In this document: positions 1 through 62,294 of the stretch, in pieces
Numbering within the stretch: position 1 is the stretch's first letter
Layout of the letters: every line of letters starts with the position of its first letter
From: Candidatus Accumulibacter aalborgensis
Lineage (GTDB): Bacteria > Pseudomonadota > Gammaproteobacteria > Burkholderiales > Rhodocyclaceae
Reading direction: 5' to 3'
Length of the DNA: 62,294 nt
Assembly (NCBI RefSeq): GCF_900089955.1
Contig: NZ_FLQX01000013.1
Location: 1 to 62,294, forward strand
Notes under the pieces: generated by a model
What the model was told of the DNA's origin: nothing
Seen by the model: only the letters and a program-made list of their open reading frames with translations
The model's database searches: none
Translations under genes and position numbers: made by a program

Positions 1-1
1 T

Positions 2-67
2 GACTGGGATCACCTCATGCGCTTCATGCAGCAGCGCCTCGCTCCCAACGCCCCAGACACCGGTTGA
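2..67 (+). CDS. 3' end of an unidentified gene (partial at window edge)
   Basis: An open frame enters from the left edge and stops with TGA at 65-67. Only about 21 residues are visible, ending RLAPNAPDTG. I do not recognise the family. It is followed two bases later by the convergent end of a decayed DUF4338-like remnant, so it could belong to the same degraded element or be an ordinary gene end. Confidence 0.3.
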   Translation, partial: DWDHLMRFMQQRLAPNAPDTG

Positions 68-68
68 C

Positions 69-491
69 TTACCCCATCCAACAGTCCTTACCCTCACCAC
101 TCGCTACCATGGAATTTGAAATGAGAACTGCTGGCTCAGCGGCTTGACCCACACCTGGCGGGGCGTGCTGTGATAGGACTGGCCGGGGCGGGCCAGCCCG
201 CGCCCGCTGGTCTCCCCAAGCCACTGCCAACCGGCGGCGCGGTGGCGACGGCCTCAGCGCCGGCAATACCAGCAGCCCGGCCGCCTGCAAACGCGCCAGG
301 AACTCCAGGCAGGCGTCGATCTTCGCCGTCCCCGTCAGCGTGAGCCAACTCAGATGCTCGCACAGCGTCGCCGCCAATTCCTGGCGCGCCAATCCCGGCA
401 GCCACGCCACCGTCGTGCAGATCTCGGCCACATCAGCCGCACTGAACTCGCGACCGCAGTGCACCCAACTTCTCGACTCAATCACTTCCAT
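69..491 (-). pseudogene. Decayed DUF4338 / DruA-like (transposase-related) remnant
   Basis: The first 80 or so residues from the ATG at 491 match the helical N-terminal domain of DUF4338/DruA-like and related transposase proteins as I know it: a GREFSAAD start, then R-x-ELA-x-TLCEHLSW, a G-x-AK turn, and a RLQAAGLLVLPA end. The core domain expected after this is absent. Past about position 230 the frame becomes Pro/Arg-rich. Around 110-180 a different frame reads RQVWVKPL, which looks like a C-terminal fragment. This suggests an internal deletion plus frameshift rather than a working gene. Family identity is by pattern only. Confidence 0.5.
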
Positions 492-845
492 CGCAGACCC
501 TGCCGCTGTAATGCCAACTTTTTCGCCACCGGTATTCTGCCAGAAGCCCGCGCGAGCGTTTAGCCACCCCCCCATTGCGAAAGTTATTTTTCTCGGTCGT
601 GGCAAAGCCTTCCTACGACTGCGCTTAGGAGGTCATGCTTCAGGGCTGCGCCCCGCTGGGCAGCGATCACCTCCATCACAGCGGAGCCATGATCAGCGAG
701 TGGCCACTTTCAGGCTCACGCGCCTGCCGGTCATGGAAGCTGAAGCTGTCTCGCCTTGCCCGGCCGCTATATAATCATCGGCGAACGGAGGCGGCCGCTG
801 TGCTGTTTTCCTTTCGGAAACCCTTGCCCAACCCAGGAGAAAACC
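492..845. other. Gene-free stretch with a candidate promoter
   Basis: No convincing gene lies in these 354 bases. The one clear signal is a perfect TATAAT at 770-775, 71 bases upstream of the DUF2092 start, with only a weak -35 near 746-752. I see no repeat or RNA structure. Confidence 0.4.
770..775 (+). promoter_or_regulatory. Candidate -10 box for the DUF2092 gene pair
   Basis: TATAAT matches the sigma-70 -10 consensus exactly. The hexamer 17 bases upstream is poor, so an activator or extended contacts may be needed. It is the only good -10 in the gap before the gene starting at 846. Confidence 0.4.
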
Positions 846-1616
846 ATGGTACGTCAGAAACTCTGCCTGAGCTTGCTGGCGCTGTCGCTCGCAGCACCCG
901 GCCTCTACGCCGAGCCTGCTCCAGCGAGCACTGCCCAACCGGTCGTCAACGTTGTTGATCCTGGGTCGATTCAGGCCCTGAAGAAGATGGGCGCCTACCT
1001 GCAGACGCTGCACCGTTTTCAGGCCAGGACGGAGCTGTCTTCGGAGACGGTTCTCGAGGATGGACAAAAACTGCAGCAGAGCTCGTCGGCCGAGATCCAG
1101 GTGCAGCGCCCGAACAGCTTGCGCGCCCTGATGTGGAGCGCGCGCGCCGAGCGTGAGCTGATCTATGACGGCAAGACAGCCACTCTCTATACGCCCGCAC
1201 TGAAGTACTACGCCACAACCGAAGTGCCCGCGACGATCGGCGGGATGATCGACCAACTGGAAGTCAAGTACGGCGTGCAGGTTCCGCTCCAGGACCTTTT
1301 CCTCTGGGGCACCGATGCAGCGCCACTCGACAAGATCGACTCGGCGATGAACGCCGGCCAGGATTTCATCGGCAAGGATTTGTGCGATCACTACGCGTTT
1401 CGTCAGGGCACGATCGATTGGCAGATCTGGATCACGACCGGCGAGGCGCCGCTGCCGCGCAAGCTCGTGATCACCAACCGCGCTGACGAAGCCCGCCCGC
1501 AATCGGTCTCCTACATGGCCTGGAACCTGAAGCCGACGTTCAAGGATACGATCTTCAAGTTCACGCCGCCCAGTGATGCCCGCGCCATCGGAATTCGTCC
1601 ACTGAATAGCCAGTAA
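846..1616 (+). CDS. DUF2092 exported protein
   Basis: This encodes 256 residues. The start at 846 is chosen because AGGAGA precedes it and because it begins a signal peptide (MVRQKLCLSLLALSLAAPG, cleavage near YA-EP at about 22). The mature part opens with an amphipathic segment (ALKKMGAYLQTLHRFQARTE) and continues as a beta-rich fold typical of DUF2092, which resembles LolA/LppX-like lipoprotein carriers; a periplasmic lipid- or protein-binding role is inferred. The Gly-rich protein starts 12 bases downstream, so the two are probably one transcript. Confidence 0.75.
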   Translation: MVRQKLCLSLLALSLAAPGLYAEPAPASTAQPVVNVVDPGSIQALKKMGAYLQTLHRFQARTELSSETVLEDGQKLQQSSSAEIQVQRPNSLRALMWSARAERELIYDGKTATLYTPALKYYATTEVPATIGGMIDQLEVKYGVQVPLQDLFLWGTDAAPLDKIDSAMNAGQDFIGKDLCDHYAFRQGTIDWQIWITTGEAPLPRKLVITNRADEARPQSVSYMAWNLKPTFKDTIFKFTPPSDARAIGIRPLNSQ

Positions 1617-1628
1617 AGGAGCGCCCAC

Positions 1629-2108
1629 ATGAAAAAGTCATTCAGCAAACTGTTCCTGGCTCCCTTGAGCGTTGTTCTCCTGGCCAGCTTCGCGCTGGCC
1701 CCTATCGCTGAGGCCCGCGGTGGCGGTGGCCGTGGTGGTGGCGGTGGCCGTGGTGGCAATATTGGCGGCGGTGGACGCGGCATGCAGGTCAATAACAGCC
1801 ATCGCGACGTACGCGCCACCAACGTGCGCAACACCAGCGTCAATAACGTCAACCGCAATGTCAATGTCGATGTCAATCGCAGAGGTGGCTGGGACAACAA
1901 TTATCACCCGGTCGCTACCGCCGCTGCGGTCACCGCCGCTGTTGCGGTGACCGCAGCCGTCGTCGGCTCGGTCGTACGAACCGTGCCGGCCAACTGCGCG
2001 CCGGTCAACTACAACGGCATGGTCTATCAGCAGTGCGGCAGTTCCTGGTATCAACCGCAGTATGTCGGCAGCACGGTCGAGTACGTGGTCATCAATCCGC
2101 CCTACTGA
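1629..2108 (+). CDS. Exported glycine/asparagine-rich small protein
   Basis: This encodes 159 residues with a signal peptide ending near AEA-RG (about 28). A low-complexity Gly/Arg block (residues 30-50) is followed by an Asn/Val-rich stretch with repeated NV(N/D)VN words, then an Ala/Val hydrophobic segment (about 97-116) that may span or associate with a membrane. The tail carries two cysteines (NCAPV and QQCGSSW), possibly a disulfide, before a WYQPQY end. It follows the DUF2092 gene by 12 bases, and this pairing is common in betaproteobacteria. Function is unknown; a surface or envelope role is a guess. Confidence 0.65.
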   Translation: MKKSFSKLFLAPLSVVLLASFALAPIAEARGGGGRGGGGGRGGNIGGGGRGMQVNNSHRDVRATNVRNTSVNNVNRNVNVDVNRRGGWDNNYHPVATAAAVTAAVAVTAAVVGSVVRTVPANCAPVNYNGMVYQQCGSSWYQPQYVGSTVEYVVINPPY

Positions 2109-2185
2109 GCCCAGCGGCGCGAGAGAACCGCCGCGGCTGGCGGTCCGCGCGCTTCGTCGCGCACCGCCGGCTGACCCCGACGAAT

Positions 2186-3265
2186 TCAGCGAACCTTGAT
2201 CTCGGTCCACATCCGCGACAGGATGCGACGCGTTTTCGGGTCGAAGTCGCGCAGCATTTCGAGGCGCTGCAGGTCGTCCGGGGGCGGGAAGATGCCTGGA
2301 TTGCCGGCAATCTCGGGAACGATGTGCTCGGTCGCGGCAGCGTTCGGATTGCCCGCGCCGATCAGGTTGGAGCCGTCGGCGGCGTTGGCGCCGTCGAGCA
2401 TGAAGTTGATGAACTGGTGCGCGAGGTCCGGGCGACTGCCTCCCTTGTGCAGGACGAAGCTGTCGACCGCCAGCACCGCGCCTTCCTTGGGCAGCCGGAA
2501 ATCGATCGAGAACGGCCGCTTGGCTTCGCGCGCGTCCTGCTGCGCGCGGTACATGTCGCTCGAATAGCCGTGGGCGACCCAGATGTTGCCGATCGCCAGG
2601 TCCTTGATGTAGGTGCTGTTGGAAAACGTTGCCCAGTACGGTTTGGCGCGCAGGATCAGGCGCTTGGCTTCTGCCCAGCGGGCGGGGTCGGTCTCCTGGA
2701 CCGAGTAGCCGAGGTATTTCATCGCCGCTGCCATCAGCTCGCGCTGGCTGTTGAGTACCGTCACCTTGCCCTTGAGCTTTTCGAGGTAGCGCGGCTCGAA
2801 GATCAGCGCCCAGGTGTCGGTCGGCAAGCCGAGTTCGGCCAGTTTGGTGGCGTTGTAGCCGAGCAGCGTCAGCGTCGTCGCATAAGGCACTGCGTAGCGC
2901 ATACCGGGGTCGTACCAGGGGTCGCGAAAACGTGCCTTGACGTTCTTCAGGTTCGGCAGCTTCTGCTTGTCGAGCGGGCGCAGCGCCTGCTGCCGCAGTA
3001 GCGCTTCGACGGCGTTGCCGGTCGGCACGAGCAGGTCGTAACCGCTGGCACCGGCTTCTAGTTTGGCCAGCATCTCCTCGTTGTCGGAGTAGAAATCCTG
3101 GTTCACGCGGCAATGACAATGCGCCTCGAAACGGCGGACGGTGTCCTCCGAGAGGTAGCTGTTCCAGATATACAGGTAGAGGACTTCTTCACCGTGCGCC
3201 AGCGGCGCGAGGACGGCCAGCAGGACCGCGGAGACCGAGGAAAAGCGAGCGAGCAGTGTTCTCAC
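2186..3265 (-). CDS. potD: Spermidine/putrescine ABC transporter, periplasmic binding protein
   Basis: This encodes 359 residues from a GTG start, with a signal peptide of about 25 residues ending AHGEE. The mature protein has the PotD/PotF pattern: YLYIWNSYLSED at the start, GYDLLVPT for the first lobe, and VLAVDSFVLHKG in the second lobe. It is the last gene of a four-gene operon in the order ATPase, permease, permease, binding protein, which is that of E. coli potABCD. It would capture polyamines in the periplasm. Putrescine versus spermidine preference cannot be read from sequence alone. It starts 4 bases after the preceding permease stop. Confidence 0.88.
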   Translation of the reverse strand: MRTLLARFSSVSAVLLAVLAPLAHGEEVLYLYIWNSYLSEDTVRRFEAHCHCRVNQDFYSDNEEMLAKLEAGASGYDLLVPTGNAVEALLRQQALRPLDKQKLPNLKNVKARFRDPWYDPGMRYAVPYATTLTLLGYNATKLAELGLPTDTWALIFEPRYLEKLKGKVTVLNSQRELMAAAMKYLGYSVQETDPARWAEAKRLILRAKPYWATFSNSTYIKDLAIGNIWVAHGYSSDMYRAQQDAREAKRPFSIDFRLPKEGAVLAVDSFVLHKGGSRPDLAHQFINFMLDGANAADGSNLIGAGNPNAAATEHIVPEIAGNPGIFPPPDDLQRLEMLRDFDPKTRRILSRMWTEIKVR

Positions 3266-3269
3266 GCCT

Positions 3270-4070
3270 TCACGCCCTGCCCTTCAGCGCGTCCGGCGCC
3301 AGTTTCGCGGCCAGCGCGATCAGCGTCAGCGTCAGCGCCATCAGCAGCGTCGAGACGGCATTCACTTCGGGACTCACCGCCACCTTGATCATCGAGTAGA
3401 TCTGCAGCGGCAGCGTCGTGACACCGACGCCGGCGACAAAAACGGTGATCACGAAATCGTCGATCGAGAGCGTGAAACTCATCAGGAAACCGGCCAGCAC
3501 GGCCGGCAGAATCAGTGGCAGCGTGACGCGCCGGAAGGTCTGCCAAGGGCTGGCGCCGAGATCACGCGCCGCTTCGAATAGGCTTTCGTCCTGCATGGCG
3601 AGCGAGGTACGGACGACGATGGCGACGAAGCCGATCGAGAAAGTGATGTGCGCAAGCAGAATCGAGGTCAGCCCGAGGGTGAGGTCGAGCACCTGGCGGA
3701 AAAAAATCAGTAGCGACACGCCGAGCAGGATCTCGGGCATCGCCACCGGCGTCAGTACCAGAAACGGCAGGACGCGCTGGAAACCCGACCGCCAGCGGTG
3801 CATGGCCAGCCCGGCCATGGTCCCGAGAACGGTTGCTGCGCTCGCCGCGCTGAGGGCGATGAACAGCGAGTTGCCGGCGGCGCGCAACATCTGCTCATCG
3901 TCGAACAGCGTCACGTACCAGCGCGTCGTGAAGCCAACCCATTCGGCATTGAGTAGCGAGTCGTTGAACGAGAACAGCACGACCACCGCCAGCGGAACGT
4001 AGAGGAAGGCGTAGACAGTCAGCGCCGCAGCCCACAGCCATCTCTTGCGGCTGGCACGGCCCGCCGTCAT
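3270..4070 (-). CDS. potC: Polyamine ABC transporter permease (PotC/PotI type)
   Basis: This encodes 266 residues with about six membrane segments, beginning WLWAAALTVYAFLYVPLAVV. The binding-protein-dependent permease loop appears as EAARDLGASPWQTFRRVTLPL near residue 165, which docks on the ATPase. The ATG at 4070 overlaps the stop of the upstream permease gene as ATGA, indicating translational coupling. Length and loop match PotC/PotI. Confidence 0.9.
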   Translation of the reverse strand: MTAGRASRKRWLWAAALTVYAFLYVPLAVVVLFSFNDSLLNAEWVGFTTRWYVTLFDDEQMLRAAGNSLFIALSAASAATVLGTMAGLAMHRWRSGFQRVLPFLVLTPVAMPEILLGVSLLIFFRQVLDLTLGLTSILLAHITFSIGFVAIVVRTSLAMQDESLFEAARDLGASPWQTFRRVTLPLILPAVLAGFLMSFTLSIDDFVITVFVAGVGVTTLPLQIYSMIKVAVSPEVNAVSTLLMALTLTLIALAAKLAPDALKGRA

Positions 4071-4915
4071 GGGGCGCTCCGGCGCGGCCGCCCGACCAGC
4101 GCAGAAAGCGCGGCCAGCAGCAGCACGGCGGCGGTGAGCACGATCGACAGGGTCGAGCCAAGCGGCCAGTCGCGGTTGTCGAGGAACTGCTCCTTGATCA
4201 GGTTGCCAACCAGGATGTCGCGCGTGCCGCCGAGCAGTTCGGGAATGGCGAACATGCCGAGTACCGGGATGAAGACCAGCGCTGAACCGGCCCAGATTCC
4301 GGGCAGTGAGAGTGGCAGGGTAATGCGTCGGAAGCGCGTCCAGGTGCCGGCACCGAGATCCTGCGCCGCTTCGAGCAGCGCCAAGTCGTGCCTGTCCAGG
4401 TTGGTGTACAGCGGCAGAACCATGAACGGCAGGTGTACATAGACCATGCCGGCGATCACCGCGAAAGGGGTATACAGCAGGTCGGCCGGGCCGAGCAGGA
4501 TGATCCAGGCGTAGACGCGGATCAGGAAGTTGCTGGCAAACGGCAGGATGACAAGCAGGACCAGCAGGTGGCGATGGCGCCTGGCGCTGCCGGCAATGGC
4601 CAGGGCCAGCGGGTAGGCCAGCAACAGGCAGATCAGCGTTGTCGCCGCAGCGACGAGGAACGAGCGGAAGAAGATCTCCGCATAGATCCAGTCGCCGAAG
4701 AAGAAATGGTAGGTCTCCAGCGACAGGTTCAACTGGCCATTCTGCCAGGCCGGTGCCAGCCCACCGAAATCGCCCGGCTGCTGGAACGAGGCGCCGATCA
4801 TCAGCAGCGCCGGTGCGAGGAAAAAGACGAGCAGGAACAGCGTCGGCGGCAGGCTGACCAGCCACCTGGTAGGCGCATCTCTCTGGCTGACCTGATGGCG
4901 CCGCTTTTCAGTCAT
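4067..4915 (-). CDS. potB: Polyamine ABC transporter permease (PotB/PotH type)
   Basis: This encodes 282 residues with six predicted membrane helices, the first at LPPTLFLLVFFLAPALLMIG. The EAA loop reads EAAQDLGAGTWTRFRRITLPL. The start at 4915 overlaps the end of the ATPase gene by 8 bases. It should form the heterodimeric channel with the PotC-like permease encoded next. The first about 20 residues are polar and family-atypical but consistent with a cytoplasmic N-tail. Confidence 0.9.
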   Translation of the reverse strand: MTEKRRHQVSQRDAPTRWLVSLPPTLFLLVFFLAPALLMIGASFQQPGDFGGLAPAWQNGQLNLSLETYHFFFGDWIYAEIFFRSFLVAAATTLICLLLAYPLALAIAGSARRHRHLLVLLVILPFASNFLIRVYAWIILLGPADLLYTPFAVIAGMVYVHLPFMVLPLYTNLDRHDLALLEAAQDLGAGTWTRFRRITLPLSLPGIWAGSALVFIPVLGMFAIPELLGGTRDILVGNLIKEQFLDNRDWPLGSTLSIVLTAAVLLLAALSALVGRPRRSAP

Positions 4916-5993
4916 GCAGGAAGACCCCTGCCTCGCGCCGCCAGCCAACGCCGACCGGGTCGCCACGTTCGAGGAAGCGGACACATCCGGGGAGCGAATT
5001 GGTGAGCAGCGCCTCGAGCACGACACCATTATCGAGCGCGATCTTGTAGAGGGTGACATCGCCGAGGTACAGGTGGTCACGCACCGTGCCATGGAAGTGG
5101 TTGTCCAGTTCCTGAAAGTCGCCCGGCGCGACCACATTCACCTGTTCCGGACGTAAAGCGAAAGCCCCTCGCTGGCCGGCGGCAACCCCGCTGGCCGGCA
5201 CGCTGGTGATCTCGCCAAGCCCGGCAGCATGGAGCCGCAGGTGATCGCTGGTCGCTTCCCGCACGTCGACGGAAAGCAGGTTGATGGTGCCGATGAAGTC
5301 GGCGACGAAACGATTTTTCGGGCTACTGTAGATCTGCTCGGGAGCGCCGATCTGAACGATGCGTCCCTCGTTCATTACCGCGATCCTGTGCGACAGCGCC
5401 AGCGCCTCCTCCTGCGAATGGGTGACGAAGACGAAGGTGATGCCAACCTCGCGCTGCAGCGCGATGAGTTCGCCCTGAATCTGCACGCGCAGCCTGGCGT
5501 CGAGCGCGGCCAGCGGTTCGTCGAGCAGTAGCAGGCGAGGATTGTTGATCAGACTGCGGGCCAGTGCGACACGCTGCCTCTGCCCGCCGGAGAGTTCGTG
5601 TGGAAACTGGCGCGCCTTGTCAGTCAGATGGACCAACTCGAGTGTTTCCTTCACACGGCTGCGGATCTCGGACTCGCTCTTGCCGGCCATCTGCAGCGGG
5701 AAAGCGACGTTCTGCGCCACGGTCAGGTGCGGAAACAGCGCGTAGCTCTGGAAAACCGTGTGCACCGGCCTCTTTTCGGGCGGCATACCGGCCAGCGACT
5801 GCCCATCGAGCAGCAGATCGCCGCCGTCGGGATCGTCGAAACCGGCAATTATGCGCAGCAGTGTGGTCTTGCCGCAGCCCGAAGGGCCGACCAGGGTGAA
5901 GAATTCACCGGCCTCGATCGACAGCGAAACGTCGTCAAGGGCCTTGAGGTCGCCGAAGCGCCGGCTGACGTTGCGGATATCGAGAAGGGCCAT
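4908..5993 (-). CDS. potA: Polyamine ABC transporter ATP-binding protein
   Basis: This encodes 361 residues. Walker A is GPSGCGKT near 36-43, the Q-loop is VFQSYALFPH, the signature is LSGGQRQR near 135, Walker B is LLLLDEPLAALD and the switch histidine is in FVTHSQEEA. A C-terminal TOBE domain (about 280-350) includes RPEQVNV. It is the first gene of the operon. The start at 5993 is the one that begins the conserved ALLDIRNVSRRFGD strand; more upstream in-frame starts would add unrelated sequence. Confidence 0.92.
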   Translation of the reverse strand: MALLDIRNVSRRFGDLKALDDVSLSIEAGEFFTLVGPSGCGKTTLLRIIAGFDDPDGGDLLLDGQSLAGMPPEKRPVHTVFQSYALFPHLTVAQNVAFPLQMAGKSESEIRSRVKETLELVHLTDKARQFPHELSGGQRQRVALARSLINNPRLLLLDEPLAALDARLRVQIQGELIALQREVGITFVFVTHSQEEALALSHRIAVMNEGRIVQIGAPEQIYSSPKNRFVADFIGTINLLSVDVREATSDHLRLHAAGLGEITSVPASGVAAGQRGAFALRPEQVNVVAPGDFQELDNHFHGTVRDHLYLGDVTLYKIALDNGVVLEALLTNSLPGCVRFLERGDPVGVGWRREAGVFLHD

Positions 5994-6157
5994 GGTGGGA
6001 GATAGTCTAGCGCAGGAAGTCCCTGCCTGTGAAGCCGTCTTTCGCCGCTCCCGCTCGCCACCGCCGTTGCGTCCACCGACCGCGGGGGAATAGAATCGGC
6101 TTGCCTGCCCGTGCCACCCAGGCGCTGGCCAGCGGATCACGTGCCGGAGAGAGCCGC

Positions 6158-7237
6158 ATGAAAGCGATGATTCTGGATGCACCGGGCGAGCCCTTGCGAC
6201 TGGCCGAAGTGCCTCGGCCAAGCGCCGGGGCTGGGCAGATCGTGCTCGAGGTGCGGGCCTGCGGCGTCTGCCGGACCGACCTGCACGTCATCGACGGCGA
6301 TCTGACGCAGCCCAGACTGCCGCTCGTTCTCGGCCACGAAATCGTCGGCATCGTCGTCGAAAAAGGCCCCGGGGTCGAACGCTTTTCTCTTGGCCAGCGG
6401 GTCGGCGTTCCCTGGCTGGGGAGTACCTGCGGTCACTGCCCTTACTGCGCGCGCGGTGCAGAGAACCTGTGCGACGCGGCAGAGTTCACCGGCTACACGC
6501 TCGACGGCGGTTACGCCGATTTCGCTCTCGCCGATCAGCGTTACTGCTTCGCCCTGCCCGACGCCTACTCGGACGCCGAGGCGGCGCCGCTGCTCTGTGC
6601 GGGACTGATCGGCTATCGCTCGTTGGTCGCTACCGGCGACGCGCAGCGCCTCGGCATCTACGGGTTTGGCGCCGCCGCGCACATCATCGCGCAAGTGGCT
6701 CGCTGGCAAGGGCGTGAAGTCTTCGCCTTCACCAAGCCGGGCGATGTCGATGGGCAGGATTTCGCACGCCAGTTGGGATGCGCCTGGGCCGGAGGTGCAG
6801 ACCAGGCACCACCGCAGCCAATGGACGCAGCGATTCTCTTCGCACCGGTCGGCGATCTGGTGCCGCAGGCACTGGCGCACACGGCGAAAGGTGGCACCGT
6901 GGTCTGCGCCGGCATCCACATGAGCCCCATTCCCGAGTTCCCCTATGCCCTCCTGTGGGGAGAGCGGCACCTGCGCTCGATCGCCAACCTGACCCGGCGC
7001 GATGGCGACGAGTTTTTCGCCATCGCGCCGAAGGCGGGGGTGCAAACCGAAGTGGCCACATTTCCGCTGGCCGCGGCCAACGAGGCTTTGCAGCAGTTGA
7101 GGGCCGGCCAGCTACGCGGTGCCGCAGTGTTGATCACCGACGCGGGCAGCAGCAATCAGCGCCAAGGAGCCACTCCCGGCAGGGAAAAGCCAACCGCCAC
7201 CGCATCCCCGCCACCGGCAGCCTTTCCCCTCTCGTGA
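6158..7237 (+). CDS. Zinc-dependent alcohol dehydrogenase family protein
   Basis: This encodes 359 residues of the medium-chain dehydrogenase/reductase family. The catalytic zinc ligands are the Cys in CGVCRTDLH (about 38) and the HE pair in LGHEIVG. The structural zinc lobe has four cysteines in CGHCPYCARGAENLC. The nucleotide-binding turn GIYGFGAAAH is slightly unusual (GFGAAA rather than GxGxxG). The last about 25 residues (rich in Q, P, A) extend beyond the fold. It converts an alcohol to an aldehyde or the reverse with NAD(P)(H); substrate is not deducible. It is transcribed divergently from the pot operon. Confidence 0.85.
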   Translation: MKAMILDAPGEPLRLAEVPRPSAGAGQIVLEVRACGVCRTDLHVIDGDLTQPRLPLVLGHEIVGIVVEKGPGVERFSLGQRVGVPWLGSTCGHCPYCARGAENLCDAAEFTGYTLDGGYADFALADQRYCFALPDAYSDAEAAPLLCAGLIGYRSLVATGDAQRLGIYGFGAAAHIIAQVARWQGREVFAFTKPGDVDGQDFARQLGCAWAGGADQAPPQPMDAAILFAPVGDLVPQALAHTAKGGTVVCAGIHMSPIPEFPYALLWGERHLRSIANLTRRDGDEFFAIAPKAGVQTEVATFPLAAANEALQQLRAGQLRGAAVLITDAGSSNQRQGATPGREKPTATASPPPAAFPLS

Positions 7238-7249
7238 TCGATCGCCTGG

Positions 7250-7837
7250 TCAGGCGATCCGACACGCTTCCTCGAAACTCAGCCGCGGTCCGCGCGGATG
7301 CAGCCTGGCCGGGTCGCCGATGCCGACGTTGCAGAGGAAATTGGCCTGCCAACGCCCGTCGGGGAAGAACGCAGCGTTGACTTTGCCGGCGTCGAAGCCG
7401 GACATCGGACCGCAGTCGAGACCCAGCGCGCGCGCGGCAATGATCAGGTAGGCGCCTTGCAGCGTGCCGTTGCGAAACGCCGTTCCGGCAGCCAGCTCGG
7501 CGTTGCCGGCAAACATTGGCCGGGCGTCGTACGAGGGAAACATCGTCGGCAGATGCTCGTGGAAGAGGCTGTCGGTAGCGATGATCACCGTCGCCGGTGC
7601 GGCCAGAGTCTTGTCCAGGTTACCGGGAGAAAGCGCCGGGGCGAGCTTCGCCTTGCCCTCGGGCGTGGTCACGAAAACCAGCCTCGCCGGCTGGCAGTTC
7701 ATTGAGGTGGGACCCCACTTCATCAGGTCGTAGAGGCGACGCAGCGTGGCCTCGGGAATCGGCTCGGCGGCGAAGCCGTTGTGGGTTCGGGCGCTGATGA
7801 AAAGTTGATCGAGCGCTTCGGCGGTCAGGGCAGGCAT
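7250..7837 (-). CDS. rutE: Malonic semialdehyde reductase / RutE-like nitroreductase
   Basis: This encodes 195 residues matching the RutE/HadB branch of the FMN nitroreductase family: SARTHNGF near the start, [14 protein letters not shown] for FMN binding, and [11 protein letters not shown] near the C-terminus. RutE reduces 3-oxopropanoate in uracil breakdown, but no other rut gene is nearby, so detoxification of small aldehydes is equally plausible. It converges on the alcohol dehydrogenase gene and lies just downstream of two yceI genes on the same strand. Confidence 0.85.
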
Positions 7838-7847
7838 CGTGCGTCCT

Positions 7848-8417
7848 TTACGGCTGCATGGCTTCGAGAGAAATGATCAGCTTGACCTCGTCGCTGACGT
7901 TGGGAACGTACTTGCCGGCATTGAACTCGGAACGTTTGACCGTCGCCACGGCGTTGGCGCCGATAGCCTCCTTCTTGGTGATCGGGTGCGGCATGGCCTG
8001 GAACGAAGTGACCTTGAGCGTGACCGGCCGCGTAATTCCCTTGATCGTCAGGCTGCCGTCCACGGCGACCGGCTGGTCCCCGTCGAACCTGACGGCGGTG
8101 GACTTGAAGGTAATCGTCGGGTACTTGGCGGTGTCAAAGAAGTCTTCCCCCTGCAGGTGCTCGTTGAACAGCGGATAACCGGTGTCGACCGACTTCGCGT
8201 CGATGACGATGTCCACCGACCCGGTCTTCGCTGCGCGGTCGACGACGATCGTACCGGAGGTCTTGTCGAAGCGCTGGATCTGGTTCGAGAAGCCGAAATG
8301 GTTGTATTCGAAACGCGGATAGGTGTGGTTGGGATCGACGACATAGGTTTCCGCCGCGGCGAAGGCCGCGGAGGCGAACACCGTGGCGAGGGCAAAGAGG
8401 GCAATTGGCTTTTTCAT
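7848..8417 (-). CDS. YceI family periplasmic lipid-binding protein (copy 1)
   Basis: This encodes 189 residues with a signal peptide ending AAFA-AAE. The YceI lipocalin-like beta barrel is recognisable from [20 protein letters not shown], the [15 protein letters not shown] strand pair and [14 protein letters not shown]. YceI proteins bind polyisoprenoids or similar lipids in the periplasm. It is the third gene of a run cytochrome b561-yceI-yceI. Confidence 0.88.
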
Positions 8418-8444
8418 ACGATGGAACTCCTGGTGTGGGTTGTC

Positions 8445-9017
8445 TTACTTGCGCGCCGCTACCGGCGCGGCGACGATGTGGAACTTGATCTGGACTTCGT
8501 TGGCGACGGTGCTCACATCGGACCACACGCCGTCGCCAACGCCGAAATCGAGGCGCTTGAGCGTGAAAGCGCCATCGAATGCAGCGTTGCTGCCGTCCTG
8601 ACGGAAAGTGAAGGGAGCGCTGATCTCCTGCGTCTTGCCCTTGATCGTCAGCTTGCCGGCGAGTTCGAACTTGTCGCCGCCGAGCGGGCGGATGGCGGAG
8701 GAAACGAAACTTGCCGTCGGAAAGGCCTTGAGATTGAACCACGGCTTGCCGACCACTTCGTCATCGGCGTCCTGTGAACCGGCGTCGATGCTGGCCAGAT
8801 CGAGGTCGAGGCGAGCACGGGCGGCCGTCGGCCTGGCCGGATCGAAGGCCAGGGTGGCGACGAACTTCCTGAAGCGGCCGTCGATGGCCACGCCCATCTG
8901 CCGGGAAACGAAGCTCAGCGTGCTCTTGTCGGCCAGGAACTGGTTGTACTCGACCGCGCTGACCGAAGCTGCTGCGGCAAACGCCAGCGCAGCAAGGATG
9001 AGGCGAAGGGTGATCAT
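8445..9017 (-). CDS. YceI family periplasmic protein (copy 2)
   Basis: This encodes 190 residues. The start at 9017 is preferred over an ATG 12 bases upstream because GGAG sits 6 bases before it and it begins the signal peptide (MITLRLILAALAFAAAASVSA). The barrel motif LTIKGKTQEISAPFTF parallels the LTIKG strand of copy 1, but overall the two are divergent. It lacks the DPNHTYPRF opening of copy 1 and instead has DKSTLSFVSRQMGVAIDG, as in the cytochrome b561-linked YceI type. Confidence 0.85.
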   Translation of the reverse strand: MITLRLILAALAFAAAASVSAVEYNQFLADKSTLSFVSRQMGVAIDGRFRKFVATLAFDPARPTAARARLDLDLASIDAGSQDADDEVVGKPWFNLKAFPTASFVSSAIRPLGGDKFELAGKLTIKGKTQEISAPFTFRQDGSNAAFDGAFTLKRLDFGVGDGVWSDVSTVANEVQIKFHIVAAPVAARK

Positions 9018-9049
9018 GAGCTTCTCCATGCGTAGCGTTGCGGCCGGGT

Positions 9050-9592
9050 TCAGCGACTTCCGGCCAGGAAGGGCAACATCCGCGACAGCACGTCGTCGCG
9101 GTCGAGCAGATGGTGTTTGAGCGCGGCGCCGAAGTGGGCGACGACCAAAGCGGCGAGGCCGTAGTTGAGGCTGGCGTGCACGGTCTTCAGCAGGTCGCCG
9201 AGTTCCTTGTTCTTGTGCACCAGGTCGGGCAGCGGCAGGACGCCAAAGTACACAGTCTGGAAGCCCTTGGCCGAACTCATCAGCCAGCCCGAGAGCGGAA
9301 TGATGATCATCAGCAGGTAGAGCAGATGATGCATACCGTGCGCGGCGGCTTTCTGCCAGCCGGGCATCGCGGGCAAGGCCGGCGGCCGGTGACCGATACG
9401 CCAGGTGAGGCGGATCAGCACCAAGGTGAAAGCGGTCACCCCGGCCCACTTGTGCCAGGAGTAGATCTTCAGCTTCTGAGGCGACAAGGGCAGATCGCTC
9501 ATGTACAGGCCGACGGTGAACAGGCCGACCAGCAGCAGGGCCATCAGCCAGTGCAGGACGATCGCGGTAAGGGTGTAGCGGGTATCGGGCAT
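9050..9592 (-). CDS. Cytochrome b561 family membrane protein
   Basis: This encodes 180 residues with four membrane helices and the haem-ligating histidines of the family: HWLMA in helix 1, HKWAG in helix 2, HHLLY in helix 3 and HASLNYG/HFGAALKHH in helix 4. The start at 9592 gives the usual MPDTRYTLTAIVLHW beginning. These proteins move electrons from quinol to small acceptors. Gene pairing with yceI is a well-known arrangement and suggests the YceI proteins deliver a lipid-like quinone or related partner. Confidence 0.88.
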   Translation of the reverse strand: MPDTRYTLTAIVLHWLMALLLVGLFTVGLYMSDLPLSPQKLKIYSWHKWAGVTAFTLVLIRLTWRIGHRPPALPAMPGWQKAAAHGMHHLLYLLMIIIPLSGWLMSSAKGFQTVYFGVLPLPDLVHKNKELGDLLKTVHASLNYGLAALVVAHFGAALKHHLLDRDDVLSRMLPFLAGSR

Positions 9593-9603
9593 GGGGTTCT
9601 CCG

Positions 9604-10422
9604 TCAGCTTGAACGGGCCGGCCAGAAGGCAAAGCTGTCCATCGCCAGGACGACCAAATCGACGCCAGTGTACAGGCACTCGGGCCGACAGGCGCGGCCG
9701 GCGGCGCCGAGGGCAACGTAGAGCGGCAACAGATGCTCTTCAGTTGGGTGCGCACGGACGGCGTGCGGGGCCCGCTGGCGGTAGGCGAGCAGCGCTTGCT
9801 CGTCGCCGGTGGCGATGTGCTGCCACATCCAGTCGGCGAACTCGCGCACGTACGCCGGGGTTCGCCCACCATCGCCGAGAGAGCGGCGGAAGTCGCCGAG
9901 GTTGTGTGTCAGGTTGCCTGACGCCAGCAGCAGCACGCCATCGGCGAGCAGAGCGCCAAGCGCGCGCCCGACCTGGAAGTGGTGCACGGGACCGCGGCCT
10001 CTGTGCAGCGAAATGGGGATCACCGGAATGTCCGCCGCCGGGTACATCAGGAGCAGCGGCGTCCAGGCGCCGTGGTCCAGGCCGCGGCTGTCGTCGACCT
10101 GCGTGTCAAAGCCGCCGCTGTTGAGCAAGCCGCGAACCTGTTCGGCAACGCCGAGGTCGCAGCGCGCCGGATAGCGGACTCGGTACAGTTCCGACGGGAA
10201 ACCCGAAAAGTCGTGGATCGTCTCGAATTGAGGCGCGTGTTGGGGAGCAATGCCGACGGTCGGCAGTTCGGTCTGCCAATGGGCGCTGACGACGACGATC
10301 GCCCGCGGTCTGGGCAGCTTGGCGGCTGCTCGGGCCAGAGCGGCGCCGGCAGCTCCCGGTTCGAGCACCATGGTCGGCGCGCCGTGGGCAACGAAAAGAG
10401 CGGGAAGCGATGGGTTGGCCAT
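9604..10422 (-). CDS. ygiD: DODA-type extradiol ring-opening dioxygenase (LigB superfamily)
   Basis: This encodes 272 residues. Conserved histidines for the metal site are in FVAHGAPT near the start, VSAHWQTE, LDHGAWTPLL and ASGNLTHNLGD. The family includes plant 4,5-DOPA dioxygenase and E. coli YgiD. The ATG at 10422 is used; a GTG two codons earlier is possible. A LysR gene is read divergently from the other side of a 113-base gap, so control by that regulator is likely. Confidence 0.88.
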   Translation of the reverse strand: MANPSLPALFVAHGAPTMVLEPGAAGAALARAAAKLPRPRAIVVVSAHWQTELPTVGIAPQHAPQFETIHDFSGFPSELYRVRYPARCDLGVAEQVRGLLNSGGFDTQVDDSRGLDHGAWTPLLLMYPAADIPVIPISLHRGRGPVHHFQVGRALGALLADGVLLLASGNLTHNLGDFRRSLGDGGRTPAYVREFADWMWQHIATGDEQALLAYRQRAPHAVRAHPTEEHLLPLYVALGAAGRACRPECLYTGVDLVVLAMDSFAFWPARSS

Positions 10423-10535
10423 TTGCACGATTCTTTAACGGTTGCGATGGCCGAACTGTAGTTCACTTATTGGCAGCGATATAGACGACAATCTGCAATT
10501 GCTTGTTGCTTCTTCAGCAACGATGAGGAGGGAGA

Positions 10536-11438
10536 ATGGATCGTCTCGACAGCATGCGCATTTACCTGCGCGTCGCCGAACTGGGCAGCTTCGCCGCGGT
10601 GGCCCGTCAAACGGACGTGGCGCGCTCGGTGATCACGCGCCAGATCGCCGGGCTCGAAGCTCACCTCGGCGTCAAGCTGATCGCTCGCAGCACGCGCAGT
10701 CTGACCCTCACCTCGGCCGGGACGACCTACCTCGAACGTTGCCGGGAAATCCTGAACCTGGTCGAAGCGGCCGAGACCGGCCTCGCCGACGAACGCGAGG
10801 AACCCCGCGGCATCATCCGCCTCAGCGTCCCCCTGAGTTTTGGTCTGCGCCACCTGGCACCGCTGCTGATCGATTTCACGATTACCTACCCGGAGGTGAC
10901 CACCGAGATCGACTTCACCGACCGCCGCGTCAAGCTGGTCGACGAAGGACTGGACCTGGCGATTCGCATCACGCAGCGCCTGGACCCGCTCGATGTCGCG
11001 CGGCGAATCGGCAACAGTCGCTTGCTGGCAGTCGCCTCGCCGGACTACCTGCGCCGCCGCGGCGAACCAAAGCATCCGGGGGAACTGGCCGAGCACGAGT
11101 GTCTGGTCTACCTGCCGACCCAGCAGGAGGGGTGGATGTTCCTGGTCGACGGGGTGATGACCACCTTTCCGATGCGCAGCCGAATGCGGGCCAACAATGG
11201 CGATGCGCTGCTCGACGCCGCCGGTCGCGGACTGGGCATCACCGTCCAGCCGACCTTCATGACCGCCGCAGCGATCGAGGCCGGCAGCGTACGCGTTATC
11301 CTGAGCGATTACCCGATGCCCGAACTCGGCATCCACGTCATCCTCCCCGGCAATCGCTACGTACCGCAGCGCGTAAGGGTACTGGTCGACTATCTGGCCG
11401 AACGAATCGGCAGCCGGCCTTGCTGGGAAGGTTCGTAG
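10536..11438 (+). CDS. LysR family transcriptional regulator
   Basis: This encodes 300 residues. The N-terminal winged helix (about 1-60) reads MRIYLRVAELGSFAAVARQ then SVITRQIAGLEAHLGVKLI. The effector domain begins near GIIRLSVPLSFG. GAGGAGGGAGA precedes the ATG. It resembles the subgroup that regulates quinone/aromatic-responsive oxidoreductases. The divergent dioxygenase gene is its most likely target. Confidence 0.9.
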   Translation: MDRLDSMRIYLRVAELGSFAAVARQTDVARSVITRQIAGLEAHLGVKLIARSTRSLTLTSAGTTYLERCREILNLVEAAETGLADEREEPRGIIRLSVPLSFGLRHLAPLLIDFTITYPEVTTEIDFTDRRVKLVDEGLDLAIRITQRLDPLDVARRIGNSRLLAVASPDYLRRRGEPKHPGELAEHECLVYLPTQQEGWMFLVDGVMTTFPMRSRMRANNGDALLDAAGRGLGITVQPTFMTAAAIEAGSVRVILSDYPMPELGIHVILPGNRYVPQRVRVLVDYLAERIGSRPCWEGS

Positions 11439-11455
11439 GCATGTGGGGTGCGCAT

Positions 11456-11543
11456 GTAGGGTGCAATAAGCGCAGCGCATTGCACCGAATTGCACCACAT
11501 GCCTCGTCAGGCCGGCGCAATGCCCGTTGGTTATGCACCCTAC
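11456..11543. repeat. Inverted-repeat mini-element, GTAGGGTGCAATA family (copy 1)
   Basis: The left arm GTAGGGTGCAATAAGCG returns inverted at the right end as TTATGCACCCTAC. The left 31 bases match, with one mismatch, the inverted right arm of the element at 34450-34575. It lies between the LysR stop and the dcuB end, so it may also act as a terminator. Confidence 0.7.
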
Positions 11544-11559
11544 GCAACTGCAAAAAGGC

Positions 11560-12900
11560 TCACACCAGCCCGCGCGCCGTGGCCAGGAGATAGCCGATGA
11601 CGCACGAAGTGCCAACACCGATCAGGCCGGGCACGATGAAGCTGTGGTTGATCAGGTACTTGCCGATGTGCGTCGTTCCCGAACGGTCGAACTGGATGGC
11701 CGCCAGGTCGCTGGGGTAGGTCGGCAGGATGTAGTAGCCGTAACACGCCGCGGCAAACGCGACGATATAGCCCGGTGGGACACCGATCGACAGCGCCACC
11801 GGCACCATCGCGCTGATCGCGGCCGCCTGCGAGTTGACGAACTTGGAGACGATCAGGAGCGCGACGGCGTAGGTCCAGGGTTGCGTCTTGACGAGGTCGG
11901 TCAGTCCGGCCTTGATCACCGGCAGGTTGGCGTCGAACACCGAGTCGGCCATCCAGGCAACGCCAAAAACAGCGACGACGGCGATCATTCCGGCACGGAA
12001 GACCTCGCTCTTGCCGATCGCCGCCGCGTTGGTCCTGGTGAAAATGATGATCAGCGCGCCGGCCATCATCATGAACATCTGAATCGTCAGCACCATCGAC
12101 AGCGGCTTGCCGTCGAACTGCGGCCGCAGCGCCTCAAACGCGCCCAGGACAGCGACGACGGCAATCGCCGCGACGAAGATCCACATCGCCAGCCACTGGC
12201 TACGCTCGAGCGTCTTGCCGAGCAGCGTCACCGATTCGCCATAAACGAACTTGCGGTTTTCGGGGTCACTGATCAACTTCTGGAAATCCTCGTCCTGGTC
12301 GAGATCCTTGCCGCGGAACCAACTGAAGATGCCGATCATCAGCACGCCGACGAGTGTCGACGGGATGGTGATCGAGAGCAGCGTGACGAAACCGATCACC
12401 GGCGCACCGGCAGGCGCTTTGGCCAGAAAGGCGGCCAATGAAACGACGGCCACCGAAACCGGGCTGGCGATGATTCCCATCTGGGCGCAAATCGAAGACG
12501 CTGCCATCGGCCGCTCCGGCCGGATACCGTTCTTGATCGCGATGTCGTAGATGATCGGCAGCATCGTGTAGACCACGTGCCCGGTACCGCACAGCATCGT
12601 CAGGAAGCAGGTGACGAAGGGGGCCAGGATAGATACGTACTTGGGATTACGTCGCAAGACCTTCTCCGCCAGCAGCAAGAGCACCTCCAGGCCACCCGAA
12701 GTCTGCAGGGTAGCCGACGCGGCGACCACCGCGACGATGGTCAGCATCACGTCGACCGGCGGCTTGCCCGGCGGCACGTGAAAAACGAAGACCAGCAGGA
12801 CGATGCCGATACCGCCCAGCAATCCGAGCGCCACGCCACCCTTGCGCGCGCCGTAGAACAGACAGGCAAGAATGAGCAGCAATTCCAGAGTCAGCATCAT
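11560..12900 (-). CDS. dcuB: Anaerobic C4-dicarboxylate transporter DcuB
   Basis: This encodes 446 residues, highly hydrophobic with 10 or more membrane segments. Typical Dcu words include [55 protein letters not shown] and [20 protein letters not shown]. DcuB exchanges fumarate, malate or aspartate for succinate during fumarate respiration or fermentation, consistent with a facultative lifestyle. A run of G precedes the start as RBS. Confidence 0.93.
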
Positions 12901-12965
12901 GATGGACCCCCCTTTTCTGTATTTACCACGTTAACCCGCCCTGACTTGCGCAACCGGGAAGGCCT

Positions 12966-14189
12966 TCAGGCCACTGCCTGCCCAGTAACGCCGCCCACCC
13001 GGAAAGCAGTCAGGATAGCCAGGCCCTGCAAGACCGCAATACCCACCAGCACCGCCGCGAAGCGTCCACTATCCATCAAGCCGCCAAAGGCCAGCGGCGC
13101 CAGCGCCAATCCCGCGTCCAGTCCGGAGTAGACAAACCCGTAAACGCGTCCGTACGCAGCCTGGCCGAAACGCGACGTAGCCGCACGGCGCACGAGCAGA
13201 TCGCGCGAGGGGCCGGCAATGCCGGTACAGTAGCCAATGCACACCATCAGCGGCAATACGGCCGACGCCGGCAGCGGCAGCGTCGCCAGGGCGACGGCCA
13301 GGATCGCCCCGGCGCCGAGGGCGCCGGCGATCAGGCGTTCCTGATCGCCCTTCCGGGCCAGGAAGCCGCCGGTAAGAATGCCGCCGGCGCCGCCGAGCAG
13401 ATAGGCAGAGAGCGCCGTCGCCCCGGCCGCCAGCGACAGCCCGTAGAGGTTCTGCAGGATCGGTGTGGCAAAATTCTGGATGGCACCGAAAGCGGTGGTG
13501 ATCAGAAAGAAGAAGGCGAAACAAAGCCAGACCGCTGTCGAGCGCAGAAAGGCAAACACTGAAACCGCCTGTCCGGAGTCACTGGCATGGACGTTACCCG
13601 GTGGATCGGCGAGCGTGCGGTAGCGCCAGAAGAGCAAGGCCAGCGCCAGGACGGCGACTCCGGCAGCGGCCAGGGCAGCTACCCGCCAGCCGGCGGCGGC
13701 GGCAATTCCGGTCATGAACACCGGCGCCAATGCCCAGCCCAGATTGCCGGAGAGGCCATGAATCGAAAAGGCGTAGCTGAGCCTGGGCGGCGAAACGTGG
13801 CGGTTGAGAACGGTGAAATCGGCAGGATGGAAAACGCTGTTGCCCAGCCCGGCGAGTGCGGCGACGACGGCGAGCCCGGCGTACCCCTCGGCGACCGAGA
13901 GCAGGAGCGCAGCAACGAGAAAGCAGCCGATACCGCCCCCGACGACCCTGGCCGCGCCGTAGCGATCGACGAGGAAGCCGGCCAGCGCCTGGCCGATCGC
14001 CGAAACGATGAAAAAGATCGTCATCGTCGCTCCGATGCCGGTGAAGCTGAGCCCGAAGTCCTTCATCAGCCACGGGAACAGCGGGGGCAACAGCAGGTGG
14101 AAAAAATGCGAAACGCCATGCACGAAGCCGATCAGCGAAATCACTTCGAGATCGTGCGTCTTGGGCAGCGGCCTGGTGGCGTTGGTCAT
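12966..14189 (-). CDS. MFS transporter (fosmidomycin-resistance-like)
   Basis: This encodes 407 residues with twelve predicted membrane helices. The start at 14189 yields a short polar N-tail and then helix 1 (EVISLIGFVHGVSHFFHLLLP). The motif A loop reads GFLVDRYGAARV. The HGVSHFFHLLLPPLFPWLMKDFG pattern is that of the Fsr-like subgroup. Substrate is unknown. The extended open frame upstream of 14189 has no family similarity. Confidence 0.82.
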   Translation of the reverse strand: MTNATRPLPKTHDLEVISLIGFVHGVSHFFHLLLPPLFPWLMKDFGLSFTGIGATMTIFFIVSAIGQALAGFLVDRYGAARVVGGGIGCFLVAALLLSVAEGYAGLAVVAALAGLGNSVFHPADFTVLNRHVSPPRLSYAFSIHGLSGNLGWALAPVFMTGIAAAAGWRVAALAAAGVAVLALALLFWRYRTLADPPGNVHASDSGQAVSVFAFLRSTAVWLCFAFFFLITTAFGAIQNFATPILQNLYGLSLAAGATALSAYLLGGAGGILTGGFLARKGDQERLIAGALGAGAILAVALATLPLPASAVLPLMVCIGYCTGIAGPSRDLLVRRAATSRFGQAAYGRVYGFVYSGLDAGLALAPLAFGGLMDSGRFAAVLVGIAVLQGLAILTAFRVGGVTGQAVA

Positions 14190-14393
14190 GGCGATGTTCC
14201 GGGGCTGGTAACCGTAGTCTAACGGCTTCTCGCCGACCAGAACGTTATCGCCCGACAAAATCCATCGCGCTGCTGGCCGGACCACTCGTCAGCCGCGCGC
14301 TACCCCGCTCAACCAGTATCGATCAGGACAAGTGAAACCGCATGGGCCACAGCACATCTCGATCCGCTGCGGCCCGAGGTGCTTCACTGAGCG
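14190..14393. other. Gene-free gap, nothing recognised
   Basis: These 204 bases separate the MFS start from the GNAT stop, both on the minus strand. I see no gene, hairpin terminator or repeat; the MFS promoter is presumably here. Confidence 0.4.
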
Positions 14394-14921
14394 CTAGAGT
14401 GGTCGCACGACCCGCAACGTGCCGGCGTCGTCGGGATCGACGAGCACCGCGAAACCGAGCGGCCGGATAAACTTCAGCATCTTGTGATTGGTGGCCAGGA
14501 CCGTACCTTCCATCCTTTTGAAGCCGCGTTCGCGCGCCGCCTCGATCAGCGTCGTCATCAGGATGCCCGCCACCCCGGAGCCATGCCAGGCATCATCGAC
14601 GGCGATGGCGAACTCGCAAGTGTCGCTCGGCTGCAAGTCGGCGTAGCGCGCGACGGCTATTTCGACTTCCCGGTCAGCCTGCACGGCTACGGCAATCAGC
14701 GCCAGATGCCGATCGTAGTCGATCTGGGTGAAGTACCTCAGCTTGCTCGCCGACAGCTCGTGCAACTGGGCCATGAAGCGCGAATACCGTGATTCATCAG
14801 AGAGATGGCGCACGAAGCCCTGCACCAACTCACCGTCCTCGGGGCGGATCGGGCGGATGGTCACCGCCCGGCCGTCGGACAAGCGGCGCGTGCTGACCAA
14901 ATCCTGTGGATAGTCACTCAT
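14394..14921 (-). CDS. GNAT family N-acetyltransferase
   Basis: This encodes 175 residues. The fold is recognisable from AVTIRPIRPEDGELVQGFVRHLS, CEFAIAVDDAWHGSGVAGILM (the acetyl-CoA pyrophosphate loop, here HGSGVA) and a C-terminal KFIRPLGFAVL. It resembles the acetyltransferase domain found alone or fused to acyl-CoA synthetase-like proteins that acetylate lysines. The start at 14921 is preferred over a GTG at 14930. A LexA box lies only 14 bases upstream, so SOS control of this gene too is possible. Confidence 0.85.
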   Translation of the reverse strand: MSDYPQDLVSTRRLSDGRAVTIRPIRPEDGELVQGFVRHLSDESRYSRFMAQLHELSASKLRYFTQIDYDRHLALIAVAVQADREVEIAVARYADLQPSDTCEFAIAVDDAWHGSGVAGILMTTLIEAARERGFKRMEGTVLATNHKMLKFIRPLGFAVLVDPDDAGTLRVVRPL

Positions 14922-14934
14922 GATCGTCACTCAA

Positions 14935-14954
14935 TACTGTACATCCATACAGTT
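14935..14954 (+). promoter_or_regulatory. LexA (SOS) box
   Basis: The 20 bases TACTGTACATCCATACAGTT fit the proteobacterial LexA operator CTGT-N8-ACAG with AT-rich flanks. It overlaps the expected -35 zone of an extended -10 (TGCTATTCT, ending 14966) reading right to the small gene at 15021. It also lies 14 bases upstream of the leftward GNAT start. Confidence 0.8.
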
Positions 14955-15020
14955 GTCTGCTATTCTTGCCCAGTGGTCGCGAATTTCGATCCAATCGTCC
15001 CCAGGGAGGAGTCACTCACC

Positions 15021-15191
15021 ATGAATCGCATTCAGAAGTGGTTTCAACAAATTGCCGGAGTTTCGCTGGCCGAGCATCATCGCTGGGCGCTGGCGCAGGA
15101 GATCTTTGCTGCTCAACGGGTGGATGTCTCACGCCTGCAGAAGCCCGCCTGCTGGCGCAGACCGTCGCGGGCGCATGGCGCCCGGCAGTAG
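15021..15191 (+). CDS. Small putative SOS-regulated protein, possibly frameshifted
   Basis: This encodes 56 residues starting MNRIQKWFQQIAGVSLAEHH. Support is a strong RBS (GGGAGGAG, 9 bases before ATG) and the LexA box 67 bases upstream. The first about 33 residues look protein-like, but the tail (KPACWRRPSRAHGARQ) does not. In the frame one base back, from about 15125 to the TGA at 15226, the sequence reads LTPAEARLLAQTVAGAWRP, which does look natural. A -1 shift near 15110-15125 would join the two into about 68 residues. Either a sequencing error, a recent mutation or programmed shift could explain this. Family unknown. Confidence 0.55.
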   Translation: MNRIQKWFQQIAGVSLAEHHRWALAQEIFAAQRVDVSRLQKPACWRRPSRAHGARQ

Positions 15192-15321
15192 TTGTGCCTG
15201 GGTCGTGGGTCCCCAAACGGTCATGACCTATCAAGACACCCCGGATCATGAAAACATAACCGTTTCCCTCACTTGCTGCGCGCAGCGAAATGAGACCCAA
15301 GCGTCGGCAGCCGTCGGTTGC

Positions 15322-16977
15322 TCAATACGAAAACGGCCATCGGCGTCCGTCCTGCTTCTCTTCCGCAGGCGCTGACGGTTTCGCCGCAGGAATCACAGGG
15401 GGAACGCCGGCAGCGTAATCGGTCAGTTCGACCCGCTCCCCGCTGACCACGGTTCCACCCTTGCGAGACAGGCTCTCCATCGCCAGAACACCGCGCAAAC
15501 GTTCCGGTGCGACCCAGGCAGTACGCTCCAGTTGAGCGCCGCTGGCCAGGTCGAAGCCTCGGGCTTCGATGCGGTAGCTGTCGAAAGTGCCCGCCGGAAG
15601 CGTGATACGTTCGCGGCCGGCGACGCGCACCTCGAAACGCACGCCGACGGTCGTGCCGTCCGGCTGGGTGATGATGAACTGCGTCGGCCAGCGTTTGCCG
15701 AGCGCGTAGTCGTTGATGAAGAACTGGTAGGGCGTCCAGCGCTTGCCGTCGGGCGCCCGGACATTGTTGCCGAACAGGTCGGACACCTTGCTGCCGTCGT
15801 TGTACAACACCTCGTCGCCGACGATCCTGAGGACGGTATCGGTGCTGCGCGCGGTCTCGGTCTGCGCAAGGAGATCGACGGTGCGATAGGTGTAGCGCTC
15901 GCCGGGACGGAAAGAAGCCGTCTGGCCGCTGTAGGGACTGGCCTTGCCGTCAGCGGCAATGGGCACGCACATCTCGGGTCCAAGCGGCGGTGGAGGTGCG
16001 GCGTGGACGGGCTTTTCGCCGCGTTTGCGCAGCACCAGATCGAGCCGGTACTGGGCAAGCTCGGCGAATTTGCCACTCGGCCTCTGCCGGATGAAGTCTT
16101 CCAGCGGCTCGGGCGTCGTCGCCTCGCGCAGCATGTTCCAGGTGGCCAGGTCCGCTTCAAACTCCTTCTGCTCACGGCTCGGGTCGCGGCCGCTGCCGCC
16201 AACGAAGGCGAAATCGCCTTCCAGCGAGGTGCTCTCCCACGGAATCTGCGCTCCTTCAGACGCCCGTCGGACGGCCAGACGGACGCGCTTGAAGACATCT
16301 TCCACCGGTGCTCCGGGCACTTTCATTTCCTTCAGCAGGTTCTCGGTATACAACCCGTGTGCGCCTTCGCCGTCGTCGGCCGTATTGCCGGGCGCAGTGG
16401 CGTAGGCGAGGAGCGTGCCGGGCGGCGCGTCGAGCTGTGACAATCCGCGGTCGTCGGTGCGGAAATCGCGGCCGAAGGGGTTGTCGCGACAGGCGTCGAG
16501 GATCACCAGATTGAGTGGATTGCGCGCTCGGCCGAGGCTGTCGAGCAACAAGCCGACGTCGACGCCCTGCGCCGCGATATCCGCCGGACGCCGGATTCGC
16601 GCATCCACCGGCAGCATGAAATTGCGCCAGTTGAGCTGAACCCCATGGCCTGCGTAGTAGAAGACGCCAACTGCCTGGTTATCGCGCGCCAGCGCATCGC
16701 CAAAACCGCGGATCGCATCCTGCAGCTCGCGACGTGGCGCGTCGGTTTTCAGCGTCACACGGAAACCCGCCTCGCGCAGACGCTCGGCGATTGCGCGGGC
16801 ATCCGCTGCTGGATTGACGAGCGGCGCGGCGGCATAAGCGCCGTTGCCGATCACCAGGGCGATTCTTCCCGCGACAGGATCGGGCGCGGCAGCAGAGACG
16901 GCAAGCGGTGCGAGAAGCGTCAGCGAGGCGCATAGCGTGCGGGCGATGCGCGTTGAGCGTTGTCGGCTCATGGTCAT
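15322..16977 (-). CDS. Caspase-like (peptidase C14) exported protein
   Basis: This encodes 551 residues with a signal peptide ending VSA-AAP. The caspase-like p20 domain (about 35-260) has the catalytic His in FYYAGHGVQ and Cys in LVILDACRDNPF, and opens with RIALVIGNGAYAAAPLVNP. A linker with an EPLEDFIRQRPSGKFAELAQYRLD repeat-like helix pair follows. The C-terminal part (about 340-520) is beta-rich and unrecognised. AGGAG precedes the start by 6 bases. Such orthocaspases cleave after basic residues and may act in stress responses or regulated death; the partner here is unknown. Confidence 0.85.
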   Translation of the reverse strand: MTMSRQRSTRIARTLCASLTLLAPLAVSAAAPDPVAGRIALVIGNGAYAAAPLVNPAADARAIAERLREAGFRVTLKTDAPRRELQDAIRGFGDALARDNQAVGVFYYAGHGVQLNWRNFMLPVDARIRRPADIAAQGVDVGLLLDSLGRARNPLNLVILDACRDNPFGRDFRTDDRGLSQLDAPPGTLLAYATAPGNTADDGEGAHGLYTENLLKEMKVPGAPVEDVFKRVRLAVRRASEGAQIPWESTSLEGDFAFVGGSGRDPSREQKEFEADLATWNMLREATTPEPLEDFIRQRPSGKFAELAQYRLDLVLRKRGEKPVHAAPPPPLGPEMCVPIAADGKASPYSGQTASFRPGERYTYRTVDLLAQTETARSTDTVLRIVGDEVLYNDGSKVSDLFGNNVRAPDGKRWTPYQFFINDYALGKRWPTQFIITQPDGTTVGVRFEVRVAGRERITLPAGTFDSYRIEARGFDLASGAQLERTAWVAPERLRGVLAMESLSRKGGTVVSGERVELTDYAAGVPPVIPAAKPSAPAEEKQDGRRWPFSY

Positions 16978-17019
16978 ATCCGGCTCCTTGCTATCCGTGA
17001 AACTCGGTGCTGGCGTGAG

Positions 17020-17259
17020 TCAGAAGAACCGCTTGGCGAAATTGGCTGCGACGATGGCGATCAAGGCACCCATCATCCACGACAACTTGTCCATCTTCGC
17101 CTCAACCACCGCAAACTTGGCGTCGAAGTGCTCCCGCGTTACCAGATTCGATTGCGCGTCGGAAAGCACGCCAACGACCGTTTCCGCCTGCTTCTCGTCG
17201 AAGCCGGCATCGCGTAGGCGCCGGATGGCCTCCAGAGTATCGAAAGTGACTGCGCCCAC
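17020..17259 (-). CDS. DUF1640-type short membrane/coiled-coil protein
   Basis: This encodes 79 residues from a GTG start. It reads TFDTLEAIRRLRDAGFDEKQAE, then a coiled coil with LVTREHFDAKFAVVEAKM, and ends with one hydrophobic segment (MMGALIAIVAANFAKRFF). This is the pattern of bacterial DUF1640/CCDC90-like proteins. A TATACT -10-like hexamer immediately precedes the GTG, so the RNA may have little or no leader. It lies just upstream of the caspase-like gene on the same strand, 42 bases apart. Function is unknown. Confidence 0.65.
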   Translation of the reverse strand: MGAVTFDTLEAIRRLRDAGFDEKQAETVVGVLSDAQSNLVTREHFDAKFAVVEAKMDKLSWMMGALIAIVAANFAKRFF

Positions 17260-17430
17260 GGGGGAAAGTATAGCGCAGACGAACACGCAGAACTCGACGC
17301 GCTTGACAAGCCGCCCCGGCCTGCGGCTCACTGTGCCAGTCGCGCAAGAAGACGCGACCGTCGCCTTCGAAAAACGAACGCCCCACCAGTCTCCTGGCAA
17401 GGCGACTTTGCTTCGGCTGTTGCGCTGACG

Positions 17431-17544
17431 CTACACGGTCACCGTATCCGCGACGTCGCTGAACTCCTTGATCTGATCGAAGTTCATGTAGCGATGGGCA
17501 ACGTGCTCGATCCATGACCTTAGCGCAGCCGCAACGGGCGCCAT
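17431..17544 (-). pseudogene. Displaced copy of the acnB 3' end fused to unrelated 5' sequence
   Basis: Bases 17432-17495 match 18423-18486, the last bases of acnB, at 63 of 64 positions. On the minus strand they encode the same aconitase tail ([20 protein letters not shown]), with stop TAG here and TAA in acnB. Upstream the match ends abruptly. An ATG at 17544 keeps the frame open as a 37-residue reading frame, but there is no sign it is used. This is best read as a recombination scar. Confidence 0.8.
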
Positions 17545-17702
17545 TCGCGCTCACTGAACGGACGAAATCCATGAATGAAGCCGTTTTCACAGGCGCTCAG
17601 GGCTCTGCTTCGAAATCAGACTAGAATGCCAGGCAGCAAGAGCGCACTTGGGTTCAAAGCACAACTCGTGAATGCCGTCATCAGACTGGAATAAGGGAAT
17701 CA
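17545..17702. other. Gap between acnB scar and the MNT/HEPN pair
   Basis: No gene is visible. This is the region where the promoter for the toxin-antitoxin pair must lie, but no clear -35/-10 pair stands out. Confidence 0.35.
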
Positions 17703-17993
17703 GTGACTCCGTCCAAACTTCTCGAGCAGAACCGCCAAAAAATTCTGGAGATCGTCGCCGCCCACCATGCTGCGAAGCCGCGGGTGTTCGGCTCTGTTCT
17801 GCACGGGAAGGATACCGAACGCAGCGATCTGGACTTGCTCGTTGACCCCTTGCCGGGTGCCACCTTGCTGGATTTAGGCGGCATCCAGATCGATCTTGAA
17901 GATTTGCTGGGAATCCCGGTGGACGTTCTGACGCCGGGCGATCTACCCGAAAAATTTCGCCAACAGGTGTTGCAGGAAGCCCGAGCCCTGTGA
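17703..17993 (+). CDS. mntA: MNT-domain nucleotidyltransferase antitoxin
   Basis: This encodes 96 residues from a GTG start. The nucleotidyltransferase motif is GSVLHGKDTERSDLDLLVD, giving the GSxxxG and two catalytic aspartates of the MNT family. In MNT/HEPN modules this protein transfers AMP to a tyrosine of the HEPN toxin and so silences it. Its stop overlaps the next start as GTGA. The pair is flanked by acnB 3'-end sequence on both sides. Confidence 0.88.
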   Translation: MTPSKLLEQNRQKILEIVAAHHAAKPRVFGSVLHGKDTERSDLDLLVDPLPGATLLDLGGIQIDLEDLLGIPVDVLTPGDLPEKFRQQVLQEARAL

Positions 17994-18364
17994 ATGCACG
18001 GCGATTGCGGCAACTCGACTATGTCGGACACATGATCGACGCGATTCGTCTGGTGCACGGCTACGTAGAAGGAACGAGCCGCGAAGAATTCTTCGCCGAC
18101 AGGAAAACTCAGCAGGCGGTCATTCTGAATATCCTTGTTCTTGGCGAAGCGGCCACGCAGCTTGGTAACGCATACCCTGAATGGGCAGAGCAGCACTCGG
18201 AGGTTCCATGGCGGTCGATGCGCGGCATGCGAAATCGCCTGGCCCACGGGTACTTCGAGATAAATCTGGAAGTGGTTTGGGATACGATCAAAATGTCGTT
18301 GCCTGAGCTTGAAGAGAAATTGGCCAAAGTCCTGCATGAGACACCGTATCGAGAAGATCTTTGA
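17990..18364 (+). CDS. hepT: HEPN-domain toxin (DUF86/HepT)
   Basis: This encodes 124 residues, helical. The HEPN ribonuclease motif R-x4-6-H is present in GMRNRLAHGYFEIN, including the downstream Tyr that is the AMPylation target in studied HepT proteins. It uses a GTG start overlapping the antitoxin stop by four bases. The pair would act as a type VII-like toxin-antitoxin system or phage-defence unit. Confidence 0.88.
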   Translation: MNARRLRQLDYVGHMIDAIRLVHGYVEGTSREEFFADRKTQQAVILNILVLGEAATQLGNAYPEWAEQHSEVPWRSMRGMRNRLAHGYFEINLEVVWDTIKMSLPELEEKLAKVLHETPYREDL

Positions 18365-18365
18365 A

Positions 18366-18399
18366 AAACGCCCCCGGAAGTCTCCTTCCAGGGGCGTTT
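18366..18399 (-). terminator. Rho-independent terminator of acnB
   Basis: AAACGCCCC pairs with GGGGCGTTT, extended by a 5-bp inner stem (GGAAG/CTTCC) after one mismatch, around a TCTC loop. Read leftward it is followed by a T run, fitting the minus-strand acnB transcript. It may also stop the converging hepT transcript. Confidence 0.8.
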
Positions 18400-18421
18400 C
18401 AGACTGCCGCTGACTTGACGC

Positions 18422-21040
18422 TTACACGGTCACCGTATCCGCGACGTCGCTGAATTCCTTGATCTGATCGAAGTTCATGTAGCGATAGATGTCGGCCGCC
18501 TTGGCATTGACCGCCTGCACCTGATCAAGGTACTCGGCCGGCGTCGGGATCTTGCCGAGCAAGGCGCAGACGGCGGCGAGTTCGGCCGAGCCGAGGTAGA
18601 CGCGGGTGTCGATGCCGAGGCGGTTCGGGAAGTTGCGCGTCGAGGTCGACATCGCCGTACTGCCCTTCCGGATCTGCGCCTGGTTGCCCATGCACAGCGA
18701 GCAGCCGGGCATTTCCATGCGCGCGCCCGACTTGCCGAGGATCGCGTAGTAACCTTCCTCGTTGAGGATCGTCGCGTCCATCTTGGTCGGCGGGGCGATC
18801 CACAGCCGCGTCGGAATGTCGGTCCGCCCTTCGAGCACCTTGGCGGCGGCACGGAAGTGACCGATGTTGGTCATGCACGAACCGATGAAGACTTCGTCGA
18901 TCTTGTCGCCGGCGACAGTCGACAGGAGCTTCACGTCGTCCGGGTCGTTCGGGCAGGCGACGAGTGGCTCGGTGACTTCGGCGAGGTCGATCTCGATCAC
19001 CGCCGCGTAGGTGGCGTCGGCATCGGCCTTGAGCAGTTCGGGCCTGGCGATCCACGCCTGCATGGCCTTGATGCGGCGGCCAAGTGTGCGCGCGTCCTGG
19101 TAGCCGTTGGCGATCATCCACTTCATCAGGGTGATGTTCGAGCGCATGTACTCGATGATCGGTTCCTTGTTCAGCGCCACCGCGCAGGCGGCGGCCGACC
19201 GCTCGGCCGCGGCGTCAGAGAGTTCGAAGGCCTGCTCGATCTTCAGGTCTGGCAATCCCTCGATTTCGAGGATGCGGCCCGAGAAGATGTTCTTCTTGCC
19301 TTTCTTCTCGACCGTCAGCAGGCCCGCCTTGATGGCGTAATAGGGAATCGCGTTGACCAGGTCGCGCAAGGTGACGCCGCGCTTGCCGGCTTCGGCGAGC
19401 GAGCCCTTGAAGCGCACCAGCACCGATTCCGGCATGTCGAGCGGCATGACGCCGGTGGCGGCAGCGAAAGCGACGAGGCCGGAGCCGGCCGGGAAAGAGA
19501 TGCCGATCGGGAAACGCGTGTGCGAGTCGCCGCCGGTACCGACGGTGTCGGGCAGCAACAGGCGGTTGAGCCACGAGTGGATGATTCCGTCGCCGGGACG
19601 CAGCGCGACGCCGCCGCGCGTGCTGATGAACGACGGCAATTCACGGTGCATCTTGACGTCAACCAGCTTCGGATAAGCGGCGGTGTGGCAGAACGACTGC
19701 ATGACCATATCGGCCGAGAAACCGAGGCAGGCCAGGTCCTTGAGTTCGTCGCGGGTCATCGGGCCGGTGGTGTCCTGCGAGCCGACGGTGGTCATCCGGG
19801 GTTCGCAATAGGTGCCCGGCAGGATGCCCTTGCCTTCCGGCAAACCACAGGCCCGGCCGACCATCTTCTGCGCCAGCGAATAGCCCTGGCCGGTATCGGC
19901 CGGGTTCTGTGGCAGGCAGAACAGCGTCGATACCGGCAGGCCCAGCGCCTCGCGCGCCCGTGTCGTCAGGCCGCGGCCAACGATCAGCGGGATGCGGCCG
20001 CCGGCGCGCACTTCGTCGAGGATCACCGGCGTCTTCAGTTGCGATTCGGCGATCACGGCACCGTTCTTGAGCGCCGTCACCTTAGAGGTGGCGGTATCGA
20101 TCTTCAGCTCGATCTCGTCGCCCATGTCCATCTGATCGACGTTGAGTTCGATCGGCAGCGCCCCGGCATCTTCCATGGTGTTGAAGAAAATCGGTGCGAT
20201 CTTCGACCCCAGGCAGACGCCACCAAAGCGTTTGTTGGGAACGAAGGGAATGTCCTGGCCAGTGAACCAGAGGACCGAGTTGGTCGCCGACTTGCGCGAC
20301 GAACCGGTGCCGACGACATCGCCGACGTAGGCGATCAGGTTGCCTTGTCTGCCTAGTTCATCGAGCTGCTTTATCGGGCCGCGCTCGCCGGCGGTGTCGG
20401 GTTCGATTCCTGGCCGCGCATTCTTGAGCATGGCCAGCGCGTGCAGCGGAATGTCGGGACGCGACCAGGCGTCCGGCGCCGGCGACAGGTCGTCAGTGTT
20501 GGTCTCACCGGTGACCTTGAAAACGGTCAGCTTCTGCGAGGCGGGAACCTCCGGGCGCGAAGTGAACCATTCGGCGTCGGCCCAGCTCTGCAGCACGCCT
20601 TTGGCGTTGGCCGCACCTGGGTTGACTCCATGGTCGGCGAGTTCCTTGACATCGTGGAAGAAATCGAAGACCAGCAAGGTCTTCTTGAGGCCTTCGGCGG
20701 CGATCACGCCGGTCGGGCCAGCGAGCAGGTCGATCAGCGGCTTGACGTTGTAACCACCGAGCATGGTGCCGAGCAGTTCGGTTGCCTTCTCCTTCGAAAT
20801 CAGCGCGCAGGCTTCCTCGCCCTTGGCCACCCTGGCCAGAAACTCGGCCTTGACCTTGGCTGCGTCATCCACGCCGGCCGGCACACGATGGGTGATCAGC
20901 TCGACGAGGTTCTCTTCTTCACCCTGCGGCGGGTTCTTCAGCAGTCCGATGAGTTCCTCGGTCTGCCTGGCAGTCAGCGGCAGCGGCGGAATGCCAAGCG
21001 CAGCGCGCTCGGCAACATGGGCACGATAGGATTCCAGCAC
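18422..21040 (-). CDS. acnB: Bifunctional aconitate hydratase 2 / 2-methylisocitrate dehydratase
   Basis: This encodes 872 residues, close to E. coli AcnB (865). The GTG start at 21040 is chosen because AGGA lies 7 bases before it and it gives the family start ([21 protein letters not shown]). The [4Fe-4S] cysteines appear in [19 protein letters not shown] and in [11 protein letters not shown] near the C-terminus. It interconverts citrate and isocitrate in the TCA cycle. Its last 64 bases are duplicated about 1 kb downstream, beyond the MNT/HEPN pair. Confidence 0.95.
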
Positions 21041-21234
21041 AGCGACGTCCTTTCTCAAAGGTTGTACGGCAGCAAAACGTTCATTGTACTGCAAGGCAGG
21101 CAAGGTCGGGCTGACGCCGCGGCTGGCGGAGGGGTTCTGTCTGGCAATCGCTGATTGACCGCGCGTGGCACGGCCAGCGATACTCTCGGAAAGGGCGCCT
21201 GACATCCCTGTCTGTTGGCTCATTCCGGTAGATC
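21041..21234. other. Divergent promoter region of acnB and the hydrolase gene
   Basis: These 194 bases separate two oppositely directed genes. I see no well-matched operator, riboswitch or repeat. Confidence 0.35.
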
Positions 21235-22032
21235 ATGAAACGTCGACACATCCATACCCTGCACCGACCAGCGGTCGGCCCCAGCCGCTCGGCGCGGCTC
21301 ATTTTTGTCCATGGCGGCTACGCCACGGCGGGCTGTTGGGACGCCTACTTCCTGCCCTGGTTCAGCCGCCGCGGCTTCGACTGCCATGCGCTCGACCTGT
21401 CGGGCCACGGCCGCAGCGAGGGCCGCGAGCAACTCGATTCTTACGGCATAAACGACTATGCCGACGACCTGGCGCAGGTGGCGGAAGGACTTGGCGGAGA
21501 AGCGATTCTGATCGGCCACTCGATGGGCACCGTGGTCGTCGAACGCTTCCTCGAACGGCACCAGGCGCGCGCAGCGATCCTCATGGCGCCGGTGCCGGCC
21601 ACCGGCATTCTCGGCGCGACGATGAAGATCGCCTTCACCGAGCCGGCCTTCTTCAGCGAACAGGCGCGTGCCAGCCGCGGCGAGTACAGCGAGCAAACGC
21701 TGGCAACGATTCGCGACGTCTATTACTCGCCGGAGACCAGCACCGACGATCTGAAGCGCTTCGGCGCCCTGTTCCAGGGCGAATCGCGCCGTGCCATCCT
21801 CGACCTGACTCTACTGGCGATGCGCGTCGGCAAGAAACGGCCGAAGCTGCCGGTTCTGGTCGTCGGCGGCGAAGCCGATGCGGTCTTCCCGCCGCATATG
21901 CTTGCTTTCACCGCTACGCGCTGGCGGGCCGACGTGGCGGTGATTCCGCGCGCCGGCCATACGCTGATGCTCGACGCTCACTGGCAGGCAGCCGCCGAGA
22001 GAATCGCCGACTGGCTCGAACGGCAACCCTGA
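21235..22032 (+). CDS. Alpha/beta hydrolase
   Basis: This encodes 265 residues. The nucleophile elbow is IGHSMGT (about residue 95), the oxyanion strand is LIFVHGGYATAGCWD, the acid is probably in VVGGEADAVFPP and the histidine in PRAGHTLMLD. The pattern is of monoacylglycerol-lipase-like or proline-iminopeptidase-like enzymes; the actual ester or amide substrate cannot be told. No signal peptide. Confidence 0.85.
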   Translation: MKRRHIHTLHRPAVGPSRSARLIFVHGGYATAGCWDAYFLPWFSRRGFDCHALDLSGHGRSEGREQLDSYGINDYADDLAQVAEGLGGEAILIGHSMGTVVVERFLERHQARAAILMAPVPATGILGATMKIAFTEPAFFSEQARASRGEYSEQTLATIRDVYYSPETSTDDLKRFGALFQGESRRAILDLTLLAMRVGKKRPKLPVLVVGGEADAVFPPHMLAFTATRWRADVAVIPRAGHTLMLDAHWQAAAERIADWLERQP

Positions 22033-22104
22033 GGCAGCCTTCCTGCACGCGCTGCGCCTGACGGGGTGAGCAGATCCGCAGGACGCGCTGAGGTACGAAG
22101 CGCA

Positions 22105-22605
22105 TCAATTGCGACCGAGGTGCTTCCCTTCGGTCGGCACATCCTCCGGCCCTTGCGGCCCAAGACGCCACTCCTCGACTTCCTGGAAGCGCCTGACGAC
22201 GAGGTAAGACTTGACCCGGACGCGCATGACGGCACATGAGGGGGATGTCGCGAACACGGCCAGATAGGGGTGGCGCGCGAGGTACGAATGCCGCAGCCCG
22301 GCGCCTTCGTCGCCGGCCACCTCCTCAGCTTCGCCCAACGCGGTGACCGCCACCGCCTCCTCGGTATCGGAGCCGACGTTCTCGCGGTTGTCGATGAACA
22401 TCGCCACACGACGATTGGCCATCAGGTTCACGTACTTGTGCGTCCCCCGCCCGGTGAGCAGAATCAGCGCCTTCAGATCGTCGGTGACGGCAAATGCCAT
22501 CAAGCTTGTATAGGGCTGCCCCTGGTTCTCGGTCGCCAGGACCGCGTACCTCTGGGAGGCAAGCAAGCGCTGCAGGACCTGCTGGATGGTCTCGGGAGAA
22601 TTCAT
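22105..22605 (-). CDS. Pyridoxamine 5'-phosphate oxidase-like (FMN split barrel) protein
   Basis: This encodes 166 residues. The split-barrel fold is suggested by RYAVLATENQGQPYTSLMAF, LILLTGRGTHKYVNLMANRRVAMFIDNR and the C-terminal RVRVKSYLVVRRFQEVEEW. Proteins of this type bind FMN, haem or F420. A tail EVEEWRLGP is shared with small PNPOx-like proteins of denitrifiers and sulfur oxidisers. No partner is evident. Confidence 0.78.
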   Translation of the reverse strand: MNSPETIQQVLQRLLASQRYAVLATENQGQPYTSLMAFAVTDDLKALILLTGRGTHKYVNLMANRRVAMFIDNRENVGSDTEEAVAVTALGEAEEVAGDEGAGLRHSYLARHPYLAVFATSPSCAVMRVRVKSYLVVRRFQEVEEWRLGPQGPEDVPTEGKHLGRN

Positions 22606-22720
22606 GTGACCGGCTTTCGGAAGATTTTCATTGCCCCACTCCGCGGAGGGCTGTCTGTATTGTCAATCTGGGTGGGCTTGAGGGTGGTCATCGATAGCTC
22701 CGCTGCGATGATGTTTGCTC

Positions 22721-22909
22721 CTACACCTCCACAGCTTCGAAAAGAGAAGCCGGATAAAGAAAATCCTCGCCGGAATTGTCGATGATCCGCAGCATGCCGT
22801 GGCTGTCCGCCGGGGCAAGCACTTCATAGAGCCGCCCAAGCGTCAGATCAACCGTCGAGAACTCGCCAAAACCTTCGCGAGACAGGCAAACCACGAACTT
22901 CATAGCCAT
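22721..22909 (-). CDS. Small conserved-looking hypothetical protein
   Basis: This encodes 62 residues, acidic, reading KFVVCLSREGFGEFSTVDLTLGRLYEVL then RIIDNSGEDFLYPASLF. The phrase suggests a small beta-barrel (SH3-like) fold, as in many short stand-alone proteins. Its start overlaps the stop of the upstream small gene, pointing to co-translation. An alternative ATG lies two codons inside. I do not recognise a named family. Confidence 0.55.
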   Translation of the reverse strand: MAMKFVVCLSREGFGEFSTVDLTLGRLYEVLAPADSHGMLRIIDNSGEDFLYPASLFEAVEV

Positions 22910-23130
22910 CCCTTTATCTTCAGTGTCGCCTTGCCGATGCCGTGCGCCTCATACCAGTGAATTTCGGCCCTGGCCGTCGTCCCATCAGGGAGGCGCAGGA
23001 TGGCGATACCCTTTTTCTTGCGCCAATAGCCAACTCCGTATCGCTGCCGCAGCAGGGCAAGGTCCCGAATACCACTGCCTTCGGCGATGGTCTCCACACT
23101 CGCGATCTTCCCGACAATACAGAATCCCAT
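22900..23130 (-). CDS. Small hypothetical protein
   Basis: This encodes 76 residues, basic, including LRQRYGVGYWRKKKGIAILRL and ARAEIHWYEAHGIGKATLKIKGWL. The overlap with the following 62-residue gene implies a two-gene operon. The fold looks like a short beta-sheet protein. Similar short proteins often sit beside toxin-antitoxin genes, but nothing here shows that function. Confidence 0.55.
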   Translation of the reverse strand: MGFCIVGKIASVETIAEGSGIRDLALLRQRYGVGYWRKKKGIAILRLPDGTTARAEIHWYEAHGIGKATLKIKGWL

Positions 23131-23382
23131 TGATCCATGCTACTCCGATTTCCAACACTCCGATTTCCGATTCTCGCACTTGCCAATGCCTTGAGGAACG
23201 CATCCGCTGCTCCCCGCGCTCCCTGCCATCCCGGGAGCGGCAAGCAGGAGTGAACGATTAGCTGCGTACGGCGTCGTGTCGACTCCTCGTCTGCGACGCT
23301 CATTCGCCTGTTCATCAGTTCGCCAACGCCCGTTGTGCGCTAGAATCAAGCGGGCACAGGTTTTTTTGGACTGGAGGTCGGC

Positions 23383-23820
23383 GTGGGAACGAGCTACGAA
23401 ACGGATGTCGTGGCGTGGGCGAACGAACAGGCCCAACTCATTCGTGCCGGACGCTTCGAGTTGCTCGACCGGGAACACATCGCCGAGGAGATCGAGGACG
23501 TGGGCAAGAGCGAACAGCGTGAACTGGCAAGCCGGATGGCGGTGCTCCTCGCGCATTTGCTCAAATGGAAGTACCAGGCAGAAAGGCGCTGCGCCAGTTG
23601 GCAGAGGACCATCCGCGCACAACGCATGGAAATCGCTTACGGACTGGACGACACGCCAAGTCTGATTCCCAGACTGCAAGAGGCGCGGTGGCTCAAGGTA
23701 GTATGGGCCAAGGCTGTTGCCCAGGCCGTGCAGGAGACCAACGTCGATTGCTTCCCCGACGAGTGTCCCTGGGCGATTGAAGCACAAGTCCTCGACGAAG
23801 GCTGGCTTCCCGACGCGTAG
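23383..23820 (+). CDS. DUF29 family protein
   Basis: This encodes 145 residues from a GTG start with GGAGG upstream. It fits DUF29: TDVVAWANEQAQLIRAGRFELLD, HIAEEIEDVGKSEQRELASRM, then LLAHLLKWKYQ and a C-terminal FPDECPW. DUF29 proteins are small helical proteins abundant in cyanobacteria and proteobacteria, of unknown function and often scattered in mobile regions. Confidence 0.85.
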   Translation: MGTSYETDVVAWANEQAQLIRAGRFELLDREHIAEEIEDVGKSEQRELASRMAVLLAHLLKWKYQAERRCASWQRTIRAQRMEIAYGLDDTPSLIPRLQEARWLKVVWAKAVAQAVQETNVDCFPDECPWAIEAQVLDEGWLPDA

Positions 23821-23888
23821 CCACGATAGCGCACGAACGAGCACTCAAGCGGTCATCACGTTGAGAGACTTGGCCAACGGTCGTAGTC

Positions 23889-23972
23889 GTAGGTTGGGTC
23901 AGCCCACCGGGCGTAACCCAACATCCTGCGGCGAAAGTGTCGGGTTACAGCCTATGGCCTAACCCGACCTAC
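23889..23972. repeat. Inverted-repeat mini-element, GTAGGTTGGG family (copy 1)
   Basis: GTAGGTTGGGTCAGCCC is followed by GCGTAACCCAAC, and the right end reads CGGGTTACAGCC...AACCCGACCTAC, making two nested hairpins with GTAGG/CCTAC ends. A related single arm lies at 44716-44750 and a more distant version at 47643-47721. Such elements are widespread in proteobacterial intergenic DNA. Confidence 0.65.
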
Positions 23973-23976
23973 GGGG

Positions 23977-24816
23977 CTAGCTACGGCGTCTGGTGAAGCC
24001 GAGCAGACCGACGGAAGCGGCGAAGAGCAACGCGGTACCTGGCTCCGGCACAGCGGCGGAAACGTTGTCGAACAGCCGCAGGTTGTCCAACTCGGGACCC
24101 CGAGTACCGCGGAAGTCGAACGCGACACCGACCTCGTTGAGTGTAGCGATCTGGGCGTCAGTGATGGCGTAGTGCGGTGTTTGGTGGGCGCCGCTGCCGA
24201 AGTCATAGACGCCGTAGACCTCGTTGGCGACACCATCAATAACGATGCTCATCTTCACCGGAGTGTCGTAGCCTCCCGACACATCAATGAAGTCGCTGGG
24301 ATTGCCGGTAAAGTTCTGAACCTCAAAGCGCCAACGAGGGCCAGCCGCAGTGAGCAAGAACGGTTCCCAGTACAACCCGCTCGTCGTGAACAGTGGAATG
24401 CTCGCGTTGCCGAGCCCGATCACCGCGTTGTGTGTTCTTCCACTGGATGTTGCATAGGCGTCAAAAGCAAACGTCGTGATGCGGTTCGGGTCGAGGGCAA
24501 ACCCCAGAGGACGGGCCGAGAAATTCAGTGCGCCATTGGTCGGAGCCAGCCCATTCAAGACCTTGGTCGGCAGGAACGAACCGTTGCCAACGTTCAGCGC
24601 GTTGTTCACATAATCTGGCACCCAGCCACCCTGCCCGGTCACGTTGCTGCCGACCGCGTAAGCCTCGAAGTCTTCCTGAAACAGAGTCGTGGCGGCGACC
24701 GGCGTGGCGATCAGACTCGCAGCGATGGCCGAGGCAACGATGGTCAATGCGATGGTGCGGCACCGTCCACTCAGGGCACGGGCACGCGGGGTCATGCGAG
24801 ACGTTTGGCTGAACAT
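23977..24816 (-). CDS. PEP-CTERM sorted exported protein
   Basis: This encodes 279 residues. GGAGGAG precedes the ATG at 24816. A long twin-basic signal region (RCRTIALTIVASAIAASLIATPVAA) leads to a beta-sandwich body (FQEDFEAYAVGS, then many short strands ending PELDNLRLFDNVSA). The C-terminus is a textbook PEP-CTERM tail: VPEPGTALLFAASVGLLGFTRRR. Such proteins are processed by exosortase and go to the outer surface or matrix. The body resembles laminin-G/concanavalin-like carbohydrate-binding domains. Confidence 0.88.
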   Translation of the reverse strand: MFSQTSRMTPRARALSGRCRTIALTIVASAIAASLIATPVAATTLFQEDFEAYAVGSNVTGQGGWVPDYVNNALNVGNGSFLPTKVLNGLAPTNGALNFSARPLGFALDPNRITTFAFDAYATSSGRTHNAVIGLGNASIPLFTTSGLYWEPFLLTAAGPRWRFEVQNFTGNPSDFIDVSGGYDTPVKMSIVIDGVANEVYGVYDFGSGAHQTPHYAITDAQIATLNEVGVAFDFRGTRGPELDNLRLFDNVSAAVPEPGTALLFAASVGLLGFTRRRS

Positions 24817-24903
24817 GTGAGATCTCCTCCGTTGGGTATTGACCCTCACATGAGAGCAAGAATTATGCCGAAAACTGTTTCAATCAATTACAACAACGGG
24901 TTG

Positions 24904-24958
24904 CACGCCACGCCACGCCACGCCACGCCACGCCACGCCACGCCACGCCACGCCACGC
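24904..24958. repeat. Pentanucleotide tandem repeat, (CACGC)x11
   Basis: Eleven exact copies of CACGC run without interruption 88 bases upstream of the PEP-CTERM start. Being upstream rather than in a coding region, changes in copy number could alter promoter spacing. No interruptions suggest recent expansion. Confidence 0.95.
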
Positions 24959-25061
24959 AGTGTAAAATTTTCCGACACCTGTCAAGTCATATCCCGCCTT
25001 TCGGGCGGCTCATGCGGCTTCAAACGGCTGGACGTGGACTATCGTCCGGTCGCAGAATCGA

Positions 25062-26039
25062 TCACCACTCGCCGCGCTCGTTGTAGCCCAGGATGTCGAC
25101 GTCACTCCGCGTGTCGGCGGCTTGCTGCGGCGGTAGCGCATCAACCTCGCGCGCCAGGATGGCGAGCCGTTCGCCCCTCGCCCCGCGATCACTCTCTGCC
25201 AGACGTCTGACGACGACCCCATGCTCTTCGAGCAGACTCCGAAAACACTCACCGGAAAGGACGGCGTATTCCGCAACGCGCTGCCTCCCAGCGTAAACTC
25301 CTTCATCGGCAAATCCGGCCGGGTGGCACATCAGCAAGTCTCCGGCACCGGCGCAAGCGAGCCAGTCCCCGAGCAGCCGTGCATAGACCTCCTCGCCGCC
25401 TTCGAAGCCGTAAACGCCAAGCAAATGGGCATTCATGCGAAATCCGAGGCGGCTGGCAAGATCCGTGAACGCCCTCGCTCCCAGGAAGCCGATCCCCTTG
25501 GCCTTGAACCGCTGCGGCAACGCAAGCGCTGTCGACGCCACCGGCGGCAAGGTCGATCTGAGCCACGGCAAGCGTGCGGGATAGCGTCGCCGGAGCACCT
25601 CGAGCAGGCAATCGCGGATGACCGGGAACTGATGCACGTGCTGGTGTCCATCGACGTAATCCGGCGCCACGCCGAGCACCGCTTCGAAGGCATCGAGTTG
25701 CCGCTCTATCTCCAGTACCACCCGCCTGGCGTCGATTTGCCGCGACCAACAGCTCCACAGCAGACGGCGCAAAGGCAGGGCGAATTCATCGCGTTCATCG
25801 CGTTCATCGCGTTCATCGAACTCATCGAACTCATCGCCCTGCAAGCGCTCGGTCAGGTTAAGATGCAGTCCCTTGTCGACAGGAAGGCCGGCAAGACTTG
25901 GCGCCGCGAGCCGGAAAAACCGCCCTCGGCTCATGCAACTGACTGCGGACAGCCGTCCGCCGTGAGCCAATTCAAGAATGCCCGCATTGACCCCCGGAGC
26001 CATGCCGAAATCGTCCGCACAGACCACCATCGGTTTCAC
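25062..26039 (-). CDS. YdjC/ChbG-HpnK-like polysaccharide deacetylase
   Basis: This encodes 325 residues from the GTG at 26039 (family-like start KPMVVCADDFGMAPGVNAG; an ATG at 26030 is the alternative). The metal site is suggested by ADDFG, GLHLNLTE and DGHQHVHQFP. YdjC-like NaxD/LgmC proteins remove an acetyl group from undecaprenyl-phosphate N-acetylhexosamine before transfer to lipid A; the HpnK name is the hopanoid-linked relative. The neighbouring ArnT-like and GT2 genes favour the lipid A role. An acidic insert DEFDEFDERDERDERDEF encoded by 9-base repeats lies at about residue 68. Confidence 0.82.
   Translation of the reverse strand: MKPMVVCADDFGMAPGVNAGILELAHGGRLSAVSCMSRGRFFRLAAPSLAGLPVDKGLHLNLTERLQGDEFDEFDERDERDERDEFALPLRRLLWSCWSRQIDARRVVLEIERQLDAFEAVLGVAPDYVDGHQHVHQFPVIRDCLLEVLRRRYPARLPWLRSTLPPVASTALALPQRFKAKGIGFLGARAFTDLASRLGFRMNAHLLGVYGFEGGEEVYARLLGDWLACAGAGDLLMCHPAGFADEGVYAGRQRVAEYAVLSGECFRSLLEEHGVVVRRLAESDRGARGERLAILAREVDALPPQQAADTRSDVDILGYNERGEW
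25782..25835 (-). repeat. In-frame 9-base repeat array in the deacetylase gene
   Basis: Six 9-base units encode DE(F/R) six times. The inner three are identical GATGAACGC units. Copy-number change would keep the frame, lengthening or shortening a surface loop. Confidence 0.85.
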
Positions 26040-26079
26040 TGCCTGCGTGCCGGTATCGCCACCCCACTGATCCGAGGCC

Positions 26080-26469
26080 ATGAAAGCATTCCTGCGACAA
26101 ATCGGCTGCTTCATCGCGGTCGGCTGCACGGCGGCAGCGACCCACTGGGCAACTGCGGTGGGGGGTATCGCGGTGTTTGCCCTGCCGCCGGCGCTGGCCA
26201 ATCTGATCGGCTGGTCAATCGCACTGCTGGTTTCCTTCTGCGGACATTTTTTTCTCACCTTTCGTTACCAGACCAAGTCCCTGTGGCCAGCGCTCAGGCG
26301 CTTCCTGCTCATCTCCGGCGGTGGTTTCGCGCTCAACGAATTCGCCTTCGTCTTTCTTCTGAAAACGACCGACATCCCGTATTACTGGCTGCTGGCGATC
26401 ATTCTCGTGGCCGTCGCCGGGCTGACCTTCGTCCTCAGCCGCTACTGGGCGTTTCGGCACAAGGCTTGA
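26080..26469 (+). CDS. GtrA family membrane protein
   Basis: This encodes 129 residues with four membrane helices and the GtrA pattern: RQIGCFIAVGCTAAATHW, LIGWSIALLVSFCGHFFLTF, and a C-terminal VLSRYWAFRHK. GtrA proteins are thought to flip undecaprenyl-phosphate-linked sugars. It is read opposite to the deacetylase and GT39 genes, overlapping the 3' end of the latter by 35 bases. Confidence 0.88.
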   Translation: MKAFLRQIGCFIAVGCTAAATHWATAVGGIAVFALPPALANLIGWSIALLVSFCGHFFLTFRYQTKSLWPALRRFLLISGGGFALNEFAFVFLLKTTDIPYYWLLAIILVAVAGLTFVLSRYWAFRHKA

Positions 26470-28021
26470 GTGTACGGCGCGATGCGGCATCCAGCCGCCA
26501 CAGGCTTCTCTTGCCATCCGAAAAGACGACGGCCTGGTCCTGCAGAAAGGGATATTGCGACGACAGCCGGTTCTTCCCCCACAGCCATAGTGCGCCACCG
26601 GAATAGCCACAGAGCCTGGCCGTGAACTCACCGGGAAGAACGAGATATTCTTGCCTGTTCACCGGATCGAACTGGCCGGCGTCGTACAACTCCTTGCGCC
26701 AGTTGTCCTTGGCCGGCAAATCCGGGTCTCGCCAGTCGCTGACCACCCAGGGATGTTTTCTTGCCCGCAGATAGAACGGCAGGTCGTACTGATAGTCTTC
26801 GATCATGACGATTTGATCGTCGGTGTGGAACATCGGCAAGACTTGGTCCACCAGACTGCGCGAGGACCCGTGATCAAGGCGCGCGACCAGCAGGACCAGC
26901 GAAAGACAGGCCGTTCCGGCGACCACCAGGCACAGTCCCGGCCAGGCCGCGGCATCCGCCCTCCGCGTGCCCGGCAACCAGATGAGCAGCACGTCGGCGA
27001 TCAGGTAGGCCATCGGCGGCAGTGTTGGCAGAATGTAGCCGACCAGCTTTGAACTGGGCAAGGAGAAGAAAACCAGAATCACCGACAACCAGATGATCAT
27101 CAGGCTACGGATCGCGAAGCGCTCGCCGCCGATGAGGAAGTGTCGCGAACATGCGCGATAAATCCAGGGCGACCACGGCAGTGTGCCCACGAGCAAAACC
27201 GGGACATAGAACCAGAATGGCAATTGGTTGTTGAAGCCGGTCTCGGCGAAGCGTCGGAAATGGTGGTAGACGAAAAAATAATCCCAGAAACCGGGATACG
27301 ATTTCTCCATCCACCAGAACCACGGCGTGGCCAGGACCAGAAAAAGCGCGATCAGGCGCAGAGGCAGCAAGGCTGGAATCAATCTGAAACGCTTGCCGAG
27401 AAGCAGCCAGACAAACAGCACCGCGCCCGGCAGCAGCAGACCGATCAGGCCCTTTGCCAGAACGCCCAGCGCCGCAAAAATGTAGGTCGATGCCAGAGCG
27501 ATGCGATGGGGTAGACCACGCTCCAGGCTCAAGACAGCGTCCGCTCCGGCGAGGATGGTCAGCGAGATCATCGCCGCGACCAGCAGGTCAAGATTGGCAA
27601 ACTGGGCAGCGGCGAAGAACAAGGGCTGGGTGACAAGAACGACGACGGCCAGATTGGCCAGGCGCTTGTCCGCCTGCCGGCGCAAGAAGAGATGCAGCGC
27701 TCCGGCCGCGAGCACCGCCGCCAGCATCGACGCCAGACGCGCGGCCCATTCGTTGCCGCCAAAGAGCTTCAACGCCAGCGCGGTCAGCCAGTAGAACAGC
27801 GGCGGCTTGTGAAAGAAAGGCAGGCCATCGAGCGTGGGCACCAGCCAGTTGCCGCTGGTGAGCATTTCCCAGGCAACGCCGACGTAGCGCCCTTCGTCCG
27901 GCAACATGAGCGGCCTGATGCCTGCCGTCATGCACAACCAGAGCGCGCAGAAAATCAGCAGCAAGCCCGGCGAGCGGTTTGCCAGCACACCTTCGGCAAG
28001 CGAAGACAGGATTTTCCTCAT
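26435..28021 (-). CDS. ArnT-like glycosyltransferase family 39 membrane enzyme
   Basis: This encodes 528 residues with about twelve membrane segments. The catalytic loop is RPLMLPDEGRYVGVAWEML with the conserved Asp-Glu, followed by FHKPPLFYWLTALALKLFGG. ArnT/FlmK/LgmB enzymes transfer an amino sugar from undecaprenyl phosphate to lipid A phosphate at the periplasmic face. Its start overlaps the GT2 stop as ATGA. Confidence 0.87.
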   Translation of the reverse strand: MRKILSSLAEGVLANRSPGLLLIFCALWLCMTAGIRPLMLPDEGRYVGVAWEMLTSGNWLVPTLDGLPFFHKPPLFYWLTALALKLFGGNEWAARLASMLAAVLAAGALHLFLRRQADKRLANLAVVVLVTQPLFFAAAQFANLDLLVAAMISLTILAGADAVLSLERGLPHRIALASTYIFAALGVLAKGLIGLLLPGAVLFVWLLLGKRFRLIPALLPLRLIALFLVLATPWFWWMEKSYPGFWDYFFVYHHFRRFAETGFNNQLPFWFYVPVLLVGTLPWSPWIYRACSRHFLIGGERFAIRSLMIIWLSVILVFFSLPSSKLVGYILPTLPPMAYLIADVLLIWLPGTRRADAAAWPGLCLVVAGTACLSLVLLVARLDHGSSRSLVDQVLPMFHTDDQIVMIEDYQYDLPFYLRARKHPWVVSDWRDPDLPAKDNWRKELYDAGQFDPVNRQEYLVLPGEFTARLCGYSGGALWLWGKNRLSSQYPFLQDQAVVFSDGKRSLWRLDAASRRTLKPCAETPSSG

Positions 28022-29037
28022 GGTTGTTCGCTATCGGGCAAAGCCTTTTTCAAACCCGTGCCGACATCGTTCTTGAGGACGTAGAGCGGCCTTTGCTTGA
28101 CCTCGTCGAAGACGCGACTGAGGTAGGCACCGATCACTCCCAGGCCGAGCAGGTGCACCCCGGACAGGAAGAGCATGGTGGTCACGATCGTCGTCCAACC
28201 GGAAACCTGATTGCCGATCAGCATGTACTCGACCACCAGGTAGGCGCCGTAGGCGAAGGCGAGCAAGGCAACGATGAAGCCGATGAAGCTCAGCAGCCGC
28301 AGCGGCCAGGTCGAAAACGCCGTGATGCCGTCGACCGCAAACTGCACCAGGGCTATGAAGTCGAAGCGACTGGCGCCATGCAGGCGCTCGGGCGGAAGAT
28401 ACTCGATCGTTTCTGTCCTGAAGCCAACCCAGGCGTACAGGCCCTTCATGAAACGCGTACGCTCCGGCAACTGAATCAATGCGGCAACGACCTTGCGATC
28501 CATCAGGCGAAAATCACCTGCATCCGGCAGGATCTGCAGGCGGTTGCCGGAACCCAGGATGGCGTACAACAACGAAGCGCCATAACGCTTGACGCGTGAC
28601 TCGTCATCGCGATTGACGCGCACGGCGCAAACCACATCAGCCCCCGCACGCCACCGTTCCAGCATCTGCGGAATCAGCGCCGGAGGATGCTGCAGATCGG
28701 CGTCAAGACAGATCACGACCTGGCCGTCAGCGGCCTCCAGACCGGCGCTGAGCGCTGCTTCCTTGCCAAAGTTGCGCGACAACTGCAGATATCGGAAGCC
28801 GTGCCTGGCGGCCCATGAAGCCATCAGATCGGCGGTGGCATCGGTGCTGCCGTCATCGACGACGATGATTTCCCAGTCCGAACTGTGTGACTTGAGAATG
28901 GCTTCCAGACTCGGTAGCAGGACTTGCAGGTTGGCGCATTCGTTGAGCGCCGGAACGATGCAACTGACCGTGGGCAATTCGTATTCGCCACCCGCTCTTG
29001 CGCCGCTGAGCGCGGTTGGATTCACTGACTTATTCAC
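28018..29037 (-). CDS. Undecaprenyl-phosphate glycosyltransferase (GT2, ArnC/GtrB-like)
   Basis: This encodes 339 residues from GTG. The GT-A domain has EIIVVDDGSTDAT, CLDADLQHPP (DxD-like) and RFMKGLYAWVGF. Two C-terminal membrane helices follow (LLSFIGFIVALLAFAYGAYLV and TMLFLSGVHLLGLGVIGAYL). It would place a sugar on undecaprenyl phosphate in the cytosol, feeding the GT39 enzyme encoded downstream. With the deacetylase it matches the three-enzyme logic of Francisella FlmF2-NaxD-FlmK and Bordetella Lgm loci. Confidence 0.88.
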   Translation of the reverse strand: MNKSVNPTALSGARAGGEYELPTVSCIVPALNECANLQVLLPSLEAILKSHSSDWEIIVVDDGSTDATADLMASWAARHGFRYLQLSRNFGKEAALSAGLEAADGQVVICLDADLQHPPALIPQMLERWRAGADVVCAVRVNRDDESRVKRYGASLLYAILGSGNRLQILPDAGDFRLMDRKVVAALIQLPERTRFMKGLYAWVGFRTETIEYLPPERLHGASRFDFIALVQFAVDGITAFSTWPLRLLSFIGFIVALLAFAYGAYLVVEYMLIGNQVSGWTTIVTTMLFLSGVHLLGLGVIGAYLSRVFDEVKQRPLYVLKNDVGTGLKKALPDSEQP

Positions 29038-29043
29038 AAGATC

Positions 29044-29937
29044 TCACTTCATTGGCCGCCGATTGCGCGCCGTTTCGAGATGCTGACACAGCAACTCGGC
29101 GCCGTCGAGCAGGCGCGGCGTGTGGCGCTGGATGAGATCCGGCGGCACAAAGAACAGGTTGCCGCGCGCCACCGCGGTGATCGAGGTCCAGCGCTGCCAG
29201 TCGTCGAGCCACTCGGGCCGCGCTTCGCCCATGCCGCTGGCGACGATTGCTTCCGGGTTGGCATTGATCACCGCTTCGACGGTCACCGTCGGCGCCATGG
29301 TCTCCAGTTGGCCGAAAACGTTGTCGCCGCCGCACAAGTGGATGATGTCGGAGATGATCTGCCGGCGGCCGACGGTCATCAGCGGCTGTTTCCAGATCTG
29401 GTAAAAGGTGCGTACCGGCGGGCGGCTGCCGTAGCGCTTCTGCAGGCCAGCCAGCCGTTGGCGAAAGCTCTCGGCGGCGCGATTGGCGACCGGAGCGCTA
29501 CCGGCGAGCACGCCGAGGCGCTCGATCTCGGTGGCCACATCGTCGATGCGATTGGGCTGCGAGACGTAGATCCGAAAACCCAGCGCTCGCAGGCGGTCGA
29601 GATTCGCTGCCGCATTGCCGCTCTGCCAGGCGATGATCAGATCCGGCTGCAGCGCCGTGACACGTTCGAGATCGATCCGCGAGTAGCCGCCGACGCGCGC
29701 GATCCTGCTCGCTGCCGCCGGGTAGTCGCTGAAGTCGACGCTGCCGACGATGCGTTCGCCGGCGCCGGCGGCGAACAAGGTTTCGGTCAGGTGAGGCGCC
29801 AGGCTGACGATCCGTTTCGCCGGCTGCGCGAGGCGGACCGTGGCGCCGGTATCGTCTACGACGCTGACCTCGGCCAGCGCCACGCTGCTGGCGGCCAGCA
29901 GCCAGGCGGCGAGAAGCTTTCGCGACAGCGGCCTCAT
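29044..29937 (-). CDS. btuF: Cobalamin-binding periplasmic protein BtuF-like
   Basis: This encodes 297 residues with a signal peptide ending VALA-EVS. The helical-backbone binding protein fold is shown by KRIVSLAPHLTETLFAAGAG, VGGYSRIDLERVTALQPDLIIAW and CGGDNVFGQL. BtuF captures vitamin B12 for BtuCD. It lies one base after the cobD-like stop in the corrinoid cluster, which supports a corrinoid rather than haem or iron ligand. The ABC partner genes are not in this window. Confidence 0.85.
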   Translation of the reverse strand: MRPLSRKLLAAWLLAASSVALAEVSVVDDTGATVRLAQPAKRIVSLAPHLTETLFAAGAGERIVGSVDFSDYPAAASRIARVGGYSRIDLERVTALQPDLIIAWQSGNAAANLDRLRALGFRIYVSQPNRIDDVATEIERLGVLAGSAPVANRAAESFRQRLAGLQKRYGSRPPVRTFYQIWKQPLMTVGRRQIISDIIHLCGGDNVFGQLETMAPTVTVEAVINANPEAIVASGMGEARPEWLDDWQRWTSITAVARGNLFFVPPDLIQRHTPRLLDGAELLCQHLETARNRRPMK

Positions 29938-29938
29938 G

Positions 29939-30964
29939 TCAGGCGGTCCATCCGGCCAGCGCGCTGGCCAGGCGTTGCCATTCGGCTTCGGCTCCGGGCA
30001 GGCCGAAGCGGAGCAGGTCGTGGGCCGGAAAATATCGCGTCAGGATCGCCTGTCGCGCGAGGTGTTCAAAGAGCGGCAAGGCCTGCGGAATGGCCACAGT
30101 GGCGAACAAGGCCGTGCTCGTCACCTCGCCGAGTGGCGCCAGCAGCGCGGCGAGACGCGCCGCAGCGGCGATCAGCTCGGCGCGCGTCCGTGCCTGCCAG
30201 GGGGTATCGGCCAGTGCCAGCCTGGCGACGGCACGCGCCGGGCCGGACAGAGGCCAGGGGCCAATTGCTTCACGCAGCGGGGCTAGCTTTTCGCACGCGG
30301 CAAAGACGAAGCCGACACGCGCTCCGGCAAGGCCGAAGAACTTGCCGAGAGAACGCAGGACGATCAGGTTGGGCGCTTCCGGGCCACCGGCCAGTGCGGT
30401 CAGGCAATTGACCGGGTCGGCGTCGCCAAAGGCCTCGTCGATCACCAGCCAGCCGCCGCGGCCTTGCAATTGCGCTGCCGCGTCGAGCAGGGCGGTGACC
30501 GGCAAAGTGCCACCGGTTGGGTTGTTGGGGTTGCAGAGGACGATGACCGGCGTCGCCGCGGCGAGTGCACGCGCCAGCGCACGTTCCAGCCCCCCTGCCG
30601 ACGATGCCTGCTGCAGGCGGCGCAACTTGTGACCGGCACGCCCCCAGGCTTGAGGATGTTCTTCGTAGATCGGCGTCAGGCAGGCGACGACGACCGGCCG
30701 AAACAGCGCCGGCAAACGCTGGATCGCCGCCTGCGAACCCGGCAGCGCGAGCAGGCGATCGCTGCCGTAATAGGCAGCGGCAATCGCGTCGAGCCCGTCG
30801 TCGTCCTCGGGAAGGCGCCGCCAGCAGTCAGGGTCGATCACCGGCACCGGATAGGCGCGCGGGTTGATGCCCGTCGACAGGTCCAGCCAGTCGGCCAGAG
30901 CGCTTTCGCCGCGGGTTCCATACTGGCGGGCCGCGGCGCGCAAGCGGCCGCCGTGCTCAAGCAC
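29939..30964 (-). CDS. cobD: Threonine-phosphate decarboxylase CobD/CobC (PLP)
   Basis: This encodes 341 residues of the fold-type I aminotransferase family. The PLP lysine is in [15 protein letters not shown], with NPNNPTGG and DEAFGDAD upstream; [10 protein letters not shown] is typical of CobC/CobD. It makes (R)-1-amino-2-propanol phosphate for the nucleotide loop. Its start overlaps the end of cbiB by 8 bases. Confidence 0.9.
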
Positions 30965-31919
30965 GCGCCAGCCCCCAGCAGAACAGTATCGCCAACCACC
31001 CGCCGAGGCTGCCGCGCACCAGGTTCAGCGCCCGCGCGATATCCTCGCCGCACGCCGGCCGGCCTTCGCCGAGCACCGGCCGCTGTTCGATCCGGCCGTG
31101 GTAGACCGCTGGCCCGCCCAGGGCAAGACCCAGGCTACCGGCACCGGCGGCCATTACCGGCCCCGCGTTCGGGCTCTTCCAGCCCGCTGTCTGCACCCGC
31201 CAGCAGCGCAGCGCCGTTCTCGTACGCCCGCCCAGTGCGTACGACAAGGCCGTCAGCCGGGCGGGAAGATAATTCAGCACGTCGTCCGCGCGCGCAGCGG
31301 CCCAGCCGAAATCGGCGAAGCGCTCGTTGCGGTAGCCCCACATCGCGTCGAGCGTATTGGCCAGCCGGAAGAGAACGGCGCCCGGCCCGCCGAGCAGCGC
31401 GAACCAGAACAGCGCGCCGAAGACGGCGTCGTTGCCGTTCTCGAGCGTCGATTCGATGCACGCGCCGGCAACCGCCGCCGCGTCTAGGTTCTCGGTCTGC
31501 CGCGAGACCATCCAGCCGACGTGCTCGCGCGCCGCAAGCAGATCACCGCTGCCGAGATCCACGGCAACGCGGCGAGCATGCTCGCCGAGGCTGCGCCCGC
31601 CGAGCGCCAGGTAGAGCAGGAGGGTGTCGATCAGCCAGCCGGGCAGCCCCGGCGGGATCGCCCAGACAGCCAGCGCGACCGGCGGCAGAACGAGCAGCGA
31701 CCAGGCCAGCAGACCGCGCAGGCGACGCCAGCCAGCGGCGTTCAGGATCGCTTCGAGACGGCTGGCGAGCGTCCCGAAACCGACCAGCGGATGCCAGCGC
31801 CGCGGCTCGCCAAGTAGCCGATCGAGCGCTGCACCGGTGATCGCGGCGAGCGGCATGGAGAGTGATAGCGCCGCCGGCACGCTGAAGACAAGGAATTGTG
31901 AAGACAAGGGGGTGAGCAT
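30957..31919 (-). CDS. cbiB: Adenosylcobinamide-phosphate synthase CbiB
   Basis: This encodes 320 residues with about five membrane segments. The family words [17 protein letters not shown] and [31 protein letters not shown], plus [19 protein letters not shown], are clear. It attaches aminopropanol phosphate to adenosylcobyric acid. The start at 31919 leaves 34 bases to the divergent cobQ; an internal ATG at 31856 would also give a family-like start and cannot be excluded. Confidence 0.9.
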
Positions 31920-31953
31920 GCGAGAATCGGGGCATCGAAACCCGGATTCTACG

Positions 31954-33432
31954 ATGAACGAGCACCGCACTCCCAGCCTGATGATTCAGGGTTGCACTTC
32001 CGACGCGGGAAAAAGCGTGCTGGTCACCGCGCTGTGCCGCATCCTGCACCGCCGCGGCGTCCGCGTCGCGCCCTTCAAACCGCAGAACATGGCGCTCAAT
32101 TCGGCGGTTACCATCGATGGTGGCGAGATCGGTCGGGCACAGGCGCTGCAGGCGCTCGCTGCCGGCCTGCCGGCGCATTCGGACTTCAATCCGGTGCTGC
32201 TCAAACCAGCGACCGACAAGCGCGCGCAGGTGATCATCCACGGCAAGGCGCTGACCGACCTCGATGCGCGCGACTACCACGCCTACAAGCCGCGTGCGAT
32301 GACCGCCGTGCTCGAGTCGTGGCAACGCCTGTCGGCGCAGTACGAGTGCCTGCTCGTCGAAGGCGCCGGCAGCCCGGCGGAAATCAATCTGCGCGACCGT
32401 GACATCGCCAACATGGGTTTTGCCGAAGCAGTCGACTGCCCGGTGATCCTGATTGCCGACATCGATCGCGGCGGCGTCTTCGCTCATCTGTGCGGCACGC
32501 TCGATCTGCTCTCGCCCGCCGAGCAGGCGCGCGTCAAGGGTTTCGTGATCAACCGCTTTCGCGGCGACATCGGCCTGCTCGAAAGTGGCCTGCGCTGGCT
32601 CGAAGAACGGACCGGCAAGCCGGTGCTCGCCGTGCTGCCGTATCTGCACGGTCTCTACCTCGATGCCGAGGATGCCGTGCCACGCGAGCCGGCGCACAAG
32701 GCAGCGGCCGGGCTGCGCGTCATCGCCCCGGCCTACCCGCGGATGTCGAACCACAACGACCTCGACCCCTTGCGCTTTCACCCCGAAGTGGATTTTCGTT
32801 TCGTTGGCCCGAACGACCCGCCACCGCCCTGCGAGCTGATCGTGCTGCCGGGATCGAAGGCCGTGCAGGCCGATCTCGACTGGCTGCGCGCGCAGGGCTG
32901 GGAAGAAGCCATCCGCCGCCATCTGCGTTACGGTGGCAAGCTGATCGGCATCTGCGGCGGCCTGCAGATGATCGGTCGCCAACTGCACGATCCACTGGGG
33001 CTGGAAGGCGTCGCGGGCAGCTCGCCGGGACTGGGATGGCTGGACTACGAAACGACACTGGCCACCGAGAAAACGCTCGACAACGTCAGCGGCTGCCTGC
33101 TCTTGCCGGGATCGCCGGAGGTCGGCGGCTACACCATCCACATGGGCGTCACGCGCGGCGCGGCGCTGGCGCATCCGGCGGCAGTCCTCGCCGGCCAGCC
33201 CGATGGCGCCTTGTCCGACGACGGACAGATTCTGGCCACCTACTGCCACGGCGTGTTCGATTCGCCGCCAGCGCTGGCGGCGCTGCTCACCTGGGCTGGC
33301 CACCGCCCGACGCAGGACTTCGATCCGCGCCAACGTCGGGAAAACGACATCGACCGCCTCGCCGACGCCGTCGAGGAGCACATGGACCTGCGGCCACTGG
33401 CCGAGTGGTTGCCGGCGCAGGCGATGCGTTAG
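31954..33432 (+). CDS. cobQ: Cobyric acid synthase
   Basis: This encodes 492 residues. The N-terminal ATPase domain starts [20 protein letters not shown] and has [10 protein letters not shown]. The class I amidotransferase domain has the nucleophile in [11 protein letters not shown] and the catalytic His in TYCHGVFD. It amidates four side chains of adenosylcobyrinic acid a,c-diamide using glutamine. It is divergent from cbiB, with only 34 bases between starts, so the two share a control region. I see no B12 riboswitch there. Confidence 0.94.
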
Positions 33433-33462
33433 CCGCGGCGCGGCGCCGCGCGCACTGACGCC

Positions 33463-33515
33463 CTACTCGTCAGGCTTCTCGCCGCGCACCAGCAGGAGCG
33501 AGGTCTGCCCTTTGG
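33463..33515 (-). repeat. Diverged copy of the 3' end of a universal stress protein gene
   Basis: From the TAG at 33463-33465 this reads, on the minus strand, QTSLLLVRGEKPDE, nearly the tail of the intact usp gene that ends at 34587 (QTSLLLVRGEESDE). About 41 of the first 48 bases match. Upstream similarity stops. It is a remnant, separated from the intact gene by the TumE/TumA module, as in the acnB case. Confidence 0.7.
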
Positions 33516-33560
33516 TTGGCGATATTGACAACGCTCGCGACCGTTGGTAAATTCTCCAAC

Positions 33561-33857
33561 ATGCACGCAGTCGAGCTCCTTCGCAGACGGATCGCCTTCT
33601 CCGCGGATGCCTTCGCGGAACTGGTGCTATGGCAGCTTCCCGAAGCTTTGCCTGGTTCGACGCATCGCTACAAATACAGGTTGGCGTACGTCGTCCATAG
33701 CGCTTGCGTGCTTCGATACGATAACGAATCAGGCAAGGGCGACCATCGTCACTACGGCGCCGCTGAGGAGAGCTACTCGTTCTCTACGCCCGAGGCGTTG
33801 GTCGCTGACTTCCAGAGTGATATTGCGAGGTGGAATGATGAAAACCGTGACTCTTGA
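33561..33857 (+). CDS. TumE-type toxin (DUF6516)
   Basis: This encodes 98 residues. It fits DUF6516/TumE: an FAELVLWQLPEALPGSTHRYKYRLAYV opening, LRYDNESGKGDHRH and a C-terminal ALVADFQSDI. These proteins are toxins paired with an HVO_A0114-type helix-turn-helix antitoxin, and that partner is the next gene, overlapping by 20 bases. No good RBS precedes the ATG, so the RNA may be leaderless. Confidence 0.82.
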   Translation: MHAVELLRRRIAFSADAFAELVLWQLPEALPGSTHRYKYRLAYVVHSACVLRYDNESGKGDHRHYGAAEESYSFSTPEALVADFQSDIARWNDENRDS

Positions 33858-34185
33858 GGTGTGTGCGCCATCCGAAGTAATGGCTGACTTCGTGCAGACG
33901 TGGAAGACCGGCAAGCCCCAGGAGTCGGCGCGGATTGCTTTCGCTACTCCGGAACTCCTGTGGAAGGTGCTCACCGCCAAGCGATGGGAACTTCTCAAGG
34001 CGCTTTGCGGTGCCGGGCCGGTATCGATTCGTGAAGCGGCCCGGCGTCTCGGTCGAGACGTGAAGGCCGTTCACGGAGATGTCAGCGCGCTCCTCGAGGC
34101 CGGTGTACTCAGCCGGGCGCAGGGGGGCGGAATCGAGTTTCCGTTCGAGGCGGTCAAGGTCGAGTTCCTGCTGCACGCTGCATAG
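33838..34185 (+). CDS. TumA-type antitoxin (HVO_A0114-like DNA-binding protein)
   Basis: This encodes 115 residues. The winged helix reads WELLKALCGAGPVSIREAARRLGRDVKAVHGDVSALLEAGVLSR, as in HVO_A0114-family regulators. The start may be at 33835 or 33838 (tandem ATG). It overlaps the toxin 3' end and presumably represses the pair while neutralising the toxin. Confidence 0.82.
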   Translation: MKTVTLEVCAPSEVMADFVQTWKTGKPQESARIAFATPELLWKVLTAKRWELLKALCGAGPVSIREAARRLGRDVKAVHGDVSALLEAGVLSRAQGGGIEFPFEAVKVEFLLHAA

Positions 34186-34187
34186 CT

Positions 34188-34418
34188 GTGCCGCGCGCCA
34201 TCGGCGAACACCTGGCGAATCCGGGCTTCGAAAAGGGCGCGTGGGCGACAGTGGACGTGAACGTTTCCCGCTTCGATGGCCGCGCCGAGAAGGTCAATAC
34301 CACCCTTCCCCGCCGCCTGCTGGCGAAAATCGACAGCTACGCCAAGGCCCACGGCGAGACACGTTCCGGATTTCTGGCTGATGCGGCTCGTGTGGCCATG
34401 CGGCAGGAAAATGCCTGA
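34188..34418 (+). pseudogene. Beheaded HicB-type antitoxin fragment
   Basis: Seventy-six residues match the C-terminal half of long HicB antitoxins: HLANPGFEKGAWATVDVNV, then AEKVNTTLPRRLLAKIDSYAKAHGETRSGFLADAAR (the ribbon-helix-helix). The N-terminal HicB fold, which binds the toxin, is missing, and no hicA is adjacent. It begins two bases after the TumA stop, so a chance GTG could still give translation. It probably marks the break point of an earlier TA locus. Confidence 0.75.
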
Positions 34419-34449
34419 GCGCAGATGCTCGCCGGCTATCCGTCAGTTC

Positions 34450-34575
34450 GTAGGGCGCAATAACCGAAGGGCATTGCGCCAAGTGTTGCATGACTGGCAG
34501 GATGCCTGATGGCGGTCCACTCCGGCATCCGGCATCCTGTATCCGGTGCAATGCGCTTCGCTTATTGCACCCTAC
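34450..34575. repeat. Inverted-repeat mini-element, GTAGGGTGCAATA family (copy 2)
   Basis: The left arm is GTAGGGCGCAATAACCG; the right arm, inverted, reads GTAGGGTGCAATAAGCGAAG. The core holds GGATGCC and GGCATCC words that can pair. The right arm is the near-identical partner of copy 1 at 11456. It sits between the HicB fragment and usp. Confidence 0.72.
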
Positions 34576-34586
34576 GCCTTGAAACA

Positions 34587-35051
34587 CTACTCGTCCGACT
34601 CCTCGCCGCGCACCAGCAGCAGCGACGTCTGCGCCTTGCGCACTAAACGCTCGGCGACGCTGCCGACGAAAAAGCGCTCGATGCCCCGCCGGCCGTGTGT
34701 GCCGACAATCAGGAGATCAGCCTGCCAGTCGGCCGCCGCGTCGATCAGCATGTCCGAAACGTGCTTCTGCTCGGATTCGACGAGCTTGATTTCGGCCTCG
34801 ACCCCGGCCGCCAGCGCCACCTGCAGCAGCCGACCGAGAAAGCCTTCAGCGCCAAGGCGCAAGCGCGCCTCGGTCTTGCCGGCGCTGCTCGGCAGCAGCA
34901 TCGCCAGCTCACGGTGGGCGAATAGCGTCTCGTCGATCGCGTGGCAAATCGCCATTTTCGCGCCGGTGGTCCTGGCCAACTCGATGGCGTTGTCCATCAC
35001 CCGGCTGGTCATGACGCTTTCATCAACGGCAACCATGATTCGCTTGTACAT
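34587..35051 (-). CDS. Universal stress protein
   Basis: This encodes 154 residues. It starts KRIMVAVDESVMTSRVMDNAIELA and has the ATP-binding signature GTHGRRGIERFFVGSVAERLVRKAQTSLLLVR, with the G-2x-G-9x-G(S/T) spacing of ATP-binding UspA proteins. A degraded copy of its 3' end lies at 33463. It stands in the middle of the cobalamin genes with no evident functional link to them. Confidence 0.92.
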   Translation of the reverse strand: MYKRIMVAVDESVMTSRVMDNAIELARTTGAKMAICHAIDETLFAHRELAMLLPSSAGKTEARLRLGAEGFLGRLLQVALAAGVEAEIKLVESEQKHVSDMLIDAAADWQADLLIVGTHGRRGIERFFVGSVAERLVRKAQTSLLLVRGEESDE

Positions 35052-35121
35052 TGGCTATCGGCTCCTTTATGGCGGTCGGACAAGCTGAACATCCCCGCCG
35101 TTGATCGTGGCCGGCAACGGG

Positions 35122-35667
35122 CTACTTGAGACTGAGCGGCAGGCCGGCGACGACCAGCGTCACGCGTTCGCACGCCGCCGCGACGCGCTGGTTGAGCCGC
35201 CCCTGCTCATCGGCAAACAGCCGCGACAACGCGGCCATCGGCACGACGCCCGAGCCGACTTCGTTCGAAACCAGGATCACCTGCCCCGGAAGTTGCGGTA
35301 GCAGGTCGATCAGGGCCTGCGTCGCGCCGTCGAGGCGTGGGCAGCGGACCGCTTTACCGGCTTCGGCCTGGATCGCCGCTTCGCCGGCAAAGAGCAGATT
35401 CGACAACCACAGCGTCAGGCAATCAACCAGCAGACAAACCTCGGGTGCCGCGTTCCGGCGCAGCGCAGCGGCCAGTTCGAGCGGCTCCTCGACCAGTCCC
35501 CAGTCGGCACGACGCCGGTCGCGATGGTGCACGATGCGCCGCGACATCTCGGCGTCGAGCGCTTGCGCGGTCGCCACGTAGATGACGCGCAGACCGCTTT
35601 CGCCGGCCCGGCGCTCGGCCAGCAGGCTCTTGCCCGAACGGGCGCCACCAAGGATCAGTTCTCGCAT
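35122..35667 (-). CDS. cobU: Adenosylcobinamide kinase / guanylyltransferase
   Basis: This encodes 181 residues. The P-loop is GGARSGKS at the N-terminus, with LLVDCLTLWLSNLLF and VSNEVGSGVVP as the other CobU/CobP signatures. It phosphorylates adenosylcobinamide and adds GMP. Read divergently from cobT across a 90-base gap. Confidence 0.93.
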   Translation of the reverse strand: MRELILGGARSGKSLLAERRAGESGLRVIYVATAQALDAEMSRRIVHHRDRRRADWGLVEEPLELAAALRRNAAPEVCLLVDCLTLWLSNLLFAGEAAIQAEAGKAVRCPRLDGATQALIDLLPQLPGQVILVSNEVGSGVVPMAALSRLFADEQGRLNQRVAAACERVTLVVAGLPLSLK

Positions 35668-35757
35668 GCTGCACAGCTTAGCATGCCCCGCTTTTGCGTA
35701 CGATAGTGCGCAAATTGGTGCGTATAATCGGCGCCTTTATCAGAGGCTCGCCGCAAG

Positions 35758-36792
35758 ATGCACTTCTCCATCCCGCCAATCGCCATCGTTCCCGGCCTGC
35801 AGTCGCGGATCGACGGCAAGACCAAGCCGCCCGGTTCGCTCGGCCAGCTCGAACGCCTGGCCCTGCAGATCGGCCAGGTCCAGCAGTCGCTGACCCCGAG
35901 TCTTGACCACCCTCACCTGCTGGTCTTTGCCGGCGACCACGGTGCCGCCCGCGCCGGCGTTTCGGCGTATCCGCAGGAAGTGACCTGGCAGATGGTCGAG
36001 AACTTCCTCGCCGGCGGCGCGGCGATCAACGTCTTCGCTCGCCACAACGGCTTGCAACTACAGGTCATCGACGCCGGCGTGGCGCACGACTTCGGCGCCC
36101 GTGAGGGCCTCGTCGACGCCAAGATCGCCCTCGGCACGCGCAACTATCTCGAACAGGCGGCGATGACCCCGCCTGAACGCGACGCAGCACTCGCCCGCGG
36201 AGCCGCCATCGCCCGCGACCTTGCCGATCGAGGCTGCCGGGTGATCGGTTTCGGCGAGATGGGCATCGGCAACACCGCAGCCGCTTCGCTGCTGACGCAT
36301 CTGCTCACCGGCACGCCACTGGTGGACTGCGTCGGCCGCGGCACCGGCCTCGACGACGCCGGACTGACGCGCAAGCAGGCTCTGCTGGCGCAGGCGGTAC
36401 ACCGCGCCGCACTGCCAGCGGACACCGACGCGCTGACCGTGCTCGCCGAGTTCGGCGGCTTCGAAATCGCGATGATGACTGGCGCGATGCTCGCCGCCGC
36501 CGAGCGCGGGATGCTGCTGCTGATCGACGGTTTCATCGTCACTTCGGCCCTGCTCGTCGCCGCGCGTATCGCGCCAGCGATTGGCGACTACTGTGTCTTC
36601 TGCCATCGCTCGGCCGAGACCGGGCATCTGGCGCAACTTCGCGCCCTGCAGGCCGAACCACTGCTCGACCTCGGCCTGCGTCTCGGCGAAGGAACCGGCG
36701 CTGCACTCGCCTGGCCGCTGGTCCGCGCCGCGGCCGCATTTCTCAACGAGATGGCCAGCTTCGAGTCAGCCGGGGTCAGCGAGCAGGTCTGA
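35758..36792 (+). CDS. cobT: Nicotinate-nucleotide-dimethylbenzimidazole phosphoribosyltransferase
   Basis: This encodes 344 residues. Recognisable words are [54 protein letters not shown] and the catalytic glutamate region [10 protein letters not shown]. It activates the lower ligand base as alpha-ribazole phosphate for cobalamin. A cobS gene is not present within the window. Confidence 0.94.
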
Positions 36793-36825
36793 GCCGCTAC
36801 GCGACTTTCACACCAACCCGGCGGT

Positions 36826-37428
36826 TCAGCGCAGCGCGAGCTTGCTCCGCGTGTAGGACCATTGCTGATCCCATACGGCGCGCACCATGTTCGGGTAGCC
36901 GGGCTGGCCAAGACTACCGTTGTAGCGACCCAGCGCGCGATAGAGGTCGCCGCGTTCGATGTCCAGATAGTGGCGGAGAATGGTGCAGCCGTAGCGCAGG
37001 TTGGTGCGCAAATGAAAAAGATTGTCTTCACTGCCGCCGACCAGCTTGACCCAGAAAGGCATCACCTGCATGAAACCGCGGGCGCCGGCGCTGGACACGG
37101 CGTACTTCTTGAAACCGCTTTCGACCTGGACCAGTCCGAGAACGAGTTGCGGGTCGAGACCGGCGCGCGTCGCTTCGTAATGCACCGAACGCAGGAATTC
37201 GAGACGACTTTCACGGTCCGGGATGCGCTTCTCGAGGCGCCGTGACATCTCGGCCAGCCAGTCGATCGCCGCCATTGAATCCTGAAACGAACTTTTCCTT
37301 GGCGCCTGATCGGAGACCGCGCGCGACAGGGCCGCCTGCACGCTGGCCGACAGCGGTTCATAGAGCTGCGCGCCACCGTGCGCCGCCAGCGGGACGAGCA
37401 GCGCGACGAGTGCCGTCAGCCGGCGCAA
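36826..37428 (-). CDS. Lytic transglycosylase (SLT domain)
   Basis: This encodes 200 residues with a signal peptide ending AAHG-GA. The catalytic Glu is in [28 protein letters not shown], and [18 protein letters not shown] is the tail motif. It cleaves peptidoglycan in the periplasm to leave anhydromuramyl ends. It overlaps the proS 3' end by 13 bases on the same strand; this pairing is common in betaproteobacteria. Confidence 0.9.
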
Positions 37429-39140
37429 AGCCTGCCTTTCAGGAACTGGCCGACTTCGGCTACGGGCAGCATCTGCGACTCTGCGTCCAGACGGCCCTTG
37501 TACTCGAGCTTGCCTTGGGCAAGCCCACGATCGCCGACGACCACCCGATGGGGGACGCCGATCAGTTCCATTTCGGCAAACATCACTCCGGGCCGCTCAT
37601 TGCGGTCATCGAGCAGCACGTCTATGCCGGCGCCGGTCAGTTCGGCGTACAGCGCATCGGCAGCGGCCTTCACCGCGTCGCTCTTGGCGTAGCCCATGGG
37701 AACGATACATACCTCGAACGGGGCGATGGCCGCCGGGAAGACGATCCCACGCTCGTCGTGACCCTGCTCGATCGCCGCGCCGACGATACGTGTCACGCCT
37801 ATGCCGTAACAGCCCATTTCCATGATCCGGCTGTGGCCACCTTCGTCGAGGAAGCTGCACTTTAGCGCCTCGGCGTATTTGGTACGCAACTGGAAGATGT
37901 GCCCAACCTCGATGCCACGGCATAGTTCCAGCCTGCCTTCGCCATCGGGAGATGGATCGCCGGCGATGACATTTCTCAGATCGGCGATGATCGCCGGCTC
38001 CGCCAGGTCGCGGCCGAAGTTGACGCCGACAAGGTGAAAGCCTGCTTCATTGGCGCCGCAAACGAAGTCGCTCATCACCGCCACACTGCGGTCGGCAAAA
38101 ACCGGCAAGGCGCCCACACCCAGCGGCCCGATATAGCCCGGCTGACATCCCAGAGCCGTCTGGATCTCGTCGTCGCGTGCGAAGCGAAAGTCGCCTACGG
38201 TCTTCTGGGCCTTGATTTCGTTCAGATTATGATCGCCGCGCAGCAGAATCAGGGCGAACTGACCCGAAGCACCGGTCGCCGAGGTCAGGACGATGGCGAT
38301 CGCCTTGACCGTCCGCGTCAGCGGCAGGGCGAGCAGCGCGGCGACATCCTCACAGCGCGTACGGCCCGGCGTAGCAACCCTCTCCAGCGCAGCAGACGCC
38401 GCAGCGCGGGGCTCCGACGGCGCCAGAGCCTCTGCCAACTCGACATTGGCCGCAAAACCGGAGTCCGGACAATAGGCCAGCGCATCCTCTCCCGACTCAG
38501 CGAGGACGTGAAACTCGTGCGATCCGGTCCCGCCTATCGAGCCGGTGTCGGCAGCCACCGCCCGGAACTTCAGTCCAAGGCGAGTAAAAATTCGCGTGTA
38601 GGTGTCGAACATATTGCGGTATTCGCGTTGCAGATCGGCGAAGCTGCTGTGAAAGGAGTAGCCGTCCTTCATGAGAAATTCGCGTCCGCGCATGATGCCG
38701 AAACGCGGCCGGATCTCGTCGCGAAACTTCACCTGGACCTGGTAGAAATGCAGCGGCAACTGACGGTAGCTCTTCACTTCCTTGCGCACCACGTCGGTAA
38801 TCACTTCTTCGTGGGTGGGGCCGATGACGAAGTCTCGCTGGTGCCTGTCCTTGCAGCGCAGCAACTCGGGACCGTACTTGTCCCAGCGCCCGGATTCCTG
38901 CCACAGCTCGGCTGGCTGCACAGCCGGCATCGACAGCTCGATCGCGCCGGATCGGTCCATTTCCTCACGGACGATCTTCTCGACCTTGCGCATCACGCGC
39001 AGACCGATCGGCATCCAGGTGTATATCCCGCCGGCGAGGCGCTTGATCATGCCGGCGCGCAGCATGAGCTGGTGGCTGATGATTTCCGCGTCAGACGGTG
39101 CCTCTTTCAGCGTGGACAGGAAAAAGCGGGACGTGCGCAT
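37416..39140 (-). CDS. proS: Prolyl-tRNA synthetase, bacterial type
   Basis: This encodes 574 residues, the normal length for the bacterial form with an inserted editing domain. Motif 1 region is [22 protein letters not shown], motif 2 is [26 protein letters not shown], and motif 3 is [18 protein letters not shown]. The YbaK-like editing insert covers about 225-390. The anticodon domain closes the protein. Confidence 0.96.
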
Positions 39141-39266
39141 GGCATTCGGGCGGCGAAGGAGGAAAGCGCGATTTTACGCGAGTCGGAGCGAGAGTGACGG
39201 TTTGCTTTCCAAGCTCATGGAAATGTGAAAAAATGCGTTCAATCAAACAATTTGCAGGTGCTATAA

Positions 39267-39815
39267 ATGCTTGACCGTGAAGGCTATCGCCCGAACGTCG
39301 GCATCATTCTTTGTAACGCCAAGAACGAGGTGTTCTGGGGCAAGCGTATTCGAGAGCATTCATGGCAGTTCCCGCAGGGTGGAATCAACCGGGGCGAGAC
39401 GCCCGAACAGGCGATGTACCGGGAACTGCATGAAGAGATCGGCTTGCTGCCCGAGCATGTGCATATCCTCGGGCGGACCAAGGACTGGTTGCGTTACGAC
39501 GTGCCGACTCATTGGGTAAGACGCGAGTGGCGTGGCAGTTACCGAGGGCAAAAACAGATCTGGTTCTTGCTTCGTCTGGTTGGCCGGGACACCGACGTAT
39601 CGCTGCGCGCCTGCGATCATCCCGAGTTCGACGCCTGGCGTTGGAACACCTACTGGGTATCCCTTGACGCGGTGATCGAGTTCAAGCGCAGGGTCTATGA
39701 GCAGGCCCTGAACGAGTTGGCGCGTTTCCTCAACGCAGACCACCGCCGTACCCGGCCGCCTGCCGGGCACGACCGAGAAGCCTTTCTGGCTCCCGAGAGC
39801 GTAAAAAAGGGATGA
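39267..39815 (+). CDS. rppH: RNA pyrophosphohydrolase
   Basis: This encodes 182 residues. The Nudix box is [20 protein letters not shown] followed by IGL. The start [17 protein letters not shown] and the WQFPQGGI context are those of RppH, which trims 5' triphosphates of mRNA to begin decay. It is divergent from proS and overlaps the next gene as ATGA. Confidence 0.94.
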
Positions 39816-40387
39816 ATCGTTTGCTGCCTGCGCCAAGGCTGACCCTGGCAACCCTCCATCTGCCGGCGAGTGGGAGAATCGCACGCTGGCTGTGCGTCCT
39901 GGCCGTGGCTTTTCCGTGCGCAGGTTTCACAGCCAGCGCCGACCGTGATGTCGACGAAAAACCCTGGCAGGAAATTGCCGCGCAACTGCCGCCGTTTCCA
40001 CAGCCCGAGAACCTGATTCCTTTTTTTGTCAGTTCGGCCAGTGACAACAAGTTCATGATCGACGGCGAGTCCCTGAGCGTGGCGGCCGACGGCGTGGTGC
40101 GTTTTACGGTGGTGATCATCAGTCCTTCCGGGGCCCGAAACGTGAGTTACGAAGGCATGCGCTGTGCAACGGGCGAGCGCCGGCTCTATGCCCTGGGCCG
40201 CTCCGACGAGACCTGGTCGAAGGCACGCAACGATCAGTGGACGCGAATCGGGGAAAATTCTCTCAATCGACATCACGCCGCGCTTTACAAGGACTATTTC
40301 TGCCCGATCGGCACATTCCTTCGCGATGCCGATGACGCACGCCGGATACTTCGCTCTGGCGGCGACCCATCGCTCAGGCAGCACTAG
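39812..40387 (+). CDS. CNP1-like exported protein
   Basis: This encodes 191 residues. The signal peptide is internal to a long N-tail ([18 protein letters not shown], about 27-45). The mature part has [26 protein letters not shown] and [18 protein letters not shown], typical of CNP1-like proteins that often sit between rppH and other housekeeping genes in betaproteobacteria. Function unknown. Confidence 0.82.
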
Positions 40388-40432
40388 CAGCAACCACGTT
40401 TGGAAGCTGAACGGCCACCGAACAACGGACCC

Positions 40433-41059
40433 ATGATCATCACCGACCGATTTCTCATCGAGTTTGACAAGGCTCTGCGGACCCTTTTCGCGCCCGCAGC
40501 GACGACCCGTGAGGTGCCCGGCAGCCAGGAGGCGGAAGGTGGACTGTCCAGCGAAGAGCGGAACCACGCCAGCGCGCTGATGCGGGTCAATCACGTTGGC
40601 GAGGTGTGCGCGCAGGCGCTCTACCAGGGACAGGCACTGGCCTGTCGTAATCCGGTACTTCGCCAGGCTCTGGAGAAAGCCGCTGACGAGGAGACCGAAC
40701 ATCTGGCCTGGACGGAGCGTCGCCTGGTCGAACTGGGAGGACGCAAGAGCCTGCTGAACCCGCTCTGGTACCTTGGCGCACTGGCATTCGGAGTGGGCGC
40801 CGGCAAGCTTGGCGACCCCTGGAGTCTCGGGTTTCTTGCCGAAACCGAACGACAGGTCGAGGCGCACCTCGACGATCATCTGAGCGCTCTGCCGGCGCAG
40901 GACATCAAGTCGCGCGCGATCGTCAAGCAGATGAGGCTCGACGAGATTTCACACGCTGAAACCGCCGTCCGTCTCGGCGCACGCGAGTTGCCCGCGGCCG
41001 CCCGAAAAGCCATGACCATAGCATCGCGGATGATGACTCGCACCGCCTACTACGTCTGA
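40433..41059 (+). CDS. coq7: Ubiquinone biosynthesis hydroxylase Coq7
   Basis: This encodes 208 residues. The di-iron ligands are in [32 protein letters not shown] and LDEISHAE. A hydrophobic helix ([16 protein letters not shown]) lets it sit on the inner membrane. It hydroxylates 3-demethoxyubiquinone. The start at 40433 gives the usual short N-tail; an extension to 40400 is possible but unneeded. Confidence 0.93.
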
Positions 41060-41088
41060 CGCCAGGTCCCCAGCTTGCCCGCCCCCCG

Positions 41089-41508
41089 TCAGGCCTCGAC
41101 GATCTCGAAGTCGTGCGTGATCTCGGCGGTCTTGGCGAGCATGATCGAAGCCGAGCAGTACTTCTCCCTGGACAGATCGATGGCGCGCGCAACTGCTTCG
41201 GGTTTCAACTGCTTGCCGGTCACGCGGAAGTGGAAATGCAGATGGGTAAATACCCTTGGCTCGACCTCGGCGCGCTCGGCCTGCAGGCTCACTTCACATC
41301 CGGTCACGGCATGACGGCCTTTCTTCAGAATCAGGACCACGTCGAACGCGGTACACCCACCGGTCCCCGCGAGTAGCAGTTCCATGGGCCGCGGCGCCAG
41401 ATTGCGCCCGCCGGCCTCCGGCGCGCCATCCATCACGACGGTGTGGTTACTCCCCGTTTCAGCGACAAAAGACATCCCGTCGCCGGTCCACTTCACCTTG
41501 CATTCCAT
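41089..41508 (-). CDS. OsmC family peroxiredoxin-like protein
   Basis: This encodes 139 residues. The two reactive cysteines are in LLAGTGGCTAFDVVLIL and LSREKYCSASIMLAK. The motif MELLLAGTGGCTAFD and lack of the organic hydroperoxide resistance signature place it with the YhfA-like OsmC subgroup. GGAGCAG precedes the start at 41508. It converges on coq7. Confidence 0.88.
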   Translation of the reverse strand: MECKVKWTGDGMSFVAETGSNHTVVMDGAPEAGGRNLAPRPMELLLAGTGGCTAFDVVLILKKGRHAVTGCEVSLQAERAEVEPRVFTHLHFHFRVTGKQLKPEAVARAIDLSREKYCSASIMLAKTAEITHDFEIVEA

Positions 41509-41895
41509 GGCCTGCTCCCTTTCTTCGAACGAACGCGACAGCGCGTCAATGCCCAATGATCGCATCAAAGGCGCCATGCGACACGCAGCGAGGCGGGCGC
41601 GAGTGAGCGGCGGATGCCTTCGACGCGGCTGCAAGCAACGATTCGAGCGCCACCGCCAGTTCCGTGATCCGTACTCCGTGGCACCAGGAGCATCGGTTCG
41701 CAGCCCCTCACCACACATGCTGCACCGCACCATTTCGGTCTGTATTTTCGACCTTCAGAACGTCTTAATAAGTTGCATATTGTGAAATCTATCTCATATT
41801 TAGATAGCAAACATCTGAACCATAATTGCTTTCAGACTCACTGCCAGGGCCAGTCCGCCGCCGGAACAAATAATGGCGCAACGCACCAAAAATAC
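41509..41895. other. Gene-free stretch, AT-rich at its right end
   Basis: No coding region is convincing in these 387 bases. From about 41755 the composition drops sharply in GC. CTATCT at 41789-41794 and AGATAG at 41802-41807 form an inverted repeat that could be an operator or part of a second promoter for the small unit downstream. Confidence 0.4.
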
Positions 41896-41924
41896 TTGAT
41901 CTTTCCACTTGGATGAGCCATAAT
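41896..41924 (+). promoter_or_regulatory. Sigma-70 promoter of a small transcription unit
   Basis: TTGATC (41896-41901) and CATAAT (41919-41924) are separated by exactly 17 bases. Transcription would start near 41931, 15 bases before the ATG of the 26-residue ORF. Confidence 0.65.
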
Positions 41925-41945
41925 CTTTTCAACGGAAGCGGCGTC

Positions 41946-42026
41946 ATGAAGTGGTTCCTTACTGATTGCTTGCCTTGGGCTTCTCCCGCTTGTCTCCTCC
42001 ACCCTCCTCCTTTGGTGTGGATTTAG
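41946..42026 (+). CDS. 26-residue small ORF ending inside a terminator
   Basis: The ORF reads MKWFLTDCLPWASPACLLHP and six more residues, ending VWI. GGAAG lies 7-8 bases before the ATG, and a 17-bp-spaced promoter precedes that. Three Trp, two Cys and a Pro triplet in 26 residues are unusual. The mRNA carries CUCCUCC twice (within 41991-42010), resembling anti-Shine-Dalgarno-complementary motifs seen in some stress sRNAs in other proteobacteria. The stop codon overlaps the first base pairs of the terminator stem. It could be a leader peptide, a small protein, or a by-product of an sRNA. Confidence 0.55.
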   Translation: MKWFLTDCLPWASPACLLHPPPLVWI

Positions 42027-42055
42027 CGCGGCTCCAACGAGCCGCGCTTTTTTTT
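42025..42055 (+). terminator. Strong Rho-independent terminator
   Basis: AGCGCGGCTC pairs perfectly with GAGCCGCGCT around a CAAC loop, and the T run extends to 42055. It closes the small unit before the rplM promoter. Confidence 0.9.
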
Positions 42056-42114
42056 GCCGGTGATGCAAGGATCGCCGGGCCACAGATCTACGGTGCGTGA
42101 AAAGGAAACAGCGA

Positions 42115-42144
42115 TTGACACGAGTTGCGGCTTTGCCCTAAGAT
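42115..42144 (+). promoter_or_regulatory. Promoter of rplM-rpsI
   Basis: TTGACA at 42115-42120 is a perfect -35; TAAGAT at 42139-42144 follows after 18 bases. The leader to the rplM ATG would be about 35 bases, with no obvious L13-binding structure. Confidence 0.72.
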
Positions 42145-42185
42145 GCTGGGCTTTCCGTTATCAGGCAAAAAGGACGGCGTTTTTG

Positions 42186-42614
42186 ATGAAGACTTTCTCC
42201 GCCAAATCGCATGAAGTGAAGCGCGAGTGGCTTGTGGTGGACGCAACGGACAAGGTGCTCGGACGCCTTGCGACCGAGATTGCTCGCCGCTTGCGTGGTA
42301 AGCATAAGCCCGAATTCACTCCTCACGTTGATACAGGCGATTACATTGTCGTCACCAACGTCGAAAAGCTGCGCGTGACCGGCAACAAGGCCGAAGACAA
42401 AAAATACTATCGCCACTCGGGCTATCCGGGCGGAATTTACGAAACGAACTTCACCAAGATGCAGCAGCGTTTCCCCGGGCGCGTCCTGGAAAAGGCCGTC
42501 AAGGGCATGCTCCCGAAGGGACCGCTCGGTTACGCAATGATCAAGAAAATGAAGTGCTATGCGGGCGCAACCCACCCGCATGCGGCCCAGCAGCCGAAAA
42601 CTCTGGAACTCTAA
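42186..42614 (+). CDS. rplM: 50S ribosomal protein L13
   Basis: This encodes 142 residues with the classic start [20 protein letters not shown] and the core [30 protein letters not shown] and [11 protein letters not shown]13 is an early-assembly protein of the large subunit. rpsI follows after 9 bases, the near-universal pair. Confidence 0.97.
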
Positions 42615-42623
42615 GGGATCACC

Positions 42624-43016
42624 ATGGCTGAAAATTTATTCTATGGCACTGGTCGGCGGAAAAGCGCCGTGGCGCGCGTATTCATGAAGCGCGGCAGCGG
42701 CAATTTTGTCGTCAATGGCAAACCTGTCGATGAGTTCTTCACCCGCGTTACGGGGCGCATGATCGTCCGCCAGCCGCTCCAACTGGTCGAGCAACTGACG
42801 GGCTTCGACATCCTGGTCAATGTGGGCGGTGGCGGCGAATCCGGCCAGGCCGGCGCGGTACGGCATGGCATCACGCGGGCGCTGATCGAATACGATGCGT
42901 CTCTGAAACCGGTACTGTCCAAGGCAGGTTTTGTCACCCGCGACGCTCGTGAAGTCGAGCGCAAGAAGGTCGGTTTCCACAAGGCACGTCGTCGGAAGCA
43001 GTTCTCCAAGCGCTGA
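42624..43016 (+). CDS. rpsI: 30S ribosomal protein S9
   Basis: This encodes 130 residues, ending [14 protein letters not shown], the basic tail that reaches the P-site t[23 protein letters not shown] opens the protein. Followed 18 bases later by a terminator. Confidence 0.97.
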
Positions 43017-43034
43017 TCGAATCCAGCCGAACGA

Positions 43035-43060
43035 CAAAAGCCGCCCGAGGGCGGCTTTTG
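43035..43060 (+). terminator. Rho-independent terminator after rpsI
   Basis: CAAAAGCCGCC pairs with GGCGGCTTTTG around a CGAG loop, followed by six T. Confidence 0.92.
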
Positions 43061-43109
43061 TTTTTTCAGAAGGTCGAGACTATCATTACTGGCTATCGCG
43101 GAGGCTCTC

Positions 43110-44138
43110 ATGATCAGGATTGGAATCGTCGGCGGCACCGGCTACACGGGTGTCGAATTACTGCGCTTGCTTGCCCAGCATCCCGAGGTGCAGGTCGTGG
43201 CCATTACCTCTCGCGGCGACGCGGGGATCCCCGTTGCAACCATGTTTCCGAGCTTGCGGCGGCGAGTGAATCTGAAATTTGAAGATCCCGCAAAGGCCAA
43301 TCTGAGAAACTGTGATCTGGTTTTTTTTGCCACGCCGAACGGTGTGGCGATGGAACAGGCGCCGGCCCTGCTCGACGCGGGAGTCCGCGTGATCGACCTG
43401 GCGGCTGATTTCCGCATCAAGAACGTGGCCGAGTGGGAGCGCTGGTACGGAATGCGGCATGCCAGCCCGGAATGGGTCGAAAAAGCGGTCTATGGACTGC
43501 CGGAATACCATCGTGCCGCCGTCCGTAACGCTCGCCTGGTCGCCAACCCCGGCTGTTATCCGACGGCGGTGCAACTGGGCTTCATGCCGCTGGTCGAGGC
43601 AGGCCTGGTCGAGACGGACCAGTTGATTGCCGACGCCAAGTCAGGCGTGTCGGGCGCTGGCCGCAAGGCGGAAATCGCCACCCTGTTCGCTGAAGCTGCC
43701 GACAATTTCAAGGCCTATGCGGTTTCCGGACACCGCCACCTGCCGGAGATTCAGCAAGGTCTGTCGACCATGGCCGGACACCCCGTAGGCCTGACCTTCG
43801 TACCGCATTTGACGCCGTTGATTCGCGGCATCCATGCGACCCTCTACGCGCGCATCAAGGGGGAAGCTGACTTCCAGCAACTGTTTGAGCAGTGCTACGG
43901 TGGCGAAGCCTTCGTCGATATCCTGCCGCCCGGATCGCATCCCGACACGCGTTCGGTGCGCGCCGCGAACGTCTGCCGTATTGCCGTGCATCGTCCTCAG
44001 GGAGGCAACGTTCTGGTGGTCCTTTCGGTCATCGACAACCTGGTGAAGGGCGCTGCCGGCCAAGCGGTGCAGAACATGAACATCATGTTCGGGCTGCCGG
44101 AAACAGAGGGCCTGGCGCAGTTGGCGGTGCTTCCCTGA
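43110..44138 (+). CDS. argC: N-acetyl-gamma-glutamyl-phosphate reductase
   Basis: This encodes 342 residues. The NADP-binding start is [21 protein letters not shown], the catalytic Cys is in [14 protein letters not shown] and the His in [12 protein letters not shown]. It carries out the third step of arginine synthesis. It sits between rpsI and erpA, as in many betaproteobacteria. GGAGG precedes the start. Confidence 0.96.
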
Positions 44139-44291
44139 CGATCGAATCCCGCTTCAGCAGGGCGACAAAGCTGTTATGATTATTCGGTCGCCAGCCGCAC
44201 AGGACACCGGCGAATGTAGGCCTCTCTGGAACTCCTGCCTGAGGCGGGGGTCGGATGAGGCCATAGAGATCAGATTCAGGAGGATTCACCC
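44139..44291. other. Gap upstream of erpA
   Basis: No gene is seen. TGTTATGATTAT near 44171-44182 could provide an extended -10. AGGAGG lies directly before the erpA ATG. Confidence 0.35.
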
Positions 44292-44642
44292 ATGAATGCA
44301 GCGACAGAAATACCCTTGCCCTTTGTCTTTACCGAGAGCGCGGCCGGCAAGGTGAAGGAATTGATCGAGGAAGAAGGCAATCCGGACTTGAAGTTGCGCG
44401 TCTTTGTCACCGGTGGTGGCTGCTCGGGTTTTCAGTACGGGTTTACCTTTGACGAGGTTGCCAACGACGACGATACGGCGCTGCAGAAGGATGGCGTCAC
44501 CCTGCTCGTCGACCCGATGAGCTACCAGTATCTGGTCGGCGCCGAAATCGACTACACCGAGGGCCTCGAGGGTTCGCAGTTCGTCATCAAGAACCCGAAC
44601 GCCTCATCAACCTGCGGTTGCGGCTCGTCGTTCTCGGTCTAG
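44292..44642 (+). CDS. erpA: Iron-sulfur cluster insertion protein ErpA
   Basis: This encodes 116 residues of the A-type carrier family. The three cluster-binding cysteines are in [11 protein letters not shown] and TCGCGSSF. The N-terminal [22 protein letters not shown] and [24 protein letters not shown] patterns match ErpA. It delivers clusters to apoproteins, for example IspG/IspH. Confidence 0.94.
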
Positions 44643-44652
44643 CTTACCCAGC

Positions 44653-44688
44653 GGGCCAGCGGAGCAGCGTGCGCTGCTCCGCTGGCCC
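44653..44688 (+). terminator. Perfect 16-bp hairpin after erpA
   Basis: GGGCCAGCGGAGCAGC pairs exactly with GCTGCTCCGCTGGCCC around GTGC. The tail (ATGTTTATT) is only modestly U-rich, so it may be a terminator, an mRNA-stabilising hairpin, or a small inverted-repeat insertion. Confidence 0.6.
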
Positions 44689-44715
44689 ATGTTTATTGGC
44701 TCCTTCGACAAGCTC

Positions 44716-44750
44716 GTAGGTTGGGTTGGGCCGCAGGCCGTAACCCAACA
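44716..44750. repeat. Half element of the GTAGGTTGGG family (copy 2)
   Basis: GTAGGTTGGGTTGGGCC followed by GGCCGTAACCCAAC forms one hairpin arm like that at 23889. The second arm is missing. Confidence 0.6.
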
Positions 44751-44801
44751 TGGCCGAACGAACACGCCCGAGTTGCGAGCGACAACCTCGGCCCGGCTGG
44801 C

Positions 44802-45134
44802 CTACTGCGGAAAGCCCGCCCGCAACTGCTCGACGATCCAGCGCGCCTCTGCCTCGCTCAGAAAGCGATGCCACGGCGGCATCGGCGTCCCCGGCCGACC
44901 ACCGTAGATTGTGGCGACCATCGAGTCGACCGGCCTGTCACGTAGGGCGGCGGGCGTCAACGGGGGGCCGAGACCGCCCTGCAAGGTCATGCCGTGGCAC
45001 GAGCCGCAGTCCTGACGGACGAGATGGACAAGCTCCCTCCGGCGCTCGGGCGAGGGCGCGGCAAGCTCCAGCACCGCCTGCGCATAAGCGGTTGTCGACC
45101 AGAGTAGCAGCGCGAAGACGAGGGGAAACGGCAT
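44802..45134 (-). CDS. Small exported cytochrome c
   Basis: This encodes 110 residues with a signal peptide ending AYA-QAV. The single haem site is CGSCH, with axial Met probably in GTPMPPW. The pattern VRQDCGSCHGMTLQGGLGPPL and WIVEQLRAGFP resembles the short c-domain of NirC/NirN-like proteins. No nir gene is adjacent in the window. Likely a periplasmic electron carrier. Confidence 0.83.
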   Translation of the reverse strand: MPFPLVFALLLWSTTAYAQAVLELAAPSPERRRELVHLVRQDCGSCHGMTLQGGLGPPLTPAALRDRPVDSMVATIYGGRPGTPMPPWHRFLSEAEARWIVEQLRAGFPQ

Positions 45135-45296
45135 GGAGCGGCAGTCAGTCAAGAAGTGATTGCAACGAGAGGCCGCATTCACCATTCACGCAGGTTGAGG
45201 AGCACATCGGGATTTCGGCATTCTATCCGAAGACCGGAGGACCTGTATTCGCCGACTCGCGCCTGGCCGCCTTTCGTCCGACCATGCGCTCGCAGC

Positions 45297-45713
45297 CTAC
45301 TCGCTTGCCCAGTAGAAATAGAGGTCCCGGCGCCCGGCCTGCGTGACGCTGGTCACCTTGCTCAGCACGCGGCCCCGGAACTCGGCGTCGACCCGGTATT
45401 GTCCGGGTCGCAGCGTCGCGAAAAATAGCGGCCCAGGCGACTGCGCGGCCAGCACTTTCGCACCCGCCGCGTTGTAAACGCTCACCTTGACGTCGGCGAC
45501 GTACGATCCACTGCCCTGCAATGCAAAAACCAGTTCCAGGTTATGCAGACGCCGCAGCATCTCGACTTCGATCGCATCATCCTCGCCGATTCCAGCGCTG
45601 ACATGGATGATCTCCCCCACGGCCGTGAGCGCCGGCGGTGCTCCGAGCGCATGTCCCGTGCTCAGCAGCAGGATTCTGATGGCCAACGGTAACAGCCAGT
45701 GACGCCAGTTCAT
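45297..45713 (-). CDS. Exported protein of unknown function
   Basis: This encodes 138 residues with a signal peptide ending ALG-APP. The mature part (VSAGIGEDDAIEVEMLRRLHNLELVFALQG, VSVYNAAGAKVLAAQSPGPLFFATLRPGQYRVDAEF) looks like a single carboxypeptidase-regulatory-like or transthyretin-like beta sandwich. Family not identified. It lies 45 bases after the TRAFs-binding gene on the same strand. Confidence 0.6.
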   Translation of the reverse strand: MNWRHWLLPLAIRILLLSTGHALGAPPALTAVGEIIHVSAGIGEDDAIEVEMLRRLHNLELVFALQGSGSYVADVKVSVYNAAGAKVLAAQSPGPLFFATLRPGQYRVDAEFRGRVLSKVTSVTQAGRRDLYFYWASE

Positions 45714-45758
45714 CTGTGCTCTCCTCTCTCTGAATTCTCGCCCATCAAGCGAACGGGT

Positions 45759-47528
45759 TCACCACAGGGTGCGCGTGTCGAGCCAGCTCACCCGCCCGGT
45801 CCTGCGCTTCACTTCGTTGTACATGTGCGCCGTTCCACCCGGCCCGTCGCCACCACCGCCATTCCACAGGCAAATGAAACGCACTTTGCTCACCCCCCAG
45901 GCGAGCGCGGTGTATAGCAGCCACAGATTGCAGCGCTCGAAGGCGTTCGCCTCTTCACCACTCGCGCTCCTGGGCAGGGCGCCGATTTCAATGGGCATGA
46001 TCCACGGCGCCTCTTCGAGGGTGGCGAGCAGGTTGAAGTAGCGTTCGCGCCAGCGCTCGCCGTTGCTGGCGGGAAGGATCGAGCGCTCGATGAATTCCGG
46101 CTCGTCGAAGGGCAACATCGGCTGCAAGCGGACGCCGCGCGCCCGACACGCTTCGAGAAACAACATGTCCCCGCCGCTAGCCGCCTGCGCTAGCGCCAGA
46201 TCCTCGGTACCGACGCCGAGCTGGTCGAGGGTTTGACCGATCTTCTCGGCCGCCAGGGCCTCGCGCTCGGCCGGAAAACGCGGCGGTACACGGCCTGCGG
46301 GGTCGATCATGTGCCCACTGAAGAGCAGCACCTGCCTCGGCTCGACAGGTGGCTTGCTGCGCGCGATCTCACGTTCGACAATGCCCAGAGCCACCGCCGT
46401 CTCGGCGGGGCGAAAGTCGATGTCCTGGAACAGGGTCAGCGTCAGGCGGCTCGATTCCAGCGCAAACCAGTCACGATTGGCCGCCGCCACCATATTGCCG
46501 TACTCCTTGCGCACGCTGTCGACCGGCTTGACCAGCAGGCACAGCTCGGCAAAACTGGCGCGCGCCCAGTAGTCCTTGCGGTTGCGCTCCTGCGCGGTCA
46601 GGCTGGCCCACTGCACGCCGCCGATCAGCCGCTCGATCACCGTCTGCTCGCTGTCGCCTGCGCAGTGCTGGCGCAGCACTTGCAGCGTCAGCGCGTTGAT
46701 GCCTGCATAATGATGCGTTGGGTCGGCGACGAAGGCCCGGTAATAGGGATCGATCGCCTCGCCGAGAGCGGCGTCCTCGTCGCTGGCGGCCGCGTGCATC
46801 TGTGCCGGAGTCAGCTCCGCCTGCCGCCAGCGCGCCATCCAGTTGTCCTTCTCAACGCGGCCGGCCTGCGCCCAGCATTCGGCATCCTGCGGATAGTCAT
46901 CGGTGAGCTGACGCACCCATTCACGCGCTTCTTCGAAGCGTCCCAGGCGACTGAGGCAGAGAGACTTCTTCTCGCGGCTAATCTTGTCGTCGCTGTCGAT
47001 GTCGAGGGCCCGTTCGAACTGTTCAAGCGCCAGATCGTACTGCTTGAGCTTGAGCAAGGCGTTACCGGCGCAGCGCTTGGCTTCCACGTGCAAGGCCCGC
47101 ATCGGCGTTTCGTCGGCGAGCAGCAGGATGTCGCCGGGCCGGTTTCTCTGCCGCGCGACTTCCATTCGGCTAGCCCAACTGGCATACGCGTCGGAGAACT
47201 CGTTGCGCTCGGCGAGTAGCAGGCGGCGCCATTCCGGCTGCTCGAGGTTGGGGATCAACTGAAAGACCGGACTCACCTTGCGCCGCGTCGAACTGGCCAT
47301 GCTGGCGCGCACCATCTCGGTCATGGCGTGACGGTCCGCCGCCAGGGTCGCCGGGTCGGGCGCTCCGTCGCGCAGCGAGTAGTGCAGCTTGCGGTCGGTG
47401 TAGATGTCGAAGGGCTGGTTGGGCCGCGGTCCCCGCACCAGCACCACGCCGCGCGCGCGCAGCGCGTGGCGAACGCCCAGTTCGTACCAGACGTTGTTGA
47501 GGCCACTATCAAGTGCGCGCTTGCTCAT
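45759..47528 (-). CDS. TPR/TRAFs-binding-domain (DUF4071) protein, apparently N-truncated
   Basis: This encodes 589 residues. After the start comes NNVWYELGVRHALRARGVVLV, the last part of a deoxyribosyltransferase/TIR-like Rossmann domain normally preceded by about 85 residues. Those residues are absent here and are not found in other frames upstream. TPR-like helices (about 140-240, including ALEQFERALDIDSDDKI) and the DUF4071 region (about 250-590) follow. GGAGG precedes the ATG well, so expression is likely. Family members are thought to sense or process nucleotides in stress or defence signalling; activity of this version is doubtful without the full domain. Confidence 0.72.
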   Translation of the reverse strand: MSKRALDSGLNNVWYELGVRHALRARGVVLVRGPRPNQPFDIYTDRKLHYSLRDGAPDPATLAADRHAMTEMVRASMASSTRRKVSPVFQLIPNLEQPEWRRLLLAERNEFSDAYASWASRMEVARQRNRPGDILLLADETPMRALHVEAKRCAGNALLKLKQYDLALEQFERALDIDSDDKISREKKSLCLSRLGRFEEAREWVRQLTDDYPQDAECWAQAGRVEKDNWMARWRQAELTPAQMHAAASDEDAALGEAIDPYYRAFVADPTHHYAGINALTLQVLRQHCAGDSEQTVIERLIGGVQWASLTAQERNRKDYWARASFAELCLLVKPVDSVRKEYGNMVAAANRDWFALESSRLTLTLFQDIDFRPAETAVALGIVEREIARSKPPVEPRQVLLFSGHMIDPAGRVPPRFPAEREALAAEKIGQTLDQLGVGTEDLALAQAASGGDMLFLEACRARGVRLQPMLPFDEPEFIERSILPASNGERWRERYFNLLATLEEAPWIMPIEIGALPRSASGEEANAFERCNLWLLYTALAWGVSKVRFICLWNGGGGDGPGGTAHMYNEVKRRTGRVSWLDTRTLW

Positions 47529-47907
47529 CACTACCTCCTGCCGGTCGATGGTCAATCGAGGACTGCGGCTTCAGTCTAGCAAGCCTTGACTTGATCGCAA
47601 ACTTTCCGATCTGGCCGTCCGGCCGCTGCGCTCGTCGCGTTCCGTAGGCTGGGGTGACGAAGGAACGCCAACGTAATCCCTGCCCTTCGCTGTTGGGCTG
47701 CGTTCCTCGCCCCAACCTTCGACCGCTCACCCCAAGCACGGGTCTTGTCGTCGAGGTCAATGACCGTCGCGATGCTGACGCTGTCAATGTCGGAGACGCG
47801 CCCTGCAAGCGCTGACCACACGACAGCGGCGAATCTGGGCGACAATGTCGGTAAACCAGGCGTTGCCGCTTACTTCCACGCCCCTCCATCGAGTCAGAAA
47901 ACACGCA
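47529..47907. other. Gap with a diverged GTAGG-family inverted repeat at 47643-47721
   Basis: No gene is convincing in these 379 bases. GTAGGCTGGGGTGACGAAGG is mirrored by GTTCCTCGCCCCAACCTTCG, making an imperfect hairpin of the same family as the elements at 23889 and 44716. The missing 5' part of the TRAFs-binding gene is not found in any frame here. Confidence 0.5.
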
Positions 47908-49044
47908 ATGAACAAGACCCCTGTGGCGCTGCTGGCGACCCTGTTGCTCACCGTCGCGCTCGCCGCCTGTCAGGACAAGGCGGCATCACCAAGCAAGACG
48001 CCGACCACGAAACCGGCGCTGACCGTCACCGCCGCCACCCCGCAAGCGCTCGACTGGCCGCTGACGATCGCCGCCAGCGGTAATATCGCTGCCTGGCAGG
48101 AAGCGATCATCGGCCCTGAACTGAGCAATTACCGGATCACCGAAGTGCGTGCCAACGTCGGCGACCGGGTCAGGAAGGGCGACGTGCTGGCGCGCATCGC
48201 CAGCGATACGGTCGACAGCGAACTGGCTGAAACGCGCGCCACAGTGGCCGAAGCCGAGGCAACGCTGGCCGAGGCAGGCGCCAACAACGAGCGCGCCAGG
48301 CAATTACGCGACAAGGGCTTCTACAGCCCGCAGCAGGGGATTCAGAGCCAGACCGCCGCCGATACGGCGCTTGCCCGGCTGAACGCTGCCAGGGCACGCC
48401 TGCACTCGGCCGAGTTGCGGCGCGCCCGGGCCGTAGTCCTCGCGCCTGACGACGGCATCATCTCGGCGCGCAGCGCCACCGTCGGTTCGCTGACGCAGCC
48501 CGACCAGGAGCTTTTTCGCCTGATACGCGGTGGGCGGCTCGAATGGCGCGCCGAAGTCACCGCCGCCGAACTGGCGCACTTCAAACCCGGTCTGACCGCA
48601 CGCCTGGAAACGCCTGACGGCGGCAGCGTCGCCGGCATCGTCCGTGCCGTTGCGCCGACCGTCGACCCGCAGACGCGCAACGGACTGATCTACGTAGACC
48701 TGACGCCGCAGGCCGCCCGGGCGCTCGCGGCCGGCATGTTCACCCGCGGCCGCTTCGAGCTGGCGCAGCGCCCGGCGCTGACCCTACCGCAGTCGGCGGT
48801 CCTGCTGCGCGAGGGCTTTGCCTACGTTTTCCGCCTCGACTCGGGCGGCGGCTCCGCCAGCGAGTCGGCCGGCAACACCCTGGCCAGGGTCGTGCAAACG
48901 AAGGTCGGCACTGGCCGCCGTAGCGGCGACCGAATCGAGATCACCAGCGGGCTCGACGCTGGCGCGCAGGTCGTCGCCAACGGCGGCGCATTTCTCGCCG
49001 ACGGCGACACGGTACGCGTCATCGCTGCCGGCCGACAGCCATGA
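47908..49044 (+). CDS. RND efflux periplasmic adaptor (lipoprotein)
   Basis: This encodes 378 residues. The signal peptide ends with a lipobox LAAC. The biotinyl-lipoyl hairpin (RITEVRANVGDRVRKGDVLARI) flanks a coiled coil (DSELAETRATVAEAEATLAEAG onward), followed by the beta-barrel and membrane-proximal domains. It links the inner-membrane pump to an outer-membrane channel. The next start overlaps as ATGA. Confidence 0.92.
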   Translation: MNKTPVALLATLLLTVALAACQDKAASPSKTPTTKPALTVTAATPQALDWPLTIAASGNIAAWQEAIIGPELSNYRITEVRANVGDRVRKGDVLARIASDTVDSELAETRATVAEAEATLAEAGANNERARQLRDKGFYSPQQGIQSQTAADTALARLNAARARLHSAELRRARAVVLAPDDGIISARSATVGSLTQPDQELFRLIRGGRLEWRAEVTAAELAHFKPGLTARLETPDGGSVAGIVRAVAPTVDPQTRNGLIYVDLTPQAARALAAGMFTRGRFELAQRPALTLPQSAVLLREGFAYVFRLDSGGGSASESAGNTLARVVQTKVGTGRRSGDRIEITSGLDAGAQVVANGGAFLADGDTVRVIAAGRQP

Positions 49045-52000
49045 ATGTCTCCTCGTGGTCGATCAGGAACCCGATTCCGTCGATTCTGCTCTTCGTCCTG
49101 CTCACCGTGCTCGGGCTGATGGCCTTCCGCGGAATGAAGATCCAGCAGTTCCCGGACGTCGACCTGCCGACGGTCACGGTCACTGCCAGCCTGCCCGGAG
49201 CTGCACCGGCGCAGATGGAAACCGAAGTGGCGCGCAAGATCGAGAACTCGGTCGCCACGCTGCAGGGTGTCAAGCACATCTATACCAAGGTGCAGGATGG
49301 CACGGCAACGGTCACCGTCGAATTCCGCCTCGAGAAGCCCAGCCAGGAGGCTGTCGACGACGTGCGCGATGCCGTTTCGCGCATCCGTTCCGATCTGCCG
49401 GGCGACCTCAAAGACCCGGTGATCGCCAGGGTCAGCCTCGCCGGAGCGCCGATCCTGACGTATACCGTCGCTTCCAGCCGGATGGACGGCGAAGCGCTCT
49501 CCTGGTTCGTCGACAACACCATCACCAAGGCCATTCTGAGTGTCCGCGGCGTCGGCGCCGTGTCGCGCGTCGGCGGGGTGAGCCGCGAAATCCGTATCGA
49601 GCTCGACCCGGCCCGCCTGCTCGCCTTGCGCACCACGGCCGCCGACGTTTCGCGCCAGTTGCGGCAAACGCAGCAGGAAGCTTCCGGCGGCCAGTCCGAT
49701 ATCGGCGGCGCCGAGCAGTCGGTGCGTACCATCGCCACGGTCGCGTCGGCCGAGGAACTCGGCGCGATGGAAATTGCGCTCACCGACGGCCGCCGGATTC
49801 GCCTGAACGAACTGGCGAAGGTCAGCGACACGGTCGCTGAGCAGCGCTCGGCAGCGCTCCTCAACGGTCAGCCGGTCGTCGGTTTCGAGATCGTCCGCGC
49901 GCGCGGCGCCGGAGAAGTCGAGGTCGCCGATGGCGTGCGCAGCAAACTGGAGCAACTCAAGCGCGAGCACTCCGACATCACGATCACCGAGGCCTTCAAT
50001 TTCGTTGACCCGGTAGTGGACAATTTCGAGGGGTCGATGTGGCTGCTGATCGAGGGCGCCATCCTGGCGGTGATCGTCGTCTGGCTCTTCCTGCGCGACT
50101 GGCGGGCGACTTTCGTTTCCGCCACCGCGCTGCCGCTGTCGATCATCCCGACCTTTGCCGCCATGCATCTGATGGGTTTCACGCTCAACGTCGTCACCTT
50201 GCTTTCGATGTCGCTGGTCGTCGGCATCCTGGTCGACGACGCCATCGTCGAAATCGAGAACATCATGCGCCACCTGCGCATGGGCAAGACGCCCTATCAG
50301 GCGGCGATGGAAGCCGCCGACGAGATCGGAATGGCGGTCATCGCGACGACCTTCGCGCTGATCGCCGTCTTTCTGCCCACCGCTTTCATGAGCGGCGTGG
50401 CGGGCAAGTTTTTCGTCCACTTCGGGTGGACAGCGGCGATTGCCGTCTTCTTCTCACTCGTCGTCGCGCGCATGCTGACGCCGATGATGGCCGCCTATAT
50501 CCTGCGACCACCAAAAACAACACCCGGCGAACCGCGCTGGCTGCGCATCTACACCGGCTGGGCCACCTGGTGTCTCAGGCACCGGCTGACGACGGCCCTC
50601 ACCGCCGCCATATTCTTCTGTGGCTCATTCGCCCTGCTGCCGCTGCTGTCGACCGGCTTCGTGCCGCCGGACGACCTGTCGCAGACGCAGGTCTACCTGT
50701 CGCTGCAGCCCGGCAGCACTTTCCGGGAGACGCTCGCCACCGCCGAAGCAGCCCGGCGAATGGTCGAGAAGAATCCGTACGTGAGAATGGTCTACACCGC
50801 CATCGGCGGTGGCGCGACGGGCAGCGACCCGTTTGCCGCGCGTGGGGCCGCCGAGGTGCGCAAGGCGACACTGACCATCAACATGACGCCGCGTGGCGAA
50901 CGCGGCGGGGTCAAGAAGCAGGAGGTAGAGCGGCAGTTGCGCGAGGCCCTGACGCTGCTGCCCGGCGCCCAGGTGAAAGTCGGCCTCGGCGGATCGAACG
51001 AGAAATACGTCCTCGTGCTGGCCAGCGAGAACGGCCCGCTGCTCGACGAACACGCCCGCACCGTCGAACGCGAATTGCGGACCATCCCCGGAGTCGGCGC
51101 GATCACCACGACCGCCAGCCTGGTTCGTCCAGAACTCGTCGTGCGGCCGAATTCTGCCGCCGCTGCCGACCTCGGCGTCACCACGGCAGCCATCGCCGAC
51201 GTGCTGCGCATCGCCACTGCCGGCGACTACGAGCAGAGCCTGGCCAAGCTCAACCTCGCGCAGCGCCAGATCCCCATCGTCGTCAAGCTGCCGCCGGCAG
51301 CGCGCCAGGATCTCGGCCTGCTCGAACGCCTGACCGTCGCCGGCAAGAACGGCCCGGTGATGATCGGCAGCGTCGCCAGCCTGCGCCTCTCCGGCGGCCC
51401 GGCCGAGATCGACCGCTACGACCGCCTGCGCAACATCAATTTCGAAATCGAACTCAACGGACAGCCGCTGGGCGAAGTCGAAAAGAACACGCTCGCCCTG
51501 CCCAGCCTGAAAGACCTGCCGCCGGGGATCATGCAGAGCACGGTCGGCGACGCCGAGGCGATGGGCGAACTGTTCCAGAGCTTTGGTCTGGCGATGCTCA
51601 CCGGAGTGCTCTGCATCTACATCGTGCTGGTCCTGCTGCTGAGGGATTTCGTCCAGCCGGCAACCATTCTCGCGGCCCTCGTCCTCTCGGTGCCGGGCGC
51701 TTTCCTGGCGCTCTTCGTCACCGGAACGGCGCTGTCGATGCCCTCGATGATCGGCCTGATCATGCTTATGGGGATCGCCACCAAGAACTCGATTCTGCTC
51801 GTCGACTACGTCATCCTGGCCCGCCGCGAACACGGCCTGGACCGCTGGAACGCCTTGCTCGACGCTTGCCGCAAGCGCGCCCGACCGATCATCATGACCA
51901 CCGTCGCCATGGGCGCCGGAATGCTGCCGATCGCCATCGGCCTCGGCACCGACCCCAGCTTCCGCGCGCCGATGGCCATCGTCGTCATCGGCGGGTTGAT

Positions 52001-52103
52001 CACCTCGACCTTCCTCAGCCTGCTGGTCATCCCGGTCGTCTTCACCTACGTCGACGACGCTGTCGGGCACCTGAAGAGGCTGCGCCCGAAGCGGCAGGGG
52101 TGA
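49041..52103 (+). CDS. RND family efflux pump permease (AcrB/HAE-1 like)
   Basis: This encodes 1020 residues with twelve membrane helices and two large periplasmic loops. The start NVSSWSIRNPIPSILLFVLLTVLGL and PGAAPAQMETEVARKIENSVA are typical of the family. Motif A is VVGILVDDAIVEIENIMRHL with the proton-relay aspartates. The C-terminal half has LIMLMGIATKNSILLVDY. Substrates may be drugs, solvents or metals; no local clue. No outer-membrane factor or regulator is adjacent. Confidence 0.94.
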   Translation: MNVSSWSIRNPIPSILLFVLLTVLGLMAFRGMKIQQFPDVDLPTVTVTASLPGAAPAQMETEVARKIENSVATLQGVKHIYTKVQDGTATVTVEFRLEKPSQEAVDDVRDAVSRIRSDLPGDLKDPVIARVSLAGAPILTYTVASSRMDGEALSWFVDNTITKAILSVRGVGAVSRVGGVSREIRIELDPARLLALRTTAADVSRQLRQTQQEASGGQSDIGGAEQSVRTIATVASAEELGAMEIALTDGRRIRLNELAKVSDTVAEQRSAALLNGQPVVGFEIVRARGAGEVEVADGVRSKLEQLKREHSDITITEAFNFVDPVVDNFEGSMWLLIEGAILAVIVVWLFLRDWRATFVSATALPLSIIPTFAAMHLMGFTLNVVTLLSMSLVVGILVDDAIVEIENIMRHLRMGKTPYQAAMEAADEIGMAVIATTFALIAVFLPTAFMSGVAGKFFVHFGWTAAIAVFFSLVVARMLTPMMAAYILRPPKTTPGEPRWLRIYTGWATWCLRHRLTTALTAAIFFCGSFALLPLLSTGFVPPDDLSQTQVYLSLQPGSTFRETLATAEAARRMVEKNPYVRMVYTAIGGGATGSDPFAARGAAEVRKATLTINMTPRGERGGVKKQEVERQLREALTLLPGAQVKVGLGGSNEKYVLVLASENGPLLDEHARTVERELRTIPGVGAITTTASLVRPELVVRPNSAAAADLGVTTAAIADVLRIATAGDYEQSLAKLNLAQRQIPIVVKLPPAARQDLGLLERLTVAGKNGPVMIGSVASLRLSGGPAEIDRYDRLRNINFEIELNGQPLGEVEKNTLALPSLKDLPPGIMQSTVGDAEAMGELFQSFGLAMLTGVLCIYIVLVLLLRDFVQPATILAALVLSVPGAFLALFVTGTALSMPSMIGLIMLMGIATKNSILLVDYVILARREHGLDRWNALLDACRKRARPIIMTTVAMGAGMLPIAIGLGTDPSFRAPMAIVVIGGLITSTFLSLLVIPVVFTYVDDAVGHLKRLRPKRQG

Positions 52104-52312
52104 TTGGCAAGCGGGTGGCCGCTCAGCCCCTTCAACAGCGTCGGGAGACCATCGATCCGGCGGGCGAGATCAGTCGCTCCAGGCACTTTTCTGCACGCGC
52201 CTTGACCGGCAGACCTGTTTTTTCTATCCTGCAAGCGTACACTGTGCTTAGCCACAACCGCTCCAGAAGCACTCACTCCCCGCACTCCACCCACATCGAC
52301 AAGAGGATTATC

Positions 52313-52738
52313 ATGATGGAAGAAAAGAGCACGCCCAAGAGGGCGACCGCTGCCAAGAAGACCGCAGCGAGCGCCGCGCCGACTGCCAGCGAGGCAAGCA
52401 AGACGCCGGCGGTCAAGAAAGCGCCACCGGCGGCCGCCGAGAAAAAAACGCCAGCCAGGAAAGCCGTCCAGACGCCGGAGATCGCAACCCAGCCGCCTCC
52501 TGCAGCCGAGACAGCAGCGGCGCCGGTCACCATCATCGCCGCGGCCACACCGGCCGAGACGGTCACGCCAGACCTGACACCAGCGCCGGCGAAGCCAAGT
52601 GCCGAGGAACGCTATCTAATGGTCCAGTCGGCAGCCTATTTCATCGCCGAAAGGAATGGTTTCCAGGGCTGTGATACGCATTACTGGGCGCTTGCCGAGC
52701 AGGAGATTGCCGCTCAACTCGGCGAAACGGCAGCCTAG
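52313..52738 (+). CDS. DUF2934 protein with Ala/Lys/Pro-rich N-terminus
   Basis: This encodes 141 residues. GAGG precedes the tandem ATG at 52313/52316. The first about 95 residues are low complexity (KKAPPAAAEKKTPARKA), like histone H1-like or PhaF-like tails that bind DNA or polyhydroxyalkanoate granules. The C-terminus AAYFIAERNGFQGCDTHYWALAEQEIA is the DUF2934 motif. Role unknown; nucleoid or granule association is inferred only from composition. Confidence 0.78.
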   Translation: MMEEKSTPKRATAAKKTAASAAPTASEASKTPAVKKAPPAAAEKKTPARKAVQTPEIATQPPPAAETAAAPVTIIAAATPAETVTPDLTPAPAKPSAEERYLMVQSAAYFIAERNGFQGCDTHYWALAEQEIAAQLGETAA

Positions 52739-52791
52739 CAACGTGCGGTCCGCTTTGCGGATCGTGCGCCACTGACAACGAGGACGAACGA

Positions 52792-53274
52792 ATGCGCAAG
52801 CGACTGATCACCGACGTCAAGCAAGGTAGCCCACCGGCGCCTGCCGACTGGCTCGATATCGAGCAACTGGCGGAGGTGGAAATCACCTCCGAAGACCCCG
52901 CCTATCCCATCGAATCCGCTCTCTTGCCCGGTGAAGGCAGCGGATGGCGCGCCGCGGCGCCCGGCAAGCAGTCGATCCGGATCCTTTTTACGCAGCCGCA
53001 GCGGCTGCGTAAAATACGGATCAGCTTTTTCGAGACGTCCGTGCAGCGGACGCAGGAGTATCTGCTGCGCTGGTCTGCCGACGGCGGACAATCGTTTCGG
53101 GAGATCGTCCGACAGCAATGGAACTTCAGCCCGCAAGCGTCGACTTCCGAGACCGAAGAGCATCAAGTCGAGCTTGCCGGGGTCAAGGTGCTCGAGTTGA
53201 TCATTACCCCGGACATCGGCAACGACGGCAACAACGACGCGGTCGCTTCTCTGGCCCAGCTTCGCGTCGCCTGA
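52792..53274 (+). CDS. Discoidin-like (galactose-binding-fold) hypothetical protein
   Basis: This encodes 160 residues without a signal peptide. AEVEITSEDPAYPIESAL opens, then GKQSIRILFTQPQRLRKIRISFFE and VLELIITPDIGNDGNNDAVASLAQLRV, which is the jelly-roll strand pattern of F5/8 type C-like domains. It is cytoplasmic by prediction, which is unusual for sugar-binding discoidins. Family function is unknown. Confidence 0.6.
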   Translation: MRKRLITDVKQGSPPAPADWLDIEQLAEVEITSEDPAYPIESALLPGEGSGWRAAAPGKQSIRILFTQPQRLRKIRISFFETSVQRTQEYLLRWSADGGQSFREIVRQQWNFSPQASTSETEEHQVELAGVKVLELIITPDIGNDGNNDAVASLAQLRVA

Positions 53275-53289
53275 TCGGGGCACGATGAG

Positions 53290-53307
53290 CGCGGCTGGCC
53301 GCGTTTT
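53290..53307 (+). terminator. Weak hairpin after the discoidin-like gene
   Basis: CGCGG/CCGCG with a CTGG loop is followed by four T. It is short and may be only a weak terminator for the rightward genes. Confidence 0.35.
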
Positions 53308-53404
53308 CGCCCGGCCGGCTGCAACCCTGTCTGTAAGGGCCGCAACTCGTGGCTCCGGCAGGAGGACGGGCTGATTCTGTGTCGCGGCGGAGAGCCACGT
53401 CGCA

Positions 53405-54934
53405 TCACGAGTAGCTCTTGTAGAACGCCTCAGCGGTAAACTTCACAAACTCCTCCGTCTTCTGCTGACCGCGTGCAATGACCTGCCACGGCTCCAGTCG
53501 CGCTATCTCGGTCTGCAGCTCTCTCGCCGTCCTGGCGCTGCACCCGAGGATGTCTTGAACCGACGCCGCCGCAACGCCGTCGCACTGGAAGATGTACGCG
53601 AATTCCAGCAGTTCCTGAAAGTTGAAAAATTTCTGCTGGTAGTCATTGGGCGACTGGCTGGCAAAGAAGACCACGACGCCCTTGGAACGTCCCTCGCGGA
53701 TTATGCGCTGGAGGAACATGTTCTTCTGGCTGAGGTAGTTGTGGGCCTCGTCGATGACCAGGATGGTTCGAATCGTCCGCCGGCCCTCCATCACGGGGCT
53801 ATCGGGCAGAGTGGCCATCTCCTTGTAGAGCCGCTCGATGACGAGGTACGCCACCAGTTCCTTGAGGACGGGCATCGCGTGCACGTCGATCAGCATCGTT
53901 CGGTTGGCGACTCGGTCCATGGGTGCGCCTTCGCTGCCATGGCGCCAGAACAGATCGAAGTCGGACAGGTCGCGCAGGACCTCAATAAGACTGTCGTCCT
54001 TCTTGCCGTCCTCTTCGTACGCCGCTGCAGCGATTTCGAGAACGTCGGGGAAGTCCGGATAGGGCGTGGCCGAACCGGCCCGCTTGGCGTAGGCGGCCCG
54101 AATCGCCTCCGTCAGTGCGCCCTTCTGCACGACGCCAAGCTTGCTGCTGATCGACGCAAAGCTCTCGGCCTTCTCGCGCGCCGATACGTTGATCGTTTGC
54201 TCGTCGTACGCCGGCAGGATGAAAGGATTGATCGGCAGACTTTGCCCGCCTTGCAGCAAGCGGAAGGGCTGCACCCGCGCCAGTTCCAGAAACCTTGCGT
54301 TATCAACCACGTCTCCTTTGTAATCGAAGTAGACGAAGTTGATCTGGAAACTCGACTGTATACGGATGTCGGTCAGTATTTTCAGGAGAAACTGCGTCTT
54401 GCCGACGCCGGGCTTGCCCATGATGGCCAAGTGCGAATTGGCGTGTCTGGTTGTGTTGTTCAATTCCATGACCAGCTCGGTCCGCTGCAATAGAGTCCGT
54501 CCGATGAAGATATCGAGGCCACTGCCGAGTTGCTCGCGCCGGCCGGCGAATTCCACCTCATCCACCAGCCGTCGGATCAGGGCCTCGCCGCTGTCGCCGG
54601 TCTCGTGGAACATCTGCGCCAGCAGCGCAGCACCGCTGTCGACGTGGTTCTTGACGATCGATCGATTGGAGAAAAATTCATCCTCACTGAAATCCCGTTT
54701 GCCGTAGGTGTGAGCAATCAGCGTGCGTAGAAACACCTCATCTTCACCAACGAAGGTCGGCCGCTTCATTTCACCGCCGCTGAAGCTCGGGCTTTGCGCA
54801 ACCCTCGATCCCTCCTTCACCAAAGACAGCGTGAAGGCGATCCGCGCCAGCGTGGCCTTTTCCAGTTTGGTCTGGAAACGGAGCGCGCTCAGTACTTCAT
54901 CGGCCTCGCTTGAGGTGTAGAGACGGTCAGCCAT
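53405..54934 (-). CDS. dndE: DndE domain fused to a HerA/DUF87-type ATPase
   Basis: This encodes 509 residues. Residues 10-110 match DndE: LRFQTKLEKATLARIAFTLSL and SGGEMKRPTFVGEDEVFLRT; in Dnd systems DndE is a small stand-alone DNA-binding protein. From about 165 the protein is a HerA-like ATPase: Walker A GKPGVGKTQ, FVYFDYKGD, Walker B TILVIDEAHNYLS and the sensor FFASQSPNDY. Such ATPases pump DNA or remodel nuclease complexes. It overlaps the dndD end by 8 bases and is the last gene of the operon. Confidence 0.88.
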   Translation of the reverse strand: MADRLYTSSEADEVLSALRFQTKLEKATLARIAFTLSLVKEGSRVAQSPSFSGGEMKRPTFVGEDEVFLRTLIAHTYGKRDFSEDEFFSNRSIVKNHVDSGAALLAQMFHETGDSGEALIRRLVDEVEFAGRREQLGSGLDIFIGRTLLQRTELVMELNNTTRHANSHLAIMGKPGVGKTQFLLKILTDIRIQSSFQINFVYFDYKGDVVDNARFLELARVQPFRLLQGGQSLPINPFILPAYDEQTINVSAREKAESFASISSKLGVVQKGALTEAIRAAYAKRAGSATPYPDFPDVLEIAAAAYEEDGKKDDSLIEVLRDLSDFDLFWRHGSEGAPMDRVANRTMLIDVHAMPVLKELVAYLVIERLYKEMATLPDSPVMEGRRTIRTILVIDEAHNYLSQKNMFLQRIIREGRSKGVVVFFASQSPNDYQQKFFNFQELLEFAYIFQCDGVAAASVQDILGCSARTARELQTEIARLEPWQVIARGQQKTEEFVKFTAEAFYKSYS

Positions 54935-56927
54935 GGTTTTTCTCCCAGAAGTAACCCTTGCGGAACGTCGTCAGCTCCTGTCTCTGGTCGAACTCCAGAC
55001 AGCCGGCACCGCTCAGCCGTGGCTTCAGCGATCGGTAGTAGTTGGTGTCAATTTCCGTGTCGGTCGAAAGGATGACCACCTGCTCGCCAGCGTTGGGGAA
55101 ATAGTGGTTCACGATGTTGTCGCGGTGCGTGCTGTCGAGGCGCGACAGGGGGGTATCGATGATGATCGGCAGTTTGAGTTCGCTGGTTTGCGCCAGTCCC
55201 CACAATAGGGACACGGCGAACACTTCCTTTTCGCCGGCCGCCATCGACGACTTGCGAATCTGGTGGCCGTTGCGGTCAGTGATTCGGACCTCGTAGGTCT
55301 TGTCGTCGATGGTAATGTCCTTGATCAGCCCGCTACGGCTGGAAAGCAGCCGGTACATCTCGAAGGTCTTTTCCTGGAGCAGATGCACCTTGTTCTTGCG
55401 CAGGCGGACGATGAACTGATTCAGCACACTGGCGATCGCGTCGCATTCTTCGATGAATTCTGCTTTCTCCTTCGAGATGTGGTGCTTCTCGTAGAGTTTC
55501 TCGATCTCCACCTCGATGTCGCGGATCTTCTTGCCGAGCGTCAAAATGTCTTCCTCGACCAGGCGCAGTTGCTCGGTCTTGCGCCCGATCTGCGTCGAGC
55601 AACCCTCCATCATGCCCTGTAGTTCGTCAAACAAGTCACGCTCAGTGGACGTCAGCGCACCGCCTTGACCAAAGCCCTCGAACTGTCGTTTCTGTACCTC
55701 CAGACCGCGCGCTTCGTCAAGCAAGGGTTTCAGGAGAAAGACGTCACTACCGTCCAGAGCCTCCATACGGTTCAACACGCGCGCCGCGTCGCGCTCAGAA
55801 AGGTCCAGCACCTTGGTGATATCCGATCCTGGATCGCCTTCCTTGAGCAGCCGAAAGATGCGCCGCTCCAGTTCGGCCATGCGCTCGGCGGACAGCTTCT
55901 CGGTGTAGATCGGTTCTGGCTCCTCGACGACGCGAACGATCCGCTTGGCGAGCGTGGCGGCATTCTCTTTGATGGCCTCGCCGCTGGCCAACTCGCGTTC
56001 AGCGTCGATCTGCCGTCGTATGCCATCGAACACCTTGCCGGCGATGCTGAACGGCAGCACCTTCTCGCATAGACCGCGAATCTCGCTCTCTACCTGCGCG
56101 AGCCGGTTGGCGGCTGATACGCGCTTTTTCTCCTGCTCGCGCATCGCTTCCCGCGATTCCGGAGCGGCGTGGAAACTTGCCTCGAAGCGTTTCCTGGCTT
56201 CGTCCAACTGCCCCTTGAAGCCCTCCAGCTCCAAGCGCAGAGACTCCCGTTCCTGAACTTTTCGCGCCAGCTTGCTCTTCTCGCGCTTCAGTTCGCTTTG
56301 CTTGAACTCCAGATCCTCGTCGGAAATCTCGACAAAGCCTTTGCGTTCCTCCTGCTTGATGTAAATGATATCGCTGGCTAGGCGGTTGATGTACTGAATA
56401 CCCAGCGCCGCTTCCAGCGAGGATTTCAGGCGCACTTCCGAATGGTCGTCCGCCGCAATCTCCTGAATCTTTTCGCCGTCGAAGAAGAAGAATTGCGTGA
56501 TTCCCGGCGGAATCGCGGCGCGGATGAAGTCCTGCCAAATCTCCTGATTCTGCACAGACACCCGCTTGCCGTCGCGCACCACCACCAGCCGCTCGGTCAG
56601 GTCGCGCGGCCGGGGCTCGCTGATCGCGCCAGCCGTCCACGATCGCTTGACGACCAGTTCCGAGCCGTCGTCCATTTCGATGACGATCTCGAAGGCCACG
56701 TTGGCATTGCCCTTGGCTTTCTCGCGCCGGTTGATGTGGCGGAAAATGTCGTCGGCCTTGCCGCCATAAAGGCAGTAAGTCACGGCTTCCATGATCGAGG
56801 TCTTGCCCGCGCCGTTCATGCCGCCAATCAGGAAGATGCTGCGGCCGTCCTCGCCCATGGGAAAGACGATCTCGGTCGGAAACTGAAAGGACTTGTAGTT
56901 CTCGATGGTCAGCTTGCGGAACTTCAT
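54927..56927 (-). CDS. dndD: DndD-like SMC/Rad50-type ATPase
   Basis: This encodes 666 residues. It starts FRKLTIENYKSFQFPTEIVF with Walker A GGMNGAGKTSIMEAVTY. FFFFDGEKIQEIAADD is a DndD hallmark. A coiled coil spans about 200-480, and the C-terminal head has Walker B LPIIIDTPLSRLDSTHRDNI. In Dnd systems DndD provides ATPase activity and may nick DNA during phosphorothioation. Here DndA, DndB and DndC are not in the window. Start overlaps the small gene upstream as ATGA. Confidence 0.92.
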   Translation of the reverse strand: MKFRKLTIENYKSFQFPTEIVFPMGEDGRSIFLIGGMNGAGKTSIMEAVTYCLYGGKADDIFRHINRREKAKGNANVAFEIVIEMDDGSELVVKRSWTAGAISEPRPRDLTERLVVVRDGKRVSVQNQEIWQDFIRAAIPPGITQFFFFDGEKIQEIAADDHSEVRLKSSLEAALGIQYINRLASDIIYIKQEERKGFVEISDEDLEFKQSELKREKSKLARKVQERESLRLELEGFKGQLDEARKRFEASFHAAPESREAMREQEKKRVSAANRLAQVESEIRGLCEKVLPFSIAGKVFDGIRRQIDAERELASGEAIKENAATLAKRIVRVVEEPEPIYTEKLSAERMAELERRIFRLLKEGDPGSDITKVLDLSERDAARVLNRMEALDGSDVFLLKPLLDEARGLEVQKRQFEGFGQGGALTSTERDLFDELQGMMEGCSTQIGRKTEQLRLVEEDILTLGKKIRDIEVEIEKLYEKHHISKEKAEFIEECDAIASVLNQFIVRLRKNKVHLLQEKTFEMYRLLSSRSGLIKDITIDDKTYEVRITDRNGHQIRKSSMAAGEKEVFAVSLLWGLAQTSELKLPIIIDTPLSRLDSTHRDNIVNHYFPNAGEQVVILSTDTEIDTNYYRSLKPRLSGAGCLEFDQRQELTTFRKGYFWEKNHG

Positions 56928-57172
56928 TGCGCGTTCTCTTTGACGAACCGATCGATGTCTGGCCTGTCACTCATGCTGGCCGCTGGCCGCCCGCCACTGC
57001 GTGCTGGGGTGCTCTTGAGAATCTCTCGCAGCGCGTCGTACACGCCCGTGCGCCGATCCTTGAACTCGTATTCGCGCACGGCATCGAGCAGTTTCAGGAC
57101 CTTGTCCGGGCTGACGCCGTGCTGGTCGCACAGATCCGCCAACAGCCGAGAGTCCTCCAGGGTCATCTTCAT
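56924..57172 (-). CDS. Small protein typical of DNA-modification operons
   Basis: This encodes 82 residues, acidic and helical: MTLEDSRLLADLCDQHGVSP then KVLKLLDAVREYEFKDRRTGVYDALREIL. Short proteins of this type occur upstream of dndD-like genes and have been named DNA modification system-associated small proteins; that naming is from memory. Overlaps of four bases on both sides suggest fixed stoichiometry with RhuM and DndD. Confidence 0.75.
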   Translation of the reverse strand: MKMTLEDSRLLADLCDQHGVSPDKVLKLLDAVREYEFKDRRTGVYDALREILKSTPARSGGRPAASMSDRPDIDRFVKENAQ

Positions 57173-58209
57173 GATTTCTTCCTGTCGTTCGTCAATTGCT
57201 TCGTCATCCGATCGAAGTCGCTGCCGATGCGCCCCTGTTCCTCGATCCGTCGCTGGTGATACAACTCGTATTCCTTTTCCGCGCGCTGCTGGGCCATCTC
57301 ATGCGAGATCTTCCCGGCATGGGTCAGGATGTCGCGGTCGTTGATGTTCAGGAAGGCATCGAGCTTCCTGATCCAGTCTCGCATGTGCATAACGATGCGC
57401 CGCATGGCCTGGCCCTCGGCGAAGATCAGGTACTGCTCCGCCAGGTTGTTCAAGGCCCGCAGTTCGTCTTCGGCCAGATAGTTCTTGGCGATGCCGACAT
57501 CCTGCTTGCGCACCTTGGCACCGCGCCAGGTGGTCAGTCCCATATTCGGCTTTTCGGCATCGGCCCGCGCATGGACGATCTCGGCGGCAGTCTGGCCGGT
57601 GATCGCCCAATGCATTTTGTTCTGCACGGTCTTGAAGAAGGTGAGGCTGATCTCCAGCGTCGGGTCATAGTCGACGCTGGTCGCATAGATGTCGGTGATC
57701 TTCTGGTAAAAGCGCCGCTCCGAAGTGCGGATGTCCTGGATGCGGCGGGTCAGCTCTTCGAAGTAATCGAAGGGTTGCTGCGGGTTCTTCAGCCGCTCGT
57801 CGTCCAGCGTAAAGCCCTTGACGATGTATTCCTTGAGGCGCTGCGTGGCCCAGATGCGGAAGCGCGTGGCGACGTGGCTTTTCACCCGGTAGCCGACCGA
57901 GATGATCATGTCGAGGTTGTAGTGATCGACCAGGCGCTTGACCTCGCGCCCGCCCTCGGAGCGAACCAACAAGTATTTCTTGTGGGTTGCCTCCGGCGGC
58001 AGTTCGCCTTCCTCGTAGATGTGCTGAATGTGCAGGCTGACGTTCTGCTGGCTGGTCTGGAACAGCTCGGCCAGTTGTGCCTGAGGCAACCAGAGGGTTT
58101 CATCTTCCAGCCGCACGTCGATCTTGAGCTTGCCGTCTTCCGCCTCGTAAACCAGAAACTGGCCGCCGCGCTCGATCCCGTCGCTCTGGTTGGTTGGCTT
58201 CTGACTCAT
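57169..58209 (-). CDS. rhuM: RhuM family protein
   Basis: This encodes 346 residues. Typical RhuM words are LWLPQAQLAELFQTSQQNVSLHI, YNLDMIISVGYRVKSHVATRFRIWATQRL and MHWAITGQTAAEIVHARAD. The N-terminal part is a helix-turn-helix, and the C-terminal part resembles a death-on-curing/Fic-related domain. RhuM genes are often found inside type I restriction loci, as here between hsdS and the dnd genes. Biochemical role is unknown. Confidence 0.9.
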   Translation of the reverse strand: MSQKPTNQSDGIERGGQFLVYEAEDGKLKIDVRLEDETLWLPQAQLAELFQTSQQNVSLHIQHIYEEGELPPEATHKKYLLVRSEGGREVKRLVDHYNLDMIISVGYRVKSHVATRFRIWATQRLKEYIVKGFTLDDERLKNPQQPFDYFEELTRRIQDIRTSERRFYQKITDIYATSVDYDPTLEISLTFFKTVQNKMHWAITGQTAAEIVHARADAEKPNMGLTTWRGAKVRKQDVGIAKNYLAEDELRALNNLAEQYLIFAEGQAMRRIVMHMRDWIRKLDAFLNINDRDILTHAGKISHEMAQQRAEKEYELYHQRRIEEQGRIGSDFDRMTKQLTNDRKKS

Positions 58210-59576
58210 GGCTTGACGGCCGCTTCAATGAGTTGTTCGACGCGGGTCTTGGCTTCTTCGAGAAGGCGACGAGATTCGCGTTCTGCCATAGCCGCTTTAT
58301 CGTGGAGGTCGCGAACTTCCCGCTGAAATCCAGTTGGCGCGGCCCAAACAAGGAACCTTCGGATGTCTGAGGGGTAAAGCTCAAGTTGCCCCGATGTGCC
58401 GCGCTGATGCATTTCGACCTGCATCTGCCCTGCTGCGCTGTTGAGATAAAGGGACAGGAAGACCGGGTCCAGGCTTGCGGATCGGATGATGGTGACGTGG
58501 TTGTCGGGAACCGCCAACTTGTCGCCAAGATACGGCGCGGCGCGCCCAAGAGTTCCTCGTCCGGTGCCGTTCAAGAGGGTATCACCGAAGCGAATCTGCA
58601 AATTAGCGTCCGGATTTGCCAATGCAAAGCGATTGTCCTCTTCAATCACGCGGTTCTGCTGAACGTGTTTCGAGTTGATGACAGGGAGCCCCGTCGTTAC
58701 GTAGGCGGGTTGTCTACCTCGCTGGCAGAAGTCAAGGTGTCCGGAAAGAGGCGACAGAGCCAAGCCTGCCGGCAATCCACCTCTGAACGCCCGAAATGCA
58801 GGGAAGTAGTGTTCGGCGTCCAAACGTCGAGACTCTTCAACCTCGCTCAACTGCGCGGTGTAGCCCACTGGTTTGTGAAGAGCCAGCTTATCCAGGCCAA
58901 GCGCGGCTTCAATCATGTGCCGCGCTGAAGAAGAGGCCGCGACACTGGCACGCAAGGCACGGTAGTAACGCCGAACCATGTCGCCAACGATTTCTTGCAC
59001 TTGGCGTTCGGGGACATATACCTTGATTTTGCGCGTACGTTCCAGGGTCAACTGGTATTGAATCGTCAGTTCACGCTCTCGCATCAACTGATCGAAACCG
59101 TGCCGGGATCTGAGAAAGGCAATCAGGTAGTACGGGTCGATGACGCTTTGGTCAATTTGCGACATTCCGAGTACCGTGCGAGTCATTGCAGAAGGCGGCA
59201 TGTCCTCGGCCAGAAGTGCTGCATAGCAGGGCGTGCCAACCTTACTAATCACGACATCACCGGCATGCAGGCTGCGAATCGTTGAATGTTCATCCGCGAA
59301 AGATGCAGGAAGCCGGGCGAACGGTTGATCCGGTGAAATGAGAGGAAAATCGACGATGTCCACACAGCGAAGGAATGGCACTCCATCCGATGCGTAGAGA
59401 TGCGTTGCGGCTGGATAGAAGGCGCTGCATGAAAACTGCCCGAGCTTTCGCAGCGGGAGTGTCGGCACGGCACACAGATCTGCTTCCACTCGTGTATGAC
59501 TCGGCAAGAAATACTCCGGATCAGAGCGCGAGTGGCTATAGAGTTCGCTGGTCATCGCGGTCATGCAGATGGCCAT
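58206..59576 (-). CDS. hsdS: Type I restriction-modification specificity subunit HsdS
   Basis: This encodes 456 residues, with two target recognition domains. The first half includes DGVPFLRCVDIVDFPLI and GDVVISKVGTPCYAALL, ending with QEIVGDMVRRYYRALRASV as the central helix. The second half includes GLPVINSKHVQQNRVI, GDTLLNGTGRGTLGRAA and a C-terminal coiled coil (RESRRLLEEAKTRVEQLIEAA). It sets the DNA sequence modified by the methylase encoded just upstream. It overlaps that gene by one base and rhuM by four. Confidence 0.9.
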   Translation of the reverse strand: MAICMTAMTSELYSHSRSDPEYFLPSHTRVEADLCAVPTLPLRKLGQFSCSAFYPAATHLYASDGVPFLRCVDIVDFPLISPDQPFARLPASFADEHSTIRSLHAGDVVISKVGTPCYAALLAEDMPPSAMTRTVLGMSQIDQSVIDPYYLIAFLRSRHGFDQLMRERELTIQYQLTLERTRKIKVYVPERQVQEIVGDMVRRYYRALRASVAASSSARHMIEAALGLDKLALHKPVGYTAQLSEVEESRRLDAEHYFPAFRAFRGGLPAGLALSPLSGHLDFCQRGRQPAYVTTGLPVINSKHVQQNRVIEEDNRFALANPDANLQIRFGDTLLNGTGRGTLGRAAPYLGDKLAVPDNHVTIIRSASLDPVFLSLYLNSAAGQMQVEMHQRGTSGQLELYPSDIRRFLVWAAPTGFQREVRDLHDKAAMAERESRRLLEEAKTRVEQLIEAAVKP

Positions 59577-62146
59577 TATTGCTGCCCCCAGAAATTGAAC
59601 TTCTGCTCCTGAGCGAAGCGCACAAACGCCTCCGCCACGCAGAGCTGATCGTCGGAAATTCCGGCCGCGTCGGCCAGGTCGGCGGCGCGCAAGTCGTAGT
59701 TGACCAAATCCTGATCGATGACGAGTTGCCCTTCCTGCGGGTGACCATCGGGGAATTCGACGAGGCTGCCTTGCTCATCGAGCGTGTACTTGTAGTCGCC
59801 GGAGTTGTCCTTACCGCCGCGCTCGCTGACCGCCATGAAAATCGGGTAATCGAGTTGCTTGGCCACTTCGGCGGCGATCCAGCGCTCCTTGAGCGTGCCG
59901 ATCAGTTCCTCGTCGGCCAGCACCAGCTCCAGCTTGCCGCGATTGCTGAGCAGCTTCAGATCGATCTCGGCCCGTGGAATCTGCTTTTCGAGCGCCTTGA
60001 TTTCGGCCTTGATCACTTTCTGCTGATCTTTCTGTGTGTTTTTGAGCTTCTGCACGCTGACCTTGTAGGCCAGCCGGACCTCCTGAAGCTGCAAGCGCAG
60101 TGCGCTCTTCACCCCCGTCCATTGCGTGGTCAGTGCTTCGATTTCCTGGGTTTGTTTCTGCGTCAGCGCTTCGGCATCGCTGTCGAGGTCCATCAGCTTC
60201 TGTTTGGCGCTCAGCAGCGCGGCTTTGAGGCTGCGCAGCTTTTCTTCGGCCGCCGCCAGGCGGTCCTCGGCAGGGGATGCCTTCTCGCTTCCTTCATCGC
60301 TCTCTTCCTCGCCGTTGGCCGTAGCTTCGTCCGATTCAGCCTCGCTGAAGTTTTCGGCGATGAGGTCGGCGACGGCCTCGGGGATGGCGTCATCCGGAAC
60401 GTCGTCGTCGCCGTCATGGGCCGCCAGCAGCCGGGCTTTCTTGAGAATCCATTCGCGGATGAAGGCCAGCGAGGAGTTGTTGAACTTGCCCTGCGGCAAC
60501 ACGATGGCGGCACGGCCGCCGGGCTTGAGCATCTTCAGGATGCGCTCGATGAAGAGCACGTCGCGCTCTTCCTTCGCTGCCTTGTCGTCGCCGGCGCGCC
60601 TGATGGCCCGCTTGGCCAGCTCGTAGTGTGCGAGCATCTTGCGGTCCTTCATTTCTCCCGCAAAAGGAGGATTGGCGAGGATCACGTCGAATCTCAGTTC
60701 ATCGAAATACTCCCAGGCCTTGTCGTCGTCCTTGAGCGTTTCGCCTTCGGGGATCTTCTTCGCTGTCAGCCTGGCTTGCCGCAGCCCGGACATCAGCGCC
60801 TGACCGGAGGCGTTTTCGTACCAGGTACGCGGATCGAGGCTGCTGACATCCGGGCCGAAGATGTTGGTGTGGCCATCGCCGGCAATGAGCATCAGCGCGC
60901 GTGAAGTCTTGGCCGCCCGTTGCTCGAAGTCGATTCCCCAAAGATATTTGGCCGCATAGCGGTGTTTGCGCAGCTCGCGCTGCTCGTTGTCGTTGGCGGG
61001 GTAGCACCAGTCCATGGCGTGCAGCAGGAATCCGCCCGAACCACAGGCCGGGTCCATGACATACTCGCTGCGTTTCGGGTTGAGCATGCGTACGCACATC
61101 TCGACCACCTGGCGCGGCGTGAAAAACTGCCCTTTCTTCTTCTTCGCCTCGGTCGGCAGCAGGTATTCGAAAGCGTCATCCATGATGCGCAAGTTCGAGC
61201 CCATCAGGCGCACGCCCTCGATCGGGCCGACGCATACCTGCAGGTGCCGCTTGGCCAGCTCGATGTCCTCGCCTTCCTTGAAAATCCCCGGCCACTCTTC
61301 GCAGGCTTTGTGGAAAAGGTTATTGATGCGGTCGTAGGTAATTTCAGGATCAAGGGCCTTGCGGAACTCGACGACCTTGTTCGGCCGGTTCTCCAGAGCC
61401 TGTTTCTCGTCCCAGATCTTGGCGAAGATCAGCTTGAAGATTTCGTTGAACTCGTCCTTGCCGCTATCCGCCAGCACCAGCTCTTCGAGGCCCTGAATGA
61501 TCTTCTTGAAGTTGAAGTTCTTGCCCAGTTGCAGGAGCGTCTTGCTGGCTTCGAGTACATCCCTGGGCGCTTCGTCGCGCCTCGGGATGTCGAACAGGGT
61601 GTCGTCGAACTGCCCTGGGTAGGGCCGGTAAAGGATGACCCGGTCATCACCGTTGGACCACACCGCTACCGGCGCGCCCTTGGCGTTCATGTAACTCCTG
61701 AGCTGCTCAATGCCGTCCCGGCGGTTGGGCCGCTTGCACTCGACGATGATCTTTGGTGTCACTTTGGTCGAGTCGGAGTAGACGATGATGTCCGCCGCCT
61801 TGGTGCCTACTTCGGTGCCGAACTGCACCCCTTTTTCCAGATCGATTTCGTTGGCCCGGTAGCCGTACTGGTGGATCAGTTTGTAGACCCATAGCTGGCG
61901 GACGATCTCTTCGGGTGCTGACTTGCCCCCTTCAGCATAGACCTGCACCTCTTCATTGCCCGTCGAAAACGGGATGAGGCTCTTCAGGTAGTACTTGGTT
62001 TTCCCTGCATCCTTGCCGGTGGCTACCACCTTGGGATAGATCGTGAGGACTTCGTGGATGGGTTTGCCGAGGTTTTCGAACTCGGTGAGCTCGAACTTGA
62101 TGCCGGGCTCCTTGAAGATGCGGTCGATCAGTTCTTTGGTGTTCAT
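59576..62146 (-). CDS. hsdM: HsdR-N nuclease-like domain fused to N6-adenine methylase (HsdM)
   Basis: This encodes 856 residues from the ATG at 62146; an ATG at 62230 with GGGGG upstream would add 28 Arg/Pro-rich residues. Residues about 60-190 resemble the HsdR N-terminal domain, with the PD-(D/E)xK pattern ADIIVYSDS and IIVECKRPNRRDG. The methylase core has DPACGSGGFLLHAMDW (AdoMet) and ILANPPFAGE (catalytic NPPF). After KKARLLA the segment with a KTS(V/I)LF strand expected in HsdM is absent; an acidic linker and coiled coil (about 600-750) follow, then DYPIFMAVSERGGKDNSGDY. It would methylate adenines with HsdS. Confidence 0.85.
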   Translation of the reverse strand: MNTKELIDRIFKEPGIKFELTEFENLGKPIHEVLTIYPKVVATGKDAGKTKYYLKSLIPFSTGNEEVQVYAEGGKSAPEEIVRQLWVYKLIHQYGYRANEIDLEKGVQFGTEVGTKAADIIVYSDSTKVTPKIIVECKRPNRRDGIEQLRSYMNAKGAPVAVWSNGDDRVILYRPYPGQFDDTLFDIPRRDEAPRDVLEASKTLLQLGKNFNFKKIIQGLEELVLADSGKDEFNEIFKLIFAKIWDEKQALENRPNKVVEFRKALDPEITYDRINNLFHKACEEWPGIFKEGEDIELAKRHLQVCVGPIEGVRLMGSNLRIMDDAFEYLLPTEAKKKKGQFFTPRQVVEMCVRMLNPKRSEYVMDPACGSGGFLLHAMDWCYPANDNEQRELRKHRYAAKYLWGIDFEQRAAKTSRALMLIAGDGHTNIFGPDVSSLDPRTWYENASGQALMSGLRQARLTAKKIPEGETLKDDDKAWEYFDELRFDVILANPPFAGEMKDRKMLAHYELAKRAIRRAGDDKAAKEERDVLFIERILKMLKPGGRAAIVLPQGKFNNSSLAFIREWILKKARLLAAHDGDDDVPDDAIPEAVADLIAENFSEAESDEATANGEEESDEGSEKASPAEDRLAAAEEKLRSLKAALLSAKQKLMDLDSDAEALTQKQTQEIEALTTQWTGVKSALRLQLQEVRLAYKVSVQKLKNTQKDQQKVIKAEIKALEKQIPRAEIDLKLLSNRGKLELVLADEELIGTLKERWIAAEVAKQLDYPIFMAVSERGGKDNSGDYKYTLDEQGSLVEFPDGHPQEGQLVIDQDLVNYDLRAADLADAAGISDDQLCVAEAFVRFAQEQKFNFWGQQ

Positions 62147-62230
62147 GCGGCTTTCTGATGGCTCGTGGCGATTTCTTCTTGATGGGTGTTGGCGGCTTCG
62201 TGGCTTGCGAGCGGGTATCATTTCGGCCAT

Positions 62231-62294
62231 GGCGACCCCCTTTCGCCCGTACTGCGCTGGTCAACCGTGTTCCGCGACAGGCGTAATGTACCGG
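62231..62294 (-). promoter_or_regulatory. Upstream edge of the defence operon
   Basis: TTGACC (minus strand, 62264-62259) could be a -35, but no good -10 is in place before the GGGGG ribosome-binding-like run. The sequence ends here, so the operon may continue further upstream. Confidence 0.25.

Follow-up and report, generated by a model that had tools for sequence, protein, structure and literature searches.

Genes of the window operon

The window, by which we mean the whole stretch of DNA that was analyzed, is the entire 62,294-base contig NZ_FLQX01000013.1 (C13) of Candidatus Accumulibacter aalborgensis. At positions 53405..62230 it carries six minus-strand open reading frames (ORFs), with successive overlaps of 1, 4, 4, 4 and 8 bases. 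Both this arrangement and the assignments to an HsdR-N/N6-methylase fusion, HsdS, RhuM, DndD and DndE-HerA had been proposed in a sequence-only reading of the same DNA, and Pfam, PADLOC and TIGR models uphold these domain calls. The features are as follows.

59576..62230, minus strand: MTase, a PD-(D/E)XK domain (PF13588 HSDR_N_2) fused to an N6-adenine methyltransferase (PF02384 N6_Mtase)
60421..60422, minus strand: junction of an in-frame deletion of 168 bases inside the MTase gene, from alignment with relatives
58206..59576, minus strand: HsdS-type specificity subunit (PADLOC Specificity_I, 1.4e-62)
57169..58209, minus strand: RhuM (PF13310), optional cargo flanked by HsdS and SP
56924..57172, minus strand: SP, an 82-amino-acid ORF (PF20306 Sp-DndD)
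56924..56974, minus strand: remnant of the neighboring gene X, its remainder deleted, from alignment with loci L038, L039, L041 and L043
54927..56927, minus strand: DndD, an SMC/Rad50-like ATPase without a CxC hook (TIGR03185, over the cut-off)
53405..54934, minus strand: DndE (PF08870, over the cut-off) fused to a HerA/FtsK-type ATPase (HerA domain)

In domain and profile searches, none of the six genes was DndA, DndB or DndC, in line with the earlier statement that neither DndC nor a desulfurase is visible in the window. The right-hand side of the operon, which had been taken as closed, is in fact the end of the contig: the MTase ORF starts 64 bases from it, and a search for a contig overlap at the window end found none. 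Because the window is the whole contig and the MTase lies beside its end, the window alone leaves room for further genes upstream.

Translation of the MTase likely starts at 62146 (MNTKELIDR), as relatives begin at the matching residue. Its PF02384 score is 105.1 bits, and all 26 MTases compared have the nuclease residues D147, E164 and K166 as well as the methylase motif NPPF. The structure model of the MTase is too poor for a fold search (pLDDT 57), and a C-terminal coiled coil is present only in that model; the nuclease is thus assigned from Pfam and the motif only. After residue 603 the window MTase lacks a conserved block of 56 residues, which is filled in all 23 other sequences. Given the loss of both this block and X, the window copy may be an inactive, decayed example of its type.

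For the window HsdS, Pfam returned no match at E 0.01, and the protein was identified from PADLOC type I specificity models. Among relatives, the mean pairwise identity of HsdS is 0.30, versus 0.70 to 0.73 for the other proteins compared, a hypervariability that is as expected for a predicted specificity subunit. Across 20 loci, pairwise distances of MTase and DndD are correlated at r = 0.91, and those of HsdS and DndD at 0.42. By dN, L039 is the nearest relative for the window MTase, RhuM, DndD and DndE-HerA, while the window HsdS is closer to L043 (dN 0.18) than to L039 (dN 0.47). In L049 and L084, a single ORF joins the MTase to half an S subunit.

The 82-amino-acid ORF was considered as a new protein family and rejected as such: it is SP running into the first residues of the deleted X, from which its last 16 residues derive. 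SP resembles the C-terminal tail of DndC, and the DndC model matches the SP of relatives at model positions of about 361 to 447. X itself is a predicted reader of modified DNA, judged from its domain matches: of 51 X proteins, 26 match Mrr_N and 9 match RAMA at E 0.01, with the Mrr_N matches falling under the Pfam cut-off in four of the four whose scores were inspected. A fold search with X gave no match below E 0.001; its top ranks were mostly winged helices, and DpnI stood at rank 39. No further X was found in the host genome by a search that ran without a positive control, and X is undetectable in 11 of the 38 relatives assessable for it (see below).

The window DndD scores 364.6 against TIGR03185 (cut-off, 245.85) and the DndE domain 42.7 against PF08870 (cut-off, 25). 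The P-loop lysine and Walker B aspartate are kept in 39 of 39 DndD and 49 of 49 DndE-HerA proteins, and none of the 39 DndD proteins has a CxC hook (C-x(1,2)-C). The HerA domain of the last gene resembles that of DndH, with DptH/DndH 7es4 as the closest solved chain; the match is confined to DndH-model positions 1224 to 1713, and the N-terminal domains of DndH are not found in DndE-HerA. In a DndD tree, the 39 rows of the window type form one clade (SH-aLRT 99), with long branches between groups. The dN/dS values of DndD and DndE-HerA are 0.03 to 0.08, with dS often >1.

Conservation among relatives

Relatives identified by DndE-HerA comprise 65 loci (63 to 93% identity) from at least 10 phyla, many of them on MAG contigs, and 38 of these have sufficient upstream sequence to be assessed. 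MTase, HsdS, SP, DndD and DndE-HerA occur together in 30 of the 38, in identical order in all 30, with some genes broken or partial; an MTase of the window type is absent from 7. RhuM, complete or partial, is present in 15 of the 38. The HsdS/SP slot also holds DarT with a macro protein (L051), YhcG (L052) or DUF4258 (L060), with relatives of some of these in further loci, and it is closed in nine loci (L041, L042, L056, L057, L065, L066, L073, L081 and L100), where HsdS and SP lie −6 to 6 bases apart. In Methylotuvimicrobium buryatense 5G (L060), the ORFs of MTase, HsdS, SP, X, DndD and DndE-HerA are all of full length, and RhuM is truncated. Other enzymes may stand upstream of SP-DndD-DndE-HerA: in L067 these are an N6_N4 MTase and a TdeIII restriction enzyme, and in L085 a type III-like MTase/ResIII pair.

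Outside this set, two scans of viral contigs (single DndD; A1) yielded no relative, and the E. coli genomes searched gave no match. Thirty-one plasmid records and four phage records match DndD, all at <60% identity. Eight of the plasmid records were inspected: dndC is annotated in six, the unannotated L107 has a PAPS-reductase gene followed, in this order, by a 70-amino-acid ORF and by genes for a DndD-like protein and for DndE-HerA, and L105 has dndD-dndE without a visible dndC.

A restriction-modification-like reading and its alternatives

We propose, with a probability of about 0.5 and on the strength of sequence comparisons, that the locus is a restriction-modification-like defense operon in which MTase and HsdS occupy the place of DndC upstream of SP, DndD and DndE-HerA. 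In this operon, MTase-HsdS would place an N6-methyladenine mark on self DNA at sites set by HsdS, as the protein families and the HsdS variability imply. Homology and gene order suggest that SP would dock the modification enzyme onto DndD. DndD, as an SMC-like ATPase, and DndE-HerA, as a HerA-type pump, may scan, loop or pull DNA; detection of unmarked sites would fall to HsdS or to X proteins bearing RAMA or Mrr_N domains, and the PD-(D/E)XK domain on the methylase chain would then cut. The job of HsdR would then be divided, with the nuclease on the methylase and the motor from DndD/HerA.

That DndD and DndE may work with adenine methylation and not with phosphorothioation had been put forward earlier, and the family-wide evidence favors it. 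A dndC in the same operon, which would speak against this pairing, was found by HMM in none of the 65 loci (the HMM matched seven of seven control loci, five of them its own training loci), and the order of the MTase pair is fixed and predicted readers lie nearby. Set against this are the contig end beside the operon, the loss of MTase sequence from the window copy and a DndC that the host encodes elsewhere, in a separate dndC-SP-dndD-dndE-HerA locus on contig C119. Phosphorothioation with this DndC (379.6 bits) acting in trans is nonetheless very improbable, since that dndC is accompanied by its own SP, DndD and DndE-HerA, and DndC exceeds the curated cut-off in 6 of the 65 genomes but not in the other 59, which are in many cases incomplete MAGs and include the two-contig genome G546. 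A blastp search with one DndA query found no match in the 65 loci; an IscS encoded elsewhere can replace DndA, according to PMC10853773.

Three further explanations were considered. DndD/DndE-HerA with SP could serve on the modification side, loading or guiding MTase-HsdS on the chromosome, or could block phage replication without cutting, with the PD-(D/E)XK domain not the effector. We regard this as unlikely, even though SP is retained and PMC10853773, in the part available, assigns DndD and DndE to a modification module and DndFGH to a separate one, because every MTase compared keeps the nuclease D, E and K, and no alternative nuclease gene common to many loci was seen among relatives. A still less likely alternative has two neighbors in defense islands rather than one system: MTase-HsdS as an independent type IIB/IIG-like enzyme, and SP-DndD-DndE-HerA as an orphan. 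In its favor, the best solved relative of the MTase is RM.BsaXI (7.6e-24, methylase part only), a Trichormus plasmid outside the 31 DndD-matching records carries an MTase (67%) with HsdS, and no methylase gene was seen adjoining SP-DndD-DndE-HerA in L078 and L080. Against such chance neighborhood stand the invariant gene order, the MTase-DndD distance correlation, the overlapping reading frames in the window, and a 369-genome class sample, in which both genomes with a window-type MTase (one being the window's own) have the DndE-HerA of the clade. Moreover, L078-L080 form one group nested within the DndD clade, so that methylase loss there is a simple reading. Slightly less probable again is an abortive or sensor system, in which the core senses invading DNA and the cargo (RhuM, DarT/macro, DUF4258, YhcG) acts as effector: cargo does sit in the HsdS/SP slot, but the nine closed loci have no room for it there.

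Comparison with known systems

A DndE-HerA/FtsK fusion adjoins DndD in a subset of Dnd phosphorothioation systems, as described in the available part of Rakesh et al. 2024 (PMC10853773). These share with the window type the pair DndD and DndE-HerA, preceded by SP; the order dndC-SP-dndD-dndE-HerA is seen in four loci (L011-L014). The window type differs in having an adenine MTase and HsdS for DndC, the X family and a separate DndD clade, and the main text of PMC10853773 contains no occurrence of HsdS, HsdR or RhuM. The PbeABCD-like systems in the same source, which pair a CxC ATPase-DndE with cytosine methylases, likewise have base methylation for phosphorothioation beside an ABC ATPase-DndE core, but the window type has a DndD without CxC, an adenine methylase with separate HsdS, and HerA on DndE; no HKD-SF2 gene was found among the six window genes. 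PMC5608340 was considered as a description of an MTase-HsdS-DndD system and rejected, as the part available reports no Dnd homologs.

Some likeness to MADS (methylation-associated defense system) is apparent, with a related MTase and HsdS and with the HerA-like domain matching PADLOC mad8 at 70.8 bits, but the MTase and HsdS score far under the curated NCBIfam cut-offs (253.6 vs. 720 bits for MAD2; 66.1 vs. 400 for MAD5). DndD and SP also count as differences. In the type IIB layout, nuclease and methylase lie in one chain and S is separate; the window MTase and HsdS correspond to these parts, the methylase part of the MTase matches BsaXI, and the window operon adds the linked motor genes DndD and DndE-HerA. 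An N6 MTase and HsdS are common to type I restriction-modification as well, unlike which the six window genes include no HsdR-type SF2 motor domain.

DndE-HerA is already published, as is DndDE without DndC. The pairing of an adenine methylase with DndD/DndE-HerA was not found in the literature searched; an MTase-DndD neighborhood may already be shown in the ABC ATPase study of Krishnan et al. 2020.

Significance

A gene cluster with a sequence-specific adenine methylase in place of the Dnd sulfur enzyme suggests a kind of anti-virus restriction system that is undescribed in the literature searched and spread over phyla. If this is true, the DndD/DndE-HerA machine would not be bound to phosphorothioate chemistry, and the similar motor with its sulfur enzyme exchanged would offer a natural test of the roles of DndD and DndE. 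The operon would also represent a type I-like restriction system in which an SMC/HerA pair is the motor in place of HsdR. More tentatively, SP-DndD-DndE-HerA might be a modification-agnostic effector that docks, via the DndC-tail-like adaptor, on any upstream DNA-modifying enzyme (DndC, MTase-HsdS or the enzymes of L067 and L085) and attacks DNA without that mark. If so, one motor would serve many epigenetic marks.

The operon, its surroundings, and its condition

The six overlapping minus-strand genes recognized in the sequence-only reading were confirmed (overlaps of 1, 4, 4, 4, and 8 bases), and domain and profile matches bear out the families assigned to them: a fusion of a PD-(D/E)XK domain and an N6-adenine methylase (MTase), HsdS, RhuM, a small protein (Sp-DndD, here SP), DndD, and DndE-HerA. 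The same reading took the right side of the operon to be closed. It is not, because the window is the whole of contig C13, which stops 64 bases past the MTase open reading frame (ORF), and no overlap of this end with the genome's other contigs was found. Another contig of this genome (C119) carries a second locus, of the phosphorothioation (PT) type, whose dndD and dndE-HerA are ~26-31% identical to their window counterparts:

L011, 9325-16080 (own genome, contig C119): PT-type dndC, SP, dndD, dndE-HerA

Downstream of these genes lie a 170-aa gene and then a 432-aa gene, a pair resembled by two similarly sized genes after DndE-HerA in L012, also of the PT type.

Compared with four related loci (L038, L039, L041, and L043), a 7-base insertion in the window fuses SP into X, a further protein family of these loci, of which only the first residues are left, the remainder being deleted. 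The window MTase has lost, in frame, 56 residues that are present in 23/23 others. Barring assembly error, the methylase of this copy is probably weakened or dead. Frameshifted or fragmentary copies of the system also occur in L037 (genome G367), L091, L093, and L099, through decay or poor assembly, and a single ORF in L047 (8089-10008) joins the MTase N-terminus to a later part of DndD, through a deletion or an assembly chimera.

Gene content and order are conserved across phyla

In a class sample of 369 genomes surveyed for close DndE-HerA relatives, we found them in G546 (78%), G497 (69%), G367 (broken), and the window's own genome. A scan of genome contigs with an alignment of three DndE-HerA sequences as the query yielded 65 loci (DndE-HerA identity, 63-93%). 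By record title, the 38 loci placed in the DndD tree span ten phyla (Pseudomonadota, Thermodesulfobacteriota, Bacillota, Bacteroidota, Nitrospirota, Planctomycetota, Kiritimatiellota, Myxococcota, Chrysiogenota, and Cloacimonadota); the titles of L042 and L067 read Acidobacteriaceae and Anaerolineaceae. Because many loci are contigs of metagenome-assembled genomes, individual placements may be wrong.

Gene content was tallied over the 65 loci by six-frame HMM searches. DndD is present in 57, and 38 loci were assessable, meaning that DndD is present and the sequence 5′ of DndE-HerA runs to 7 kb or more. Counting broken and partial genes too, these 38 hold MTase in 31, HsdS in 32, both in 30, SP in 36, X in 27, and RhuM in 15; X went undetected by HMM in the other 11/38, where divergent copies could escape. 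The order MTase, HsdS, SP, DndD, DndE-HerA holds in all 30 loci having MTase, HsdS, and SP. Among the genes counted, MTase is only a fragment in L038 and split in L040, L065, and L093, while HsdS is halved in L045, L049, and L084 and split in L042, L044, and L089. Seven assessable loci are without this MTase: HsdS scraps remain in L051 and L090 and a 33-residue MTase scrap in L087, L067 and L085 have other methylases, L102 is a fragment, and no methylase was seen at the L078 locus.

Two Trichormus variabilis plasmids (L023 and L024) carry HsdS and an MTase that shares 67% identity with that of the window, and neither plasmid has a DndD match; in strain 0441, HsdS is annotated shorter. A Picosynechococcus PCC 8807 plasmid (L105) has dndD-dndE with a DUF2442 gene just upstream and no adjacent annotated dndC; L085, too, has a DUF2442 gene (5712-5975), upstream of SP. 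Directly 3′ of DndE-HerA, on the opposite strand, L039 (11608-12870) and L041 (10300-11553) have a gene that by eye is integrase-like, hinting at a genomic island.

Evidence that the operon is inherited as one unit

Across 20 loci, including the window, in which all four proteins were long enough, pairwise distances correlate strongly for MTase and DndD (r = 0.91) and for DndD and DndE-HerA (r = 0.92), and less for HsdS and DndD (r = 0.42). Mean pairwise identities are 0.72 (MTase), 0.70 (DndD), 0.73 (DndE-HerA), and 0.30 (HsdS). By dN, the window's DndD, DndE-HerA, RhuM, and MTase are all nearest to L039, whereas its HsdS is nearer to L043 (0.18) than to L039 (0.47), the incomplete HsdS of L038 having been left out; the specificity subunit has therefore been exchanged. 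L049 and L084 fuse MTase and half an HsdS in a single ORF. In a DndD tree of 50 sequences, the 39 rows of the window's type, which include L078-L080 (themselves a cluster) and loci with an unassessable upstream part, group together (SH-aLRT 99). The four rows from PT loci with DndE-HerA make up a separate clade (SH-aLRT 100), although long branches separate the two and the program warns that joins of this kind may be false.

Catalytic parts are kept as well. The MTase PD-(D/E)XK residues D147, E164, and K166 and its NPPF motif are present in 26/26 sequences, and all 39 DndD and all 49 DndE-HerA sequences share the P-loop lysine and the Walker B aspartate. Among four loci, dN/dS of DndD and DndE-HerA is 0.03-0.08, with dS often >1. 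Solved relatives are RM.BsaXI (methylase part) for MTase, Rad50 (weak) for DndD, and DptH for DndE-HerA.

The loci lack DndC and retain a DndC-like tail

An HMM built from five DndC sequences matched 0/65 loci and 7/7 control loci, five of which were its own training loci and two (L012 and L014) independent. Genome-wide, TIGR03183 exceeded its cut-off in 4/24 and 2/42 genomes of two sets sharing one genome, that is, in 6/65 distinct genomes, which host the window, L044, L050, L093, L078, and L094; the L099 genome has a match under the cut-off (176.8 bits), and none of 14 control genomes has one over it. Sub-cut-off matches fall at profile positions ~361-447, the end of DndC, in 17/17 and 16/20 cases (two sets), and that in G546 is the SP gene. 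SP thus resembles the C-terminal tail of DndC; in L011-L014, all of the PT type, dndC is followed by SP and then by dndD.

Candidate reader, cargo, and possible module exchange

X (~210 residues) lies between SP and DndD, immediately 3′ of DndE-HerA, or both, except in L081 (before MTase) and in L070 and L071 (before SP); L058, L083, and L087 have three copies each. At E 0.01, Mrr_N matches 26/51 and RAMA 9/51 X proteins, both being predicted readers of modified DNA. Against curated cut-offs, RAMA is over in L050 and L070 and just under in L081, and Mrr_N is under in L041, L083, and L087. In an AlphaFold model of X (overall pTM, 0.42), the N-terminal part is helical and the C-terminal part forms a winged helix, predicted with confidence.

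The slot between HsdS and SP takes cargo such as RhuM; it holds YhcG in L052, DUF4258 in L060, and both DarT and a macro-domain gene in L051. BLAST clusters, with Pfam for L051 only, place a macro-domain-type gene there in L051, L055, L058, and L084, accompanied by a DarT-type gene in all of these but L055. Just 5′ of MTase, L073 (2788-3702) has an Mrr-type restriction endonuclease gene (Mrr_N and Mrr_cat). Upstream of SP-DndD-DndE-HerA, L067 has an N6_N4 methylase and a TdeIII restriction enzyme, and L085 an N6_N4 methylase and a ResIII-domain gene, a type III-like pairing. Each swap is seen in one locus, with the DndD frame split in both, and these methylases are possibly chance neighbours in defence islands.

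Relation to described systems and proposed mechanism

Rakesh et al. (2024; PMC10853773) describe DndE-HerA adjoining DndD, DndDE without DndC, and cytosine methylases paired with CxC-DndE; the main text does not mention HsdS, HsdR, or RhuM. The C-x(1,2)-C motif is absent from 39/39 DndD proteins, so DndD is not of the CxC kind. We found no description of an adenine-MTase/HsdS-DndD-DndE-HerA operon among open-licence papers, going by titles, abstract openings, and text passages of PMC10853773, PMC5608340, PMC12707154, and PMC12839542.

The comparisons establish gene content, order, conservation, co-inheritance, and the lack of DndC. We propose, at roughly even odds (about 0.5), a restriction system in which MTase would methylate adenine at a site set by HsdS, SP would provide docking, DndD and DndE-HerA would scan or pump DNA, the fused PD-(D/E)XK domain would cut, and X may act as a reader. 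More broadly, and with greater doubt, SP-DndD-DndE-HerA may be a plug-in motor.
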